Below, one piece after another: positions 1-64,000 of a DNA stretch of 64,000 nucleotides. How positions within the stretch are numbered: position 1 is the stretch's first letter; each line of letters begins with the position of its first letter. A model generated the notes under the pieces. It ran no database searches, was not told the origin of the DNA, and saw nothing but the letters and a program-made list of their open reading frames with translations. Position numbers and translations under genes: made by a program. This stretch comes from Alcanivoracaceae bacterium (GTDB lineage: Bacteria > Pseudomonadota > Gammaproteobacteria > Xanthomonadales > Marinicellaceae). The stretch is taken from contig JADGEI010000002.1 in the NCBI GenBank assembly GCA_016744455.1, positions 124,001-188,000 of the forward strand, given 5' to 3'.

Positions 1-1925
1 CAAAGCGCCGAAAATGTTGCCCACTTTATTGTTGCTTCTCGAGCAATTGCTGCTGTTGCTGCAACACATGGGAAGTAAAGCAAAATAAATAATAAATATG
101 CAAATGCAGCATATTTATCAGCAAAACGATCACGAATAATACCAAACAAATTATCACTGACTTCCTGGTTGGCTGTCATTTCTTTATCCGTTCCAGGCTC
201 TATAATAGACAACCCCAAGGGGTCTATTAGCGTATCTATTAAGCCAATACCGTTATCTTTGATCGAGAGTACAGCTGCTTGTAAATCTTGAGAAATACTC
301 TTTTCCTTCGGTTCTCCTTTCTCTTGTTTATCAAGGCTTGAATAGAGCGTGTCTAATGTACCAACCACGACTTCTTTTGCCAAAACTCCTGTGATAATAC
401 CGACAACTGCAGGCCAGTTTTTTTCCTCAAGTCCCATGGGCTTAAATAGGGGCACTACTGTTTTAGCAGTAACCGAAAGCATTGAGTTTTCTGAATCTTC
501 ATTACCAAAAGAAAAATCACTCCCAAAAGAATTTAACACCTGTATAATCATAACCATTATTACAATTATTTTTCCTGCTCCCCATATAAAGTCTTTTAAA
601 CGACGCCAAGTACCAATTATAAGGTTTTTAAATGTTGGCACTCGCCAAGGAGGTAGTTCAATTAAAAACGGTTCGGCCTTTCCTGGTAACAACGTTTTTT
701 GTAATAATAGACCGGTAAAAACAGCCATTATAATGCCAGTAAAATAAAGTGCGAATACTACAGCTGCGGCGTGTTGAGAAAAGAAAGCAGCAACAAACAA
801 AGCATAGACTGGCAACCGTGCTCCACAAGACATAAAAGGTGCCATCATAATTGTAACCAGCCTTTCGCGTTTGGATGGTAACGCTCTAGTTGCCATAATT
901 GCTGGTACATTGCAACCAAAACTGATTATCAATGGTACAAAGGATTGGCCTGAAACGCCTATTTTCTGCATAAGCCCATTCATAACAAATGCTGCTCGTG
1001 ACATATAACCAGAGTCTTCTAACCACGTTAGTACCAAATACAAAAAACCAATAACAGGAACAAATGTTGCTACAACCTGTACACCTCCTCCTATTCCATC
1101 AGCCAGAATCACCACTAACCACTGTGGCAAACCAATTGCCTCTAATAATTGGTGTCCACCATTAATTAAAAAAGCACCTGTAGCAATATCGAAAAAATCT
1201 ATAAATACACCTGCAACATTGATTGCAAAGAAAAACATGATGTACATGGCTAAAAAGAAGGATAACAACCCCCAAAAAGGGTGGGTGGTAAAATAGTCTA
1301 ATTTGTTGGATGACTTTTGATTTCCACTAGTGGTAATAACTTGTTTGGCTATGCTTTGAGCTTGTTTAAGTCTGGGTTTAAATTTATGTTCTGTTTTAAA
1401 CTGAGGAGTTGGTTGATCTTTCAAACATTGACCTATTTTGCTGTTTAACTCTGCAGTTCCATTGCCAGTTTTTGCCACCATTTGTACAGTATCACTATCC
1501 AAAAGCTTAGCGAGTTTTGTGCTATCTATGTGAAGTTTTTTTGTTTGTGCTTCATCCCACATATTAAGCACCGTTATAATTGGAACGCTAAAATCTAATA
1601 ATTCTAATGTTAAAAACAGTCCTCGCTCAAGTGAGCAAGCATTAATGACATTGATAATTATATCTGGTTTTTGTTGTTGTAAAAATTCTTTAACATGTGA
1701 TTCGTCTTGTCCATGAGAATCAATAGATAGCCCATAAATTCCTGGCAGATCAACCAAGTTGTAATGTAATTCATTAAAGTTGACTGCACAAAATTGTGAG
1801 TCTACTGTTACACCCGCCCAATTACCGGTTTTTCTACTTAAGCCTGTAAGTTGGTTAAATAGTGTTGTTTTCCCACAGTTAGGGTTGCCAACCAATGCAA
1901 CAAGAGGTTTTTCCGTAGCGGTCAT
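1..1925 (-). CDS. feoB: Ferrous iron transport protein B (FeoB), truncated by window edge
   Basis: Not in the ORF track (open at the window edge). Minus-strand translation from ATG at 1925 reads MTATEKPLVALVGNPNCGKTTLFNQLTG...DLPGIYGL...NMWD..., then membrane segments including GCNVPAIMATRAL and MSCGARLPVYALF, typical of FeoB. Confidence 0.95.
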   Translation of the reverse strand, partial: MTATEKPLVALVGNPNCGKTTLFNQLTGLSRKTGNWAGVTVDSQFCAVNFNELHYNLVDLPGIYGLSIDSHGQDESHVKEFLQQQKPDIIINVINACSLERGLFLTLELLDFSVPIITVLNMWDEAQTKKLHIDSTKLAKLLDSDTVQMVAKTGNGTAELNSKIGQCLKDQPTPQFKTEHKFKPRLKQAQSIAKQVITTSGNQKSSNKLDYFTTHPFWGLLSFFLAMYIMFFFAINVAGVFIDFFDIATGAFLINGGHQLLEAIGLPQWLVVILADGIGGGVQVVATFVPVIGFLYLVLTWLEDSGYMSRAAFVMNGLMQKIGVSGQSFVPLIISFGCNVPAIMATRALPSKRERLVTIMMAPFMSCGARLPVYALFVAAFFSQHAAAVVFALYFTGIIMAVFTGLLLQKTLLPGKAEPFLIELPPWRVPTFKNLIIGTWRRLKDFIWGAGKIIVIMVMIIQVLNSFGSDFSFGNEDSENSMLSVTAKTVVPLFKPMGLEEKNWPAVVGIITGVLAKEVVVGTLDTLYSSLDKQEKGEPKEKSISQDLQAAVLSIKDNGIGLIDTLIDPLGLSIIEPGTDKEMTANQEVSDNLFGIIRDRFADKYAAFAYLLFILLYFPCVAATAAIAREATIKWATFSAL

Positions 1926-1935
1926 GTTTTTTGAC

Positions 1936-2154
1936 TTATATTGAAGAGACTTGAATGAATCTTAACACATCTGATCCAAGAGCAATATTACCATTAACAG
2001 TTTTTACAACTGCCCCATGTTTGTATAGTGACAACAACTCAATAAGCACACCTGTATTCAGGCCTAAAACAGCCATTCTTTTAGCTAACTCTTTAAGTAA
2101 AGAGAGGCTTTCTATTTTATAATACCTACCTACCTGTGCTTGTGATAATTTCAC
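1936..2154 (-). CDS. feoA: Ferrous iron transport protein A (FeoA)
   Basis: 72 aa small SH3-like protein (RMAVLGLNTGVLIEL...) immediately upstream of feoB. Confidence 0.85.
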   Translation of the reverse strand: MKLSQAQVGRYYKIESLSLLKELAKRMAVLGLNTGVLIELLSLYKHGAVVKTVNGNIALGSDVLRFIQVSSI

Positions 2155-2171
2155 GAATTGTTTCCATTAAT

Positions 2172-2190
2172 GATAATAGTTCTCATTATC
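2172..2190. promoter_or_regulatory. Putative Fur box
   Basis: GATAATAGTTCTCATTATC matches GATAATGATAATCATTATC at 15 of 19 positions; lies upstream of feoA and of the divergent plus-strand gene. Confidence 0.7.
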
Positions 2191-2300
2191 AAGGATGTTT
2201 CTTTGAAAAGCAAGAGCTACATGTAAAATCTAAATTAATCTTGATAATAGTCAATTTTACTATATCATTGTCTTTCTTTTCTGTTTATGGCGAATTAATA

Positions 2301-3311
2301 ATGAGAACACTTCGATATATGGTTATGGCATTATTTGCTATTTTGTTAGTTGTAATCATTGTAGGTTTGTTTTTACCTGCCAAAGTACACTTAGAAAGAA
2401 GTATTGAAATTAGCCATGACAAACAAACTGTATTTAAGGTTATTAATTCACTTAGTAATTTTAACAAATGGTCTCCTTGGTATGAATACGATGTAAATGC
2501 CAGCTATGTTATTTCCGGAGCAAAATCGGGTGTAGGTTCAAAAATTGAATGGAGTGGCAATCAAAAAGTTGGGACAGGCTCTAACGAAATCATAAAATCT
2601 ATTCAAGACTCATCAATAAAAACAAAATTCTTTTTTGGGAAAAACGACTCCCCTGCTTTTTCAATAATATCACTAAAACAGAAAGGAAATATCACTACAG
2701 CAACCTGGGCTTTTGAAAACGATTTCGGTTACAACGTGTTTTATCGTTACTTTGGTTTGGTCCTAGAGGACATGATTGCACCGGACTACGAAAGGGGCTT
2801 AAAAAAACTTAAAGAACATGTAGAGTCACTTCCTTTATATGACTATTCTATGATATCGGTCGAACAAACTCTTGCGGAAAAGTCCTATGCTGTAGAGGTC
2901 TCAACAAGTAAGAAAACTACTGAAATATCTCCTATTATTGCTTCAGCTTACGGAGCTATCGTCAACTACATTACTGCCAAAGGTATTGTCATGACCGGTT
3001 CTCCAAAAATCGTAAACCTAAAAAACACTGATATAATCTATGAATTTTTAGCCGTTATTCCAGTAGAAAATAATAAAAAAATTGATTCCGAAGGAAAAAT
3101 CAAGGCTTTTTCAACATACCAAGGAAAAGCAATAAAATATATTCATAAAGGCTCGTATGAAAACTTTGTAAAATCTTACAGCGTTATTGATGCTTATTTA
3201 CAACAAAACAATTTCGAAAAGGCGGGAAACTCATGGGAAGATTTCGTCACAGACCCGGGTACAACAAGTGAAGACCTGTTAATTACACACATTTATCAAC
3301 CGATAAAATAA
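2301..3311 (+). CDS. SRPBCC family protein with C-terminal GyrI-like/effector-binding domain; start at 2301 preferred over the 2136 ORF start
   Basis: MRTLRYMVMALFAILLVVIIVGLFLPAKVHLERSIEI... is a membrane anchor followed by a START-like domain; the 2136 extension runs through the Fur box. Confidence 0.7.
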   Translation: MRTLRYMVMALFAILLVVIIVGLFLPAKVHLERSIEISHDKQTVFKVINSLSNFNKWSPWYEYDVNASYVISGAKSGVGSKIEWSGNQKVGTGSNEIIKSIQDSSIKTKFFFGKNDSPAFSIISLKQKGNITTATWAFENDFGYNVFYRYFGLVLEDMIAPDYERGLKKLKEHVESLPLYDYSMISVEQTLAEKSYAVEVSTSKKTTEISPIIASAYGAIVNYITAKGIVMTGSPKIVNLKNTDIIYEFLAVIPVENNKKIDSEGKIKAFSTYQGKAIKYIHKGSYENFVKSYSVIDAYLQQNNFEKAGNSWEDFVTDPGTTSEDLLITHIYQPIK

Positions 3312-4096
3312 TGTTTAAAACTGAGTCTGAACAATTGATGTACGGCCCTTTGAAAACATTAATTAAATCATCTTACCCTGATTTTCTTACTAGAAACCTG
3401 TCTAATTTACCAAGCGTAAACAAGCTTAATAACCTACTAAAACAAACCAACCTTAATAACAAACCTTTAAAGTTTATTAATCAAGACGAAAACTTACTTT
3501 TTCCTGAACTAGGTTATGAAGAAAGGGTTTATAACCATGGGCTAATTGCCCACAGACATACAAACTGGCATGATTTTTTTAATGCTTTGGCTTGGTTAAA
3601 GTTTCCAAAGGCAAAAAGTGCCATTAATGCCAAGCATTTCCAAGAAATTAAGAGGCAAACCAGTAATTTACGCTCAAAAAAACGTGATTTATTAACTTTA
3701 TTTGATGAGTGCGGAGTTATTGTTTTTGCTAATGAAAACATCAAAAACTTAATTCAACAACATCAATGGAAAGAGCTATTTATAAACCACAGAAACTCTT
3801 GGCTTAAAGGTAAAATTAAAGTTGTTACTTTTGGTCACGCCATGTATGAAAAGTATCTAAATCCATACATTGGTATGACCGCAAAAGCCTTGGTTATTAA
3901 TCCAATTATTACAAACGTAGATCAATACTTGGCATCTAACCTATTGAATGATGTGCTTTTATTATGCTCCAAGGATTTACTTCCTTTGCCTGTTTTGGGT
4001 ATTCCTGGCTGGTATAAATCCCAAAAGAATAATTTCTATAGTAATTCGAATTACTTTAGAGGGCCGAACAATAAAGTTGTAAACACTACAATGTAA
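3311..4096 (+). CDS. DUF3025 family protein
   Basis: ALVINPIITNVDQYLASNLL...PLPVLGIPGWY pattern. Confidence 0.7.
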   Translation: MFKTESEQLMYGPLKTLIKSSYPDFLTRNLSNLPSVNKLNNLLKQTNLNNKPLKFINQDENLLFPELGYEERVYNHGLIAHRHTNWHDFFNALAWLKFPKAKSAINAKHFQEIKRQTSNLRSKKRDLLTLFDECGVIVFANENIKNLIQQHQWKELFINHRNSWLKGKIKVVTFGHAMYEKYLNPYIGMTAKALVINPIITNVDQYLASNLLNDVLLLCSKDLLPLPVLGIPGWYKSQKNNFYSNSNYFRGPNNKVVNTTM

Positions 4097-4127
4097 ACAC
4101 CTATTTTGCTGTTCTCTTATAGTCGCC

Positions 4128-4925
4128 TTACTCTTTAAGTTTTACATTGGCCTTAGCTCTAGCCAATTGTCTAAACTTAGATAGTTTTTTTGATTCTATC
4201 GTTTTAATAATACCTTGTTTTACAGTTTCTAGTTTTGGTGGGAGCAATTCTTTTTCTTCTTCTAAAAATAAAATATGAGCTCCAAAATCGCTGTGTACCA
4301 CCTTTGATAAAAACGTATAGGGTTTCATTTTGGTTATTTCTGCCCTAAATGTCTTTGGTAGCTGAGTGAGAGTAACCCAGCCTATATCTCCAACGCCTCG
4401 CATTTGTGGGTTTTGTTTTGTGAACTGTTTTTCTGCTTCTAAGTAATCTTCTGCGGTTTTTATCTTTTCCAGTTGCTTTACAGCTTGCACTTCATCTTTA
4501 TAAAGCAATAAATGAAGGTGGTACTGTTTTCCGCCAATACTAGTATTAGCTAAATTATATTCTTTCTTGATTTCTGCCTCTGTTACTGCATTTTTCTGTA
4601 AGTAGTTTTGTTTAGCATTATTGGCATACATTCTAATTTTTTGATACTCTAAAACATTTAATTGTTGTGGTGATAGATTAGGACTTTCTTTCTTGGCTAT
4701 ATTTGCTATAGCTATGTCTGTTATCAATGCCTCTAATGCTTGGTCTACAGCTGCCTGATCTGTATTGGATATCCTGTTTGTTTGCATATAAGCTGATAAT
4801 AAGTCAGCCGTTACGGGCTTATTTCCTACAATTGCAACTGCTTTTGAGTCTGGTAATTGTTGATTGTTTTGTTCTCCGCAAGAAGTAATTATAATTATTA
4901 CAAATAGAAATAAAAGTGTTTTCAT
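4128..4925 (-). CDS. Lipoprotein peptidylprolyl isomerase, parvulin/EpsD-like
   Basis: Lipobox IITSC; PpiC-type region HLLLYKDE...GVGDIGWVTLTQLPKTF...HSDFGAHILFLEE. Confidence 0.75.
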   Translation of the reverse strand: MKTLLFLFVIIIITSCGEQNNQQLPDSKAVAIVGNKPVTADLLSAYMQTNRISNTDQAAVDQALEALITDIAIANIAKKESPNLSPQQLNVLEYQKIRMYANNAKQNYLQKNAVTEAEIKKEYNLANTSIGGKQYHLHLLLYKDEVQAVKQLEKIKTAEDYLEAEKQFTKQNPQMRGVGDIGWVTLTQLPKTFRAEITKMKPYTFLSKVVHSDFGAHILFLEEEKELLPPKLETVKQGIIKTIESKKLSKFRQLARAKANVKLKE

Positions 4926-4995
4926 TTAGCGTTTATCTGTTAAAAGTTGCCATTATACCTTAATATTCATCGTTTAAAAATAACCATAAGTACAA

Positions 4996-5337
4996 ATGAA
5001 AATATATCACAACCCAAGATGTTCAAAATCTAGACAAACCTTAGAGATACTAACCGAAAATGGCTATAATCCTGAAATCATAAAGTATCTTGAGTCTCCA
5101 CCAAGCCCTTCTGAACTAAAAAAGGTTATTTCACTCTTGAAAATCAAAACGAGAGAGTTACTACGTAAGGGGGAAAAAGAGTATAAAGATTTTGGTGTAA
5201 ATGAGGCTTCTCTCTCGGACTCTGACTTAATTTCTTTGATGTGCAAGTACCCGAAAGTTATCGAAAGACCAATTGTTGTTAATGGCAATAAGGCCGTTAT
5301 TGGTCGTCCTCCTGAGGCTGTACTAGATATAATCTAA
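4996..5337 (+). CDS. arsC: Arsenate reductase (glutaredoxin type)
   Basis: MKIYHNPRCSKSRQTLEIL...ERPIVVNGNKAVIGRPPEAV. Confidence 0.92.
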   Translation: MKIYHNPRCSKSRQTLEILTENGYNPEIIKYLESPPSPSELKKVISLLKIKTRELLRKGEKEYKDFGVNEASLSDSDLISLMCKYPKVIERPIVVNGNKAVIGRPPEAVLDII

Positions 5338-5351
5338 GCGCAGTAAATAGA

Positions 5352-5382
5352 GAAAAGGAGCTAATTAAGCCCCCTTTTTTAT
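5352..5382. terminator. Possible intrinsic terminator between convergent genes
   Basis: AAAAGGAGCTAATTAAGCCCCCTTTTTT imperfect hairpin (one mismatch, one bulge) followed by a T run. Confidence 0.45.
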
Positions 5383-6785
5383 TTTGATCCTGTTCTTTTC
5401 TTTTCTTTGGCTATTTTTTTATTGTACTCTATTGTTTCTTGTTCGTGATAATGTTTATTGGTGCTAAGGATGTATTGGTCTTGCCATTCTTGTCCTTTTA
5501 ACAAACCACCGTAATTATTTGTTTTTGTTGTTTGTGAATTAGCAATAAAATACAACCCTTGGTCAAAAACTACTGCAACTGAAGGGCTATTAAATCGAGG
5601 GTGAGATGACTCTATTGGAAAAATGTTTGATATGACTGTCTTTGTTTTGTTTAATTCAAGACGCATTATTCTTTCTGGGTTATTTACATTTTGAACAATA
5701 ATAAGCCCATTATCATCATAGGTTATATTGCTAATTCCAACAAGATTTATTGCTGCTGTATTTTCAATCAAATAGGATGTTTGCTTTTCTGTATCAACAA
5801 TTACAATTCCTTTTTCACTTCCAGCAATATAAACCATTCTTCCTGATTCGTCAGCCGTTATGCTTCGTAAGTTTTTGTTTTCTTTTGTTGAAAAAACCTT
5901 TGTTAGCTTTTCTGTTTCTTTCTCAAACTTTAAGACCAGTCCTTGTTGAGACTCTAAAAGAAACAAGTCTCCTTCTTTTGTTAAATGCATTGAGGAAATC
6001 ATAGCAGGCCTAAAATGAGCAGGCAAAACATATGATTTTAATAATTCGCCTGTACTTAGTTGATATTTAAAAACTCCTGATAGCCCTGCAGATTGTTTCG
6101 ACATTTTGCCATACTGTGATACTGATGCTGATGCGACCCACAAAGTGTCATTATTATTATCGATTGCTAGATCCATTACTGCCCAAGGGCCTTGTTTCCC
6201 GCCTAGAGTTTCTTCAATTAATGTTGTTATTTCACCCTTCTCATCTATTTTTATGATGCGGCCGTCTCTTAAGCTCCCCATTAAAAAAGCAAGATTCTTT
6301 TGATCAATAGCCAAGCTTTCAAACAACAATCCACTAAAACTTTTATCTATTTTAAATGTCTCTAAGCCTGAACCAAAGTGCAGATTATTCGCGTCAAAAT
6401 TACCTTTAATGTATTCAAATACAGGGAATTTACTTATTTCATTAAAACTTTTGTTGTTTCCAATATCATAATACATACCTAGTTTTTGTAATTCAACCAA
6501 AGCATTAAACGCGCTGCTTTTTTCGCCGTTAAGTGCATAGGCCTCTGCTAACATGTATTTAATAGAGGGTATATTAGGAGTCAGCTTATTTAACTTCTTT
6601 ACTATTTTTAACATGCCTACAAAATCTTTGTTAGCTTTAGCCGCAGAGGCGTTTCTATACAGTAAGTTAACATTATTTGTGTTATTTAGATTCAGCTCAA
6701 AATTCGTTGGCTCTTCTTTGCCTATAAACTGGGCTTGTATACTAGTGCTTATCAAAAATAAGCTTAAAATGACGGTTTTATTCAT
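5379..6785 (-). CDS. Secreted protein with TPR-like N-terminus and beta-propeller (SMP-30/NHL-like) region
   Basis: Signal peptide MNKTVILSLFLISTSIQA; repeated propeller-like blades (LAIDQKNLAFLMGSLRDGRI, LAIDNNNDTLWVAS). Confidence 0.6.
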   Translation of the reverse strand: MNKTVILSLFLISTSIQAQFIGKEEPTNFELNLNNTNNVNLLYRNASAAKANKDFVGMLKIVKKLNKLTPNIPSIKYMLAEAYALNGEKSSAFNALVELQKLGMYYDIGNNKSFNEISKFPVFEYIKGNFDANNLHFGSGLETFKIDKSFSGLLFESLAIDQKNLAFLMGSLRDGRIIKIDEKGEITTLIEETLGGKQGPWAVMDLAIDNNNDTLWVASASVSQYGKMSKQSAGLSGVFKYQLSTGELLKSYVLPAHFRPAMISSMHLTKEGDLFLLESQQGLVLKFEKETEKLTKVFSTKENKNLRSITADESGRMVYIAGSEKGIVIVDTEKQTSYLIENTAAINLVGISNITYDDNGLIIVQNVNNPERIMRLELNKTKTVISNIFPIESSHPRFNSPSVAVVFDQGLYFIANSQTTKTNNYGGLLKGQEWQDQYILSTNKHYHEQETIEYNKKIAKEKKRTGSK

Positions 6786-6833
6786 GGTTTGTATTTTTAA
6801 ATAATTAATTATGTGCGTTATGACCAGTAGTTA

Positions 6834-7400
6834 TTAAGTAAGTTCATCTTTATAGCCTGTTAATTCTTCTGCATTAAAAGCGACACCTAATCCCAGTGCA
6901 ATTCTATTCACAAAATTAAAATAAGCAACTATTAACGTAATATCCAATATATCTTTATCACTTAGTTCAAAAGTTTTTAAGTGTTCAATGTCTTGTTGCT
7001 GTTGCTTGCCTGGTTGTGAAGTCAACTTTTGTGCATAGTTACAAATGGCCATTAACCGATCATTAATTCTTGCTTTCTTATAGTTTTGTTTTAGTTGAGC
7101 TAATACTGTCTCATCTTTTATGTAACGAGATAAAGACTCAGCGTGGTGATTAACACAATACTCACAATTATCTGCTCGTGATACAACGACAGCGATGCAC
7201 TCTCTTTCTTTTCGTGACAAGCCAGACTTTCCAAACATTATTGTCATGTATAGATCCAAGTGGGCTTTTAGAGCACCTGGGTTTAAAGAGTGCACCTTTA
7301 GAATATTGGAGATTTTTCCACGACTTTTTATTAGGTCATCATAAATTGGTTTAAGTTTTTCATCTGCTGCTTCCAAAGAAATCTCTTCTATCCAACTCAT
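6834..7400 (-). CDS. AhpD-like peroxidase-related / carboxymuconolactone decarboxylase family protein
   Basis: LSRKERECIAVVVSRADNCEYCVNHHAESL with CxxC. Confidence 0.85.
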   Translation of the reverse strand: MSWIEEISLEAADEKLKPIYDDLIKSRGKISNILKVHSLNPGALKAHLDLYMTIMFGKSGLSRKERECIAVVVSRADNCEYCVNHHAESLSRYIKDETVLAQLKQNYKKARINDRLMAICNYAQKLTSQPGKQQQQDIEHLKTFELSDKDILDITLIVAYFNFVNRIALGLGVAFNAEELTGYKDELT

Positions 7401-7504
7401 TTTTATGCCTGTTTGTTATAAAGCAAGCTATTGTATCAGAGAATGTTGTACTAAAATCGCTATTAAGCATAAAATAGCTCGCTTATTCTGAATCAAAAAG
7501 AACT

Positions 7505-8551
7505 ATGAATTTAAAAAATGATTTACTTCTAAGGGCCTTAAAACAGCAGCCTGTTGAAAGAACGCCTGTATGGGTAATGCGACAAGCTGGACGTTACTTG
7601 CCTGAATATCGAAAAATTCGAAAACAAGCGGGCGATTTTATGACCATGGCAAAAAACGCTGAAATGGTTTGCGAAGTCACCCTGCAGCCCTTACGTCGTT
7701 TTCCTCTTGACGCTGTTATTATTTTTTCTGATATTTTGACTATTCCTGATGCGATGGGGCTAGGTTTGTTTTTTGTTCAAGGAGAAGGTCCTAAGTTTAA
7801 AAATCCTATTACTTCTGAAAAAGATGTAGATAACTTACCCAAAATTAATAGCAGTATTGATTTAAAGTATGTAATGGATGGACTTTCATTAACCTCAGAG
7901 AAATTAAATAAAGAGGTGCCTTTACTGGGTTTTTGTGGCTCACCTTGGACCCTATTAACTTATATGGTAGAAGGAGGTAGTTCAAAAAACTTTGCAAAAG
8001 CAAAAAGTTTTTTGTTAAACCATACGACTGCCGCCCATAAGCTATTACAAAAATTAACAGATGCCAGTATTGACTATTTAATTGCACAAATTGCCGCCGG
8101 TGCTAACGCGGTCCAGGTTTTTGACTCTTGGGGAGGTACATTGACGCCTGAAATGTATCAAGCTTTTTCACTTGATTACATGCAACAAATTGTTACGGGT
8201 GTAAAAAAACATTGCCCAGACACGCCGATTATTCTTTTTTCTAAAGGTGTTCAATATAACTTATCTAAAATGGCTGATGTAGGTGCAGATTGTCTTGGTG
8301 TTGATTGGACGACCGACCTATCTTTGGCTAAAAAACTAACTGCCGGCAAGGTAGCTTTACAAGGAAATTTAGATCCTTGTGTTTTATATGCTAGTGACGA
8401 AGTTATAAAATCAGAAGTGAAAAGGGTGTTAAGTTCTTTTGGTGATGGGAATGGACACATTTTTAATTTGGGTCATGGCATGCATCCAGAAATGCAACCA
8501 GAAAAATTAGCTGTTATGATTGATGCTGTTCGTCAATACTCACAAAAATGA
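7505..8551 (+). CDS. hemE: Uroporphyrinogen decarboxylase
   Basis: RTPVWVMRQAGRYLPEYRKIRKQAGDF...FCGSPWTLLTYMVEGG...GNLDPCVLYA...NLGHGMHPEMQPE. Confidence 0.97.
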   Translation: MNLKNDLLLRALKQQPVERTPVWVMRQAGRYLPEYRKIRKQAGDFMTMAKNAEMVCEVTLQPLRRFPLDAVIIFSDILTIPDAMGLGLFFVQGEGPKFKNPITSEKDVDNLPKINSSIDLKYVMDGLSLTSEKLNKEVPLLGFCGSPWTLLTYMVEGGSSKNFAKAKSFLLNHTTAAHKLLQKLTDASIDYLIAQIAAGANAVQVFDSWGGTLTPEMYQAFSLDYMQQIVTGVKKHCPDTPIILFSKGVQYNLSKMADVGADCLGVDWTTDLSLAKKLTAGKVALQGNLDPCVLYASDEVIKSEVKRVLSSFGDGNGHIFNLGHGMHPEMQPEKLAVMIDAVRQYSQK

Positions 8552-8883
8552 TTGTTGAGCTAACAAAACTTAACCAAGTTGAAGAGAATACTTGGTATGA
8601 ATACAGTTTACAATCATCCAATGGCCTAGAATCTATTATGTTAATAAAGCAGAACGGTTCTTTTAGGGGTTTCAAAAACTATTGTCCTCACCAAGGTAGG
8701 CGTTTAGATTACGCCGTAGGACAGTTTTTGCTAACAGAGGAAGGGAATATTATTTGCCCTGCCCATGGCGCTGAATTTGATGCCAAAAGTGGGCTTTGTA
8801 CAAACGGCCCTTGCTTGGGGCAGTCATTACAATCAATACCAATTGAAGCTAACGAAGAAAGTGTTTTTACGGTTATTAAATAA
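8548..8883 (+). CDS. Rieske (2Fe-2S) domain protein
   Basis: NYCPHQGRRLDY...IICPAHGAEFDAKSG; start overlaps hemE stop by 4 nt. Confidence 0.85.
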   Translation: MIVELTKLNQVEENTWYEYSLQSSNGLESIMLIKQNGSFRGFKNYCPHQGRRLDYAVGQFLLTEEGNIICPAHGAEFDAKSGLCTNGPCLGQSLQSIPIEANEESVFTVIK

Positions 8884-9277
8884 TCATTTTATAGCGCTTT
8901 TATTTCGTTATGGACTCGTTGGGGTTTTTGCTAGTGTTGTTCATTTTTCTATTGCCTATCTAGCCTATAACTCTTTACAACTCTCTTCGTTTGTTGCGCA
9001 TTTTTGTGGCTTTGCTTTTGGTTTGTTTACCGCTTATTTTGGCCACTATTTTTATTCTTTTAAAGATGATGAAAGTCACAGCAAACGTTTTCCTAAATTT
9101 GTCATAACCTCATTTGTTTCTTTGTTTCTCCATCAAGCTGGTGTTTACCTTTTAGTCAATCAATTTTCTCTTGATTATTCAACTCGTGTTCTGCCTATTT
9201 TGATTGTTACCGTTCCACTTTTCTCTTTTTTACTGAATAAATTTTGGGTTTTTTCTGAGATGAAATCCTCTAAATGA
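8861..9277 (+). CDS. GtrA family membrane protein; GTG start at 8861 preferred over 8765
   Basis: RYGLVGVFASVVHFSIAYLAYN...FCGFAFGLFTAYFGHYFYSFKDD...LLNKFWVF; upstream part of the 8765 ORF is out of frame inside the Rieske gene. Confidence 0.75.
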   Translation: MFLRLLNNHFIALLFRYGLVGVFASVVHFSIAYLAYNSLQLSSFVAHFCGFAFGLFTAYFGHYFYSFKDDESHSKRFPKFVITSFVSLFLHQAGVYLLVNQFSLDYSTRVLPILIVTVPLFSFLLNKFWVFSEMKSSK

Positions 9278-9381
9278 TATTTATAAGCATCAATAATCAA
9301 TGGCTGTAGTGTGTAGCCTTTAGCTATATATTCATCAGATAATTCGTTTGTTGGTATAAATATTTTCATAATAGGTTTCAT
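9278..9381 (-). pseudogene. Short ORF, possible remnant of a nucleotidyltransferase-type N-terminus
   Basis: MKIFIPTNELSDEYIAKGYTLQPLI resembles 'IVIPMAG.GSRF...GYT.PKPLI'; the ORF then runs antisense into the GtrA gene. Confidence 0.25.
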
Positions 9382-9484
9382 TTTATTTGTGACTTATGTC
9401 GAAAATATGGCAAACCTATGATTTATTGATTTACTATATTAGATTAGTTTAATATAATAGTTAAAGTTTATTAATTGGAAAAAT

Positions 9485-9802
9485 ATGGTCACTCAAGATC
9501 AAGAAAAAAACTTTGAGAGTTTAAAAGAACATGCAACTAAGGCCGCCAGGATGTTAAAAACCCTTTCTAGTGAGTCACGGCTTATGATACTTTGTGCATT
9601 AGAAACAAGAGAGTACTCAGTAACAGAATTGCATCAACAAATTGGATTAAGTCAATCAGCTCTTAGTCAGCATTTAGCAACCCTACGTAGAGAAGGTATG
9701 GTAAAAACCCGCAGAGAATCTCAAGTTATTTTTTATTCTTTGGCCCAAACTAACACGACGAAAGTTATAGAAGTCTTAAGTGATTTGTTTTGCCCTACTT
9801 AA
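9485..9802 (+). CDS. ArsR/SmtB-family regulator, SqrR/BigR-like cysteine arrangement
   Basis: SESRLMILCALETREYSVTELHQQIGLSQSALSQHLATLRREGMVKTRRESQVIFYSL...LFCPT. Confidence 0.85.
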   Translation: MVTQDQEKNFESLKEHATKAARMLKTLSSESRLMILCALETREYSVTELHQQIGLSQSALSQHLATLRREGMVKTRRESQVIFYSLAQTNTTKVIEVLSDLFCPT

Positions 9803-9804
9803 GA

Positions 9805-10185
9805 TCAACAGCTTCCTTCTAACTTATAATTCATCCAGTGAGCTATCGTTAACAAGACTCCGCCACAAACAAAGACCACAGACTCAACCAATATAGAAAG
9901 TCTTCCTTCTAACAGGGTTCCTGTTAATAAAAACACTATTCCAGCCAGTGCAAACCAGATAACTTTTTTATTTTTATGTTTCATATAACCCCTTCCAATG
10001 CTCCATGCTGCAACTATAAGGATTATAGATATCCATACCCACCCATGACCGAAGTGTGCCCACTTAGGTATTATTGGCGCAATACTTAATAAAATTGGTG
10101 CTATAGCGCATTGAATAGCACAAACCAAAGAAAGTGTAATACCTAAAATATCTGATATTGATCGAATTTTTTTTATGGTCGTCAT
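9805..10185 (-). CDS. MerC domain-containing membrane protein
   Basis: GITLSLVCAIQCAIAPILLSIAPII with four predicted TM segments. Confidence 0.75.
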   Translation of the reverse strand: MTTIKKIRSISDILGITLSLVCAIQCAIAPILLSIAPIIPKWAHFGHGWVWISIILIVAAWSIGRGYMKHKNKKVIWFALAGIVFLLTGTLLEGRLSILVESVVFVCGGVLLTIAHWMNYKLEGSC

Positions 10186-10313
10186 ATGGGTTAAGGTGAT
10201 GTTACATTATCGTGTTAATTTAATCGTTTTCAAGTAAATTTAAACTTTTGTTACATCCTATAAGTTTTATTTTCATTTGTGCTATTATGCGTTTTTTACT
10301 TTGGATAGATATT

Positions 10314-11189
10314 ATGATTACAAAAGAAGGCGTAAACAGTACGAATGATAGCCTTGGGTTTTTCGAAATAATTCAACAAAACGTATTAGGGTTTATAAAC
10401 AACCCGGAGGCTATACTCAACATATTAACCAAGATTGCTGTTGCCTTTCTTGTTTATTGGCTAGGAAAGAAGCTTGCTAAATTCATTTCAAATTTGGTTG
10501 CAAAAGGTTTAAATAAGGCAAATTCTGACCCAATATTAGTTAATTTTTTGAAAAACTTTGTTTATTTTATTTTATTAGCAAGTGTCATTGTTGCTGCTCT
10601 ATCTCAACTTGGAATTAAAACAACTTCTTTAGTTGGTATGCTAGCTGCTGCAGGTTTGGCTATAGGTTTAGCACTTAAAGATTCATTATCAAATTTTGCT
10701 TCAGGGGTCATGATTGTTATTTTTCGGCCTTTTAAACTTAATGATGTTGTTGAAGTTGCCGGCCAAATGGGTAAAATTGAAGAGATCAAAATATTTAGTA
10801 CCATGATTGTAACGACAGACAATAAGTCTGTGATTATCCCTAATGGTCAAATTACTTCAGATCCAATTGTAAACCATACTGCAAAAAAAACCAGAAGAGT
10901 GGATATCGCTATGGGTGTTGGATACAATGATGATTTGAAATTGGCACGTAGTATAATGATGAAAGTTATGGAACAGCACCCCCTAGTTCTCAAAGATCCT
11001 GCTCCATCTATTTTATTGACGGAACTTGCCGATAGTTCAGTTAACTTTTCTGTTCGGCCATGGGCTAAAACTGAAGATTATTGGGTTGTTTATGGTGATT
11101 TATTAGAACAATTTAAAGAAAAACTAGAATCTTCAGGTTGTAACATTCCTTATCCTCAAACCGATGTACACCTATATAAAGCAAATTAA
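10314..11189 (+). CDS. MscS-type small-conductance mechanosensitive channel (ORF opens at 10248)
   Basis: GMLAAAGLAIGLALKDSLSNFASGVMIVIFRPFKLNDVVEV...IPNGQI. Confidence 0.9.
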   Translation: MITKEGVNSTNDSLGFFEIIQQNVLGFINNPEAILNILTKIAVAFLVYWLGKKLAKFISNLVAKGLNKANSDPILVNFLKNFVYFILLASVIVAALSQLGIKTTSLVGMLAAAGLAIGLALKDSLSNFASGVMIVIFRPFKLNDVVEVAGQMGKIEEIKIFSTMIVTTDNKSVIIPNGQITSDPIVNHTAKKTRRVDIAMGVGYNDDLKLARSIMMKVMEQHPLVLKDPAPSILLTELADSSVNFSVRPWAKTEDYWVVYGDLLEQFKEKLESSGCNIPYPQTDVHLYKAN

Positions 11190-11261
11190 TGTTCGCCTTT
11201 TTGCCTTTTTATATCAGCATTTTTTATATTAGAGGATGATTTAAAGAGGGTATAAAGCCTT

Positions 11262-12011
11262 TTATGCTCTCTTGCCTTCAAACTCTTCTATACTATTTCC
11301 TCCTTTCTCTTTTGCCACTTCCAGCGCCTGATTGGATTCTTTCATCGTTTCTTGTAAAGAGGTTTTGTCCTTACAGTCATTAGAACCAATGCCAATACTA
11401 ATTGTATATTGAATATATTTATCTTTACAAATAACAACTCTTTTCCTTATTTTTTCAAACAACCTTTCTGAAAAAGCTTTTGCTTGTTCTGGCGTTGTAT
11501 CCGATAAAAAGAAAGCAAATTCTTCACCATTAATTCGGGCCAAAATATCACTTGTTCGTGCAACATCATTTGCTGCTTTTCCAAAAATCATCAGTACCTT
11601 GTCACCACATTGGTGTGAATAATTATCATTAATTTGTTTGAAGCCATCCATATCTATCGTTAAAATACAATATGGGTGTTTATTACGAACGGAAAGGTTG
11701 TGTTGTTTTTCTGCGGCCAAGTAAAAGGTCTGTCTGCTATATAGCCCGGTTAAGATATCTTTTGCAGATAAATTTTCTAAGGTTTCTTCTTGTTTTTGTA
11801 ATTTATCAAGTGTATCTTTAAGGTGTGAAATAATAAACGGGAAGACCACTAACGGAATGATTGTTGCTCGCAATAAATCTTCAGAGGTGGTTAACTTATG
11901 CCCTAACGTTTTTGCAATAAGGTAGTCTAATAATACGCTTACCACCACAGCCAATAGTGTAAAAACAATTAATGCACTTGTTCTACTTTGCTTTTGAATA
12001 AAGTTAATCAT
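11262..12011 (-). CDS. Membrane GGDEF-domain protein with variant NGEEF signature
   Basis: Two N-terminal TM segments; DILTGLYSRQTF...CILTIDMDGFKQINDNYSHQCGDKVL...LARINGEEFAFFLSD. Confidence 0.85.
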   Translation of the reverse strand: MINFIQKQSRTSALIVFTLLAVVVSVLLDYLIAKTLGHKLTTSEDLLRATIIPLVVFPFIISHLKDTLDKLQKQEETLENLSAKDILTGLYSRQTFYLAAEKQHNLSVRNKHPYCILTIDMDGFKQINDNYSHQCGDKVLMIFGKAANDVARTSDILARINGEEFAFFLSDTTPEQAKAFSERLFEKIRKRVVICKDKYIQYTISIGIGSNDCKDKTSLQETMKESNQALEVAKEKGGNSIEEFEGKRA

Positions 12012-12152
12012 GTACGAATACCCCTGCTATTATATTTAGTCTAGGTTGTTTGTTACAAGGTAATTGCTTTACCTGCTTACATGATACGCCTGTTTTTGCC
12101 TATTTGTCAACTCAAAATTCTCGATCAAATTTAGCTGTTTTCAAGTTTTTAT

Positions 12153-13484
12153 TTATTTTCCTATACAAAATGAAGAGAATATTTCGCCAAGTAAATCATC
12201 ACTGGTAAATTCTCCTGTTATTTGACTTAGGAAATCTTGAGCTAAACGTAAATCTTCTGCTACCAGCTCTCCTGCCTGTTGTTTTAAAAAATTATATTCT
12301 GCTTTGCTAATATTTTTTAGCGTTTGTTTTAACAAATTAATGTGACGAGAGCGAGCTGAAAAACTTGTTTCAATTGTTTGTTGGTTTCCTATCATACTAA
12401 TAATTTTGCTTTCTAACTGATCAAAACCCTGTTTTGTTTTTGCTGATAATGTAACTTCATTTTCCTTTAATTTTGTTAATTTCTTACTTAAATCAATTTT
12501 ATTATAAACAATAATTTTACGTTTACTAAAAGATAATTCTGACAAAATATTTAGCTGTTTATTTCTATCATCCGTAGTATCTATTACCTGTAATATAATA
12601 TCTGCTTGCTGAAGTATCTTTTTGGCCCTTTTTATGCCTTCTTGTTCAATTTTATCATCAGTTATATGAATACCCGCAGTATCTATAATGGTAATTGGCA
12701 CCCCTTGAATATTAATGTTTTCTTTAACAATATCACGAGTTGTTCCAGCGACATCAGAAACAATGGCTGTTTCACTCCTAGTAAACAAGTTTAACAAAGA
12801 GGATTTTCCAACATTTGGTTGGCCAATTATCCCAATAGTTACCCCTTTATTTAATAGTTCTCCTTGTTGTGCTTGATTCAATAATTTTTTTATTGTTATA
12901 TGTAGGTTTTCCATTTTGTTTTGTTTTTCGCTATCCGCCAAAAAATCTATTTCTTCTTCAGGAAAATCTATCGCAGCTTCTATCCAAACCCTCAAGGATA
13001 TAAGTTCATATAATATTTGCTCAACTTTTTTGGAAAAATCGCCTTGCAGAGAACGTTGAGCTGCCTTTGCCGCTTGCTCTGTTGATGAACTTATCAAGTC
13101 AGCTATAGCTTCTGCTTGAACTAAATCTATTTTATCATTTAAATAAGCTCGTTTAGAAAACTCACCTGCTTCAGCCTGCCTTGCACCGTATGAAAGTATC
13201 GCTTGTAAAAGCATGTTTAATATAACCATTCCCCCATGCGCTTGGAATTCAATGACATCTTCTCCAGTAAAAGAGTTGGGGTTTGGAAAGTAAAGAACCA
13301 ACCCTTCATCAATTATATGTCCTTGATGAACAAACTTTGAAAAAGTGGCTTGTTTTGGGATTGGTGTTTTATTTGTTAGCTTATTACAAATAGTGTAAGC
13401 ATTTGGTCCTGAAATTCTAATAATACCAACGCCGCCTGCTCCAGGTGCTGTTGCAATTGCAGCGATGGTGTCATTATTGTTCAT
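12153..13484 (-). CDS. mnmE: tRNA uridine-5-carboxymethylaminomethyl modification GTPase MnmE (TrmE)
   Basis: MNNNDTIAAIATAPGAGGVGIIRISG...GQPNVGKSSLLN...DTAGI...C-terminal FCIGK. Confidence 0.97.
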   Translation of the reverse strand: MNNNDTIAAIATAPGAGGVGIIRISGPNAYTICNKLTNKTPIPKQATFSKFVHQGHIIDEGLVLYFPNPNSFTGEDVIEFQAHGGMVILNMLLQAILSYGARQAEAGEFSKRAYLNDKIDLVQAEAIADLISSSTEQAAKAAQRSLQGDFSKKVEQILYELISLRVWIEAAIDFPEEEIDFLADSEKQNKMENLHITIKKLLNQAQQGELLNKGVTIGIIGQPNVGKSSLLNLFTRSETAIVSDVAGTTRDIVKENINIQGVPITIIDTAGIHITDDKIEQEGIKRAKKILQQADIILQVIDTTDDRNKQLNILSELSFSKRKIIVYNKIDLSKKLTKLKENEVTLSAKTKQGFDQLESKIISMIGNQQTIETSFSARSRHINLLKQTLKNISKAEYNFLKQQAGELVAEDLRLAQDFLSQITGEFTSDDLLGEIFSSFCIGK

Positions 13485-13490
13485 ATAATA

Positions 13491-15176
13491 TTATGATGCC
13501 GCATCAATCCTTTTGGTAATAATCCATTGTTGTAAAAGTGAAAGGGAACTATTTACTGCCCAATATAAGACCAAACCTGATTGAAAAAATGCAAACATAA
13601 TAGAAAAACCTATTGGCATAAACTTCATAATTTTAGCCTGCATAGGATCCATTCCTGGTGTTGGAGATAGTTTTTGTGTCATAAACATGGCTGCTGCATT
13701 TATTGCCGGTAAAATAAAATAAGGATCAGGAGTACTTAAATCTTGCAACCACAACATAAAAGGAGCATGACGAAGTTCAACAGATTCCATTAGTACCCAA
13801 TAAAGTGCTATAAAAACAGGGATTTGCACCAACATAGGCAAACAACCACCCATTGGGTTCACTTTTTCCTTTTTATACAAGTTCATCATTTCTTCATTGA
13901 ACTTTTGTTTGTTTTCTTTGTGCCTGGCTTTTAATGTTTGAATACGTGGTTGTAATTTTCGCATTCTTGCCATTGAGTTATATTGTTTTTCAGTCAACTT
14001 AAAGAATAACAATTTAATTAATATCGTTAATAGAATAATTGACCAGCCCCAGTTACCTACTACTGAATGGATTTTATTTAACACCCAAAACAATGGTTTC
14101 GCAATGGCTGTAAATATTCCATAATCAACTGTCAACCCTAATCCTGCCGTTATTTTTGGCAAATTTTCTTGCTCTTTAGGCCCAACATAAAGCTGACTTG
14201 CTAATTGTGTTGTGTCACCTGCTTTTACAGTTGAAAAATCTGATGTTGCTCGAATTAAATAGGGTGCAACTGAGTTTGGAATATATTTACTAAGAATTGT
14301 CGATTTATTGTCTTTTAATATGAAACTTGAGAAAAAGTAGTGTTGGTCCATGGCTATCCAGCCTTCGCTTTCAATACTTAAATTAATTTTATCCTCTTGA
14401 AAATCATCAAAATCTAATTGTACATACCCTTCCTTAGGTTCAAAATATGAAGCTCCTTTAAATGACATCCTATCTGTATCAGTAAATGATGGCTCGTAAT
14501 TTTTCCAAGCATTTGTTCGTTGTAATTGTCGATATTGTTGTCCCTGCCACAAAGAACTCGAATTGTTTTTAATAGTATCAACCATATCTATTAGATAGGA
14601 GTTGGCATTAATTTTATATGTTTTAGTTAATTGAATACCGTCCTTTTCTATACTTAATCGAATATCAGTTGTACCTGATGTTATAGTATATTGATCTTGT
14701 TCTGATTTAAATCTTTCTGTATGAACAAAGCTTTGTTGCTGGCTTAACAAGCCAGATTGTGCAAAATATGCCTTTCCTGGTTGTTGATTAAATAAAACTA
14801 TGTTTTCTGAAGCATGCTTTTTTATTGGAAACTTTAATAATTCAGCATAGACGACTGATCCACCTATTTTATCTATTTTTAGTTTCAATACATTCGTTGT
14901 GATTGTAATAAGTTCACCAGATAGTCTGCTTTGTACCGTGCTTTCCATTGGTTGCTTCTGACCCAAAGTCGAAATCTCTGGAACATCATTAACTGTAGTA
15001 ACGCTTGATTGTACTTCTGGAATTGATGCATCTTGTGAAGTTTGACTTAATTCAGCTTGTGATTTATTCGTCTTGTTTTCTATAGGTTTCGGGCCATAGT
15101 CTTTTTGCCATTCGACATATAGCAAAAAACCTAAGAAAATTAATGCTATTAACAACATGTTTTTTGGGTTGTTCAT
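13491..15176 (-). CDS. yidC: Membrane protein insertase YidC
   Basis: VVGNWGWSIILLTILIKLLFFKLTEKQYNSMARMRKLQPR...NPMGGCLPMLVQIPVFIALYW. Confidence 0.97.
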   Translation of the reverse strand: MNNPKNMLLIALIFLGFLLYVEWQKDYGPKPIENKTNKSQAELSQTSQDASIPEVQSSVTTVNDVPEISTLGQKQPMESTVQSRLSGELITITTNVLKLKIDKIGGSVVYAELLKFPIKKHASENIVLFNQQPGKAYFAQSGLLSQQQSFVHTERFKSEQDQYTITSGTTDIRLSIEKDGIQLTKTYKINANSYLIDMVDTIKNNSSSLWQGQQYRQLQRTNAWKNYEPSFTDTDRMSFKGASYFEPKEGYVQLDFDDFQEDKINLSIESEGWIAMDQHYFFSSFILKDNKSTILSKYIPNSVAPYLIRATSDFSTVKAGDTTQLASQLYVGPKEQENLPKITAGLGLTVDYGIFTAIAKPLFWVLNKIHSVVGNWGWSIILLTILIKLLFFKLTEKQYNSMARMRKLQPRIQTLKARHKENKQKFNEEMMNLYKKEKVNPMGGCLPMLVQIPVFIALYWVLMESVELRHAPFMLWLQDLSTPDPYFILPAINAAAMFMTQKLSPTPGMDPMQAKIMKFMPIGFSIMFAFFQSGLVLYWAVNSSLSLLQQWIITKRIDAAS

Positions 15177-15535
15177 GAGTTTTTCCTAATTTGTTGGATT
15201 TTAGGTTGGGTTTTTTCCCACAATTGGTTCAAAGATAAGGTTAAATCCTTATTTGAGTTTTTTGTAATATTTGGACGTGCTAAAACCACAAAATCACAAT
15301 GTGATTCAAAAACAAATTTTCTAAATGTTTCTCGGCAAATACGTTTTATTCTATTGCGTTGAACAGCTCTTTTATCAACCTTTTTTGAAATAACCAACCC
15401 TAAGCGGCTGTAAGGAGTTGAGGTTTTATGAATTAAAATAAGAAAAAAAGCATTAGAAACTTTAACTGACTTAGAAAAAACACCATTAAAATCTGCCTTG
15501 TTCAGCAGTCGTTGATGTTTAGCTAAGCCAGTCAA
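15173..15535 (-). CDS. rnpA: Ribonuclease P protein component
   Basis: SRLGLVISKKVDKRAVQRNRIKRICRETFR. Confidence 0.95.
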   Translation of the reverse strand: MTGLAKHQRLLNKADFNGVFSKSVKVSNAFFLILIHKTSTPYSRLGLVISKKVDKRAVQRNRIKRICRETFRKFVFESHCDFVVLARPNITKNSNKDLTLSLNQLWEKTQPKIQQIRKNS

Positions 15536-15558
15536 TTTTTGTTTTTAACGGACAGAGA

Positions 15559-15699
15559 TTAATGTTTTACTGTTAATTGATGTCTGCCTTTTGCACGTCT
15601 TGCATTTATTACAGCGCGTCCGCCTTTTGTTTTCATTCTAGCACGAAACCCATGAGTTCTTGCGCGTTTTAAATTACTTGGTTGAAAAGTTCTTTTCAT
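15559..15699 (-). CDS. rpmH: 50S ribosomal protein L34 (46 aa, below ORF-track cutoff)
   Basis: Minus-strand translation [46 protein letters not shown]. Confidence 0.97.
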
Positions 15700-15910
15700 G
15701 TTACACCTTAGCTTCTTATGTTATTAATTTTGAATTCAATTTATCTTTTAAAAAACACTTGTTAAAGTGCTTGATTAAAAAAGGTCCGCTAGGATACTCA
15801 TTTTTAACAACTTTTTCAACTATTTTAGCCTTTTGTTAACTTAATTAGCTTATTCTTTTTACCTTTGCGTATAATATCAGCCTTTTTACAGGAATTGAAA
15901 CAAAAAACTT

Positions 15911-17215
15911 ATGCTTTGGGAAAAATGCCTTAACCGTTTAACATCAGAAATTGATAAACAAATTATTGATATTTGGTTAAAACCTCTACAGGTAAAACAA
16001 ACAAATAACAACTTAACAATTATCGCACCTAATTCACTAATTGTTGACAAAATAAAATCAGAGTTTTTATCCCTAATAACCCTTGCTTTAAACGATATTA
16101 CTCAATCCGACATTACTGTAAATATATCTTTACCCCAACAAACACCTCAAAAACAACAAATACCTCTTAGCCACTCTATCGATACATCATCAATTCCATC
16201 AAATTTAAATGTTAAATTTACATTCGAAAGTTTCGTAGAAGGCAATTCTAACTCTATCGCGAAAGCTGCTGCCTTACAAGTTGCTCAAGAGTCTCTAACA
16301 CAATTTAACCCATTGATAATTTATGGTAGTACAGGACTAGGGAAAACTCATTTGTTGCACGCCATTGGTAATAAAATTTTACAAGATGATTCAAACGCCT
16401 CTGTTACTTATGTTCATTCAGAACAATTTGTAAACAATATGATTTATGCTTTAGGTAATAAGTCAATATCTGAATTTAAAAAACAATACCGTTCTGTAAC
16501 TGCCTTATTAATTGATGATATTCAGTTTTTTGCTGGTAAAAATCGTTCACAAGAAGAGTTTTTTCACACATTTAATACATTACTCGAGTGTAATCAACGT
16601 GTAATAATTACAAGTGATCGTTTTCCTAAAGAAGTAAATGGCCTAGAACCACGATTAAAGTCACGATTAGGTTGGGGCTTAAGTGTTCCTATTGACCCAC
16701 CTGAATTTGAAACACGTGTTGCTATTTTAAAGAATAAAGCTATTCAACAAGGTTTTATATTAGCTGATGATGTTGCTTTTATTCTTGCAGAAAAAATAAA
16801 ATCAAACGTTAGAGAATTGGAAGGAGCCCTTAATACATTATGGGCAAAAGCACATTTTAAGAAAACTGATATTACCTTAGATTTTGCAAAACAAGAATTA
16901 AAAGAACTTTTTAATATCCATTCAAGGCATATTTCAATTGAAAAGATACAAAAACAAGTTGTAAACTACTATAATATAAGATTATCAGATTTGTTATCTA
17001 AAAAAAGAACAAGATCTTTAGTTAGGCCACGACAAATGGCTATGTATTTATCTAAAGAGCTAACCGATAAAAGTTTACCAGAAATAGGTGAGCAATTCGG
17101 TGGTCGTGATCACACAACTGTTTTATATGCACATAAAAAAGTTGTTTTGTTGTTTGAAGAAAACCCTGAATTTTTGGAAGATAAACAAAAACTAATAAAT
17201 TTATTAACAACGTAA
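15911..17215 (+). CDS. dnaA: Chromosomal replication initiator protein DnaA
   Basis: NPLIIYGSTGLGKTHLLHAIGN...LLIDDIQFFAGK...GGRDHTTVLYAHKKV. Confidence 0.98.
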   Translation: MLWEKCLNRLTSEIDKQIIDIWLKPLQVKQTNNNLTIIAPNSLIVDKIKSEFLSLITLALNDITQSDITVNISLPQQTPQKQQIPLSHSIDTSSIPSNLNVKFTFESFVEGNSNSIAKAAALQVAQESLTQFNPLIIYGSTGLGKTHLLHAIGNKILQDDSNASVTYVHSEQFVNNMIYALGNKSISEFKKQYRSVTALLIDDIQFFAGKNRSQEEFFHTFNTLLECNQRVIITSDRFPKEVNGLEPRLKSRLGWGLSVPIDPPEFETRVAILKNKAIQQGFILADDVAFILAEKIKSNVRELEGALNTLWAKAHFKKTDITLDFAKQELKELFNIHSRHISIEKIQKQVVNYYNIRLSDLLSKKRTRSLVRPRQMAMYLSKELTDKSLPEIGEQFGGRDHTTVLYAHKKVVLLFEENPEFLEDKQKLINLLTT

Positions 17216-17262
17216 ATTGATATTTAATGGTTTTTTATAACCATTTAATAAAAAAATTTAAC

Positions 17263-17271
17263 TGTGAATAA
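17263..17271 (-). promoter_or_regulatory. DnaA box (TTATTCACA on minus strand)
   Basis: TGTGAATAA, reverse complement of TTATTCACA, in the dnaA-dnaN intergenic. Confidence 0.75.
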
Positions 17272-17319
17272 CTTGTTAGTAAAATGTAAAAAAAAAAAAG
17301 TTTGCTTTTTACACACAAG

Positions 17320-17328
17320 TTATCCACA
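17320..17328 (+). promoter_or_regulatory. DnaA box (TTATCCACA)
   Basis: Exact TTATCCACA in the dnaA-dnaN intergenic. Confidence 0.85.
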
Positions 17329-17432
17329 GTTAATATGCAAATTAACTTTCAAGATAACCTTTTAATATCAACAACTTAAATTGTTTATTAATAGGTTTTC
17401 ACTTTACTTACTACTACTATTTATATATATAT

Positions 17433-18533
17433 ATGATATTTAATATACAACGAGAAACTCTTTTACACCCACTTTCAGAAATAATTGGGGTTGTTGAAAA
17501 AAAACAAACTTTAGTTATATTAGGGAACTTTTATATAAAAGCTAGGGATAATATGTTACGTATCACAGCAAGTGATTCGGAAGTTGAAATGGTTGCAAGT
17601 TGTACAGCTGAAATAATAGAAGAAGGCGAGATAACTTTACCTGCTAAAAAATTCCATGATATATGTAGAGCTTTACCAGATGGCTCTATGTTGAATTTTT
17701 CTTTAGATGGTAATAAAGCAAAGCTTCAAACAGGAAAAAGTAAATTTTCATTATCTTCATTGCCTGCTAAAGAATTTCCTCTTATAGAAAACATTGAAAC
17801 CTATGATACTCTTACAATGGAAACAGGAAATTTACGCAAAGCATTAAGCCAAACAACTTTTTGTATGGCTATACAGGATGTTCGGTATTTTCTAAACGCT
17901 TTACTGTTTGAAATTGCAGACGATAAAATTATATGCGTTGCTGCAGATGGTCACCGTTTATCTTTATCTGAAACTAACTTTATAAATAAAAACAATATAA
18001 ATAAGCAATTACTTATACCAAGAAAGGGTGTTTTAGAACTTCAAAAATTAATTCGCGATAAAGAACTTACTATTGAGATTAACGTAGGAAAAAACCACGT
18101 TAATTTTTTATGTGATAATACAAGTTTAACTTCAAAACTTATTGATGGTAATTTTCCTGACTACCAAACAGTAATACCACTGCAGTTAGAACAAACAATG
18201 ACTGCAGATAAAAACACACTAAAATCTGCACTACAAAGGGTTGCAATTTTATCAAATGATCAATATAAAGGTGTGAAATTCAATATTACTAAGAATATTT
18301 TGAAAATTATTGGACACAACCCTGAACAAGAACAAGCAGAAGAAATCATAGAAATAAACTCTGATATTGAAGACATAAGTACAGGCTTTAACGTATCGTA
18401 TATAATTGATGCTATTAATGCCATTGAAGGGGACACTATTATGTTTAATTTCAAGGATGCAACAAGTAGCTGTTTAATTAAACACCCAGAAAACAATAAT
18501 TGTAGATTGGTAGTTATGCCTATACGTATCTAA
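17433..18533 (+). CDS. dnaN: DNA polymerase III beta sliding clamp
   Basis: MIFNIQRETLLHPLSEI...ADGHRLSLSE...C-terminal RLVVMPIRI. Confidence 0.97.
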   Translation: MIFNIQRETLLHPLSEIIGVVEKKQTLVILGNFYIKARDNMLRITASDSEVEMVASCTAEIIEEGEITLPAKKFHDICRALPDGSMLNFSLDGNKAKLQTGKSKFSLSSLPAKEFPLIENIETYDTLTMETGNLRKALSQTTFCMAIQDVRYFLNALLFEIADDKIICVAADGHRLSLSETNFINKNNINKQLLIPRKGVLELQKLIRDKELTIEINVGKNHVNFLCDNTSLTSKLIDGNFPDYQTVIPLQLEQTMTADKNTLKSALQRVAILSNDQYKGVKFNITKNILKIIGHNPEQEQAEEIIEINSDIEDISTGFNVSYIIDAINAIEGDTIMFNFKDATSSCLIKHPENNNCRLVVMPIRI

Positions 18534-18595
18534 TTTTACTTTTGCCTGTTATTAGCATTAATAATATCTTAAATCTGACTACCAAATAATTCAAT

Positions 18596-19642
18596 GTGAT
18601 TATTCAAAATTTAAAAATATATAACTTTAGGTGCATTAAAGAGGTCGAGTATGACCTAATAAAACAAGTAAATGTTTTCCATGGTGATAATGGGGTCGGG
18701 AAAACCAGTGTTTTAGAAGCCATTCATTTCCTATCTACCGGAAAATCTTTTAGAAAGTGTACTTATAAAAACCTAATAAAGCACAATGAAAATAAATTAA
18801 CCACTTATATTAAAGGTGAGGATAACACCATATCTGTTGAAAAAAACAAAAATGGTAAATGGAAAGCTAAGTATAATAATAATCTTATACATAAACAATC
18901 ACATGTTACTTCAATTCTTCCAATAGTTTCTATAGATCCTGATGTGTATCGTTTAGTAGAGGCTGGACCTATTTCTAGACGCAATTTCTTAGATTGGCTC
19001 GTGTTCCACGTGGAACACAAACATTTGTTATTATGGAAACAAACCTATAAATGCATAAAACAATTAAATACCTTGTACAAATTTAAAGCTTCTAGTGAAG
19101 AATTGAATTTGTGGGAAAAGAACCTTGTTCTTTTTGCTACTAAGTTAACGTTAATTAGAGAAGAGTACTATAAAAAAATTGAACCAATTGTTTATAAACA
19201 AGCTAAACTAATGTTGCCAGAAGTAAAAAACATAACAATAGAATTTAAGAAGGGTTGGTCTGAGCATTTATCATTTGATGAACAGTTAACAAAAGATAGA
19301 AAAAAAAATTTATTGTATGGAACACTTCAAAATGGGCCACAAAAAATGGATATTGTAATAAAAGCTAATGGAATAAATGCATCCCAAACATTATCGCGAG
19401 GCCAAAAAAAAATTCTTTCAATTAGTTTTTATATGGCATATGTTAAATTACTAGTAGAAAATAATGTTTTACCAATCATTTGTTTAGATGATTTTGATGC
19501 AGAATTAGATAAAATAAAATTTAATATGGCAGCTAGATTTTTCAATAACCTTGGCTTGCAAATTTTAATTACTACTGTACAACCAGAAAACGTGCTTTCT
19601 GTTTTTCCTGATGCAAAAATGTTCCACGTGGAACACGTTTAA
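18596..19642 (+). CDS. recF: DNA replication and repair protein RecF (GTG start)
   Basis: IIQNLKIYNFRCIKEVEY...GDNGVGKTSVLEAIHFLSTGKSFR...LSRGQKKILSISFYMA...CLDDFDAELD. Confidence 0.95.
   Translation: MIIQNLKIYNFRCIKEVEYDLIKQVNVFHGDNGVGKTSVLEAIHFLSTGKSFRKCTYKNLIKHNENKLTTYIKGEDNTISVEKNKNGKWKAKYNNNLIHKQSHVTSILPIVSIDPDVYRLVEAGPISRRNFLDWLVFHVEHKHLLLWKQTYKCIKQLNTLYKFKASSEELNLWEKNLVLFATKLTLIREEYYKKIEPIVYKQAKLMLPEVKNITIEFKKGWSEHLSFDEQLTKDRKKNLLYGTLQNGPQKMDIVIKANGINASQTLSRGQKKILSISFYMAYVKLLVENNVLPIICLDDFDAELDKIKFNMAARFFNNLGLQILITTVQPENVLSVFPDAKMFHVEHV
19002..19017. promoter_or_regulatory. parS: parS site (ParB binding), inside recF
   Basis: Perfect 16-bp palindrome TGTTCCACGTGGAACA (18 bp with flanking G/C). 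Confidence 0.88.
19620..19635. promoter_or_regulatory. parS: parS site (ParB binding), at 3' end of recF
   Basis: Second perfect TGTTCCACGTGGAACA palindrome, 618 bp from the first. Confidence 0.88.
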
Positions 19643-19738
19643 ATTAATTTTCTTGATTTTAGTTTAAGTGTATTGGGTTGGTTTCTCACTTGAATTAGGT
19701 TTGGTAAAGCTTTGAGTAATTCGGATAGTCTGATATAA

Positions 19739-22168
<2,430 letters not shown>

Positions 22169-22173
22169 ATAAA

Positions 22174-23070
22174 ATGAATCAAGAAACAAAACAAACGATT
22201 GAAAATTTAGTTAATAACAATAATTGTATACTTTTTATGAAAGGCAATCCACAGCATCCGCAATGTGGATTTTCAAGTAATACGGTTGGAATAGTGAAAG
22301 AATTACTAGGGGAAAATTTTTCTTATTGTAATGTACTAGAAAATAGTGATCTTCGTGAAGGAATTAAAGAGTTTGGTAATTGGCCAACCATACCACAGCT
22401 ATACATTAATAAAGAACTTGTTGGTGGTAATGACATAGTTACGGAAATGTATAATACTGGCGAACTACATAGTTTATTAGGAATGCAACAACCTGATAAA
22501 AGCCCTGCAAAAATAACACTATCACCAAAAGCTACTGAAAATATTAAAAATGGTATGCAGGATATTGGAACAAATGTTTTAATGTTATCAATTGACGCAC
22601 AATTTAATACGCGTTTTTCAATTGAACAACCCAAAGGTTATGAAATAATTACTGAGTGCCAAGACATAAAGATCTATATGGACATAGGTACATCAAAAAG
22701 AGCAGATGGGATGGAAATTGATTGGGTTGAAGATTTACAAGGAGCAGGATTGGTTATAAAAAACCCAAATGAACCCCAGCCTGTAAAACAAATTAGTAAA
22801 AAAGAGTTAAACGAAGGAATTGAACAAGGTAAGTTTCAAAACATTTATGACACTAGGTCAGAGCAGCAGTTTAATGCGCAATCGATACCTGGTTCAAAAC
22901 GTTTAGATAAAGAAAACATGCAAAATATAGAGAAAATGGCAAAAGATGCGCCTTTGGTGTTTGTTTGTGCGGTTGGAAATACCAGTCAAGGTGCATGTGA
23001 ATTTTATCGAAAAAAAGGTTACACAAATATTCATAACCTTGCTGGTGGGGTAGCTGGTTGGTATAGCTGA
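22174..23070 (+). CDS. Monothiol glutaredoxin (Grx4-type) fused to an IscA/HesB-like region and a rhodanese domain
   Basis: CILFMKGNPQHPQCGFSSNTVGIV (CGFS motif); middle ITLSPKATENIKNGM...; C-terminal NIYDTRSEQQFNAQSIPGSKRL...VFVCAVGNTSQGACEFYRKKGY...LAGGVAGW. Confidence 0.88.
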   Translation: MNQETKQTIENLVNNNNCILFMKGNPQHPQCGFSSNTVGIVKELLGENFSYCNVLENSDLREGIKEFGNWPTIPQLYINKELVGGNDIVTEMYNTGELHSLLGMQQPDKSPAKITLSPKATENIKNGMQDIGTNVLMLSIDAQFNTRFSIEQPKGYEIITECQDIKIYMDIGTSKRADGMEIDWVEDLQGAGLVIKNPNEPQPVKQISKKELNEGIEQGKFQNIYDTRSEQQFNAQSIPGSKRLDKENMQNIEKMAKDAPLVFVCAVGNTSQGACEFYRKKGYTNIHNLAGGVAGWYS

Positions 23071-23077
23071 AAAAATT

Positions 23078-23503
23078 GTGAAAAAAGCCATCAGTAACGG
23101 TTTGTCACTTATAGTGATACTAGTTATTACCTATATTGTAAAAGACTATGTAGATAGCCCTGTCCATAATGAAGTTTTACGGGAAACAAAGTTAAAAACA
23201 GCTATAAAGTTAAAACAATCTGGAAAAATGATAATGATTAATGCTGAGGTTATTAAAATCCTTCCTGATGACTTAAAGGGAGACAGACATCAAAAAATGA
23301 TATTGAAAACGGGCGAAAACACACTATTACTAGCCCACAATATTGATCTTGCTCCAAGAGTGCCAGTTCAAAGGGGTGAAAGTATACAGATTTATGGTCA
23401 ATACGAATGGAATAGTCAAGGAGGGCTTGTTCATTGGACACATAGAAGCAACAGTAATCATCCACATGGTTGGATAAAATATAAAAATAAAACATACCAA
23501 TAA
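23078..23503 (+). CDS. DUF3465 family secreted/anchored protein (GTG start)
   Basis: HQKMILKTGENTLLLAHNIDLAPRVPVQRGESIQIYGQYEWNSQGGLVHWTHR. Confidence 0.75.
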   Translation: MKKAISNGLSLIVILVITYIVKDYVDSPVHNEVLRETKLKTAIKLKQSGKMIMINAEVIKILPDDLKGDRHQKMILKTGENTLLLAHNIDLAPRVPVQRGESIQIYGQYEWNSQGGLVHWTHRSNSNHPHGWIKYKNKTYQ

Positions 23504-23504
23504 T

Positions 23505-23933
23505 ATGGCAACAATTTGGAAACAAAATATCGGATTAATTGATCTAAACAATAATCGTTCAGCAGGTCTAGGAGAACTACTAGACATCAAAACAGTAGCA
23601 AGAGGAAAAAATTGGTTGATGGCAGAAATGCCAGTAAAACAAAAACATAAACAACCTTTTGGAATAGTTCATGGAGGAGCTACTGCCTCACTTGCAGAAA
23701 CTATTGCCAGTATAGCTGGTTGGTTATGTATTGATGCAAAAACACAAGCAACAGTAGGATTAGAACTAAATATTAATCATCTTAAGGCGGTAACGGGGGG
23801 GACCTTGTTTGCAAAAGCATCAGCTATACATGTAGGAAGACTAACTCAGGTTTGGCAAATAGATATTTATAACCAAGATTTTAATCAAACATCAACAGCA
23901 AGATTAACAGTTACAGTTATTAACAAGAAATAA
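23505..23933 (+). CDS. Hotdog-fold thioesterase (PaaI/MenI-like)
   Basis: FGIVHGGATASLAETIASIAGWL...VGLELNINHLKAV. Confidence 0.85.
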   Translation: MATIWKQNIGLIDLNNNRSAGLGELLDIKTVARGKNWLMAEMPVKQKHKQPFGIVHGGATASLAETIASIAGWLCIDAKTQATVGLELNINHLKAVTGGTLFAKASAIHVGRLTQVWQIDIYNQDFNQTSTARLTVTVINKK

Positions 23934-24688
23934 TGTTAATTCTTCGGCTGATCTTTAGGTTGATAGGCTTTTTAAGCATTGTAGTTTTAATGTTACCTTT
24001 AGTTTTGTTGACGATCACTTTTTCTCAGAAGATAAATAAAAGGAAACTTAACAAAAAAACAATTAATATGTGGTCTAAAACGCTATGTTTTGTTTGCGGC
24101 TTAAAATTAACTACAAAAGGAAAAATTTCATCTAACTCAACTTTAATAGTGGCCAATCATGTAACTTGGTTAGATATACCTGTTATTCATTGTTATAAGT
24201 TAGTAGGTTTTGTCGCTAAAGCAGAAATCGCTAAATGGCCCATATTAAATATAGTAGCCAAATGTGGTGAATCACTATTTATCACAAGAGGAAGACAGGA
24301 ATCAAGAAAAGAGGTTTTAGAGGGTATTAAAATTAGATTAAAAAACGGGCGTTCTATAGCTGTTTTCCCAGAAGGTAAAGCAACAGATGGTAAATCTTTA
24401 GCAAGGTTTCACCGGCAACTTATTCATGCAGCCATAGAAGAACAAAAACCAATACAAGCCCTTGCAATAAAATACATTAACAAACAAGGAAGAAGAAATG
24501 AGCAAATCCCTTTTAAAAAAGGAGAAAATTTCATTAGAAATATTGTACGAATATTGAGCCTCCCACCGAGTACCGTAGAAGTAACATTTTGCACCCCTAT
24601 TGAGACTATAAATATTTCAGCAAGAAAAGCAGCAGAAAAAAGCCATAGTCAGGTAGCAGAGGTTTTAGCTTTAAATGATTACTTATAA
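23933..24688 (+). CDS. 1-acyl-sn-glycerol-3-phosphate acyltransferase family (PlsC)
   Basis: VANHVTWLDIPVIH (HX4D-like variant) and AVFPEGKATDG. Confidence 0.85.
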   Translation: MLILRLIFRLIGFLSIVVLMLPLVLLTITFSQKINKRKLNKKTINMWSKTLCFVCGLKLTTKGKISSNSTLIVANHVTWLDIPVIHCYKLVGFVAKAEIAKWPILNIVAKCGESLFITRGRQESRKEVLEGIKIRLKNGRSIAVFPEGKATDGKSLARFHRQLIHAAIEEQKPIQALAIKYINKQGRRNEQIPFKKGENFIRNIVRILSLPPSTVEVTFCTPIETINISARKAAEKSHSQVAEVLALNDYL

Positions 24689-25628
24689 CCCCAAAATAAA
24701 ACCTAAAAACAGGCACATACAATCTATTTTAGCAAGTTCAAAAATTAGGTTGTTGCGACTAAAAACAAACAACCCAATAGCAACCAACACAAGACCTGTT
24801 TTAGTAACGACAAGTAATGCTCAATTACAAGGCTTTATTAGTCGTAATAAAGATGCTAAAGACTTATATGTTTTGTTACATGGTTGGGAAGGCTCTGCAC
24901 AATCAACTTATATTCAATTATTAGCAAAGAGCCTTTATGTAGATAAAAAAGCATCAATATTTAGGTTGAACTTTAGGGATCACGGCGAAACCCATCACCT
25001 TAATAGTGGCTTGTTTCATTCGTGTAGGCTACAAGAGGTAGTAGAATCAATAAAGCAAGTTACGGAAAGGTACCCTCATGATAATGTCATATTATGCGGC
25101 TTTTCACTAGGTGGAAACTTTGCTTTACGGGTGGCAGCTAAAGCTTACGCATGTAAAATTAAATTAAAAAAAGTGTTTTCTATATCGCCCCCATTAAAAC
25201 CTAAAAACAGCATGTTGGCAATTGAACGAAGTAAACTGTATTCAAAATACTTTATAAAAAAATGGAAAAGGTCTTTAATTAAAAAACAAAAAATTTATCC
25301 TAAGTTGTTTGAAAACCATCTATTTACAAAAACAAAGTCATTACAAGAATTAACAGAAAATTTGATTTTAAAACACACTGACTATAAAACTACTGAAGAA
25401 TATTTTAAAGGCTACGAAATAACAGGGAAAATAATTGCAGATATAAGAACACCATGTCATGTGATTACTTCTTGGGATGACCCAGTTATACCTTTTACTG
25501 ATTTTAAAGAAATTGAAGGTAAAACAAATATAAGATTAATAACTACAAAACACGGCGGACATTGTGGGTTTATAAATAGTTGGAAGATGCATAGTTGGAT
25601 CGAACACTATATAATAGCAAACAGTTGA
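24675..25628 (+). CDS. YheT-type alpha/beta hydrolase
   Basis: NRHIQSILASSKIR...LLHGWEGSAQSTYIQLLA...NFRDHGETHHLNSGLFHS...CGFSLGGNFALR. Confidence 0.85.
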   Translation: MITYNPKIKPKNRHIQSILASSKIRLLRLKTNNPIATNTRPVLVTTSNAQLQGFISRNKDAKDLYVLLHGWEGSAQSTYIQLLAKSLYVDKKASIFRLNFRDHGETHHLNSGLFHSCRLQEVVESIKQVTERYPHDNVILCGFSLGGNFALRVAAKAYACKIKLKKVFSISPPLKPKNSMLAIERSKLYSKYFIKKWKRSLIKKQKIYPKLFENHLFTKTKSLQELTENLILKHTDYKTTEEYFKGYEITGKIIADIRTPCHVITSWDDPVIPFTDFKEIEGKTNIRLITTKHGGHCGFINSWKMHSWIEHYIIANS

Positions 25629-25653
25629 TAACAGAATAAAATAAGAGAAAAAA

Positions 25654-27678
25654 ATGAATAAACTTGACCAAGCAATGGAAGACCATAAACAAGGCAATTG
25701 GCAACTAGCAGACAAAGCATACAACGAAATATTACTAGAAGAAGTAGATAATTCAGACGTTATGTATTTATTGGCTACATCACAAATGAGTCAAAATAAG
25801 TTGGATCTATCACTATCAACAATAAATAAAGCGATAGAACTAAATAACAAGGCTCCTGCTTTTCTACAGTTAAAAGGAAGTATACTTGCTCGTCAAGGTA
25901 ATAAAGAGGAAGCAATAAAGGCATTAGCTAGTGCATTAAAGGAGAATCCAAATTTATATCAAGCCCATATTTTAGCCGGTCACTTGTATTATGAAAAAGG
26001 TGATAAGAAACAAGCATTAAAACATTTTGCAATGGCCAAAAAAATATCACCAGAATTACCAGAAGCACAAGTTAATTTAGCAAAAATAGAACTAGATGCA
26101 GGAGAAATTCAAAAAGCCATTGATATTTTACGCACAGTTGAGCAAAAACACCCAGAACAAGCTTCTGTAAAAATGATGATGGGGCAAGCTTTTATAGAGA
26201 ATGGCGCCTATAGTTTTGCAGAGAATTATTTTCAAAAAGTTTTAGCTATGCACCCAGATTATCAGTTAGCAGGTTTGTATCTTGGCATTGCAAAGTTAAA
26301 TTCAGGTGATGAAGAAAATGCTCAAAAATTAATAACGGCGTTTAACCAGCAATATCCAAATACAAAGGAAGGTGTGGCGGCATTAGGTCTGTTAATGTTT
26401 AAAAATAATCGTTTTAGAGCAGCCATTGAATACTTAAATAATGCAATAGGCCAGGGTTTGGCACCAGTGTCATGGCAAGCGGCTTTGGTAGAGTCTTTGG
26501 CTCGATTAGGAGAATATGAAAAAGCCATAGGATTCTATGAAAGAATTGCTAGAAGGTTTGATGATAAAAACGCAGAATACAGACTAGCAGAGTTATTTGA
26601 GTTAGATGGAAAAACAGGGAAAGCAAAGAAACATTATAAAAAAACAGACCAATCAGACAGTAAGTATATTGCTTCATTATTAGGGTTAACCAGGTGTTAT
26701 TTACTAGAAGAAAAATTTGAAAAGGCTGAGAAGAAAGTAAAAAAAGTTCTTGAAAAAAATGCAAAACATGCAGAAGCAATTTTACTGTTTTTAACAAGCC
26801 TTTTGAACCAAGAAAAAGAAAAGGCGGCATTAAAGGTCTTAGAGTCTTTGGAATATAGCAATTATAATGATGTTTATAAAAAAACATTTAGAATCCAACA
26901 CGGCTTAATTTTAGATAAACAAAAGAAGTACAAAAAGGCAATGAAAGTTTTTAATGATAAGTCAAAAAAGGAAGAAGAAAGAAAAATTCAAAAACTTCAT
27001 CCGTTATCAGAAGAAGAGTTAAAACTGGTAAAAAGTTTTGAAACACACATTGATGACGATAAAAAAGACCCTGTTTTTGTTATAGGAGCACAATCTACAT
27101 CGATTAATCAGTTTGTGACATGGTTAAATAAAAGTAAAGTCACCGTGTTAAATGATAGGTTAATTTCTCTAGGTCGCCCAGATCTTTTATATGGGCAGCA
27201 ACAGGTTTCTGTATTGAAAGATTTAGATGATGATAAAGTTAGGCTAGAAAGAAAGCTGTATTTTCAAAAAGCCAGAGTATTAATGACGGCACTTATTGAA
27301 AATTCATTATTTGTTGATTGCATGTACCTAAACCCACTTCAAATGACACTAGTTAAGAAGTTCTTTCCAAATGCGAAAATCGTTCTATTAAGCAGGAAAG
27401 AAGGGGACATAAAGCTCAATCAAAAAGTCTTTGGAAAAGAGCCGATAGAAGCTAAAGATTGGGAAAAACATAAAAACCAAGTTATTGCAATGGACTTAAA
27501 TGTGTTAGAGGTTAATGTTGATAAGTGGGAGGAAGGAGATAAAGACACATTAAAACAACTGAGTGTGGTTTTCGAAAAAGAGTTAACAAAAGACAAGAAC
27601 GAAAAAGTTAAGTATTGGCGAAAAAACATGTTTACAAAAAATCATTGGAAAAATTATAAAGACGAACTAAGGAATTAG
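25654..27678 (+). CDS. TPR protein with C-terminal degenerate sulfotransferase-like domain
   Basis: Many TPR units; C-terminal DPVFVIGAQSTSINQFVTWL aligns with the sulfotransferase start but lacks PRSGTT. Confidence 0.7.
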   Translation: MNKLDQAMEDHKQGNWQLADKAYNEILLEEVDNSDVMYLLATSQMSQNKLDLSLSTINKAIELNNKAPAFLQLKGSILARQGNKEEAIKALASALKENPNLYQAHILAGHLYYEKGDKKQALKHFAMAKKISPELPEAQVNLAKIELDAGEIQKAIDILRTVEQKHPEQASVKMMMGQAFIENGAYSFAENYFQKVLAMHPDYQLAGLYLGIAKLNSGDEENAQKLITAFNQQYPNTKEGVAALGLLMFKNNRFRAAIEYLNNAIGQGLAPVSWQAALVESLARLGEYEKAIGFYERIARRFDDKNAEYRLAELFELDGKTGKAKKHYKKTDQSDSKYIASLLGLTRCYLLEEKFEKAEKKVKKVLEKNAKHAEAILLFLTSLLNQEKEKAALKVLESLEYSNYNDVYKKTFRIQHGLILDKQKKYKKAMKVFNDKSKKEEERKIQKLHPLSEEELKLVKSFETHIDDDKKDPVFVIGAQSTSINQFVTWLNKSKVTVLNDRLISLGRPDLLYGQQQVSVLKDLDDDKVRLERKLYFQKARVLMTALIENSLFVDCMYLNPLQMTLVKKFFPNAKIVLLSRKEGDIKLNQKVFGKEPIEAKDWEKHKNQVIAMDLNVLEVNVDKWEEGDKDTLKQLSVVFEKELTKDKNEKVKYWRKNMFTKNHWKNYKDELRN

Positions 27679-27687
27679 AATAGCTCA

Positions 27688-28464
27688 ATGGATGAATCAA
27701 ATATAATACAATGGTTTGTTCTTGCAATTGTACAAGGGTTAACTGAATACTTACCAATATCATCATCTGCACACTTGATATTAATATCAAAAATAATGGA
27801 TTGGAAAGACCAAGGTTTAATGATAGACATTGCTGCTCATGGGGGTTCATTAGTAGCAGTGATGTGGTATTTTAAAAAAGAAATAATAAAATTGTTTAGA
27901 GGTAAAAACTGGACACTGTTTTATCAATTGGCTATTGCCAGTATTCCGCTTGCTTTAATAGGTTATACTTTTGCTGGAAGTATAGAAGAACACTTACGAA
28001 ACCCTTTAGTAATAGCTATTTCAAGTGTTTTCTTTGGCGTCCTTCTTCTCTTAGCTGATTTAATTAGAAAAAGAAACGTTAATAAAAAACAAGAAATTGG
28101 TACAAAGCATGCCATATGGGTAGGCTTTGCACAAATTTTTGCTTTAATTCCCGGGGCTTCTCGCTCAGGGGTTACAATGAGTGCCGCTATGGCACAGGGA
28201 TTTAGCCGTACAAAAGCAGCAACGTTTTCATTTTTATTAGCTATTCCAGCGTTGCTCATGACTACAGCTTATGGCATATTAAAGATAGTTAAACAACCAG
28301 AAGACTATAATGTATTAGGTGTTGGAATTGTTTTTTTGTTTAGTTTCTTAGCGTCTCTTCTTTCAATTAAGCTTTTTATTAAGCTAATAGAAAAAATTTC
28401 ACTATCTGTTTTTGTATGGTATAGGGTTGTTTTAGCTGTACTAATTTTGTGGCTAATATCATGA
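27688..28464 (+). CDS. uppP: Undecaprenyl-diphosphatase (BacA/UppP)
   Basis: VQGLTEYLPISSSAHLIL...ALIPGASRSGVTMSAAMAQGFSR. Confidence 0.96.
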   Translation: MDESNIIQWFVLAIVQGLTEYLPISSSAHLILISKIMDWKDQGLMIDIAAHGGSLVAVMWYFKKEIIKLFRGKNWTLFYQLAIASIPLALIGYTFAGSIEEHLRNPLVIAISSVFFGVLLLLADLIRKRNVNKKQEIGTKHAIWVGFAQIFALIPGASRSGVTMSAAMAQGFSRTKAATFSFLLAIPALLMTTAYGILKIVKQPEDYNVLGVGIVFLFSFLASLLSIKLFIKLIEKISLSVFVWYRVVLAVLILWLIS

Positions 28465-29312
28465 AAGAAGTTTCAATAAAATGCAGGTTCGGAACAATTA
28501 GAGGTTTGTGTTGGGGACAAGGCAATAAAAAAAAGATATTAGCATTACATGGTTGGTTAGACAATGCCGCATCATTTCAGCAATTAGCTCCTTTGTTGGC
28601 ACAGATTGGATATGAGGTTGTAGCCATCGATTTTGCAGGGCATGGGCACTCTGATCATAGAGCTGAAGGCCACTTTACTCATTTTGGGGATTTTGTTATT
28701 GATATTCATGATGTTATTGCTAGCCTTAAATGGGAAAAACTTGTCTTTTTAGGCCACTCAATGGGTGCAGCAATGGCACTAATGTATAGTGCAGCTAACC
28801 CAGAGAGAGTTGAAAAACAGATTTTAATAGAAAACTTGGGTCCTATACCAGCCTATGAAGAAGGAACGGCAGCGGAGAACTTGAGAGAAGCATTAGACCA
28901 ATGGACTAAACACTCTACTAAACATAAACACTATTATAATTCTATAGACAAAGCACTAAAAGTGAGGTTAAGCGCAACCCCAATGAAGGCAGAATTACTT
29001 AAGCCTTTGGTTATAAGAGGGCTGAAGAAAACCAAAAAAGGCTATCGTTGGAGAACAGATAAAAGGCTTCGGTTGAGAAGTTTGGTAAGGTATTCAGAAG
29101 AAGTAGTGCAAGACTTTCTTTCAAGCAAAAAACCCGCTACACTAGTTATCATTGCCCTGCCAAAAACATATGCCCTAAACTACCCTAAGGCAGATGAAAG
29201 GTTGTTAAAACTAAACCCTGATAAAACTGTAAAAATTAAGGGCCATCATCATTTACATATGGACAATGCAGAGACAGTATTTAAAATGATTAAGGCTTTC
29301 TTAAAAAAATGA
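28461..29312 (+). CDS. Alpha/beta hydrolase (start at 28461 preferred over 28449)
   Basis: LALHGWLDNAASFQQLAPLL...VFLGHSMGAAMALMYSA. Confidence 0.85.
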   Translation: MKEVSIKCRFGTIRGLCWGQGNKKKILALHGWLDNAASFQQLAPLLAQIGYEVVAIDFAGHGHSDHRAEGHFTHFGDFVIDIHDVIASLKWEKLVFLGHSMGAAMALMYSAANPERVEKQILIENLGPIPAYEEGTAAENLREALDQWTKHSTKHKHYYNSIDKALKVRLSATPMKAELLKPLVIRGLKKTKKGYRWRTDKRLRLRSLVRYSEEVVQDFLSSKKPATLVIIALPKTYALNYPKADERLLKLNPDKTVKIKGHHHLHMDNAETVFKMIKAFLKK

Positions 29313-30781
29313 ACCTGTTGAATTTAACACCAACAATTTTATTGGTTGTCATTGTTAGTTATTTCACTTTTTTGTTTTTTGTCGCTCGTTATACATCAAA
29401 GGGTGCAAACAACCTCGATTTTTTTAATGCATCAAGGTCATCACCATGGTTTGTAGTAGCTTTTGGAATGGTAGGGGCTTCACTATCAGGGGTTACGTTT
29501 ATCTCTTTACCGGGCTCAGTATTAACGAATCAATTTGCCTATTTACAAATGGTTATGGGTTATGCAGTCGGTTATGCTGTAATTATGTTTGTTTTATTGC
29601 CGTTGTATTATAGGCGCAACCTTATTTCTATTTATGGTTATTTAAATCAGCGTTTTGGCGTTTATTCACAAAAGACAGGCTCGTCTTTTTTCATTATATC
29701 TCGGATAATTGGCGCTTCATTCAGAATGTATTTAATGACAATGGTTTTACATGACTTCATATTTATACACTTTGGTGTTCCTTTTTGGTTTACCGTGTTG
29801 GCAAGTTTAGCAATTATTTGGAGTTATACAGTAAAGGGTGGAATTAAAACCATTATATGGACAGATACATTACAAACACTGTTCATGGTAATTGCAGTGG
29901 TTGTTGCGGTACTTACTATTGCAACACAATTGAATCTTAATATAAGTGGTGTAATAAGTGAAATAAAAACTAGTGGGTTTTCACAAGTCTTCTTTTTTGA
30001 TGGTGGTTGGAGCGATACAAATAACTTCTATAAACAGTTTCTTGGCGGAGCATTCATGGCAATTGTAATGACTGGCCTTGATCAAGATATGATGCAGAAA
30101 AATTTAAGTTGTAAAAACCTTAAGGAGTCACAAAAAAACATTCGATGGTTTTTTGTTATTCTTGTGATTGTTAATATTATTTTCATGGCACTTGGGGCTT
30201 TTCTTTATATCTATGCAGAAAAACAAGGCCTGTCATTAGCAACAAATGCTAGTGGTGCAATTGTTACAGATAAGACATTTCCAACTATCGCATTAAATCA
30301 CATGCCAGCCTACTTAGGGGTGGTGTTTTTAGTTGGTTTATTAGCAGCAGCCTACTCTACGGCAGACTCTGCACTAACATCATTAACAACCTCTTATTGT
30401 CTAGATATTCGAGGGGAATTAAATACACCAAAAAACAGGCGTATGCTCATTCATGTAAGTTTTACTTTGGTCTTGTTTATCACAATTGTGGTTTTTAGGT
30501 ATATGCTTGAAGCATCAGCAATTCAAAATTTATTTCGTATGGCAAGCTTTACTTATGGCCCATTATTAGGTTTATTTGCTTTTGGTATACTTACTAACAA
30601 AAACATAAAGGATAAGTATGTACCGTTTCTTGCTATCATGTCACCCGTTATGACATACTTGATAGAATCAAAATCGGCCGTTTTATTTTTCGGCTATAAA
30701 TTTGGTTTTGAACTCTTGTTGGTAAATGGTTTGATAATGTTTTTCGGGTTGCTTTTAACGTCAAAGAAACAAAAAGCATAG
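29309..30781 (+). CDS. Sodium:solute symporter family protein
   Basis: FFNASRSSPWFVVAFGMVGASLSGVTFISLPGSV...; about 13 TM segments. Confidence 0.88.
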   Translation: MNLLNLTPTILLVVIVSYFTFLFFVARYTSKGANNLDFFNASRSSPWFVVAFGMVGASLSGVTFISLPGSVLTNQFAYLQMVMGYAVGYAVIMFVLLPLYYRRNLISIYGYLNQRFGVYSQKTGSSFFIISRIIGASFRMYLMTMVLHDFIFIHFGVPFWFTVLASLAIIWSYTVKGGIKTIIWTDTLQTLFMVIAVVVAVLTIATQLNLNISGVISEIKTSGFSQVFFFDGGWSDTNNFYKQFLGGAFMAIVMTGLDQDMMQKNLSCKNLKESQKNIRWFFVILVIVNIIFMALGAFLYIYAEKQGLSLATNASGAIVTDKTFPTIALNHMPAYLGVVFLVGLLAAAYSTADSALTSLTTSYCLDIRGELNTPKNRRMLIHVSFTLVLFITIVVFRYMLEASAIQNLFRMASFTYGPLLGLFAFGILTNKNIKDKYVPFLAIMSPVMTYLIESKSAVLFFGYKFGFELLLVNGLIMFFGLLLTSKKQKA

Positions 30782-31217
30782 CTGAGAAGTTTGACAGATA
30801 CTTTGTCTTGATGGGCGCATTTATCATTATTTGCACCCTCTGTTCCAGAATTGTGCAAAGCACTCCGTTAGTTATTAATTGAATTGTAGCAAATACATAC
30901 AAATATGCTTCGGTGCTTTTTAAGTTAAACATTAGGCTCGTAAGCGATTATTTTTTAAATTTAGCGCCCCAATTTTACTGAGCTTATATAACTACACATT
31001 TTAGCTTGATTAAAAGCACTTAGCTTGCCTTGATAAATTGTTGCCTATTAAGTGGTTTAATAATAGCGACCTTAATTGGCTTAATTAAATAGCAAAAACA
31101 AGGATATGTATAATGTTTTACAAAATCAACAATTAACAACGATAGAAAAATAAAACATTTGTGTTTTAGTTATCATTATGTTGAAATTAATGTAAGGATG
31201 TTAATAAGAGAGTCAAA

Positions 31218-34200
31218 ATGTGTTGTCATATAAGGTTTAAACCACTAGTAAGCTTGTTTTTATATCAATTTTTGATGGTTGTACATGCCACAGAAATGGT
31301 AACAATAACAGCCCCTAAAAACTTTGATCAAGCAAGGAATGATGTAACCTTGTTACATGAATATGGAAGTTTTAATTTATACAAGATTCCAAAAAGCAAC
31401 TACTCTTCTCTTCAGTCAGAAGTGAAAAATCAAACAAAGAAAATAAACCCTAAAATAGAGTTCGATGCACTAGCATATGACCCTACAAAGGACTTTGTGC
31501 ATATTCCGTTACAATTCCAGATTAATGAGAATCAAGTTAATGAAGCAAGTATACATTTGGTGCGTTTTGTTGGCCCAATAAAACAACAATGGCTTGATGT
31601 TTTAGAAAAAACCGGGGCAAAACTTATACAATATGTAAGAAACAATGCCTATCTTGTTTGGGCAGATAAGGACTCACGTTCAGCCATTAAAGCGCTATCA
31701 GAAGAAGGAAGTATAATTAATGCTGAGGGGCTATATCAGCCTTTTTTAAAACAAGGTGCAACCATATCTTCGCGATTATTGAGTGAAGACTTAAATGCAG
31801 TTGAAAAAATACGGATATCTTTTCAATTAGTTGATCACCCAGCTATTGATAAAAGCAAACAAGTTATTGAGTCATTGTCTCTAGATGTTATATCACCATG
31901 GACCAGGGTTTTGAGCTACCATAACATAACCGTTGTGGTTTTTGCTAAAGATATAGAAACTATTGTAAAGAGGCATGATGTTTATTCTGCACTAGAGTAT
32001 TTTGATCGAGAGTTAACAGATGAGGTACAAGGCCAAATTATTGCAGGTAATTTAAATGTAGGAAATACTGGGCCATCAGGAACGGGGTATTTGCCATGGT
32101 TACTTTCTAAGGGTTTTAGTACTAATCAAAATGATTACCCCATCGTTGATGTGGTAGATGATGGCATAGGTAATGGTTCGATAGTTAATGGCGCGGGAGA
32201 TGATACATTAACCGTTTTACGAGACGGAGTTACAACAAGGTTAGACCATGTAGACAACTGCACATCAGATGCAACAGGAGAAGGGTTAGATGGACACGGC
32301 CATATTAATATTAATATCGTTGGTGGTTATGATCAAAGGTCAGGGTTTCCTTTCAGAGACCCGAATGGTTACCAAAGAGGCCAAGGAATAAACCCTTATG
32401 GGCGTTTAGCTGGAACAAGAATTTTTGATACTGTTGGCTTTGATTTGTCTAGTTGTGGTGGAGCTGATAGTGATCTAATCAAGTCTCAACAAGACAATGG
32501 AAGTTTAATTTCAAGTAATTCATGGGGCTGTGGTGGTTGTGCAGGCTCTTATGATAGCTCATCTCAAGCATTTGATGTTGGTGTACGAGACGCAGATTTA
32601 ACTGAAGCTGGAAACCAGCAAATGATAATGCTTTTTGCAGCAGGCAATGATGGCAGTGGTGCGACAACAATAGGTACACCAGGTAATGGTAAAAATATGA
32701 TCACTGTTGGCGCATCAGAAAATAATCGGCCAACGGATGAAGATGGAAACTGGACTGATGGTTGTGGTATTGACCCAACAGGTGCCAATAGTGCAATGGA
32801 TGTAATTGGTTTTTCATCAAGAGGCCCTGCGCCAGGCGGTAGAACTAAGCCAGAAATAATAGCACCAGGGACCCATATTCAAGGAACAGCAAGTACAAAC
32901 GGGGGTTATACAGGAGGGGGCGTTTGCGATCAATTCCGCCCATCGGGGCAAACAGTTTTTGCCTCATCATCAGGAACATCTCACTCAACTCCAGCGGCTG
33001 CAGGAGTTGCATCATTGTATTATTACTGGTTGCAAAACACACATGGTCAAGCAAATCCGACGCCTTCGTTGATGAAAGCTTATATGATAGCTCACCCAAC
33101 ATACCTAACTGGAGTGAGTGCAAATGATGATTTGCCAAGTAATAGTCAAGGTTATGGTATGCCGAATATGGAACTAGCTTTTAATAATGAAGCTAGAGTA
33201 ATTGAGAATGAAGTAACAACATTTGATAACACAGGAGAAACATGGACATGGAGTGGTTCAGTGGCAAACACAGGAGAACCCATAAGGTTGGTTTTGGCCT
33301 ACACTGATGCAGCGGGAGCAACAGGAACAAGCCCGGAAGTTAATAATCTAAACTTAACTGCGATAATAGATGGCAACACTTATGTGGGCAACAACTTTTC
33401 AGGTGCATTTAGTGTTTTAGGAGGGGCTGCAGATGCAGATAATAACTATGAGGCTATTTTCTTGCCAGCAGGGACATCAGGAACTATTGATATAACAGTA
33501 ACAGCAGCTAATATCTCAGGTGATGGTGTACCTAATTCAGGAGATGGAACGGATCAAGATTTCTCAATAGTTTGTTATAACTGTTCACAACAACCAGATT
33601 ATAACCTCAATATCGTTGAGCCTAGTATTAATGTTTGTGTTGACCCTGGCCCAATATTGGCTCCTAACGTAACGATAAATACTACATCTGTTTTGGGGTT
33701 CTCAACACCAATAAATTTGGGTTTTAATCCTCTATTACCTACTGGTTTTAGCGCTTCATTTTCATTAAACCCTGTCGTGCCAGGAAGCAGTTCATCTTTA
33801 GGGTTAACAGTGGATAGTTCCGCAAGTGTTGGCACACATAATATAATAGTAGAGGGCAATGCATCTGGCAATACAAAGCAAGACTCCTTTGATGTTGTTG
33901 TTTCTTTTCCTGTAGCCTCATCTCCAACATTAACTAACCCTTTTGATGGGGAAACAGGGGTGGTTATACAACCTACATTCAATTGGGGAGCGATTAGTGG
34001 AGCATTAAGTTATGATATTGATATTGCTACAGATGCAGCGTTTATCACAATTATCGATACAGCAACAACCCCATCCAACAATTATACAACGGCTTTAAGT
34101 TTAAATGCGTCAACCCAATATTTTTGGCGAGTTAGAGCAAATAACAACTGTGGAAACGGTAACTATTCAAACACTTCTTCGTTTACTACTGCCAATATTG

Positions 34201-37200
34201 TCAATGTAGAATTATGCAGTACACCAGGAGCAAATATACCAGACAATAATGTTGCTGGTTTAAATGATACAATTATTTTCCCACAAGATATTACAGTAAC
34301 AGATGTTGATATTAAGATTGACATTAGCCATACATGGGTTTCGGATTTATCTTTAACGGTTACAAATAATGGTACAACCAGCACAACTACAATTATCGAT
34401 AGGCCAAACAACTGTAGCAGTGATGATATAGATACAACCATTGATGACGACAATGGAACGCCTGTTGAAAACGAATGCAGCGTAACACCGCCAGCTATTG
34501 GTGCTGGGCCCTTTACGCCAAACAACCCATTAAGTGTATTTGATGGTGAAGCAGCAATGAACAACTGGACATTAAATGTACGCGATCACGCAAATCAAGA
34601 TACGGGTACTTTAAATGAATGGTGTATCGTTGTTACAGGCACTCCTATTTTACCAACGCCAGATATTAACTTTAGTGGATCCAATTTATCACAAGATGTT
34701 TGTCTAGACCCGGGACCTACGTCCATTACACCTGTTACCCTAAACGTAACATCGTTAAACAATTACAACAATCCGATTACACTAGCCTTTAATCCTGTTC
34801 TTCCAACAGGAATTAGTGGTAACTTTAGTAACAATAGTTTTATTCCTGCAGTAGCTCCGGGAACAGATTCGTTGTTAAACATGATGGTTACAAGTGGTGC
34901 TACATCAGGAATTAATACTGTAACAATAGAGGCATCAGGAGCTGCTATTGCAACCCAAAGCGTGGATTTGGATTTAAATGTGGTTTTTGCCTTAGCTGCA
35001 GACCCCAGTATTTCAACGCCAACAAGTGGAACTACCGGTGTTGCAATTAATACAACATTAAACTGGTTAGCAGTTAGTGGTGCTACAAGTTACGATATCG
35101 ATGTCGCGACTGACTCAGCTTTTACTACAATTGTTGCATCTACAACAACAGCATCGACTAATTACACACCCGGTAGCTTGGTAAATGGAACCGTGTACTA
35201 TTGGCGGGTACGTGCAAGTAATTTGTGTGGTGATAGTGGTTACATAATAAGTGCATTTGAAACCATAGGAGGAAGTGGAAGCTCTACAAGCACAACATGT
35301 AGTAATCCGGCATTGGCTATTCCTGATGCAACTCCTGCTGGAACAACAGACACACTTAATATTGCCTCTGGTGGCACGATAACAGACATAGATATAAGCT
35401 TAGACGTAACTCATTCTTGGGTTGGAGACCTGGTTGCAAATGTGTCAAGACCACTAGGTACGGCGGTTACTATATTAGAAAGGCCAGGCATACCGCCAGG
35501 TAATTTTGGATGTGGCGGTGACAATATTGATACAATAATTGATGATGGCTCAGGAGTTCCCGTAGAAGGAGTTTGTGCTGGCGGAAACCCAACAATTGGG
35601 ACAGGACCATTCTCTCCGAATAACGCTTTATCTGCATTTAATACAGAAATATCAAATGGAGATTGGGTAATTACAATTTCGGATAATGCAGGTGGTGATA
35701 CAGGAACATTAAATGAATGGTGTGTTATTGCAACAGTCGACACAGGTTCTTCCTTGGCACCAGCAGATTACAGCGACTTAGATAGTTCATATGGAGTTGC
35801 GAAACATGAAGGAGGTGGTGTTTCTAGATTGGGCAATAATTGGACAGCGGATAGTGGTTTTGCTCAAGATGCAGATACAACAGACGATGATGGTATAACA
35901 GCATCTGGCATGTGGTTGCCAGGTAGCACCACAGCACAACTTAGTGTTGAATCTACCGGAGGTTATTTGGCTTGTTGGTTTGATTGGAATAACGATGGTA
36001 CCTTTGCTATTGGAGAAAAAAGTGTTGCTCAGGCTATTGCATCACCAGGCCCCGTAGTTATTCCGGTTACAATTCCTGTTGGAAGTACATTTGGTAATAC
36101 GGGTGATGATTTTCTTGAAAGTAGGTGCCGTTTTTACAGTGCAGAACCCTCAAGAGGGACTGAAATAGCAACAGGAACAACAGGTTCTGGAGAAGTTGAA
36201 GATTACCGTTTTTTAGCCAATGATTTGACACCAGTTACGCTGGCTTTTTCGCAAAGCAGTAAACGTGGATCAAGCTTTAGTTTAGAATGGTCAACCACAA
36301 CAGAAGCGGGAACTGTTGCTTTTAATGTCCATGGTTTAATCAATAATGTTTGGAAAAAATTAAACAACATTCCTATTTCAGCAAAAGGAACTAATTCAAC
36401 GTTACCAAACCATTACAATTTTCAAGTAAACAGTAATCAAATAACACTGTATAAAATAGAAGAGTTAACAACTCAAGGATTGTCACGCATGTATGGGCCC
36501 TATGGAGCAGACCTAACTTACGGTAAATACCCTGTTGTTGAGAACATAAATTGGCAACAGGTTAAAAACCACTCAACTCAAAGCTTACAAACCAGACAAA
36601 ACGCAATGAGGGGAAGTTTTGACTTTATAAAAGTTAAGGTTTCAAAAACAGGTTTACATCGTATAAGTTATGAACAGCTATTGACTTTAGGTGTTGATTG
36701 GCAAGGCTATAGTTCAGCTGAAATTGCCATAGAGTTTGAAAATACAGCGGTTGCACGTTACATATCTGCTGACACCTTTGCACCAGGCGTGTACATTGAG
36801 TTTGTTGGTAAGGCTGCTCAAACACTATATACCGATACAAATATCTACCAATTGTCGTTAAAACCAACAGCTGTTAAAGTTGCACAAGTCTTTACTCATA
36901 ACGGATTTATAATCGATGAAAATGCTTATCACATGGCAGAGGCTAAAATAGACGGTGATAACGAGTACAGTTTTGCTTCCCCAGCACAAAGTCCTTGGTT
37001 CTATCAAAAAATGTTAGCTTATACAGATGAAAAAAGATGGCAGTTTCCTTTAGCCACACCTAATTTATTGAATAATGGTACTGAACCTTTGTTTGATTAT
37101 CGAGCTTGGGGTGGAACGGATTGGCCACAAGCCACAGTGGATCACCACATCCAAATAGAAATTAATGAACAACAACTTATAGATAGTTATGGTAATGGTA

Positions 37201-38723
37201 CACAGATATTTGAAGCTAGCACAGCATTGCCAGAAAACTTATTACAACAACAAAATATTGTTACTGTGATACTTCCTGCGGATACCGGTGTTGACCATGA
37301 CTTAATACAACTGGATAGTTTGAGAGTTAGCTACCCTTCAGAAATAGTTGTACAAAATGGGCAATTACAATTTATCCCTAATGTGACTACAGCAGATTTA
37401 GACTTAATTTATAGTAATGGTTTTGAGTTAGTCAATACTCAAAAAACGCAAACTAAAACCACAAATGGTACTACTGGTTTTGTTGTTTCTGGTTTGAGCC
37501 AGGAAAATATCAGTGTTTATGTGCAAGATAATGGTACGTTAAATATGTTTGAAAACATAAACCCTTATCCTGATAATGGTGGCTTTGCAGTAGAGTTGCC
37601 ACATATAAATGGTGAATACTATATTTCAGAAAACACTAGTATTGAGTTGCCAAATATAGAGTTAGCAACAACCAACCAACTAGAACGACAAGGGTCTTAT
37701 GATTACTTAATGATTGCTCACCCTGATTTTGAAGCAACGTTAAATCAATTAGCAAGTTACCATCAATCAAATGGCTTGTCGGTTTTGGTGACTAACACTG
37801 ATGATATTTATGCCAACTATTCACATCACCGAATAAGCGCACAGGCTATAAAGAGCTATATTGAAGACGTTAGTGTTCAAATGGGTATACAGGCAGTATT
37901 GCTGGTTGGGGGAGATAGTTATGATTACATGAACAACCTAAATATTGGCTCAATTAGCCATATTCCAACCCTTTATCACCCTGTTGACAGTTTGGTAAAA
38001 TTTGCTCCAGTTGACCCCTTATATGTTGATATTAACAATGACTTAGTGCCTGATTTATCATTAGGTAGGTTGCCAGTAAGAACAAATCAAGAGTTACAAA
38101 ATAGTATAGATAAGATGGTGTCTTTTGCTAATAGAGACTATAATGAAACAGCACTTTTTGCGACAGATAGAGGGTTGTCTTTTGATGAGTTTTCCGATCA
38201 AATAATCAGCACAATTCCAGAAAGTTGGTTTGTTGAAACAGCCTATATCAATCAATTAGAAATTAACGGTGCTCAACAGGCAATTAAAAACGGCATAGAA
38301 AATGGAACAACTTTTACAAGTTTCTTTGGCCACTCAGGCCCTGGATCTTGGTCATTTGAGCGTCTTTTTGACACCGATGATGTTCTAGCTCTAAATAATA
38401 GCAACAAACCAACGGTTGTTAATCAGTTTGGTTGTTGGAACACATATTATGTAACCCCGATGTTTGACACCATGTCACATCGCTTTATGCAACTAGAAAA
38501 TAAAGGAGCGGTAGCTGTTATGGGAGCTAGCACTCTAACTGAAAGTTTCCATGAATTAGAGCTGGGTATTCGTTTAATTCCAAATTTAACTCATAATAAT
38601 ATGACAATTGGAGAGGCCATACTCCAAGCCAAACAAAACTTAGCAGTAAGTCACCCTGACTATCTAGATGTGATTTTAGGCTGGACCTTATTGGGTGACC
38701 CGATGATAGAGGTCAACAATTAA
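31218..38723 (+). CDS. Giant secreted dual-protease: S8 subtilisin domain, duplicated FN3-like/P-domain module, GEVED domain and C25 gingipain-like domain
   Basis: S8: VVDDG / GLDGHGHI / SSSGTSHSTPAAAG. Two P-domains (DISHTWVSDLSLTV, DVTHSWVGDLVANV). GEVED-like region (LACWFDWNNDGTF...GEVEDYRF). C25: FFGHSGPGSW and NQFGCWNTYY, LLGDPMIEV. Confidence 0.9.
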   Translation: MCCHIRFKPLVSLFLYQFLMVVHATEMVTITAPKNFDQARNDVTLLHEYGSFNLYKIPKSNYSSLQSEVKNQTKKINPKIEFDALAYDPTKDFVHIPLQFQINENQVNEASIHLVRFVGPIKQQWLDVLEKTGAKLIQYVRNNAYLVWADKDSRSAIKALSEEGSIINAEGLYQPFLKQGATISSRLLSEDLNAVEKIRISFQLVDHPAIDKSKQVIESLSLDVISPWTRVLSYHNITVVVFAKDIETIVKRHDVYSALEYFDRELTDEVQGQIIAGNLNVGNTGPSGTGYLPWLLSKGFSTNQNDYPIVDVVDDGIGNGSIVNGAGDDTLTVLRDGVTTRLDHVDNCTSDATGEGLDGHGHININIVGGYDQRSGFPFRDPNGYQRGQGINPYGRLAGTRIFDTVGFDLSSCGGADSDLIKSQQDNGSLISSNSWGCGGCAGSYDSSSQAFDVGVRDADLTEAGNQQMIMLFAAGNDGSGATTIGTPGNGKNMITVGASENNRPTDEDGNWTDGCGIDPTGANSAMDVIGFSSRGPAPGGRTKPEIIAPGTHIQGTASTNGGYTGGGVCDQFRPSGQTVFASSSGTSHSTPAAAGVASLYYYWLQNTHGQANPTPSLMKAYMIAHPTYLTGVSANDDLPSNSQGYGMPNMELAFNNEARVIENEVTTFDNTGETWTWSGSVANTGEPIRLVLAYTDAAGATGTSPEVNNLNLTAIIDGNTYVGNNFSGAFSVLGGAADADNNYEAIFLPAGTSGTIDITVTAANISGDGVPNSGDGTDQDFSIVCYNCSQQPDYNLNIVEPSINVCVDPGPILAPNVTINTTSVLGFSTPINLGFNPLLPTGFSASFSLNPVVPGSSSSLGLTVDSSASVGTHNIIVEGNASGNTKQDSFDVVVSFPVASSPTLTNPFDGETGVVIQPTFNWGAISGALSYDIDIATDAAFITIIDTATTPSNNYTTALSLNASTQYFWRVRANNNCGNGNYSNTSSFTTANIVNVELCSTPGANIPDNNVAGLNDTIIFPQDITVTDVDIKIDISHTWVSDLSLTVTNNGTTSTTTIIDRPNNCSSDDIDTTIDDDNGTPVENECSVTPPAIGAGPFTPNNPLSVFDGEAAMNNWTLNVRDHANQDTGTLNEWCIVVTGTPILPTPDINFSGSNLSQDVCLDPGPTSITPVTLNVTSLNNYNNPITLAFNPVLPTGISGNFSNNSFIPAVAPGTDSLLNMMVTSGATSGINTVTIEASGAAIATQSVDLDLNVVFALAADPSISTPTSGTTGVAINTTLNWLAVSGATSYDIDVATDSAFTTIVASTTTASTNYTPGSLVNGTVYYWRVRASNLCGDSGYIISAFETIGGSGSSTSTTCSNPALAIPDATPAGTTDTLNIASGGTITDIDISLDVTHSWVGDLVANVSRPLGTAVTILERPGIPPGNFGCGGDNIDTIIDDGSGVPVEGVCAGGNPTIGTGPFSPNNALSAFNTEISNGDWVITISDNAGGDTGTLNEWCVIATVDTGSSLAPADYSDLDSSYGVAKHEGGGVSRLGNNWTADSGFAQDADTTDDDGITASGMWLPGSTTAQLSVESTGGYLACWFDWNNDGTFAIGEKSVAQAIASPGPVVIPVTIPVGSTFGNTGDDFLESRCRFYSAEPSRGTEIATGTTGSGEVEDYRFLANDLTPVTLAFSQSSKRGSSFSLEWSTTTEAGTVAFNVHGLINNVWKKLNNIPISAKGTNSTLPNHYNFQVNSNQITLYKIEELTTQGLSRMYGPYGADLTYGKYPVVENINWQQVKNHSTQSLQTRQNAMRGSFDFIKVKVSKTGLHRISYEQLLTLGVDWQGYSSAEIAIEFENTAVARYISADTFAPGVYIEFVGKAAQTLYTDTNIYQLSLKPTAVKVAQVFTHNGFIIDENAYHMAEAKIDGDNEYSFASPAQSPWFYQKMLAYTDEKRWQFPLATPNLLNNGTEPLFDYRAWGGTDWPQATVDHHIQIEINEQQLIDSYGNGTQIFEASTALPENLLQQQNIVTVILPADTGVDHDLIQLDSLRVSYPSEIVVQNGQLQFIPNVTTADLDLIYSNGFELVNTQKTQTKTTNGTTGFVVSGLSQENISVYVQDNGTLNMFENINPYPDNGGFAVELPHINGEYYISENTSIELPNIELATTNQLERQGSYDYLMIAHPDFEATLNQLASYHQSNGLSVLVTNTDDIYANYSHHRISAQAIKSYIEDVSVQMGIQAVLLVGGDSYDYMNNLNIGSISHIPTLYHPVDSLVKFAPVDPLYVDINNDLVPDLSLGRLPVRTNQELQNSIDKMVSFANRDYNETALFATDRGLSFDEFSDQIISTIPESWFVETAYINQLEINGAQQAIKNGIENGTTFTSFFGHSGPGSWSFERLFDTDDVLALNNSNKPTVVNQFGCWNTYYVTPMFDTMSHRFMQLENKGAVAVMGASTLTESFHELELGIRLIPNLTHNNMTIGEAILQAKQNLAVSHPDYLDVILGWTLLGDPMIEVNN
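33594..35735 (+). repeat. Internal tandem duplication (two copies, ~1065 bp / 355 aa period) within the giant protease gene
   Basis: Copy 1 begins PDYNLNIVEPSINVCVDPGP, copy 2 PDINFSGSNLSQDVCLDPGP; FN3-like and P-domain parts align throughout. Confidence 0.85.
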
Positions 38724-38737
38724 AAAGTTTTAATGAT

Positions 38738-38763
38738 GGGCACAAAATTTGTGCCCTTTTTTT
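38738..38763 (+). terminator. Intrinsic terminator after the giant protease gene
   Basis: GGGCACAAAATTTGTGCCC followed by T7. Confidence 0.9.
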
Positions 38764-38999
38764 CAAGTTACAATTAGTGGTAATGTGATTTCATTTGAGC
38801 AAATGAACAGATAAGGTGAATTGTGGTTTTACACAGCAAGGAGTGAGAAACAAGGTTTTAATAGAGTGATAGAGTATTAATATAAAAATTAACTTTTAGA
38901 TTAAAGTGAAAGGTGTTGAACTAATTAATTATCCCTACCCCCCTAGACAGAACTACGGAATGCCTTTAAGATAATCACACACACACTTACAGGACATTC

Positions 39000-40391
39000 A
39001 TGCAAATCAAAACAAGTTCTCTGCCTCACGCCCTCTTGGTTTTCTTAACCTTAGTTTTGATGATATCTGTTGGTTTTTTTAAGATGGGTATCTCTTTGCA
39101 TATCATTTTATATTTTGTTTTAATTTGGGTAGCTTTGAATGCGCGTATGTTAGGACACCCTTTTGGGGATATTCGCCGCATGATGAGCAAGAGTATATCG
39201 CGATCACTTTCGGCAATGTATGTATTTTTACTTATTGGCATGGTGATTGCATCATTTATGAAAAGCGGAACAGTTGTTGCCTTGATTTATTACGGGCTAG
39301 ATTTTATTACAGCTCAATGGTTTTTACCTGTGGGGTTGGTTCTATGTGCATTTATGTCTTTAGCAACAGGTACATCTTGGGGAACAGTAGGAACTTTGGG
39401 TGTTGTGTTTATTGGTATAGGAACAGTTTTAAATGTGCCATTGCCACTGGTTGCGGGTATGATAATTTCTGGAGCTACTTTTGGCGATAAACTTTCGCCT
39501 GTTTCTGATACCACCAACCTCGCCTCCATGAGTACCGACACCGATTTATACGAACATATACGGTCGATGCTTTATACCACTATTCCAACCTTTATAATTG
39601 TTATAATTGTGTTTGCTTACATGGGCTATGGCGTTGATCAAACTACTTCATTTGCCGACATTGAAAACATTCAAAAAGTGCTGGCAGAAAATTTTCATCT
39701 CAATCCATTTATAACCTTTATTCCTATTGTTGTACTGTTTGTTTTGAGCATGAAAAGAGCAGCTCCAGAAGTGACCATGACAGCCAGTATTGTTATTGCT
39801 AGTATCATTGCTATAGTTTATCAGGATAACTCTATTACAACAGTTGCCAATGCTTTGTGGGAAAACTCAAAGGGTGAAACAGGTACAGAAATGATTGATG
39901 ATTTAATTGGAAGGGGCGGCTTATACACTATGGCTTGGACCTTGATGTTGTCAATTATGGCAATAGCTATGGGTGGAATATTGCATGGGGCGGGTTTTTT
40001 AAGAGTGTTACTTGAGGGAATAATTTCACGCATAAAAAACGCAGGTAGTTTGGTGGCTGCGACTATTTCAACAGCAGTGATGGGGAACCTGTCTATGGGA
40101 GAAACCTATATTGTAATAATTTTAAACAGCCAATTATATAAAAAAGCTTATCAAGAAAAAGGTGTAAAATCATCAGTATTATCAAGATCTGTTGAAGAAG
40201 GATCAACCCTAACCACAGCACTTATTCCTTGGAGTACGACCAGTATCTTTTATGTCACCACATTGGGTGTACAAACATTAGATTATGCGCCCTATGCCTT
40301 GTTGAATTACATCAACCCAATTCTTGGTATTGTTTTTGCTTATTTAGGTATTGCTCTTTTTAAGGTTGATAAGAACAAAAGGCCTCTATAA
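39000..40391 (+). CDS. Na+/H+ antiporter NhaC-family protein
   Basis: SLATGTSWGTVGTLGVVFIGIG...GDKLSPVSDTTNLASMSTDTDLYEHI. Confidence 0.9.
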   Translation: MQIKTSSLPHALLVFLTLVLMISVGFFKMGISLHIILYFVLIWVALNARMLGHPFGDIRRMMSKSISRSLSAMYVFLLIGMVIASFMKSGTVVALIYYGLDFITAQWFLPVGLVLCAFMSLATGTSWGTVGTLGVVFIGIGTVLNVPLPLVAGMIISGATFGDKLSPVSDTTNLASMSTDTDLYEHIRSMLYTTIPTFIIVIIVFAYMGYGVDQTTSFADIENIQKVLAENFHLNPFITFIPIVVLFVLSMKRAAPEVTMTASIVIASIIAIVYQDNSITTVANALWENSKGETGTEMIDDLIGRGGLYTMAWTLMLSIMAIAMGGILHGAGFLRVLLEGIISRIKNAGSLVAATISTAVMGNLSMGETYIVIILNSQLYKKAYQEKGVKSSVLSRSVEEGSTLTTALIPWSTTSIFYVTTLGVQTLDYAPYALLNYINPILGIVFAYLGIALFKVDKNKRPL

Positions 40392-40439
40392 TTTTTAAAG
40401 AGAGCTTTTTAGCACGTCCTTTAGTTGAACAAAGGTCTC

Positions 40440-40712
40440 TTAAAACATTACTTTATATAACAAGGCAGAAAGGTCAATAAGTCCAAAGTCACGACTATCG
40501 ACACTATAAGCATCGGTACCTTGCACAAAAAACTGCTTATTTTTAACGTACTTAACTTGTTTGATCATAAGGCCGTGTTTGTTGTGATTAAACACAACAA
40601 AGTCACCTATATTGATTTTTGTTTTTTTTAAAATTTTACGAGCAAGCACCCTGTTTCCATCTTTAAATAATGGAAACAGGGAGTTGCCGGATATTTTAAA
40701 TAGTTTAAACAA
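40440..40712 (-). CDS. sodX: S26-type signal peptidase, Ni-superoxide dismutase maturation protease (SodX-like)
   Basis: ISGNSLFPLFKDGNRVLARK (Ser region) and GLMIKQVKYV (Lys region); directly downstream of sodN. Confidence 0.82.
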   Translation of the reverse strand: MFKLFKISGNSLFPLFKDGNRVLARKILKKTKINIGDFVVFNHNKHGLMIKQVKYVKNKQFFVQGTDAYSVDSRDFGLIDLSALLYKVMF

Positions 40713-41174
40713 TTAAAGAACTGGATAAACTACAGATTCAGCAGGAGCATAAGGGGCTTTCGCTGTTTTCGTTTTTATGCCTTTTACAGCCCAAAATATT
40801 TCAGCAAACTTATTAACCTCTGCAAGCAAAGCCATGGCTTTATCTCGCGAAGTGTGTTGTTTTGCAGCGCCAGCTAACATCATAATGTTGTGTGTCACAG
40901 TGTGAACATCTGGGTGGTCAGCAACATGTGCTGGTTTAATAAAATCACCCCAAATAATTCGAATTTCATCTTTGCACTTAATGGCCTCTTCTTCTTTTAC
41001 AGCAACATAACGAGCCATATCATTAAAGTGATCTGCACTCATTTCGTTATCTTTTGCTGCATTGATTAAATCAATCATACGAATAACAGATAACGCTGCA
41101 ATTTGCGCAGCACTTGGGTCATATATTCCACAAGGTACATCACAATGGGCTTTAAGGGTTTTTAATTTAAACAT
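40713..41174 (-). CDS. sodN: Nickel superoxide dismutase proprotein, 153 aa (ORF-track start 41339 is too far upstream)
   Basis: MFKLKTLKA|HCDVPCGIYDPSAAQIAALSVIRMIDL carries the NiSOD hook HCDVPCG; GGAG ribosome-binding-like site upstream of ATG at 41174. Confidence 0.93.
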   Translation of the reverse strand: MFKLKTLKAHCDVPCGIYDPSAAQIAALSVIRMIDLINAAKDNEMSADHFNDMARYVAVKEEEAIKCKDEIRIIWGDFIKPAHVADHPDVHTVTHNIMMLAGAAKQHTSRDKAMALLAEVNKFAEIFWAVKGIKTKTAKAPYAPAESVVYPVL

Positions 41175-41202
41175 ATTCTTCTCCAGATTATATAAATGAA
41201 GG

Positions 41203-41850
41203 TCAAGCGAATACCGCTTCACCAGATAGGTTAAATATACCAATAAAAAGAGAGGCAAGCCCCACAGAAAAAATGGCATAACGTAAATGATTTTCAGATT
41301 TATTAAGTTTGTTGTTAAGTAAGTATATAAAATAACCAAACAACAGAAACACCGAGCTTACACCTAAAACAAAGGCGAGTATAATTTCAGCACTGATAGC
41401 TTGTTGGGAGACAACACTGAGAGTGATTAATGCACCTCGTATTCCACCAGCACCCATTAAAAGACCTAAAGAGAACAAGGTGCTTTTTTCATGAATATGA
41501 GCATTTTTGTAATATATATGAGTGTGTTGTTTGGAGTCGTTTTGGTGTTGATGTTGATTTATACAGACTTTATTCGTGACGGCTAAGTAAACAAGATAGG
41601 ACCCCATTAGAATTATGACAAATGCAGAGATTAGATCTCCATAATGTAACAAGGAGTTACTAGCAAAAAAATGAATAATATGAGCAAACAAATACAGTGT
41701 TAAACCATGCCCTAGAGCAAAAAGAAAACTTAAGACAAGTGCTTCCCTTCTTTTTTTCCCAATGGAGAACAACGTAATAGCGCTTAGGTGGTCGGGCCCA
41801 AGCGCGTGCAAAATTCCATAATAAAAGATTAATAATAAACCGTTTTCCAA
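41203..41850 (-). CDS. Nickel/cobalt transporter-like membrane protein (UreH/HupE-like) with His-rich loop
   Basis: HALGPDHLSAITLF (HX4D-type motif), FALGHGLTLYLF, loop NQHQHQNDSKQHTHIYYKNAHIHE; adjacent to sodN. Confidence 0.78.
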   Translation of the reverse strand: MENGLLLIFYYGILHALGPDHLSAITLFSIGKKRREALVLSFLFALGHGLTLYLFAHIIHFFASNSLLHYGDLISAFVIILMGSYLVYLAVTNKVCINQHQHQNDSKQHTHIYYKNAHIHEKSTLFSLGLLMGAGGIRGALITLSVVSQQAISAEIILAFVLGVSSVFLLFGYFIYLLNNKLNKSENHLRYAIFSVGLASLFIGIFNLSGEAVFA

Positions 41851-41917
41851 AATGCTGCCCCTATAAAATTAACTGTTATATAGTGATTAAAATAAAAATT
41901 TAAAGCAAGAACCTTGC

Positions 41918-42886
41918 CTAATATTTATTGGTTTTTTGTTGATTGTTCTTTAAAACTTCAATTAAAGTGGATGGGTCAATATTCCCGCCACTTATTATGA
42001 CACCAATTTTTCCTTGGGCTTTAACAGCTTTGCTGAGCAAAGCAGCTAAGCCTAATGCACCAGATGGTTCGACTACAATTTTCATTCGTAGCAAATGGAA
42101 TTTAACGGCATCTATAATGGCTTTTTCACTTGTGGTGGTGATGTTATCAACATACTGTTGAATTAAAGGAAATGTCAATCTCCCTAATGACGTCGTTCGG
42201 GTACCATCAGCTATGGTTTTAGAAACAGGAATTGTAACTATCTTACCTGATTTAAAAGACTGTTTGGCATCATCGGCTAATTCAGGCTCGATTCCAATTA
42301 CTTGACAGTTTGGATTAAGGTGTTTAGTTGCTATGGCCGAACCACTTAATAAACCACCGCCACCACATGGAACCAAAAGCGTATCAAGGTCTGGAACTTT
42401 ATTTAAAAACTCATAAGCAACAGTGCCTTGGCCAGCAATTACATATTTGTCGTCAAAAGGAGCAATAAGGCTGTAGCCAAACTTATCTTGTAGCTTTTGT
42501 GTGATAACTTCTCGGTTTTCTGTTTCAGTATCATACAAAACGATATTTGCACCATAACCTTTTGTTGCATCAAGCTTAACTTTAGGTGAGTTGTTAGGCA
42601 TAACAATGGTGGTTTTAATACCAAGCAATTTACCAACAAGGGCAACTGCCTGTGCATGATTTCCAGAGGAAAAAGCGATAACCCCTTGTGTTTTTTCTTT
42701 TTTACTTAGTTGAGAAATACAATTGAATGCCCCTCTAAATTTAAATGCACCAATGCGCTGAAAATTTTCACATTTAAAAAAAACTTCAGTACCAATAAAG
42801 TTATTAAGTGTAGACGAAGTTAAGATGGGTGTTTTATGAGAAAAACCAGACAAACGCTCAGAGGCTTTAATAATTTGTTGAAACAT
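41918..42886 (-). CDS. PLP-dependent threonine/serine dehydratase family
   Basis: KCENFQRIGAFKFRGAFN...AFSSGNHAQAVALVG...VPCGGGGLLSGSA. Confidence 0.9.
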   Translation of the reverse strand: MFQQIIKASERLSGFSHKTPILTSSTLNNFIGTEVFFKCENFQRIGAFKFRGAFNCISQLSKKEKTQGVIAFSSGNHAQAVALVGKLLGIKTTIVMPNNSPKVKLDATKGYGANIVLYDTETENREVITQKLQDKFGYSLIAPFDDKYVIAGQGTVAYEFLNKVPDLDTLLVPCGGGGLLSGSAIATKHLNPNCQVIGIEPELADDAKQSFKSGKIVTIPVSKTIADGTRTTSLGRLTFPLIQQYVDNITTTSEKAIIDAVKFHLLRMKIVVEPSGALGLAALLSKAVKAQGKIGVIISGGNIDPSTLIEVLKNNQQKTNKY

Positions 42887-42945
42887 TGTTTATTTACAAT
42901 AAAAAAAAGTTATACTATAACACCAATAAAAATAATTGAGAAAAA

Positions 42946-43698
42946 ATGTATTCATTAAAAAACAAAACGGCATTAATAACAGGAGCGTCAAGAGGTATAG
43001 GCGAAGAAGTCGCAAAACTTTATGCTAAAGCTGGTGCACATGTTATCGTTTCATCACGAAAACAAGAGGGTGTAAATGCTGTTGCTGAAGCCATAAGGGG
43101 CAATGGTGGTCAATCCACAGCAATGGCCTGTCATATAGGCGACCCTGGAGCTATAGAAGATTTGATTAGAAAAATAAGAGCAGAGATAGGCACAATTGAT
43201 GTTTTGGTGAATAACGCCGCTGCCAACCCCTATTTTGGTCATATTTTAGACACACCACTTTCTGCTTTAAAGAAAACCATAGAGGTCAATATCGAAGGCT
43301 ATTTTTTAATGAGTCAATTGGTGGGGCAAATAATGCGTGAGACAGGTGGTGGTTGTATAATCAATACAGCATCAATAAACGGTGTTACACCTGGGCCAAT
43401 GCAGGGTATTTATTCAATAACAAAGGCAGCAATAATTTCCATGACAAAAGCCTTTGCTAGAGAATGTGCACCACAAAACATTAGGGTAAATGCTGTGTTA
43501 CCGGGTTTAACCGACACTAAGTTTGCCTCAGCTTTAACAAAAAACGAAGCCATGTTAAAGAGTATACTTCCCCTTATACCCATGAATCGAATGGCGCAAC
43601 CTGAGGAAATTGCGGGTGCATTTTTATTTTTAGCTTCTCCGGCCGCTAGTTATATAACCGGTATTAATATTCCTGTTGACGGAGGACTATTGATTTAA
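42946..43698 (+). CDS. SDR family oxidoreductase
   Basis: ALITGASRGIGEEVAKLYAKAGAHVIVSSRK...VNNAAANPY...YSITKAA. Confidence 0.92.
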   Translation: MYSLKNKTALITGASRGIGEEVAKLYAKAGAHVIVSSRKQEGVNAVAEAIRGNGGQSTAMACHIGDPGAIEDLIRKIRAEIGTIDVLVNNAAANPYFGHILDTPLSALKKTIEVNIEGYFLMSQLVGQIMRETGGGCIINTASINGVTPGPMQGIYSITKAAIISMTKAFARECAPQNIRVNAVLPGLTDTKFASALTKNEAMLKSILPLIPMNRMAQPEEIAGAFLFLASPAASYITGINIPVDGGLLI

Positions 43699-44063
43699 TG
43701 CAGTCCTTTGTTTTTTTAGCTATTGCACTAACTATGGTATCGTGTTCGGTACAGAATAAACTTAATGGGCCATTACAAGCAGGTTGGCTGGAAAAAAAAG
43801 TTTGTATAAAGCTACATGAAAACAAATATGAGCGTTTTTTACGCTGTACTTTTCCACCTGGGGTGGGTCATGAAAAACACCGGCACAATAAAAATTTTGG
43901 TTATGCGATATCAGGTGGGACTATGCAAATATCTGACTCAAAAGGTTCAAGGGAAGTCACTCTAAAAACAAATAGTTATTTCAAAAGTGAAGGAACAAAT
44001 TGGCACGAAGTGCTAAACATTGGAAAAACAACAGTCGTGTATTTAATTGTAGAGAGAAAATAA
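43698..44063 (+). CDS. Cupin-domain lipoprotein
   Basis: Lipobox TMVSC; FPPGVGHEKHRHNKNFGYAISGGTMQI...EGTNWHEVLNIG. Confidence 0.7.
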   Translation: MQSFVFLAIALTMVSCSVQNKLNGPLQAGWLEKKVCIKLHENKYERFLRCTFPPGVGHEKHRHNKNFGYAISGGTMQISDSKGSREVTLKTNSYFKSEGTNWHEVLNIGKTTVVYLIVERK

Positions 44064-44066
44064 GTA

Positions 44067-44702
44067 ATGACCAAGGTTTTGAAAAGTGTATATATAGCGT
44101 TATTTGTTTTACTTACCCAGCAAGCAAATGCAGTAACTGTTGAAAACAGCATATGTGGTTTGGTGAAGCAGTCACAGGAATTAGCTCAAATTATTATTAA
44201 ATCGAAAGGCCAAAAAAGAAAAAGCCTAAACTGCAATATTAACCTAGCTAAAGCAGCGGCAAAAAAGGCCAAACAGATGGCTGAATCTGAACGTATAGCA
44301 CACACATTAAATAATTTGACTGCAAATGAGCATTTGGCAAAGTTTGGAATAGAACTACCTCACACTTATGAAATATTAGGCAATCAAGTAGAGGCAGTAT
44401 TAGGTGGAGAGCAATACCCCCAAGAAGCCTTTAGTTACTTTATGACGAGCACGGACCATAAATCACATTTATTAGGAGAGAATTCATTTTTCCGTGACCA
44501 AGATCAAATAGGTGTTGGGTTTTACTATGATGAAGCTAAAAAGTATGAATATTATTGGGTGGTATACATTACATCTTTAAAAAAAGACAGTGATCCTGTT
44601 AATGGACCTTACCATGTTAAGTTTGTGTTTGAGAAACCTAAGAAAAAAAGAGAGCGATTTAAAAGAGGGGACACCATAAGTAGGCGGGTCTACAAAAAAT
44701 AA
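44067..44702 (+). CDS. Secreted protein with possible divergent CAP/SCP-like domain
   Basis: Signal peptide ending QANA; FMTSTDHKSHLLGENSFFRDQDQIGVGFYY...YYWVVYI resembles CAP C-terminal motifs. Confidence 0.45.
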   Translation: MTKVLKSVYIALFVLLTQQANAVTVENSICGLVKQSQELAQIIIKSKGQKRKSLNCNINLAKAAAKKAKQMAESERIAHTLNNLTANEHLAKFGIELPHTYEILGNQVEAVLGGEQYPQEAFSYFMTSTDHKSHLLGENSFFRDQDQIGVGFYYDEAKKYEYYWVVYITSLKKDSDPVNGPYHVKFVFEKPKKKRERFKRGDTISRRVYKK

Positions 44703-44771
44703 AGAAGATCACTATTAACTTGTATTTTTGTATTGTTCACAAGTATTTATTTTATGCACATATTACTAAAA

Positions 44772-45605
44772 TCATTCAACATTTAACGCTTCGCCACATC
44801 GGCGACAAAATACTGCAGCTTGTGTATGACCCGCTAGATTACAGGTTTTACAAACCCGAGATTTATCTCTGTTTCTTTGCACTTCTCTACTTAGTTCGGA
44901 GGTGAATATTCCCGTAGGCACAGCAATAATTGAATAGCCTGTTAGCATGATTAGAGAGGCAACCATACGCCCAAGTACAGTATGTGGAGCAATGTCACCA
45001 TAACCGACAGTTGTTAATGTAACTACAGCCCAATAAATTCCATGAGGAATACTTGTAAAGCCATTTTCTGGGCCCTCAATCAAGTACATTAATGAGCCAA
45101 ATATAATTAAAACGGTAAAAATAAAAAAGAAAAAAACAAATATTTTGTGCCGGCTATTCTTAATAGAATTGGTTAATAGTTGTGCTTGATGCGTATACTG
45201 CACCAGTTTTAAAACCCGAAAAACTCTTAAGATTCTTAATATCCTAATAACTAATAATTGCTGGGCACCAACAAAAAAGTAAGCTAAATAGGTTGGCAAA
45301 ATAGAGAGGATGTCCACTATTCCAAAAAAGGAAAAAACGTATTTCATAGGCCGACGAATACTGACCAAACGTAAAATATACTCTAAGGTAAAAACGAGGG
45401 TAAAAAACCATTCGGCTATTTTTAGTATATCACCATAGTTAAGATGAAGATCGTTTACGCTATCGAGAATAATAGTTAAAACACTTAGTATAATAAAAAC
45501 AATAAGGATAATATCAAACCATTTACCGGCAGGCGTATCTGCATGATAAATTATTTTAAATATTTTTGAACGCCACCCTTTTTTACTTGGTGTTTCTATG
45601 TACAT
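44772..45605 (-). CDS. Voltage-gated potassium channel-like ion transporter with C-terminal zinc ribbon
   Basis: VTLTTVGYGDIAPHT selectivity filter; RILRILRVFRVLKLV; C-terminal CKTCNLAGHTQAAVFCRRCG. Confidence 0.88.
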   Translation of the reverse strand: MYIETPSKKGWRSKIFKIIYHADTPAGKWFDIILIVFIILSVLTIILDSVNDLHLNYGDILKIAEWFFTLVFTLEYILRLVSIRRPMKYVFSFFGIVDILSILPTYLAYFFVGAQQLLVIRILRILRVFRVLKLVQYTHQAQLLTNSIKNSRHKIFVFFFFIFTVLIIFGSLMYLIEGPENGFTSIPHGIYWAVVTLTTVGYGDIAPHTVLGRMVASLIMLTGYSIIAVPTGIFTSELSREVQRNRDKSRVCKTCNLAGHTQAAVFCRRCGEALNVE

Positions 45606-45613
45606 ACTATTAT

Positions 45614-46735
45614 TTAATTGTCTTCTTGAAGCCCAACACCATCAAGCCCTGCGGACAAAGTATTAGCATCACCGCCTTGAGATAACTTAATAGCAAGCCT
45701 AACTTCATTGGCTGAATCAGCGTGTCTCAAGGCATCTTCATAAGTGATTTCACCGGCTTGATACAATTCAAATAAAGATTGATCGAAAGTTATCATGCCA
45801 AGATTGGTTGATTTCTTCATCAGTTCTTTGAGTTGATGAATTTCACCCTTTCGAATCAATTCTTTTGCTAAAGGTGTGTTTATCAGTATTTCAACAGCAG
45901 CACGGCGGCCCTTACCATCAGGGGTTGGCACCAGTTGTTGAGCTACCATAGCTTTCATGTTTAACGATAAATCCATTAGTAATTGATCACGTCGATCTTC
46001 AGGGAAAAAATGTAAAATCCTATCTAATGCTTGGTTAGCGTTATTGGCATGCAACGTAGCTAAGCAAAAATGGCCTGTTTCAGCAAAGGTAATGGCATGT
46101 TCCATGGTTTCACGTGTGCGAATCTCACCAATCATGATAACATCAGGCGCCTGTCTTAAAGAGTTTCTTAAAGCGATTTCAAAAGATTCGGTATCAATCC
46201 CGACTTCTCTTTGAGTAATGACACAACCTTGGTGTTCATGTACGTACTCAATTGGATCCTCAATGGTAATTATATGACCTGTAGTATTAACATTTCTGTA
46301 GCCAATTAAAGCAGCTAAAGATGTTGATTTACCTGTACCCGTTCCACCAACAAAAATCATTATACCTCTTTTTGTCAGTGATAATTCTTGCAATATGTCT
46401 GGAAGGTTAAGTGATTCAAAAGTCGGAATTTTGGTTTCAACTCGTCGAATTACCATACCTACAGCGGCACGTTGATAAAAGGCACTTACACGAAAACGCC
46501 CAACTGATGCCACCCCAATGGCAAAATTACACTCATGTGTTCTTTCAAAGGTCTCTTTGTGAGATGGTGACATTATACCCAGCACCAAATCTCGTGCTTG
46601 GGCTTTAGATAAAGGTGTTTGAGTAATGGGAACAACACGACCATGAATTTTGATACTAGGTGGCAAGTTTGCAGTGATAAACAAGTCAGATGCTTTTTTA
46701 TGTGCCATTAATTTTAAATATGAATTAAAGTCCAT
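45614..46735 (-). CDS. pilU: PilT/PilU-type pilus retraction ATPase
   Basis: GGTGTGKSTSLAALIGYRN...ITIEDPIEYVHEHQGCVITQREVGIDTESF; paired with pilT. Confidence 0.88.
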   Translation of the reverse strand: MDFNSYLKLMAHKKASDLFITANLPPSIKIHGRVVPITQTPLSKAQARDLVLGIMSPSHKETFERTHECNFAIGVASVGRFRVSAFYQRAAVGMVIRRVETKIPTFESLNLPDILQELSLTKRGIMIFVGGTGTGKSTSLAALIGYRNVNTTGHIITIEDPIEYVHEHQGCVITQREVGIDTESFEIALRNSLRQAPDVIMIGEIRTRETMEHAITFAETGHFCLATLHANNANQALDRILHFFPEDRRDQLLMDLSLNMKAMVAQQLVPTPDGKGRRAAVEILINTPLAKELIRKGEIHQLKELMKKSTNLGMITFDQSLFELYQAGEITYEDALRHADSANEVRLAIKLSQGGDANTLSAGLDGVGLQEDN

Positions 46736-46755
46736 GTTCTTTCCTCTATAATATA

Positions 46756-47793
46756 TTAATCAAAATCAACTTTGTTAGCTGCCCGTGAGCGAGCTTGTTG
46801 ACGTGTTACCACACCTTTTTGGACTAAATCGAGCAAACACTGATCCAAAGTTTGCATGCCGTAACCTTGGCCTGTCTGTATTGATGAGTACATTTGTGCA
46901 ACTTTATCTTCTCGGATTAAATTACGAATTGCTGGCACTCCTACCATAATTTCATGAGCCGCGACTCGGCCACCACCAACGCGTTTTAACAAGGTCTGTG
47001 CAATTACGGCACGCAATGATTCTGAAAGCATTGATCGAACCATTGGTTTTTCACCTGCAGGAAAGACGTCAATGATTCTGTCTATTGTTTTAGCTGCGGA
47101 ACTGGTATGTAATGTTCCGAATACTAAATGACCTGTTTCAGCAGCAGTTAGGGCAAGTTCAATTGTTTCTAGATCACGTAATTCACCAACAAGAATAATA
47201 TCTGGGTCTTCCCTTAAGGCAGATTTAAGGGAGTTGTTGAAACTTTGAGTGTCTCTAAAAACCTCACGTTGATTAATCAAACATTTATTACTGGTATGTA
47301 CAAATTCTATTGGATCCTCAATAGTCAAAATATGGCCATGTTCATTTTTATTTATGTGATCGATCATGGCTGCAAGTGTGGTTGATTTACCAGACCCCGT
47401 TGGGCCTGTAACGAGAATTAATCCTCTAGGCACATTTATAAGCTCTTTAAAAATCGGAGGGCAGTTTAAGTCTTCTAATGTAAGAATTTCAGTTGGAATT
47501 GTACGAAAAACAGCAGAGCAACCACGGTTTTGGTTAAAGGCATTAACACGAAAGCGTGCCAGTCCGGGTATCTCAAATGAGAAGTCAATTTCCCAAACCG
47601 ATTCATATTCTTTTCTCTGGCCATCATTCATGATGTCATAAATCATTGAATGAAGTTCTTTGTGATCTAGTGGAGGGAGGTTTATTCGACGAATGTCTCC
47701 ATCAACTCGAATCATAGGGGGTAAACCAGCTGACAAATGTAAATCTGACGCTTTATTTTTTACTGAAAAAGCCAGTAACTCAGCAATATCCAT
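46756..47793 (-). CDS. pilT: Twitching motility ATPase PilT
   Basis: MDIAELLAFSVKNKASDLHLSAGLPPMIRVDGDIRRIN...GPTGSGKSTTLAAMIDHIN. Confidence 0.93.
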   Translation of the reverse strand: MDIAELLAFSVKNKASDLHLSAGLPPMIRVDGDIRRINLPPLDHKELHSMIYDIMNDGQRKEYESVWEIDFSFEIPGLARFRVNAFNQNRGCSAVFRTIPTEILTLEDLNCPPIFKELINVPRGLILVTGPTGSGKSTTLAAMIDHINKNEHGHILTIEDPIEFVHTSNKCLINQREVFRDTQSFNNSLKSALREDPDIILVGELRDLETIELALTAAETGHLVFGTLHTSSAAKTIDRIIDVFPAGEKPMVRSMLSESLRAVIAQTLLKRVGGGRVAAHEIMVGVPAIRNLIREDKVAQMYSSIQTGQGYGMQTLDQCLLDLVQKGVVTRQQARSRAANKVDFD

Positions 47794-48031
47794 ACATTTT
47801 TACCTAAGTAGTTTTTAGTATCATTAATTTTATCGCTGATAAGAAATAATATCCACAATTATTTAAGCAACTTTGGTTTTATCACAAAAACATTTATAAA
47901 AGGTAAGCTATAACTTTAATCTATATTTGTCAAAAAAAACAGGTGAAAAATGCTATCCCATGTAAAAATATAGCAAAACTTCAAAAAACTCTGATAAACT
48001 ATTGTAGCCCTTCAATAAAAGCTAAAGAGAT

Positions 48032-50740
48032 ATGTTAGAAAAGTTTGTAAAAATCCTACAACAAAAAAGTGAAGCTAAGTATTTTTTGGTTATTCTGCTT
48101 CTGACCATTGCCTTATCGATTTCTGGATTTGCATCTATATATGTTGGTTTAGCACTACTTGTTGGCCTGATTCCTGCTGTGATAGGGCTCTCTATTTTTG
48201 AAAATAAAATAAATTATGACAGTAAACAAACAATAATTCACACCTCCGCATTGGTTTGTTCATTGTTCTTTGCGTTGTTTATGTTAAAGGAGTTACAAAA
48301 TGCCTTATCGGTGTATAGTCTTGTGTTTGCTGTTATCACATTTGCCTCAATTTTACTGTTTAATCATCTTAAACACATAGCTTCTTCAGTTGTTCCAGTA
48401 TTGTTAGTTTATATTTTTTTGCTTCTTTTTGAGCAAGAGGAACCAGCTACATTACCAGCCGTAATTGTAACCGTTTTTACGCTCGTTTTTACAGCTCTAA
48501 AATTGTATGACCATCATCATGCTAATGGCGATAAAAATAGTGTTAAACAAATAAAAGGTTCTGCAAAACTAGAGTTTGTTGAACAAATTGACACTCTAAA
48601 AATAGAAAACACCTCTTTACAGGACAATATCAAGAAACTCGAAATAGACTTATCTGCGGCAGAAATGGCAAAAATGGAATTTTTAGCAACCATGAGTCAT
48701 GAGATAAGAACACCCTTAAACGGTATTATCCCATTGTTAGATATACTGTTAGACTCAGAATTATCAGATTTCCAAAAAGATTATTTAAGTACGGCACACG
48801 TTTCTGCGATTCAAATGCAAAAATTAATTGACGATTTGCTTGATTATTCTAAGGTTGAAGCTGGCAAGTTATCGGTAGAGACTAGGGGGTTAAAGGTTCC
48901 AAAACTTTTATCAGCGGTAAAAACCTCATATCAACAAGTTGCAGAAAAAAAGAATATCTCTATTGAGATAAATACACACGGAAATGTCAGTCCGTTGTTA
49001 CGAGGAGACCCGACACGTTTAAGGCAAGTACTATCTAACCTTTTGAGTAATGCCATTAAGTTTTCTTCAATGGGCACTATAAAAGTATCAGCTAAAAAAA
49101 TTAAAGACTACCCAAATAAAGAAATAATTCGTTTTGAGGTAAAAGACCAAGGCATAGGTTTGGATAAAGAAACCAGTGATAGTATATTTTTACCATTTAC
49201 TCAAGAAGACGCCTCTAGTACCAGAAAATTTGGGGGAACAGGACTAGGTTTGGCTATTAGCAATAAAATAGTTGAATTAATGAATGGAACAATGGGTGTT
49301 GATTCAATAAAGGGAAAAGGAAGTACATTTTACTTTGATTTGCCATTGCTTAAATCTGTTGGAGAAACAGAAGTTGGAACCACAAGTAATTCAGACTTCC
49401 AAGCAATTTTGGTAAACACCAATCCACTGCTCTTTAACAAGGTAGAAAAAGAATTAAAAGAACAAGAGATTACTACACAAAAAGCCTTGGGAATTACTCA
49501 GGCATATGAAATTTACAGTTCAATTGTTAGAAACTCAAAAGATAAAAAACATATCTTGATTTTTGTTGATTTTGAAACTGCAGGAAAACAAGCAAGGAAC
49601 ATATGTGAAAGGCTAGAAAAGGACGATGCGTTAGAAAATGCCTTTGCCTGTATATTAACTGATAATAAGCATTTGGCAGGTATACCAAAAAGGTCAAATA
49701 TTAAACTAATCTCTAAGGAATCTTCAATTGGAGAACTAATTAATCGCATAGAGGTTATGAAAGCCTCTACAGAAGTTCAAGAAGATGAAAATCAAGAAGG
49801 CGGTGAGTTAAATCATAAAAAAGAAGGACGCCATGTCAACATATCAGAGCAAGATGTAGAAAATTTAATCCCCGAGATACTGTTAGTAGAAGACAATGAA
49901 ATTAACCTTAAAGTAGCAGAAAAACTTATACAATATATAGGCTACCCATTTGATTTTGCTATGAACGGACAAGAAGCTTTAGAAAAGGTTAAACAAAACA
50001 GGTATAGAATGATTTTAATGGATTGCCAAATGCCAATAATGGATGGTTACCGTTGCACAACTAAAATTAGAGAATATGAAGCAGCAACAGGGTTAAATCA
50101 TACGCCGATTTTAGCAATGACAGCCAATGCCATGATGGGTGATAGAGAAAAGTGTCTGGATGCAGGTATGGATGACTATATGTCTAAACCATTAAATCGT
50201 TTTATGTTAGAAAAAACATTGAAAAAATGGGACCCATTAAGAGAGGCTGGTGGCTTAGAATCAGGAGGCGGTAAGCCAATTGAAAAACAAAAAAACGATA
50301 TGGATAAAACTTCAACACCAGAAACCCATGAAAACAAAGAAGCAAATCAAAGAGCGCCTATTTCATTAGCCACTAAAAAGAAAGTTGAAATAAATCAAAA
50401 GTGGTTAAGCACAAAATCCCTTGAAGAAATGGAAGAGATAATGGGCGATGAAACCACACAACTGCTAGAGATGTTTAAACAAGAAACACCAACAATACTT
50501 GCAGATATTCGTGATGGATTAAAAGGAAGAAAGTTAACTGAAGTTCAGAAAAAAGCACATATGTTAAAATCTACAAGTGCGAATATTGGCGCCAACGGCT
50601 TAAGTTTCTTCTCAAGAAAACTAGAGTTATCTGCTACTGAAAAAAGACCTATAGGTGAATTAGTCGCAACCTATAAAAAAATCAGCAAATCCTATTTGTT
50701 AACTAAAAATGAGATAGATAAATACATAGAGAGCGTCTAG
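48032..50740 (+). CDS. Hybrid sensor histidine kinase (RpfC-like layout): TM region, HisKA, HATPase, degenerate REC, REC, Hpt
   Basis: ATMSHEIRTPLNGI; RKFGGTGLGLAISNKIV; EILLVEDNEINLKVAEKLI...MDCQMPIMDGY; KAHMLKSTSANIGA. Confidence 0.9.
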   Translation: MLEKFVKILQQKSEAKYFLVILLLTIALSISGFASIYVGLALLVGLIPAVIGLSIFENKINYDSKQTIIHTSALVCSLFFALFMLKELQNALSVYSLVFAVITFASILLFNHLKHIASSVVPVLLVYIFLLLFEQEEPATLPAVIVTVFTLVFTALKLYDHHHANGDKNSVKQIKGSAKLEFVEQIDTLKIENTSLQDNIKKLEIDLSAAEMAKMEFLATMSHEIRTPLNGIIPLLDILLDSELSDFQKDYLSTAHVSAIQMQKLIDDLLDYSKVEAGKLSVETRGLKVPKLLSAVKTSYQQVAEKKNISIEINTHGNVSPLLRGDPTRLRQVLSNLLSNAIKFSSMGTIKVSAKKIKDYPNKEIIRFEVKDQGIGLDKETSDSIFLPFTQEDASSTRKFGGTGLGLAISNKIVELMNGTMGVDSIKGKGSTFYFDLPLLKSVGETEVGTTSNSDFQAILVNTNPLLFNKVEKELKEQEITTQKALGITQAYEIYSSIVRNSKDKKHILIFVDFETAGKQARNICERLEKDDALENAFACILTDNKHLAGIPKRSNIKLISKESSIGELINRIEVMKASTEVQEDENQEGGELNHKKEGRHVNISEQDVENLIPEILLVEDNEINLKVAEKLIQYIGYPFDFAMNGQEALEKVKQNRYRMILMDCQMPIMDGYRCTTKIREYEAATGLNHTPILAMTANAMMGDREKCLDAGMDDYMSKPLNRFMLEKTLKKWDPLREAGGLESGGGKPIEKQKNDMDKTSTPETHENKEANQRAPISLATKKKVEINQKWLSTKSLEEMEEIMGDETTQLLEMFKQETPTILADIRDGLKGRKLTEVQKKAHMLKSTSANIGANGLSFFSRKLELSATEKRPIGELVATYKKISKSYLLTKNEIDKYIESV

Positions 50741-50993
50741 GACATATTAGAATATTCAAATCGTGATTTATAATGATGTAACTATAGACTTAAAAACCCT
50801 ATTGAAACATTTTTCCGTATTGGAGTTTGGGTATTATTGTATTATGCTTAAAATTATAGAACGAAATACAAACCAATCTGTCAAACGGTTCATGGGTTGG
50901 GTTTCCTATTGTTCATAGAGAGTTTAAATGCTACAATCCTCAGCCTTTTGAATAAACCATATTCCTAATCAACGTTAAGAACTACAAAAATCT

Positions 50994-53027
50994 ATGATTC
51001 CATTAATTCTGTTACTTGCAACAGGTTTAGACCAACAAGCAATTATTGATACGAAAGATGACAGTATTGATAATATTGTTGTTATAGCATCTAAAAAAAA
51101 ACAATCGATAGAAAACCTATCTACAGCTGTTTCTGTGGTAACAAAAGCAGAAATATTAGAAAAAAACATAACGCTTTTGCCTGATTTATTACGTGAGGAA
51201 GCGGGTGTCTATATTCAACAAACCACACCAGGTCAAGGCATACCAATAATCCGTGGCCTTAAAGGTTCTGAAAATATTCATTTAATTGATGGCATGCGAT
51301 TAAATACTGCGTTTTTTCGCAATTCTCCTAATCAATATTTAGCTTTGGTTGACCCTTTCATGACTGAGCAAATAGAAATAATCCGTGGGCCTGCATCCGT
51401 ATTATATGGTGGTGACGCATTAGGAGGTGTCTTAAATGTTATTACCTATTCCCCAGATTTTTCTGGTAGCCAATGGCAGAAACAGGGCGAATTATTTTTC
51501 TCCTATGATTCGGCAGATGAAAAAACGTTAAGTCATCTGGCTTTTGATACTGGAAATGAAAAAATAGCGACAACCATTGGATTAAGTTATCAAGATATTG
51601 GTACACGAACGATTGGCGGTGGTAGTGAGGTGCCTTTTACAAGTTATACATCAAGGGCTTTTAATAATAAATGGGTTATTAACCTTAGCGAAGATAAAAA
51701 TATAAAGTTAGATATTCAGTACTTAACACAACCAGCCACTCCTCGAGTAGATGACTTGGTCGTCGGTTATGGCCAAAGTGAGCCAGATTCATCCTTGTTT
51801 TTATTCACGCCCAACCAACGTCAATTTGTACACCTTTCTTACGCAGATTCTGTGGCTGCACGTGCTTATGATCATGCCAGCTATGACATAGCATGGCAAT
51901 TAATTAAAGACCATAGAATAAAGTCGGCATTTGATTCAGATGCATTAAGCAAAGAACAAAACGAGAGCTCTCTTTTTTCAATACAATCAAGTTTTGATAA
52001 GCAGATAGGCAACAATCATGAAGTTGTTTACGGGTTCGATTACTATTATGACACCATTAATAGTGCAAAACAGAATATAAATGATGGGATAATCACAATC
52101 AATGACCCTCGGTTTCCAGATGACTCAACCATGCGTCACCTTGGATTTTTTGCCGATGCAACTAAGCATTTTGAAAACCAAGATGTAACTTTTGGTTTAA
52201 GATACAGTGATTATCAAATTGATTTAAATAGCCCTGATGTTGTTAGTGATATACTAAATTTGGAAGATTTAACTTGGCATGCCGGTTGGCTCTATCATAT
52301 TGACAACAGTAACAAGTTGTTTGCTAATTTAGGTAGAGGTTTTCGCCCACCTAATATCTTTGATTTAGGACAGGTCGGAGAGCGCCCAGGAAATCGATTT
52401 AATATTATTAATACAAATATCAAACCTGAAACAGTTCACACCCTAGACATAGGTTGGAAACATTTTGGCAGCACTTGGTTTATAGATGTAGCCTTGTTTT
52501 ATTCAAAATATAACGATAAAATCACCAGTGTTGAAACGGGCGATTTAACTGACCTTGGACAATTTGTTGTGCAATCTCAAAACATTAATGATGTCAACCT
52601 CTATGGTTTAGAAAGTAATATCAAATACCGTTTTGTCGACGGCTCAGAATTTAAAGCAGTATTAAATTATACATGGGGAGAAGAAAAATCAAACGATTTC
52701 ATCGAAGCAGCCGATAGAATACCTCCTTTAAATGGTTTTATTGGATACAGCAAGCCTATAAATGACAAGTGGACCATCAACCCTAAGATTATTTATGCCA
52801 GTACTCAAGATAGGCTAAGTGCCAGAGATATTCGAGATCCACGTATACATCCAAATGGGACCGGTGGTTTTGTCACGTACAATGTTTATGCAAACTGGAA
52901 ACCATCAGGTACAATCAATGTTCGGTTGGGGTTTGAAAACCTATTTGATAAAAAATACCGCGAACATGGTTCTGGACTTGAAGGGGCAGGAAGAAATTTC
53001 CATGCATCAATTAACTATTTATTTTAA
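50994..53027 (+). CDS. TonB-dependent receptor
   Basis: Plug ITLLPDLLREEAGVYIQQTTPGQGIPIIRGLKGSENIHLIDGMRLN...RGPASVLYGGDALGGVLNVIT; C-terminal barrel ending NYLF. Confidence 0.93.
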   Translation: MIPLILLLATGLDQQAIIDTKDDSIDNIVVIASKKKQSIENLSTAVSVVTKAEILEKNITLLPDLLREEAGVYIQQTTPGQGIPIIRGLKGSENIHLIDGMRLNTAFFRNSPNQYLALVDPFMTEQIEIIRGPASVLYGGDALGGVLNVITYSPDFSGSQWQKQGELFFSYDSADEKTLSHLAFDTGNEKIATTIGLSYQDIGTRTIGGGSEVPFTSYTSRAFNNKWVINLSEDKNIKLDIQYLTQPATPRVDDLVVGYGQSEPDSSLFLFTPNQRQFVHLSYADSVAARAYDHASYDIAWQLIKDHRIKSAFDSDALSKEQNESSLFSIQSSFDKQIGNNHEVVYGFDYYYDTINSAKQNINDGIITINDPRFPDDSTMRHLGFFADATKHFENQDVTFGLRYSDYQIDLNSPDVVSDILNLEDLTWHAGWLYHIDNSNKLFANLGRGFRPPNIFDLGQVGERPGNRFNIINTNIKPETVHTLDIGWKHFGSTWFIDVALFYSKYNDKITSVETGDLTDLGQFVVQSQNINDVNLYGLESNIKYRFVDGSEFKAVLNYTWGEEKSNDFIEAADRIPPLNGFIGYSKPINDKWTINPKIIYASTQDRLSARDIRDPRIHPNGTGGFVTYNVYANWKPSGTINVRLGFENLFDKKYREHGSGLEGAGRNFHASINYLF

Positions 53028-53103
53028 AAATATTTAGTTTTATTGAGGATCATCTAGTAAAATCTTCTTTTCCATAATTTCTATTTGGCGGACGTAGAGA
53101 ACT

Positions 53104-54546
53104 ATGTTGATATTTGAACATTCAAGAGAGGGGCGACAAGCCACTGCTCAAGCACCAAAAACTTCTTACATACCAACGATTCCAAAAGAATTGCAACGAA
53201 CGACTAAGCTCGGCCTCCCTGAGGTTTCAGAATTGGGTGTTGTAAGACATTATACTCGTTTAAGTCAAAAGAATTTTTCAATTGACACACACTTTTATCC
53301 TTTGGGTTCATGTACTATGAAATACAATCCTCGGGTTTGTAACTCATTGGCGATGAACGATGGGTTCTTAAGTTTACATCCTCTTGCAGATAAGAGTTTG
53401 TCACAAGGTATTTTGTCTTGTATGTATGATTTACAAGAGATTTTACAAGATGTTACCGGTATGTGTGCAGTTACACTTTCACCTATGGCTGGTGCACAAG
53501 GTGAGTTTTCTGGTATAGCTATGATCAAAAAATACCATGAAGAACGTAAAGATTTTGAACGCAATGAAATCATCTGCCCAGATGCCGCACATGGTACAAA
53601 CCCAGCAACAGCGATAATGTGTGGCTACAAAGTTAAAGAAATTCGTACCAATCGAGATGGCAATATTAACATCCATGATTTAATTCCGCTACTTGGCCCA
53701 CAAACAGCAGGTATAATGCTCACGAACCCGTCAACATTAGGTGTATTTGAACCTAATATTAAAGAAATTGCAGACTTGGTTCACGAAGCAGGGGGGTTGT
53801 TGTATTATGATGGTGCCAACCTAAATGCCATACTCGGGAAAGTCCGCCCTGGTGACATGGACTTTGATGTTATTCATATGAACTTGCACAAAACCTTTTC
53901 AACACCACATGGTGGCGGTGGACCAGGGTCTGGTGCCATAGGCGTAGGTAGGCGATTAGTTCCTTATATGCCTGTGCCTTATGTTAGTAAAAATGAAGAA
54001 GGTTTTTATTATGTTGATGAATCTCAAGCAGAAAAAACCATTGGCCGTTTGTCAGCTTTTGCAGGTAATATTGGAGTAAATTTACGTGCCTATATTTACA
54101 CCCTTTTACTAGGTAAGCAAGGTATGCCACGGATTGCTGAATTTGCTACACTTAATGCTAATTATTTGATGAAAGAATTGGAACGTGTTGGTTTTCAGTT
54201 GGCCTTTCCTAGCCGTCGAGCAAGCCATGAATTTATTGTGACGCTTAAAAAACAAGCCAAAGACCTAGATTTAACCGCAACAGATGTAGCCAAAACACTA
54301 TTAGATTACGGTATGCATGCACCAACAGTTTACTTTCCATTGCTGGTTGCTGAGTGCATGTTGATTGAACCAACAGAAACAGAATCTAAGCAAACCATTG
54401 ACAAATTTGTAGTAGCGATGGCAGACATTCTTAAACAAGCCCATACGAATATCGAAGCAATAAAACAAGCACCGCATTCGGCGCCCAACCGCCGCTTGGA
54501 TGATGCCAAGGCTGTAAAACAACCAAATTTGGTTTTCAATGGCTAG
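53104..54546 (+). CDS. gcvPB: Glycine dehydrogenase (decarboxylating) subunit 2
   Basis: FYPLGSCTMKYNPR...CPDAAHGTNPATA...DVIHMNLHKTFSTPHGGGGPGSG. Confidence 0.96.
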   Translation: MLIFEHSREGRQATAQAPKTSYIPTIPKELQRTTKLGLPEVSELGVVRHYTRLSQKNFSIDTHFYPLGSCTMKYNPRVCNSLAMNDGFLSLHPLADKSLSQGILSCMYDLQEILQDVTGMCAVTLSPMAGAQGEFSGIAMIKKYHEERKDFERNEIICPDAAHGTNPATAIMCGYKVKEIRTNRDGNINIHDLIPLLGPQTAGIMLTNPSTLGVFEPNIKEIADLVHEAGGLLYYDGANLNAILGKVRPGDMDFDVIHMNLHKTFSTPHGGGGPGSGAIGVGRRLVPYMPVPYVSKNEEGFYYVDESQAEKTIGRLSAFAGNIGVNLRAYIYTLLLGKQGMPRIAEFATLNANYLMKELERVGFQLAFPSRRASHEFIVTLKKQAKDLDLTATDVAKTLLDYGMHAPTVYFPLLVAECMLIEPTETESKQTIDKFVVAMADILKQAHTNIEAIKQAPHSAPNRRLDDAKAVKQPNLVFNG

Positions 54547-54922
54547 TAATGAACGCAGAGGTATAAAACAAATTGCTAATGCAGCTAAATGGTCAGTGCA
54601 AGGCTTGCAAGCAACATTTAAACACGAAGCTTCTTTTCGTTTAGAGTTTTTTCTATTCTTGTTGTTAACACCTCTTGCCATTTACCTAGCTCAATCGTTA
54701 ATGCAACTTTTGTTGTTAATAGCTTGTATGGTTCTGGTTTTAATTGTTGAAATACTAAACTCAGCTATTGAAGCAGTTGTTGATATGGTCTGTGGAGAAA
54801 AGCACCACGATCTTGCAAAACGAGCTAAAGATATGGGTTCTGCTGCAGTATTTCTCAGTCAATTGTTAGTGGCCGCTTGTTGGGGTACGGTGGTTTATAG
54901 TAATTATTTAAGTGGGCTCTAA
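54539..54922 (+). CDS. dgkA: Diacylglycerol kinase
   Basis: HEASFRLEFFLFLLLTPLA...EILNSAIEAVVDMVCGEKHHDLAKRAKDMGSAAVFL. Confidence 0.95.
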   Translation: MASNERRGIKQIANAAKWSVQGLQATFKHEASFRLEFFLFLLLTPLAIYLAQSLMQLLLLIACMVLVLIVEILNSAIEAVVDMVCGEKHHDLAKRAKDMGSAAVFLSQLLVAACWGTVVYSNYLSGL

Positions 54923-54971
54923 TTCGAGTTTCTTTTACGGGGTTAGGGTGAGTGAGAAGAAAACATTTATT

Positions 54972-55784
54972 TCATTGACCAATAAAATCTACAATAGTAT
55001 CTAAAACCTTAGCATCTTTAATTGTCAATCGATGGCCAAGGTTTTCCGTAGTTGAAAAATTCCCACCAAGCCAGGTTTGTTTAAGTGTGGTAAAGTCGCT
55101 GTAAGGGATAACATCATCACTTTTGTCGTGGATAATTAGAACATTACTGGTTTTTGAAATATCGTTATTGACTAGGCTGACTTCATTTAAGGAATAGCCC
55201 GATTGGTTTTCTGATAATTGAATAAATTTAGCTGTAGCTTTTGAACTAAGACCAATCATTTTTGCAAAATTCATAAAAATAGCCCTAATACGAGTTGGAG
55301 CTGAAACAATCACCACTTTTTTGGGCATAGAATAAATCTTATTTAAAACTGCCATGGTAGCGCCACCAAATGAATGACCAACAAAAGCCACAGGTGGTTT
55401 GCTTAATCTTTGTTGTAAGTCCTCTACTAATGAGTGTGCAAAGTTAGGCACATGTGTAGCTGAGCCAGGCGAGTCTCCATGTGCTGGGCCATCCCAAGCT
55501 ATAACTTGGTATCCATTATTAACTAATAATGGGATTAACTTATAAAAGGTAGAGCCTCTAGATTCCCAACCGTGGATTAACCAGATGACTTCACCACTCC
55601 CCCAAGACCGTGCTTTTCTTCCGGACTTAAAATGAAGTTTTTTTCCTGTCGCTAAAAAGGCCATTTCTTCATCTTCTCTATTCTTTCTTTGAGGGTGTGT
55701 AAATAATTTAATTGCCAGTTTAGCAGCTAGATATGGGCTAATAAATGAAAGAAATTTAAAGAATTTGGGAATAAGTTTTTTCAA
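54972..55784 (-). CDS. Alpha/beta hydrolase
   Basis: WLIHGWESRGSTFYKLIPLL...AWDGPAHGDSPG...VGHSFGGATMAV. Confidence 0.85.
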   Translation of the reverse strand: MKKLIPKFFKFLSFISPYLAAKLAIKLFTHPQRKNREDEEMAFLATGKKLHFKSGRKARSWGSGEVIWLIHGWESRGSTFYKLIPLLVNNGYQVIAWDGPAHGDSPGSATHVPNFAHSLVEDLQQRLSKPPVAFVGHSFGGATMAVLNKIYSMPKKVVIVSAPTRIRAIFMNFAKMIGLSSKATAKFIQLSENQSGYSLNEVSLVNNDISKTSNVLIIHDKSDDVIPYSDFTTLKQTWLGGNFSTTENLGHRLTIKDAKVLDTIVDFIGQ

Positions 55785-55818
55785 TTGAGAAATAATAGAG
55801 ATAAAAGCCTATAATATC

Positions 55819-56421
55819 ATGATTAAAAAATTAATGGGTAACATGACAGTAGATAAAAAAAGATGTCAATGGTGTTTAGGTGATACCGCAGATGAAAATT
55901 ATCACGATACACAGTGGGGTGTACCGATTCATGATGATCAATTATGGTTTGAATTTTTAACCTTGGAAGGGGCACAAGCTGGTTTGAGTTGGCGAACGAT
56001 TGTAAAAAAAATTGATGGTTATAAACAGTCTTTCTATAATTTTGATATTGATAGGGTGGCAAAAATGACAGATGCTGAATTGGATGACCTGTTGTTAAAT
56101 CCAAGAATTATTCGTAACCGTTTAAAAGTATACTCCACGCGCAATAATGCCTTACAAATGATTAAAGTTCAGGCTGAATTTGGTTCATTTGATAACTATA
56201 TATGGCGGTTTGTTGATGGTAAGACGATACAAAATAGTTTTAAAAGTTTAAAAAATATACCTGCAACAACAGAGGTTTCAGATTCCATGAGTAAGGATTT
56301 AAAGAAACGTGGCTTTAAATATATAGGTTCTACGATTTGTTACGCCCTGATGCAGGCAGCAGGCATGACTAATGATCATGAAATTGAGTGTTTTCGTTAT
56401 CACGAGTGTAGAGATTTGTGA
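55819..56421 (+). CDS. tag: DNA-3-methyladenine glycosylase I (alternative start 55846)
   Basis: KRCQWC...YHDTQWGVPIHDDQLWFEFLTLEGAQAGLSWRTIV...GSTICYALMQAAGMTNDH. Confidence 0.95.
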   Translation: MIKKLMGNMTVDKKRCQWCLGDTADENYHDTQWGVPIHDDQLWFEFLTLEGAQAGLSWRTIVKKIDGYKQSFYNFDIDRVAKMTDAELDDLLLNPRIIRNRLKVYSTRNNALQMIKVQAEFGSFDNYIWRFVDGKTIQNSFKSLKNIPATTEVSDSMSKDLKKRGFKYIGSTICYALMQAAGMTNDHEIECFRYHECRDL

Positions 56422-56514
56422 CAGGCTTCAAGCTTTGTATTTTTTCATATTAACGCCCAATTCATCGTAAATTCCTATAATAGACACATTATTTAATTAT
56501 TTAAGGGAACAACT

Positions 56515-56811
56515 ATGAAAAAAACAATTCTATTAAGTTCGTTAATTCTAAGCTCAGTTGCACTGGCAAAAAGCAACAATGCCTTTTATCAAGAAACAGT
56601 AAAATGTGGTAACGAAGGTTGTGAAATTGTCTGTCATGAGCCTGGTGCTCGTTGGGATACTTTTTTGCGTTCTAAAGGTGACTTAGAAATTACTTATTTC
56701 TTTACTAGCGGAACACGCCAGATAAAAGCAGATATTGGTAATGGTGAATACACTATTTTAGATACCAACCCAAGTTTCCAATCTTGTCGAATTAGTGGTG
56801 TGGTCAAATAA
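56515..56811 (+). CDS. Small secreted hypothetical protein
   Basis: Signal peptide MKKTILLSSLILSSVALA; four cysteines in the mature part. Confidence 0.6.
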   Translation: MKKTILLSSLILSSVALAKSNNAFYQETVKCGNEGCEIVCHEPGARWDTFLRSKGDLEITYFFTSGTRQIKADIGNGEYTILDTNPSFQSCRISGVVK

Positions 56812-56880
56812 ACTATTTGAATAGTAAAGTTACATAGCCTAAGATGGTTTTATTCATAAAGGTAACAAAATACAAGTCCT

Positions 56881-57873
56881 ATGCATCAAGCGGCAATATT
56901 ATTAATTGGTTTTTCGTTTTTTTATGTGTTAGTTTTTGTACTGACACACTTTAAAAACAGTTATTACCACGACCAAAAAACTGCACGGGTTTTTGGTATT
57001 TTATTGATGCTGTGTTTAGCTGTTCTGCAGTTGTACCATTACAATTATTTAATGCAGAGAACAATTAATATAGACGCGTTATTCTACTTGTCCTGTTTAT
57101 ATTTGGTTGCCCCCAGTTTTTATTTTTACGCCCGCCCTGTTTTAAAGGCAGAAGATGAGTTTAAATTAAAACATTTTGCGCACTTTATGCCATTATTGTT
57201 AGTTTTTACAATTGAGTATAATTTAGCCTTTACCTTGGCTTTTGTTAGTGGGTCATTATATTTATTGTGGTTATTTAATACAATATATGCACTTCGTACT
57301 CATAAGCAACAGTTTAAAAATGAACTGATTTTATTAACCATGGTTTTTATTATTGCGATTAGTGTTTCGGTTATTGCTCTAACGAAGCCTTTTTCTCAAC
57401 AGTTGTTTTTTACACTTTATGCCTGTGCTATTGGCTTGGCTTTATTCGTTGTTGCACTGGTGGTAAGTTATAAACCAGAACTTTCAGAAATTGTTTCAGA
57501 AGCAGCCAAAGAGACTTATGCTGTTTCTACTCTAACAGCTGTTGATTGTGAGGCTAAACTTGCACAACTTGAGTCTTTGATGAAAGATAATAAGCTTTAT
57601 CAACAACATAATGTTGACCGGCATACCATAGCAACTGAACTGGATTTAACGACACATCAATTATCGGAATTAATTAACACCAAACTTAATATGGGTTTTT
57701 CACATTACCTAAGGTTGCAACGAATCAATGCCGCAAAACGACTATTATTGTCTCAACACACTGCATCAGTTTTATCAATAGGGTTAGAGGTAGGCTTTTC
57801 ATCGCAATCAAATTTTTATGAAGCCTTTAAAGACATAACAAAAACAACCCCTGGGAAATATAGGTCTAGATAA
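56881..57873 (+). CDS. Membrane AraC-family transcriptional regulator
   Basis: N-terminal TM region; C-terminal HTH LLLSQHTASVLSIGLEVGFSSQSNFYEAFKDITKTTPGKYR. Confidence 0.88.
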   Translation: MHQAAILLIGFSFFYVLVFVLTHFKNSYYHDQKTARVFGILLMLCLAVLQLYHYNYLMQRTINIDALFYLSCLYLVAPSFYFYARPVLKAEDEFKLKHFAHFMPLLLVFTIEYNLAFTLAFVSGSLYLLWLFNTIYALRTHKQQFKNELILLTMVFIIAISVSVIALTKPFSQQLFFTLYACAIGLALFVVALVVSYKPELSEIVSEAAKETYAVSTLTAVDCEAKLAQLESLMKDNKLYQQHNVDRHTIATELDLTTHQLSELINTKLNMGFSHYLRLQRINAAKRLLLSQHTASVLSIGLEVGFSSQSNFYEAFKDITKTTPGKYRSR

Positions 57874-58035
57874 AACGCACCCTTTATTATTAACGGGCAC
57901 TATAAATTAACGTGACCTGACAACTCCTGTATTATCAATCAGGAAAACTTAAGCCCTCTCTTTTTATCATTCGGGAAGCGTAAAGCCATCAACACTCCTA
58001 TACTGAGCTCACTTTTTATCAACAGTGAGAGCAAC

Positions 58036-58380
58036 ATGAACACCTTAACCATTTTTTCAATAGAAATTTTAATCAGTCTTTCTTTAAGCTTAATCACCTT
58101 GTGGTTGTTGGCAAAACCCTTGGTTGATGTTTTGGAAGATTTATGCCCTACCAAAAAACAAGCCAATTTTTGGTTGGCTTATACACGAATTATGTTACTT
58201 ATTTCTCCGCTACTTTTAGTGTTGATGGTTAGTTTAAATAGTAGGCATCATGCCAATGTAGAAACCATAAAAATATCTTTAGTATCAACATTAACGGGCT
58301 TGTTATTGGGCATGATCATTGTAGGCAATAAAATTTTTGAGCCGGCAAAAAATACATGTGATAGTATTATTACAGAGTAA
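58036..58380 (+). CDS. Small membrane hypothetical protein
   Basis: Three predicted TM segments. Confidence 0.5.
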   Translation: MNTLTIFSIEILISLSLSLITLWLLAKPLVDVLEDLCPTKKQANFWLAYTRIMLLISPLLLVLMVSLNSRHHANVETIKISLVSTLTGLLLGMIIVGNKIFEPAKNTCDSIITE

Positions 58381-58384
58381 TAAC

Positions 58385-58792
58385 ATGAGAAACAATACAA
58401 TAAATTCGAAAGCCTTACTAGCAGCTCTATTATCGCCGTTAAAACTAGTAATTACACTGGCCTTTTTATTTTCAATAATACTTTTTATAATTACAGGGTA
58501 TAACTATAGGGCAATATATGAATTTATCTCTATTGCAATTGGTCTTCCGATTTATACAAGCATGATAACACTATTGGGCTCATTAACAATAGGTTCTCCT
58601 GTTGTAATAATTCTGTATAAATTAAATTACCCTACTTCATTTAATAGTGCGATAAGTTGCGGTGTAACAGTTTTATTAATTTCATTGTTTATTTCTAATG
58701 GAGAGTTTAATTTTTTTGTTTCCCTGTTTACTTTTTATGGAATTGTATGTGGGTACGCCTATATGTACGGTTATCAAAGGTATTTAAGGTGA
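58385..58792 (+). CDS. Small membrane hypothetical protein (start 58385 preferred over 58337)
   Basis: MRNNTINSKALLAALLSPLKLV...; multi-TM. Confidence 0.5.
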   Translation: MRNNTINSKALLAALLSPLKLVITLAFLFSIILFIITGYNYRAIYEFISIAIGLPIYTSMITLLGSLTIGSPVVIILYKLNYPTSFNSAISCGVTVLLISLFISNGEFNFFVSLFTFYGIVCGYAYMYGYQRYLR

Positions 58793-59622
58793 ATGTTTTA
58801 ATCACAGGAGCAAGTGGTTTTATAGGTCAAAACTTAATCAAGTTATTGCTTAAATCGGACCATAAAATTACCGCTTGTATACATATAAATACACTACCTT
58901 TTGAAATAAAAGTATATCAATGTGATTTTACTAAAATGTTAAAAGCCACTGATTGGTTACCATTGCTAATGGGTATCGATGTGGTGATTAATTGTGTTGG
59001 TGTGATTACCGAAAACCGAAAGAACAGTTTTGAAATCATGCACGTACAAGCACCAATTGCTTTGTTTAAGGCTTGTGAAAAAACCAACGTAAAACGCGTT
59101 ATTCAACTATCTGCATTAGGGGCAGATGAGTCAGCAATCACCGCCTACCACAAAAGTAAAAAAAGGGCGGATGATTATTTACAAAACAGTTCGCTTGAAT
59201 GGTTTATTTTACGACCTTCTTTAGTATACGGTGAAGGTGGGAAAAGTTTTCAGTTTTTTAAATACTTAAGTAACTTGCCAATTATTCCTTTGGTTGGTAA
59301 AGGTGAACAAAAAATACAACCGGTAAAGGTAGAAACAGTGGTAGAAGTGATTGTTAAATGCCTTGATCATAACGAACCATATCAAATTTTAAATACCGTT
59401 GGTGACCAAGCACTAAGTTATCAGCAATGGATGATGCAATTACGCCGCAAAAAATCAAAAGTTCGTTTTATAAAAATCCCTATAGGAGTGGTGAAATTTA
59501 TGGCGACATTGCTTAAACCTTTTGGTCTAAAAATGATATCTAAAGACAATTTGAAAATGTTACAGCAAAATAATGTGGCTGATTATGAGCCATTAAAACA
59601 ATTTATCGAGAATAAGTCATGA
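58789..59622 (+). CDS. NAD(P)-binding SDR/NmrA-like protein (GTG start at 58789)
   Basis: VNVLITGASGFIGQNLIKLLLKSDHKI...RPSLVYGEGGKSFQFF. Confidence 0.85.
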   Translation: MNVLITGASGFIGQNLIKLLLKSDHKITACIHINTLPFEIKVYQCDFTKMLKATDWLPLLMGIDVVINCVGVITENRKNSFEIMHVQAPIALFKACEKTNVKRVIQLSALGADESAITAYHKSKKRADDYLQNSSLEWFILRPSLVYGEGGKSFQFFKYLSNLPIIPLVGKGEQKIQPVKVETVVEVIVKCLDHNEPYQILNTVGDQALSYQQWMMQLRRKKSKVRFIKIPIGVVKFMATLLKPFGLKMISKDNLKMLQQNNVADYEPLKQFIENKS

Positions 59623-60083
59623 CCTATATAATCTTAAAATATTTACATATCATCAGTGCTATTTTATTATTTGGCACGGGACTAGGTTCAGCTTTTTATA
59701 AGTGGATGGCTGATCGTTCGGGCAACATTAACCATATTGCCATCACCAATAAAAACGTGGTGCTTGCCGATTGGTTGTTCACAACACCTACTGTTATCTT
59801 TCAACCACTATCGGGTTTTTGGATGGCTAGCATTGCAGGCTTTCCGTTAACAACACCTTGGATTATGTCTTCTTTGATTTTGTATTTTATAGCGGGTGCT
59901 TGCTGGTTGCCAGTGGTTTATTTGCAGATTAAAATGAAAAATATGGCTGCCAAAGCATTAGATGCCAATACCGAGCTTCCAAAGAAATACTGGCATTATG
60001 CAAAATTATGGTTTGTACTGGGAATACCAGCATTTACAGCGATGGTATGGGTTGTATGGTTAATGGTTATAAAACATATATAA
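59619..60083 (+). CDS. DUF2269 family membrane protein
   Basis: LKYLHIISAILLFGTGLGSAFYKW...PLSGFWM. Confidence 0.75.
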   Translation: MTYIILKYLHIISAILLFGTGLGSAFYKWMADRSGNINHIAITNKNVVLADWLFTTPTVIFQPLSGFWMASIAGFPLTTPWIMSSLILYFIAGACWLPVVYLQIKMKNMAAKALDANTELPKKYWHYAKLWFVLGIPAFTAMVWVVWLMVIKHI

Positions 60084-60703
60084 TGGACAAATCAATGAAT
60101 AAAGAAAACAACAACAAATCACTCATGCAACTAGCTTTGGGAAAACAATGGCACAAGCTACCAAAAGCCTTACAAAACCATTATGGCAGTAATGAGCAGG
60201 GCGTAAACAGAGCCCAGGGAAAACTGGATATAAGCTACCCTTGGTTTATGCAATGGCCTTTAACAGTGATGCGTCTATTTGGTGCGCTGGTTAATAAACG
60301 AGGTAAAGGATTGAATACCGAAGTATCAAAGTCAATGATCAATGGCCAACAGTTTTGGCATCGAGTTATACGATTCCCGGATGGTAGAAGCCTTAACTTT
60401 ACAAGTACAATTACCTTAAACAACAAAGGCGATTTTATTGAATATGTTAACCCCTTTTTAGGATTAAAAATGCGAGCATTTGTCGAAAATCAGCAACTAC
60501 GATATGAAAGTAAAGGCTATGTGTTAAAGCTTGGTAAAGCAATAATCCCAATTCCAGAGTGGCTAGCCTTGGGTCATGCCAGTATTATAGAATCAGAATT
60601 TGACGAAACCGATAGCCAAACATTTGTTATGGACTTTAGAATCAAACACCCACTATTCGGTGAAGTTTTTTGTTATAAGGGAAGATTTAAAACCGAGTTA
60701 TAA
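60083..60703 (+). CDS. DUF4166 family protein (start 60083 preferred over 60008)
   Basis: LGKQWHKLPKALQNHYG...GLKMRAFVENQQLRYESKGYVLKLGKAIIPIPEWLALGHASIIE. Confidence 0.75.
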   Translation: MDKSMNKENNNKSLMQLALGKQWHKLPKALQNHYGSNEQGVNRAQGKLDISYPWFMQWPLTVMRLFGALVNKRGKGLNTEVSKSMINGQQFWHRVIRFPDGRSLNFTSTITLNNKGDFIEYVNPFLGLKMRAFVENQQLRYESKGYVLKLGKAIIPIPEWLALGHASIIESEFDETDSQTFVMDFRIKHPLFGEVFCYKGRFKTEL

Positions 60704-60815
60704 TGGGGGTAATTCAAAAGCAAACCTTTAAGAAACATCAGCCTACCACTATTTTAAAATTAATAATTAAATTGGTAAATAGCCATAGGCCTCGCTTACA
60801 CTGATTAATCTTATA

Positions 60816-63176
60816 TTATTCAAAACCATTAACAAAAATCACATCGGTAATGTCGCTTATTAATGGATCACTTAACGGTACGCCGGCAGGTGGATATTCC
60901 TGTCCATCAGTTAGATTATCACCATCAGAATCCGCTACAAGAATATTGGTACCCAAAATAATCTCCTGCCCATCAATCAGCCCATCGCCATCGCTGTCTT
61001 GGTTAAGGTAGACAAACCCAAGCATAACAGAATTTGGTGGTGCTGTATTGCTAGCTACCAGCTTATGATTAAGGTTATCTGTCTCATCACGGTAAAGTCT
61101 TGTTGCCCCAACACAGGCAACTGGAAAACATTGTGTAAAAGGCAAAATATAGCCTTCTATACCACCAAAGCTATAGCCTTCACTATGATAAAATTCAATT
61201 TCTGCATTACTTACAGCATATGTATCATTTCTGTTTCCTGAAACAGTTTTCTCCATTTTTCTTAGTGGTATTAAATTTTTTGTTCCAGAAAAAGGATTAT
61301 TATTTGTTGTAAATACATAAAATTGAGCTCTTGGAGGTGGAAATTGTACAGGCACATTTTGTAGATTGTGGTCATACCAAAAATCAGTAAATTCATTAAC
61401 TAAAGCTACATTGGTATCAGGAAGATAGAAACTGCCATTTTGTAGTAAAAAAGCCGTTGCCACTTGAGGAAAGGAGGTATAAACATGATTGTTCTGTGCA
61501 CTAGAGTGCATAACAAACATTGGTGTTAGCCTATTTTTCATTAATATACCATTAGATGTTCCTAACAATTTTTCCAAAGCCAATCTTGCATTTGGAAGAC
61601 CATATCCATAATGATTATCATGACCGGCACCACTTTGTGATAAGGTCGCTGTTGCATTTAGTACATTTGTGATACCGATTAAGGTACTTGGATTCCAGTC
61701 TCCATTTGGTAACAAGGGTTGAGTCGAGCGCATTAATTGCATAATGGCGGCTGTTTGAGGAGAAGACATTGATGTACCAGTACACAAACCATAACCATCA
61801 TTAGCTACACCATCACTTGCATCGGTACATCCAATAAATGAATTCCACTCTTCACCCGTGTAAAATAAAGAATGAACATCTTTGGCCTGAGTAACTACAT
61901 CGGTACGGCTACCTGCCAATAAAAAGCTGGATGTCGAACCACATTCAATATTGCTTGGGGCATACGGACATGTTGATGGGTCATTGTTGCTTGTCGGTCC
62001 ACCAGTGCCTGGGCTTTCATTCCAAAACAAACCATTGGCATCGGTACCACCAGCGGCAACAGCTCGGCTGTCATTTGCTGGGAATTGAATGTTTTGTCGG
62101 TTATTACCTGCCGATGTTACAAGCAATGTGTTTCTGTGATTGAGTAGGGTAAGGGCTTCGCAAAACACATAATTCCTATTCGATTGATCTATTGTATCGC
62201 AATAGTTTGCAACAGTGTTTTCAATTCCCCCACTAAAATTTATAACACCACTTCCCAATGAAGTCAAAATTTTGAATCCATCTGTTATATACTCTGGTAG
62301 TCGACTATCAGACGATAAAGACGTAAATAAAAACTCATCACCAAATGGTCTACAGGATCTATGACGGACATATTTCATCACAGATATACTACAGTTTTTA
62401 CAGATGCCATTTTCTGGAGAAACGTTGTTGTTGGCAGCCATAATTCCTGCAACATGAGTACCATGACCAACAAAAGAGGGGTTAGCAAAGCCAGGGTTTT
62501 CCGGATCTTCACAGTTTTGTTTAATGGGCACAATGGTTACAGGCTGTTTTTCATCGACATTAAAATCTCCTTCTGCCACATCATATTGGTTATACTGACC
62601 ATTCAACACATTGCCTCCAAGATAATTACCATTGTCATCAAAGGTCTTAAACGCAGGATGGTTTACCTCGATGCCCGTATCTGTCACCCCAAAATAACCT
62701 GAACCCTCTGACAACTCCCAAGCCGAAGGAATGCCCAAATCATTAAGGTAACTATTAGGAGTACCCCTGCTCAATCGATTGATAGTGTTATTAGGTAGGA
62801 CTGTAGATGGTGTAGAAAGCTGTGGAATAAATTGATTATTAATAAATAATGCCCCAACAATAAATGGATCAGCAGTTAAAGCCGCATCAACTTGCAGCTC
62901 ATTAATACTGTCGTCATAGTACAATACTAAATACCGATACAATCTGGATAACGTCCATTCGGGATGTTCACTGACAAAGTTGGCCAAATCACCTATAGGT
63001 CGTTCAGAAATAATATAATCGACACTGTCGGGGCGAAATTGGGTAAATGCTGTCAATAAAGGGATCGGTGGCGGAGGTGATTGGAATGACTCGGCAACCA
63101 CCATTGCTGGTGTTGGCGCCCCCTCATCGGCTGATAACAATATATGAAATACTTTTTCAGCCTGAACATTGCTCAT
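60816..63176 (-). CDS. S8 family serine peptidase with C-terminal calcium-type repeats and terminal IFVNGFE tail
   Basis: GVTDTGIEVNHPAF / GHGTHVAGIMAANN / CTGTSMSSPQTAAIMQL; DSDGDGLIDGQE...DSDGDNLTDGQE; ends DVIFVNGFE*. Confidence 0.92.
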   Translation of the reverse strand: MSNVQAEKVFHILLSADEGAPTPAMVVAESFQSPPPPIPLLTAFTQFRPDSVDYIISERPIGDLANFVSEHPEWTLSRLYRYLVLYYDDSINELQVDAALTADPFIVGALFINNQFIPQLSTPSTVLPNNTINRLSRGTPNSYLNDLGIPSAWELSEGSGYFGVTDTGIEVNHPAFKTFDDNGNYLGGNVLNGQYNQYDVAEGDFNVDEKQPVTIVPIKQNCEDPENPGFANPSFVGHGTHVAGIMAANNNVSPENGICKNCSISVMKYVRHRSCRPFGDEFLFTSLSSDSRLPEYITDGFKILTSLGSGVINFSGGIENTVANYCDTIDQSNRNYVFCEALTLLNHRNTLLVTSAGNNRQNIQFPANDSRAVAAGGTDANGLFWNESPGTGGPTSNNDPSTCPYAPSNIECGSTSSFLLAGSRTDVVTQAKDVHSLFYTGEEWNSFIGCTDASDGVANDGYGLCTGTSMSSPQTAAIMQLMRSTQPLLPNGDWNPSTLIGITNVLNATATLSQSGAGHDNHYGYGLPNARLALEKLLGTSNGILMKNRLTPMFVMHSSAQNNHVYTSFPQVATAFLLQNGSFYLPDTNVALVNEFTDFWYDHNLQNVPVQFPPPRAQFYVFTTNNNPFSGTKNLIPLRKMEKTVSGNRNDTYAVSNAEIEFYHSEGYSFGGIEGYILPFTQCFPVACVGATRLYRDETDNLNHKLVASNTAPPNSVMLGFVYLNQDSDGDGLIDGQEIILGTNILVADSDGDNLTDGQEYPPAGVPLSDPLISDITDVIFVNGFE

Positions 63177-63201
63177 AAAAAACAGAAATACTAAGAGTAG
63201 A

Positions 63202-63347
63202 GAAAGCTTTTTAGCTGTTCTATTGAGCTAACGGCTTGAGATTAACAACAGCAAGGCACATAAAACAAATACGGACCACCAGCTTAATGAAGGGATTGTA
63301 GAAATACCGACTTGAATATTATTGATTTGCCCGATGACAGTTCCATC
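63202..63347. repeat. Direct repeat copy 1 (3' end of IPTL-CTERM-like gene)
   Basis: Matches 63855-64000 with two substitutions over 146 bp (offset 653 bp). Confidence 0.95.
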
Positions 63348-63707
63348 GTTAGCAAAGGGGATAAACAAGGTATTACTAAATACCGCTCTGACTCTTAAAT
63401 CATAGATGCCTTCTTCTAGTTGACCAATATTGTAAAATTGATGCGGAGGGAAGTCTAGTGGTAGTGGGTTACAAAAAGGAGAACCAGTGGCAGCAATAAC
63501 AAGTTCAAGTTGATTGCCATTGCTAAATAAAGCAAAAGTAGGTTGCTCATGTAATTTTGGTACCCAACATGGTGCATTACTTAAATTTATTCCCACTTCA
63601 ATGTTTGTAAAGGTGGTAATAGTGGATTGTTTCAATTTAACATTGGGTTGAAATTGGGCTAGGCAATTTACCGAAAGAATGAGTAAAAATAATACGTTTT
63701 TTTTCAT
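63228..63707 (-). CDS. Secreted protein with IPTL-CTERM-like C-terminal sorting signal
   Basis: N-terminal signal MKKNVLFLLILSVNCLA; C-terminal STIPSLSWWSVFVLCALLLLISSR. Confidence 0.75.
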   Translation of the reverse strand: MKKNVLFLLILSVNCLAQFQPNVKLKQSTITTFTNIEVGINLSNAPCWVPKLHEQPTFALFSNGNQLELVIAATGSPFCNPLPLDFPPHQFYNIGQLEEGIYDLRVRAVFSNTLFIPFANDGTVIGQINNIQVGISTIPSLSWWSVFVLCALLLLISSR

Positions 63708-63854
63708 GGCTTAACTCTTGGATTGTGGTATCTTATGGTGTTTATTTAGTGATTAAATGAAGTTAGGCTCATTTAATCAAAAATGTCTATTAGTAGACTT
63801 GCCCATGGTGAAATACTTTTTTAGCCTGTACTTACAAAAAACACCAGGAGAAGC

Positions 63855-64000
63855 GAAAGCTTTTTAGCTGTTCTATTGAGCCAACGGCTTGAGATTAACA
63901 GCAGCAAGGCACATAAAACAAATACGGACCACCAGCTTAATGAAGGGATTGTAGAAATACCGACTTGAATATTATTGATTTGCCCGATGACAGTTCCATC
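63855..64000. repeat. Direct repeat copy 2, continues past the window edge; 3' end of a second IPTL-CTERM-like gene on the minus strand
   Basis: gaaagctttttagctgttctattgagc[c]aacggcttgagattaaca[g]cagcaaggcac... matches copy 1. Confidence 0.95.

Follow-up and report, generated by a model that had tools for sequence, protein, structure and literature searches.

The locus described here raises the question of whether two peptidases of unrelated families can reside on one polypeptide and, if so, where such a chain comes from and how it may work. The window, the whole 64,000-nucleotide stretch of DNA that was analysed, contains at positions 31,218 to 38,723 of its forward strand a single uninterrupted frame of 2501 codons, whose 2501-aa product, P0001, runs from an S8 peptidase domain to a C25 peptidase domain. 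An earlier note on this DNA had described S8, two P-domains, a GEVED region and C25 in one chain, and all of these were placed by Pfam above the curated cut-offs, including both peptidase domains in the profile search. A basic start followed by a hydrophobic core makes residues 1-24 a plausible Sec signal peptide (31,218-31,289, boundary approximate; this and all following features are on the + strand). It is followed by a subtilase pro-region of repeated beta-alpha units (residues 25-262; 31,290-32,003), which is conserved in stand-alone relatives and folded in the AlphaFold2 model. In the subtilase family, the combination of a signal peptide and a pro-region indicates export followed by the usual maturation. 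The Peptidase_S8 domain occupies residues 308-647 (32,139-33,158; PF00082, 1e-23, 84.5 bits against a cut-off of 21.8), and the alignment to known subtilases continues beyond it into a beta domain at about residues 665-817 (33,210-33,668). Two Ig/FN3/P modules follow, the first at residues 818-1140 (33,669-34,637) with the best P_proprotein match at 1028-1137 (34,299-34,628), and the second at 1146-1478 (34,653-35,651) with the other P-domain at about 1345-1470, where the limits come from comparisons. The remainder comprises GEVED (residues 1583-1664; 35,964-36,209; PF20009, 7e-12), a PorU-like N-terminal region of the tail (1802-2162; 36,621-37,703) with partial matches to the NCBIfam PorU and PorU2 models and a Foldseek match to PorU at 3e-28, and the Peptidase_C25 domain (2163-2498; 37,704-38,711; PF01364, 6e-62, 210.5 bits against a cut-off of 23).

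Judged by alignment, both peptidase domains retain intact catalytic residues. The motifs quoted in the earlier note (DVVDDG, DGHGH, GTSHSTPAAAG, FFGHSGPGSW and NQFGCWNTYY) are exact. In the S8 domain, the catalytic Asp D314 (32,157-32,159), His H360 (32,295-32,297) and Ser S588 (32,979-32,981) and the oxyanion Asn N477 (32,646-32,648) match up with a relative bearing the canonical DTG/HGTH/GTS motifs and are invariant in 12 homologues, although the His motif DGHGH is unusual compared to KP-43 and SubHal. The C25 catalytic His H2372 (38,331-38,333) and Cys C2406 (38,433-38,435) are unchanged in 10 C25 tails and align with the His/Cys pair of gingipain R and PorU. At the position that we take to be the specificity Asp of gingipain R, P0001 also has Asp, and this residue is variable among the tails. 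The structure models are of unequal use: in the model of the head, the S8 core has very low confidence and is unusable for geometry, whereas the model of the tail (residue 1745 onwards) has a mean pLDDT of 80 and a pTM of 0.80. Foldseek aligned this tail model to PorU over 830 columns (3.3e-28) and to gingipain R at 1.8e-16.

Since both halves occur separately in relatives, a chain of this kind could reflect two neighbouring genes joined by an error of sequencing or assembly, a doubt that the earlier note had itself raised. This explanation has a negligible probability and was rejected because an independently assembled congener, G025, encodes the same chain. There, the same domain order is found in one 2139-aa chain without stops, which is 61 % identical to P0001 in the head and 53 % in the tail and lies beside the same upstream neighbours. 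A third copy is probably present in G027, since an S8 half, next to these neighbours, lies at the end of one contig and a C25 tail at the end of another. With two complete fusions and one probably split over contigs among the 11 genomes of the genus, the architecture is not common in related genomes. The note had also called the combination of S8 and C25 in one chain unusual, and this holds within the sample examined, where S8 was found on the same chain in two of 163 distinct C25 proteins (P0001 and its G025 counterpart, both complete chains), in a sample without Bacteroidota, the main home of C25. C25 proteins were drawn from the family, the order and the class, together with the 79 best loci of a collection with one genome per species; 98 of the sampled proteins have at least 1300 aa, and some chains are truncated at contig ends. 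The S8 detector was made from KP-43-like sequences, so that strongly divergent S8 domains may escape it. A search of the open-licence literature for the fusion or for the GFE peptide discussed below found nothing relevant. Two further C25 proteins from other Gammaproteobacteria (L235 and L236) reach 4496 and 4128 aa; in both, C25 again lies at the very C-terminal end and S8 is absent.

P0001 fuses two known modules, a KP-43-type subtilase head and a PorU-like gingipain tail. The S8 core and the following beta domain align with KP-43 and SubHal (PDB 1wmd, 5fax) at 1e-31 to 1e-33, but these chains have no C25, Ig/FN3/P or GEVED modules and no GFE peptide. Closer relatives of the head are stand-alone subtilases (e.g. 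L085, L086, L087), which are 52-55 % identical over about 790 aa. In contrast to P0001, the stand-alone subtilases of related genomes end soon past the Ig/FN3 region, with or without a P-domain, and carry no C25; that of G008, for instance, stops just beyond its Ig/FN3/P module. G021 and G028 have the same C25 tail at the same locus, next to a solute symporter gene and a gene of the NhaC type, but in opposite orientation and with a head unlike that of P0001. In these two genes (L026:3851-11395 and L028:4478-12589), the head has about 720 aa and no Pfam match. The two Ig/FN3/P modules of P0001 share 43 % identity. The first has counterparts in the stand-alone subtilases, and the second clusters with those in the tails of G021 and G028 with a support of 99/99 in a tree whose supports are partly weak. 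The subtilase part (pro-region, S8, beta domain and first Ig/FN3/P module) would have been joined in frame to a tail partner comprising an Ig/FN3/P module, GEVED, the PorU-like N-terminal region and C25.

The head tree and the tail tree agree. G029, which has no S8 head, is nested inside the fused clade (support 95/92), and its tail, 82 % identical to that of G025, directly follows its own signal peptide and has an intact C25 domain. The simplest reading of these trees is one fusion followed by one head loss in the G029 lineage. Two unrelated protease families would thus have been joined, would have stayed active-looking despite large divergence and would then have been separated in one lineage, and the head loss makes the contribution of each half testable through natural variants.

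Regarding the function, the reading that we favour with reasonable confidence is that of a Sec-exported dual protease, stemming from one in-frame fusion, whose peptidases work independently outside the cytoplasm and whose GFE loop serves as a recognition peptide. After Sec export, the pro-region would be removed, and S8 and C25 would then most likely act independently as peptidases on protein substrates, while the P, GEVED and Ig/FN3 modules could be stabilising or binding spacers. The earlier note had instead proposed a maturation relay, in which S8 cleaves the exported chain and thereby releases or activates the C25 tail. In favour of this idea, the two domains are separated by long spacers within a single chain, and both fused proteins retain the S8 and C25 catalytic residues. 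However, G029 has lost S8 inside the fused clade, yet its tail, preceded by a signal peptide of its own, remains intact, and tails of this type are joined to many other, unrelated heads. Both observations argue against a dependence of C25 on S8, and the proposed relay, not being supported, is considered improbable.

Another possibility is that the C25 tail is a PorU-like sorting or surface-attachment enzyme which places any head, with S8 as a mere passenger. PorU, the sortase of type IX secretion (PDB 6za2), resembles the tail along its whole length, and this tail type forms the very end of proteins whose heads vary widely. Nevertheless, P0001 falls far short of the NCBIfam equivalog cut-offs, reaching 120.4 of 420 bits for PorU and 104.2 of 450 bits for PorU2. 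Stand-alone subtilases are also retained without the tail. SprA of type IX secretion had no match in the own genome, in a search where the control genomes likewise gave no match, so that this point comes without a positive control. The sorting role is considered unlikely, though slightly less so than the relay, and independent peptidases remain the preferred reading. Unlike PorU, the tail of P0001 stops three residues after C25 and lacks a further C-terminal part. The gingipains RgpB and Kgp (PDB 1cvr, 4ief, 4rbm) have the C25 fold and the catalytic His/Cys pair in common with P0001, which differs from them in its N-terminal region, the absence of a C-terminal sorting domain and the S8 domain on the same chain. 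A relationship to the anti-phage peptidase IteS/IetS was rejected, with 31 of 900 bits over part of the S8 region only and partial PADLOC hits.

The remaining part of the favoured reading concerns the peptide DLIYSNGFE at residues 2062-2070 (37,401-37,427). In the alignment, it forms an inserted stretch that is absent from the tails of Chloroflexi, Acidobacteria and others, and in the tail model it lies in a disordered loop (pLDDT <50) inside a well-folded domain. At this position, 28 of the 96 tails from the order have a relaxed GFE motif, compared to none of 55 outside the order; as these sequences are related, the Fisher value exaggerates the difference. Control windows, taken from the head regions of proteins of the same order, gave 3/713 relaxed and 0/713 strict matches. 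Among the tails examined, the peptide thus appears restricted to this order, and one C25 tail subfamily has it in a different loop.

The same motif is found at protein ends. FxxGFE terminates 45-47 reading frames of G000, the genome of the window, compared to none for the reversed pattern, and genomes from other orders of the class have 0 to 2 C-terminal GFE motifs each, which is about background. Of the untruncated GFE-ending ORFs with at least 140 aa, 23/26 begin like a signal peptide according to a crude score, which is also passed by 42 % of other ORFs, and no NCBIfam model matches the GFE ends. One of the C-terminal motifs of G000 lies in the window itself at 60,816-60,836 on the - strand. 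Several stand-alone subtilases of related genomes also finish in a GFE-type motif, which P0001 carries internally.

These distributions suggest a putative role of the GFE peptide as a portable recognition tag, although it could serve another role. The loop of P0001 would display a peptide that many other exported proteins bear C-terminally, a place occupied here by the C25 fold. A more far-reaching proposal, which we put forward tentatively at somewhat less than even chances, is that the order uses a tag of approximately [D/E]-x-[I/V/L]-F-x-[N/D]-G-F-E, read by a step of export, anchoring or sorting that has yet to be described and working either C-terminally or from a surface loop, with the dual protease as a client that carries it in a C25-tail loop. 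The tail has in this way led to a short peptide with which about 45 proteins of one genome terminate and which is also inserted at two different C25-tail loops. Should this peptide prove to be a tag, an unknown protein-sorting step of these bacteria would be open to direct testing. C25 as the general enzyme for GFE ends was rejected in view of genus g3, where most genomes have such ends but no C25. Type II secretion was uninformative as a discriminator, with GspD in 59/61 genomes with and without GFE.

Two additional observations concern copies of these elements. Two stand-alone subtilases (L083:1438-3750 and L084:1165-3480) end in two consecutive GFE motifs, as if duplicated. On another contig of G000 (C22), two C25 genes of 752 aa each (L034:4699-6954 and 14184-16439) lie about 9.5 kb apart with equal scores and boundaries, which is likely a recent duplication, and both contain an internal GFE peptide.
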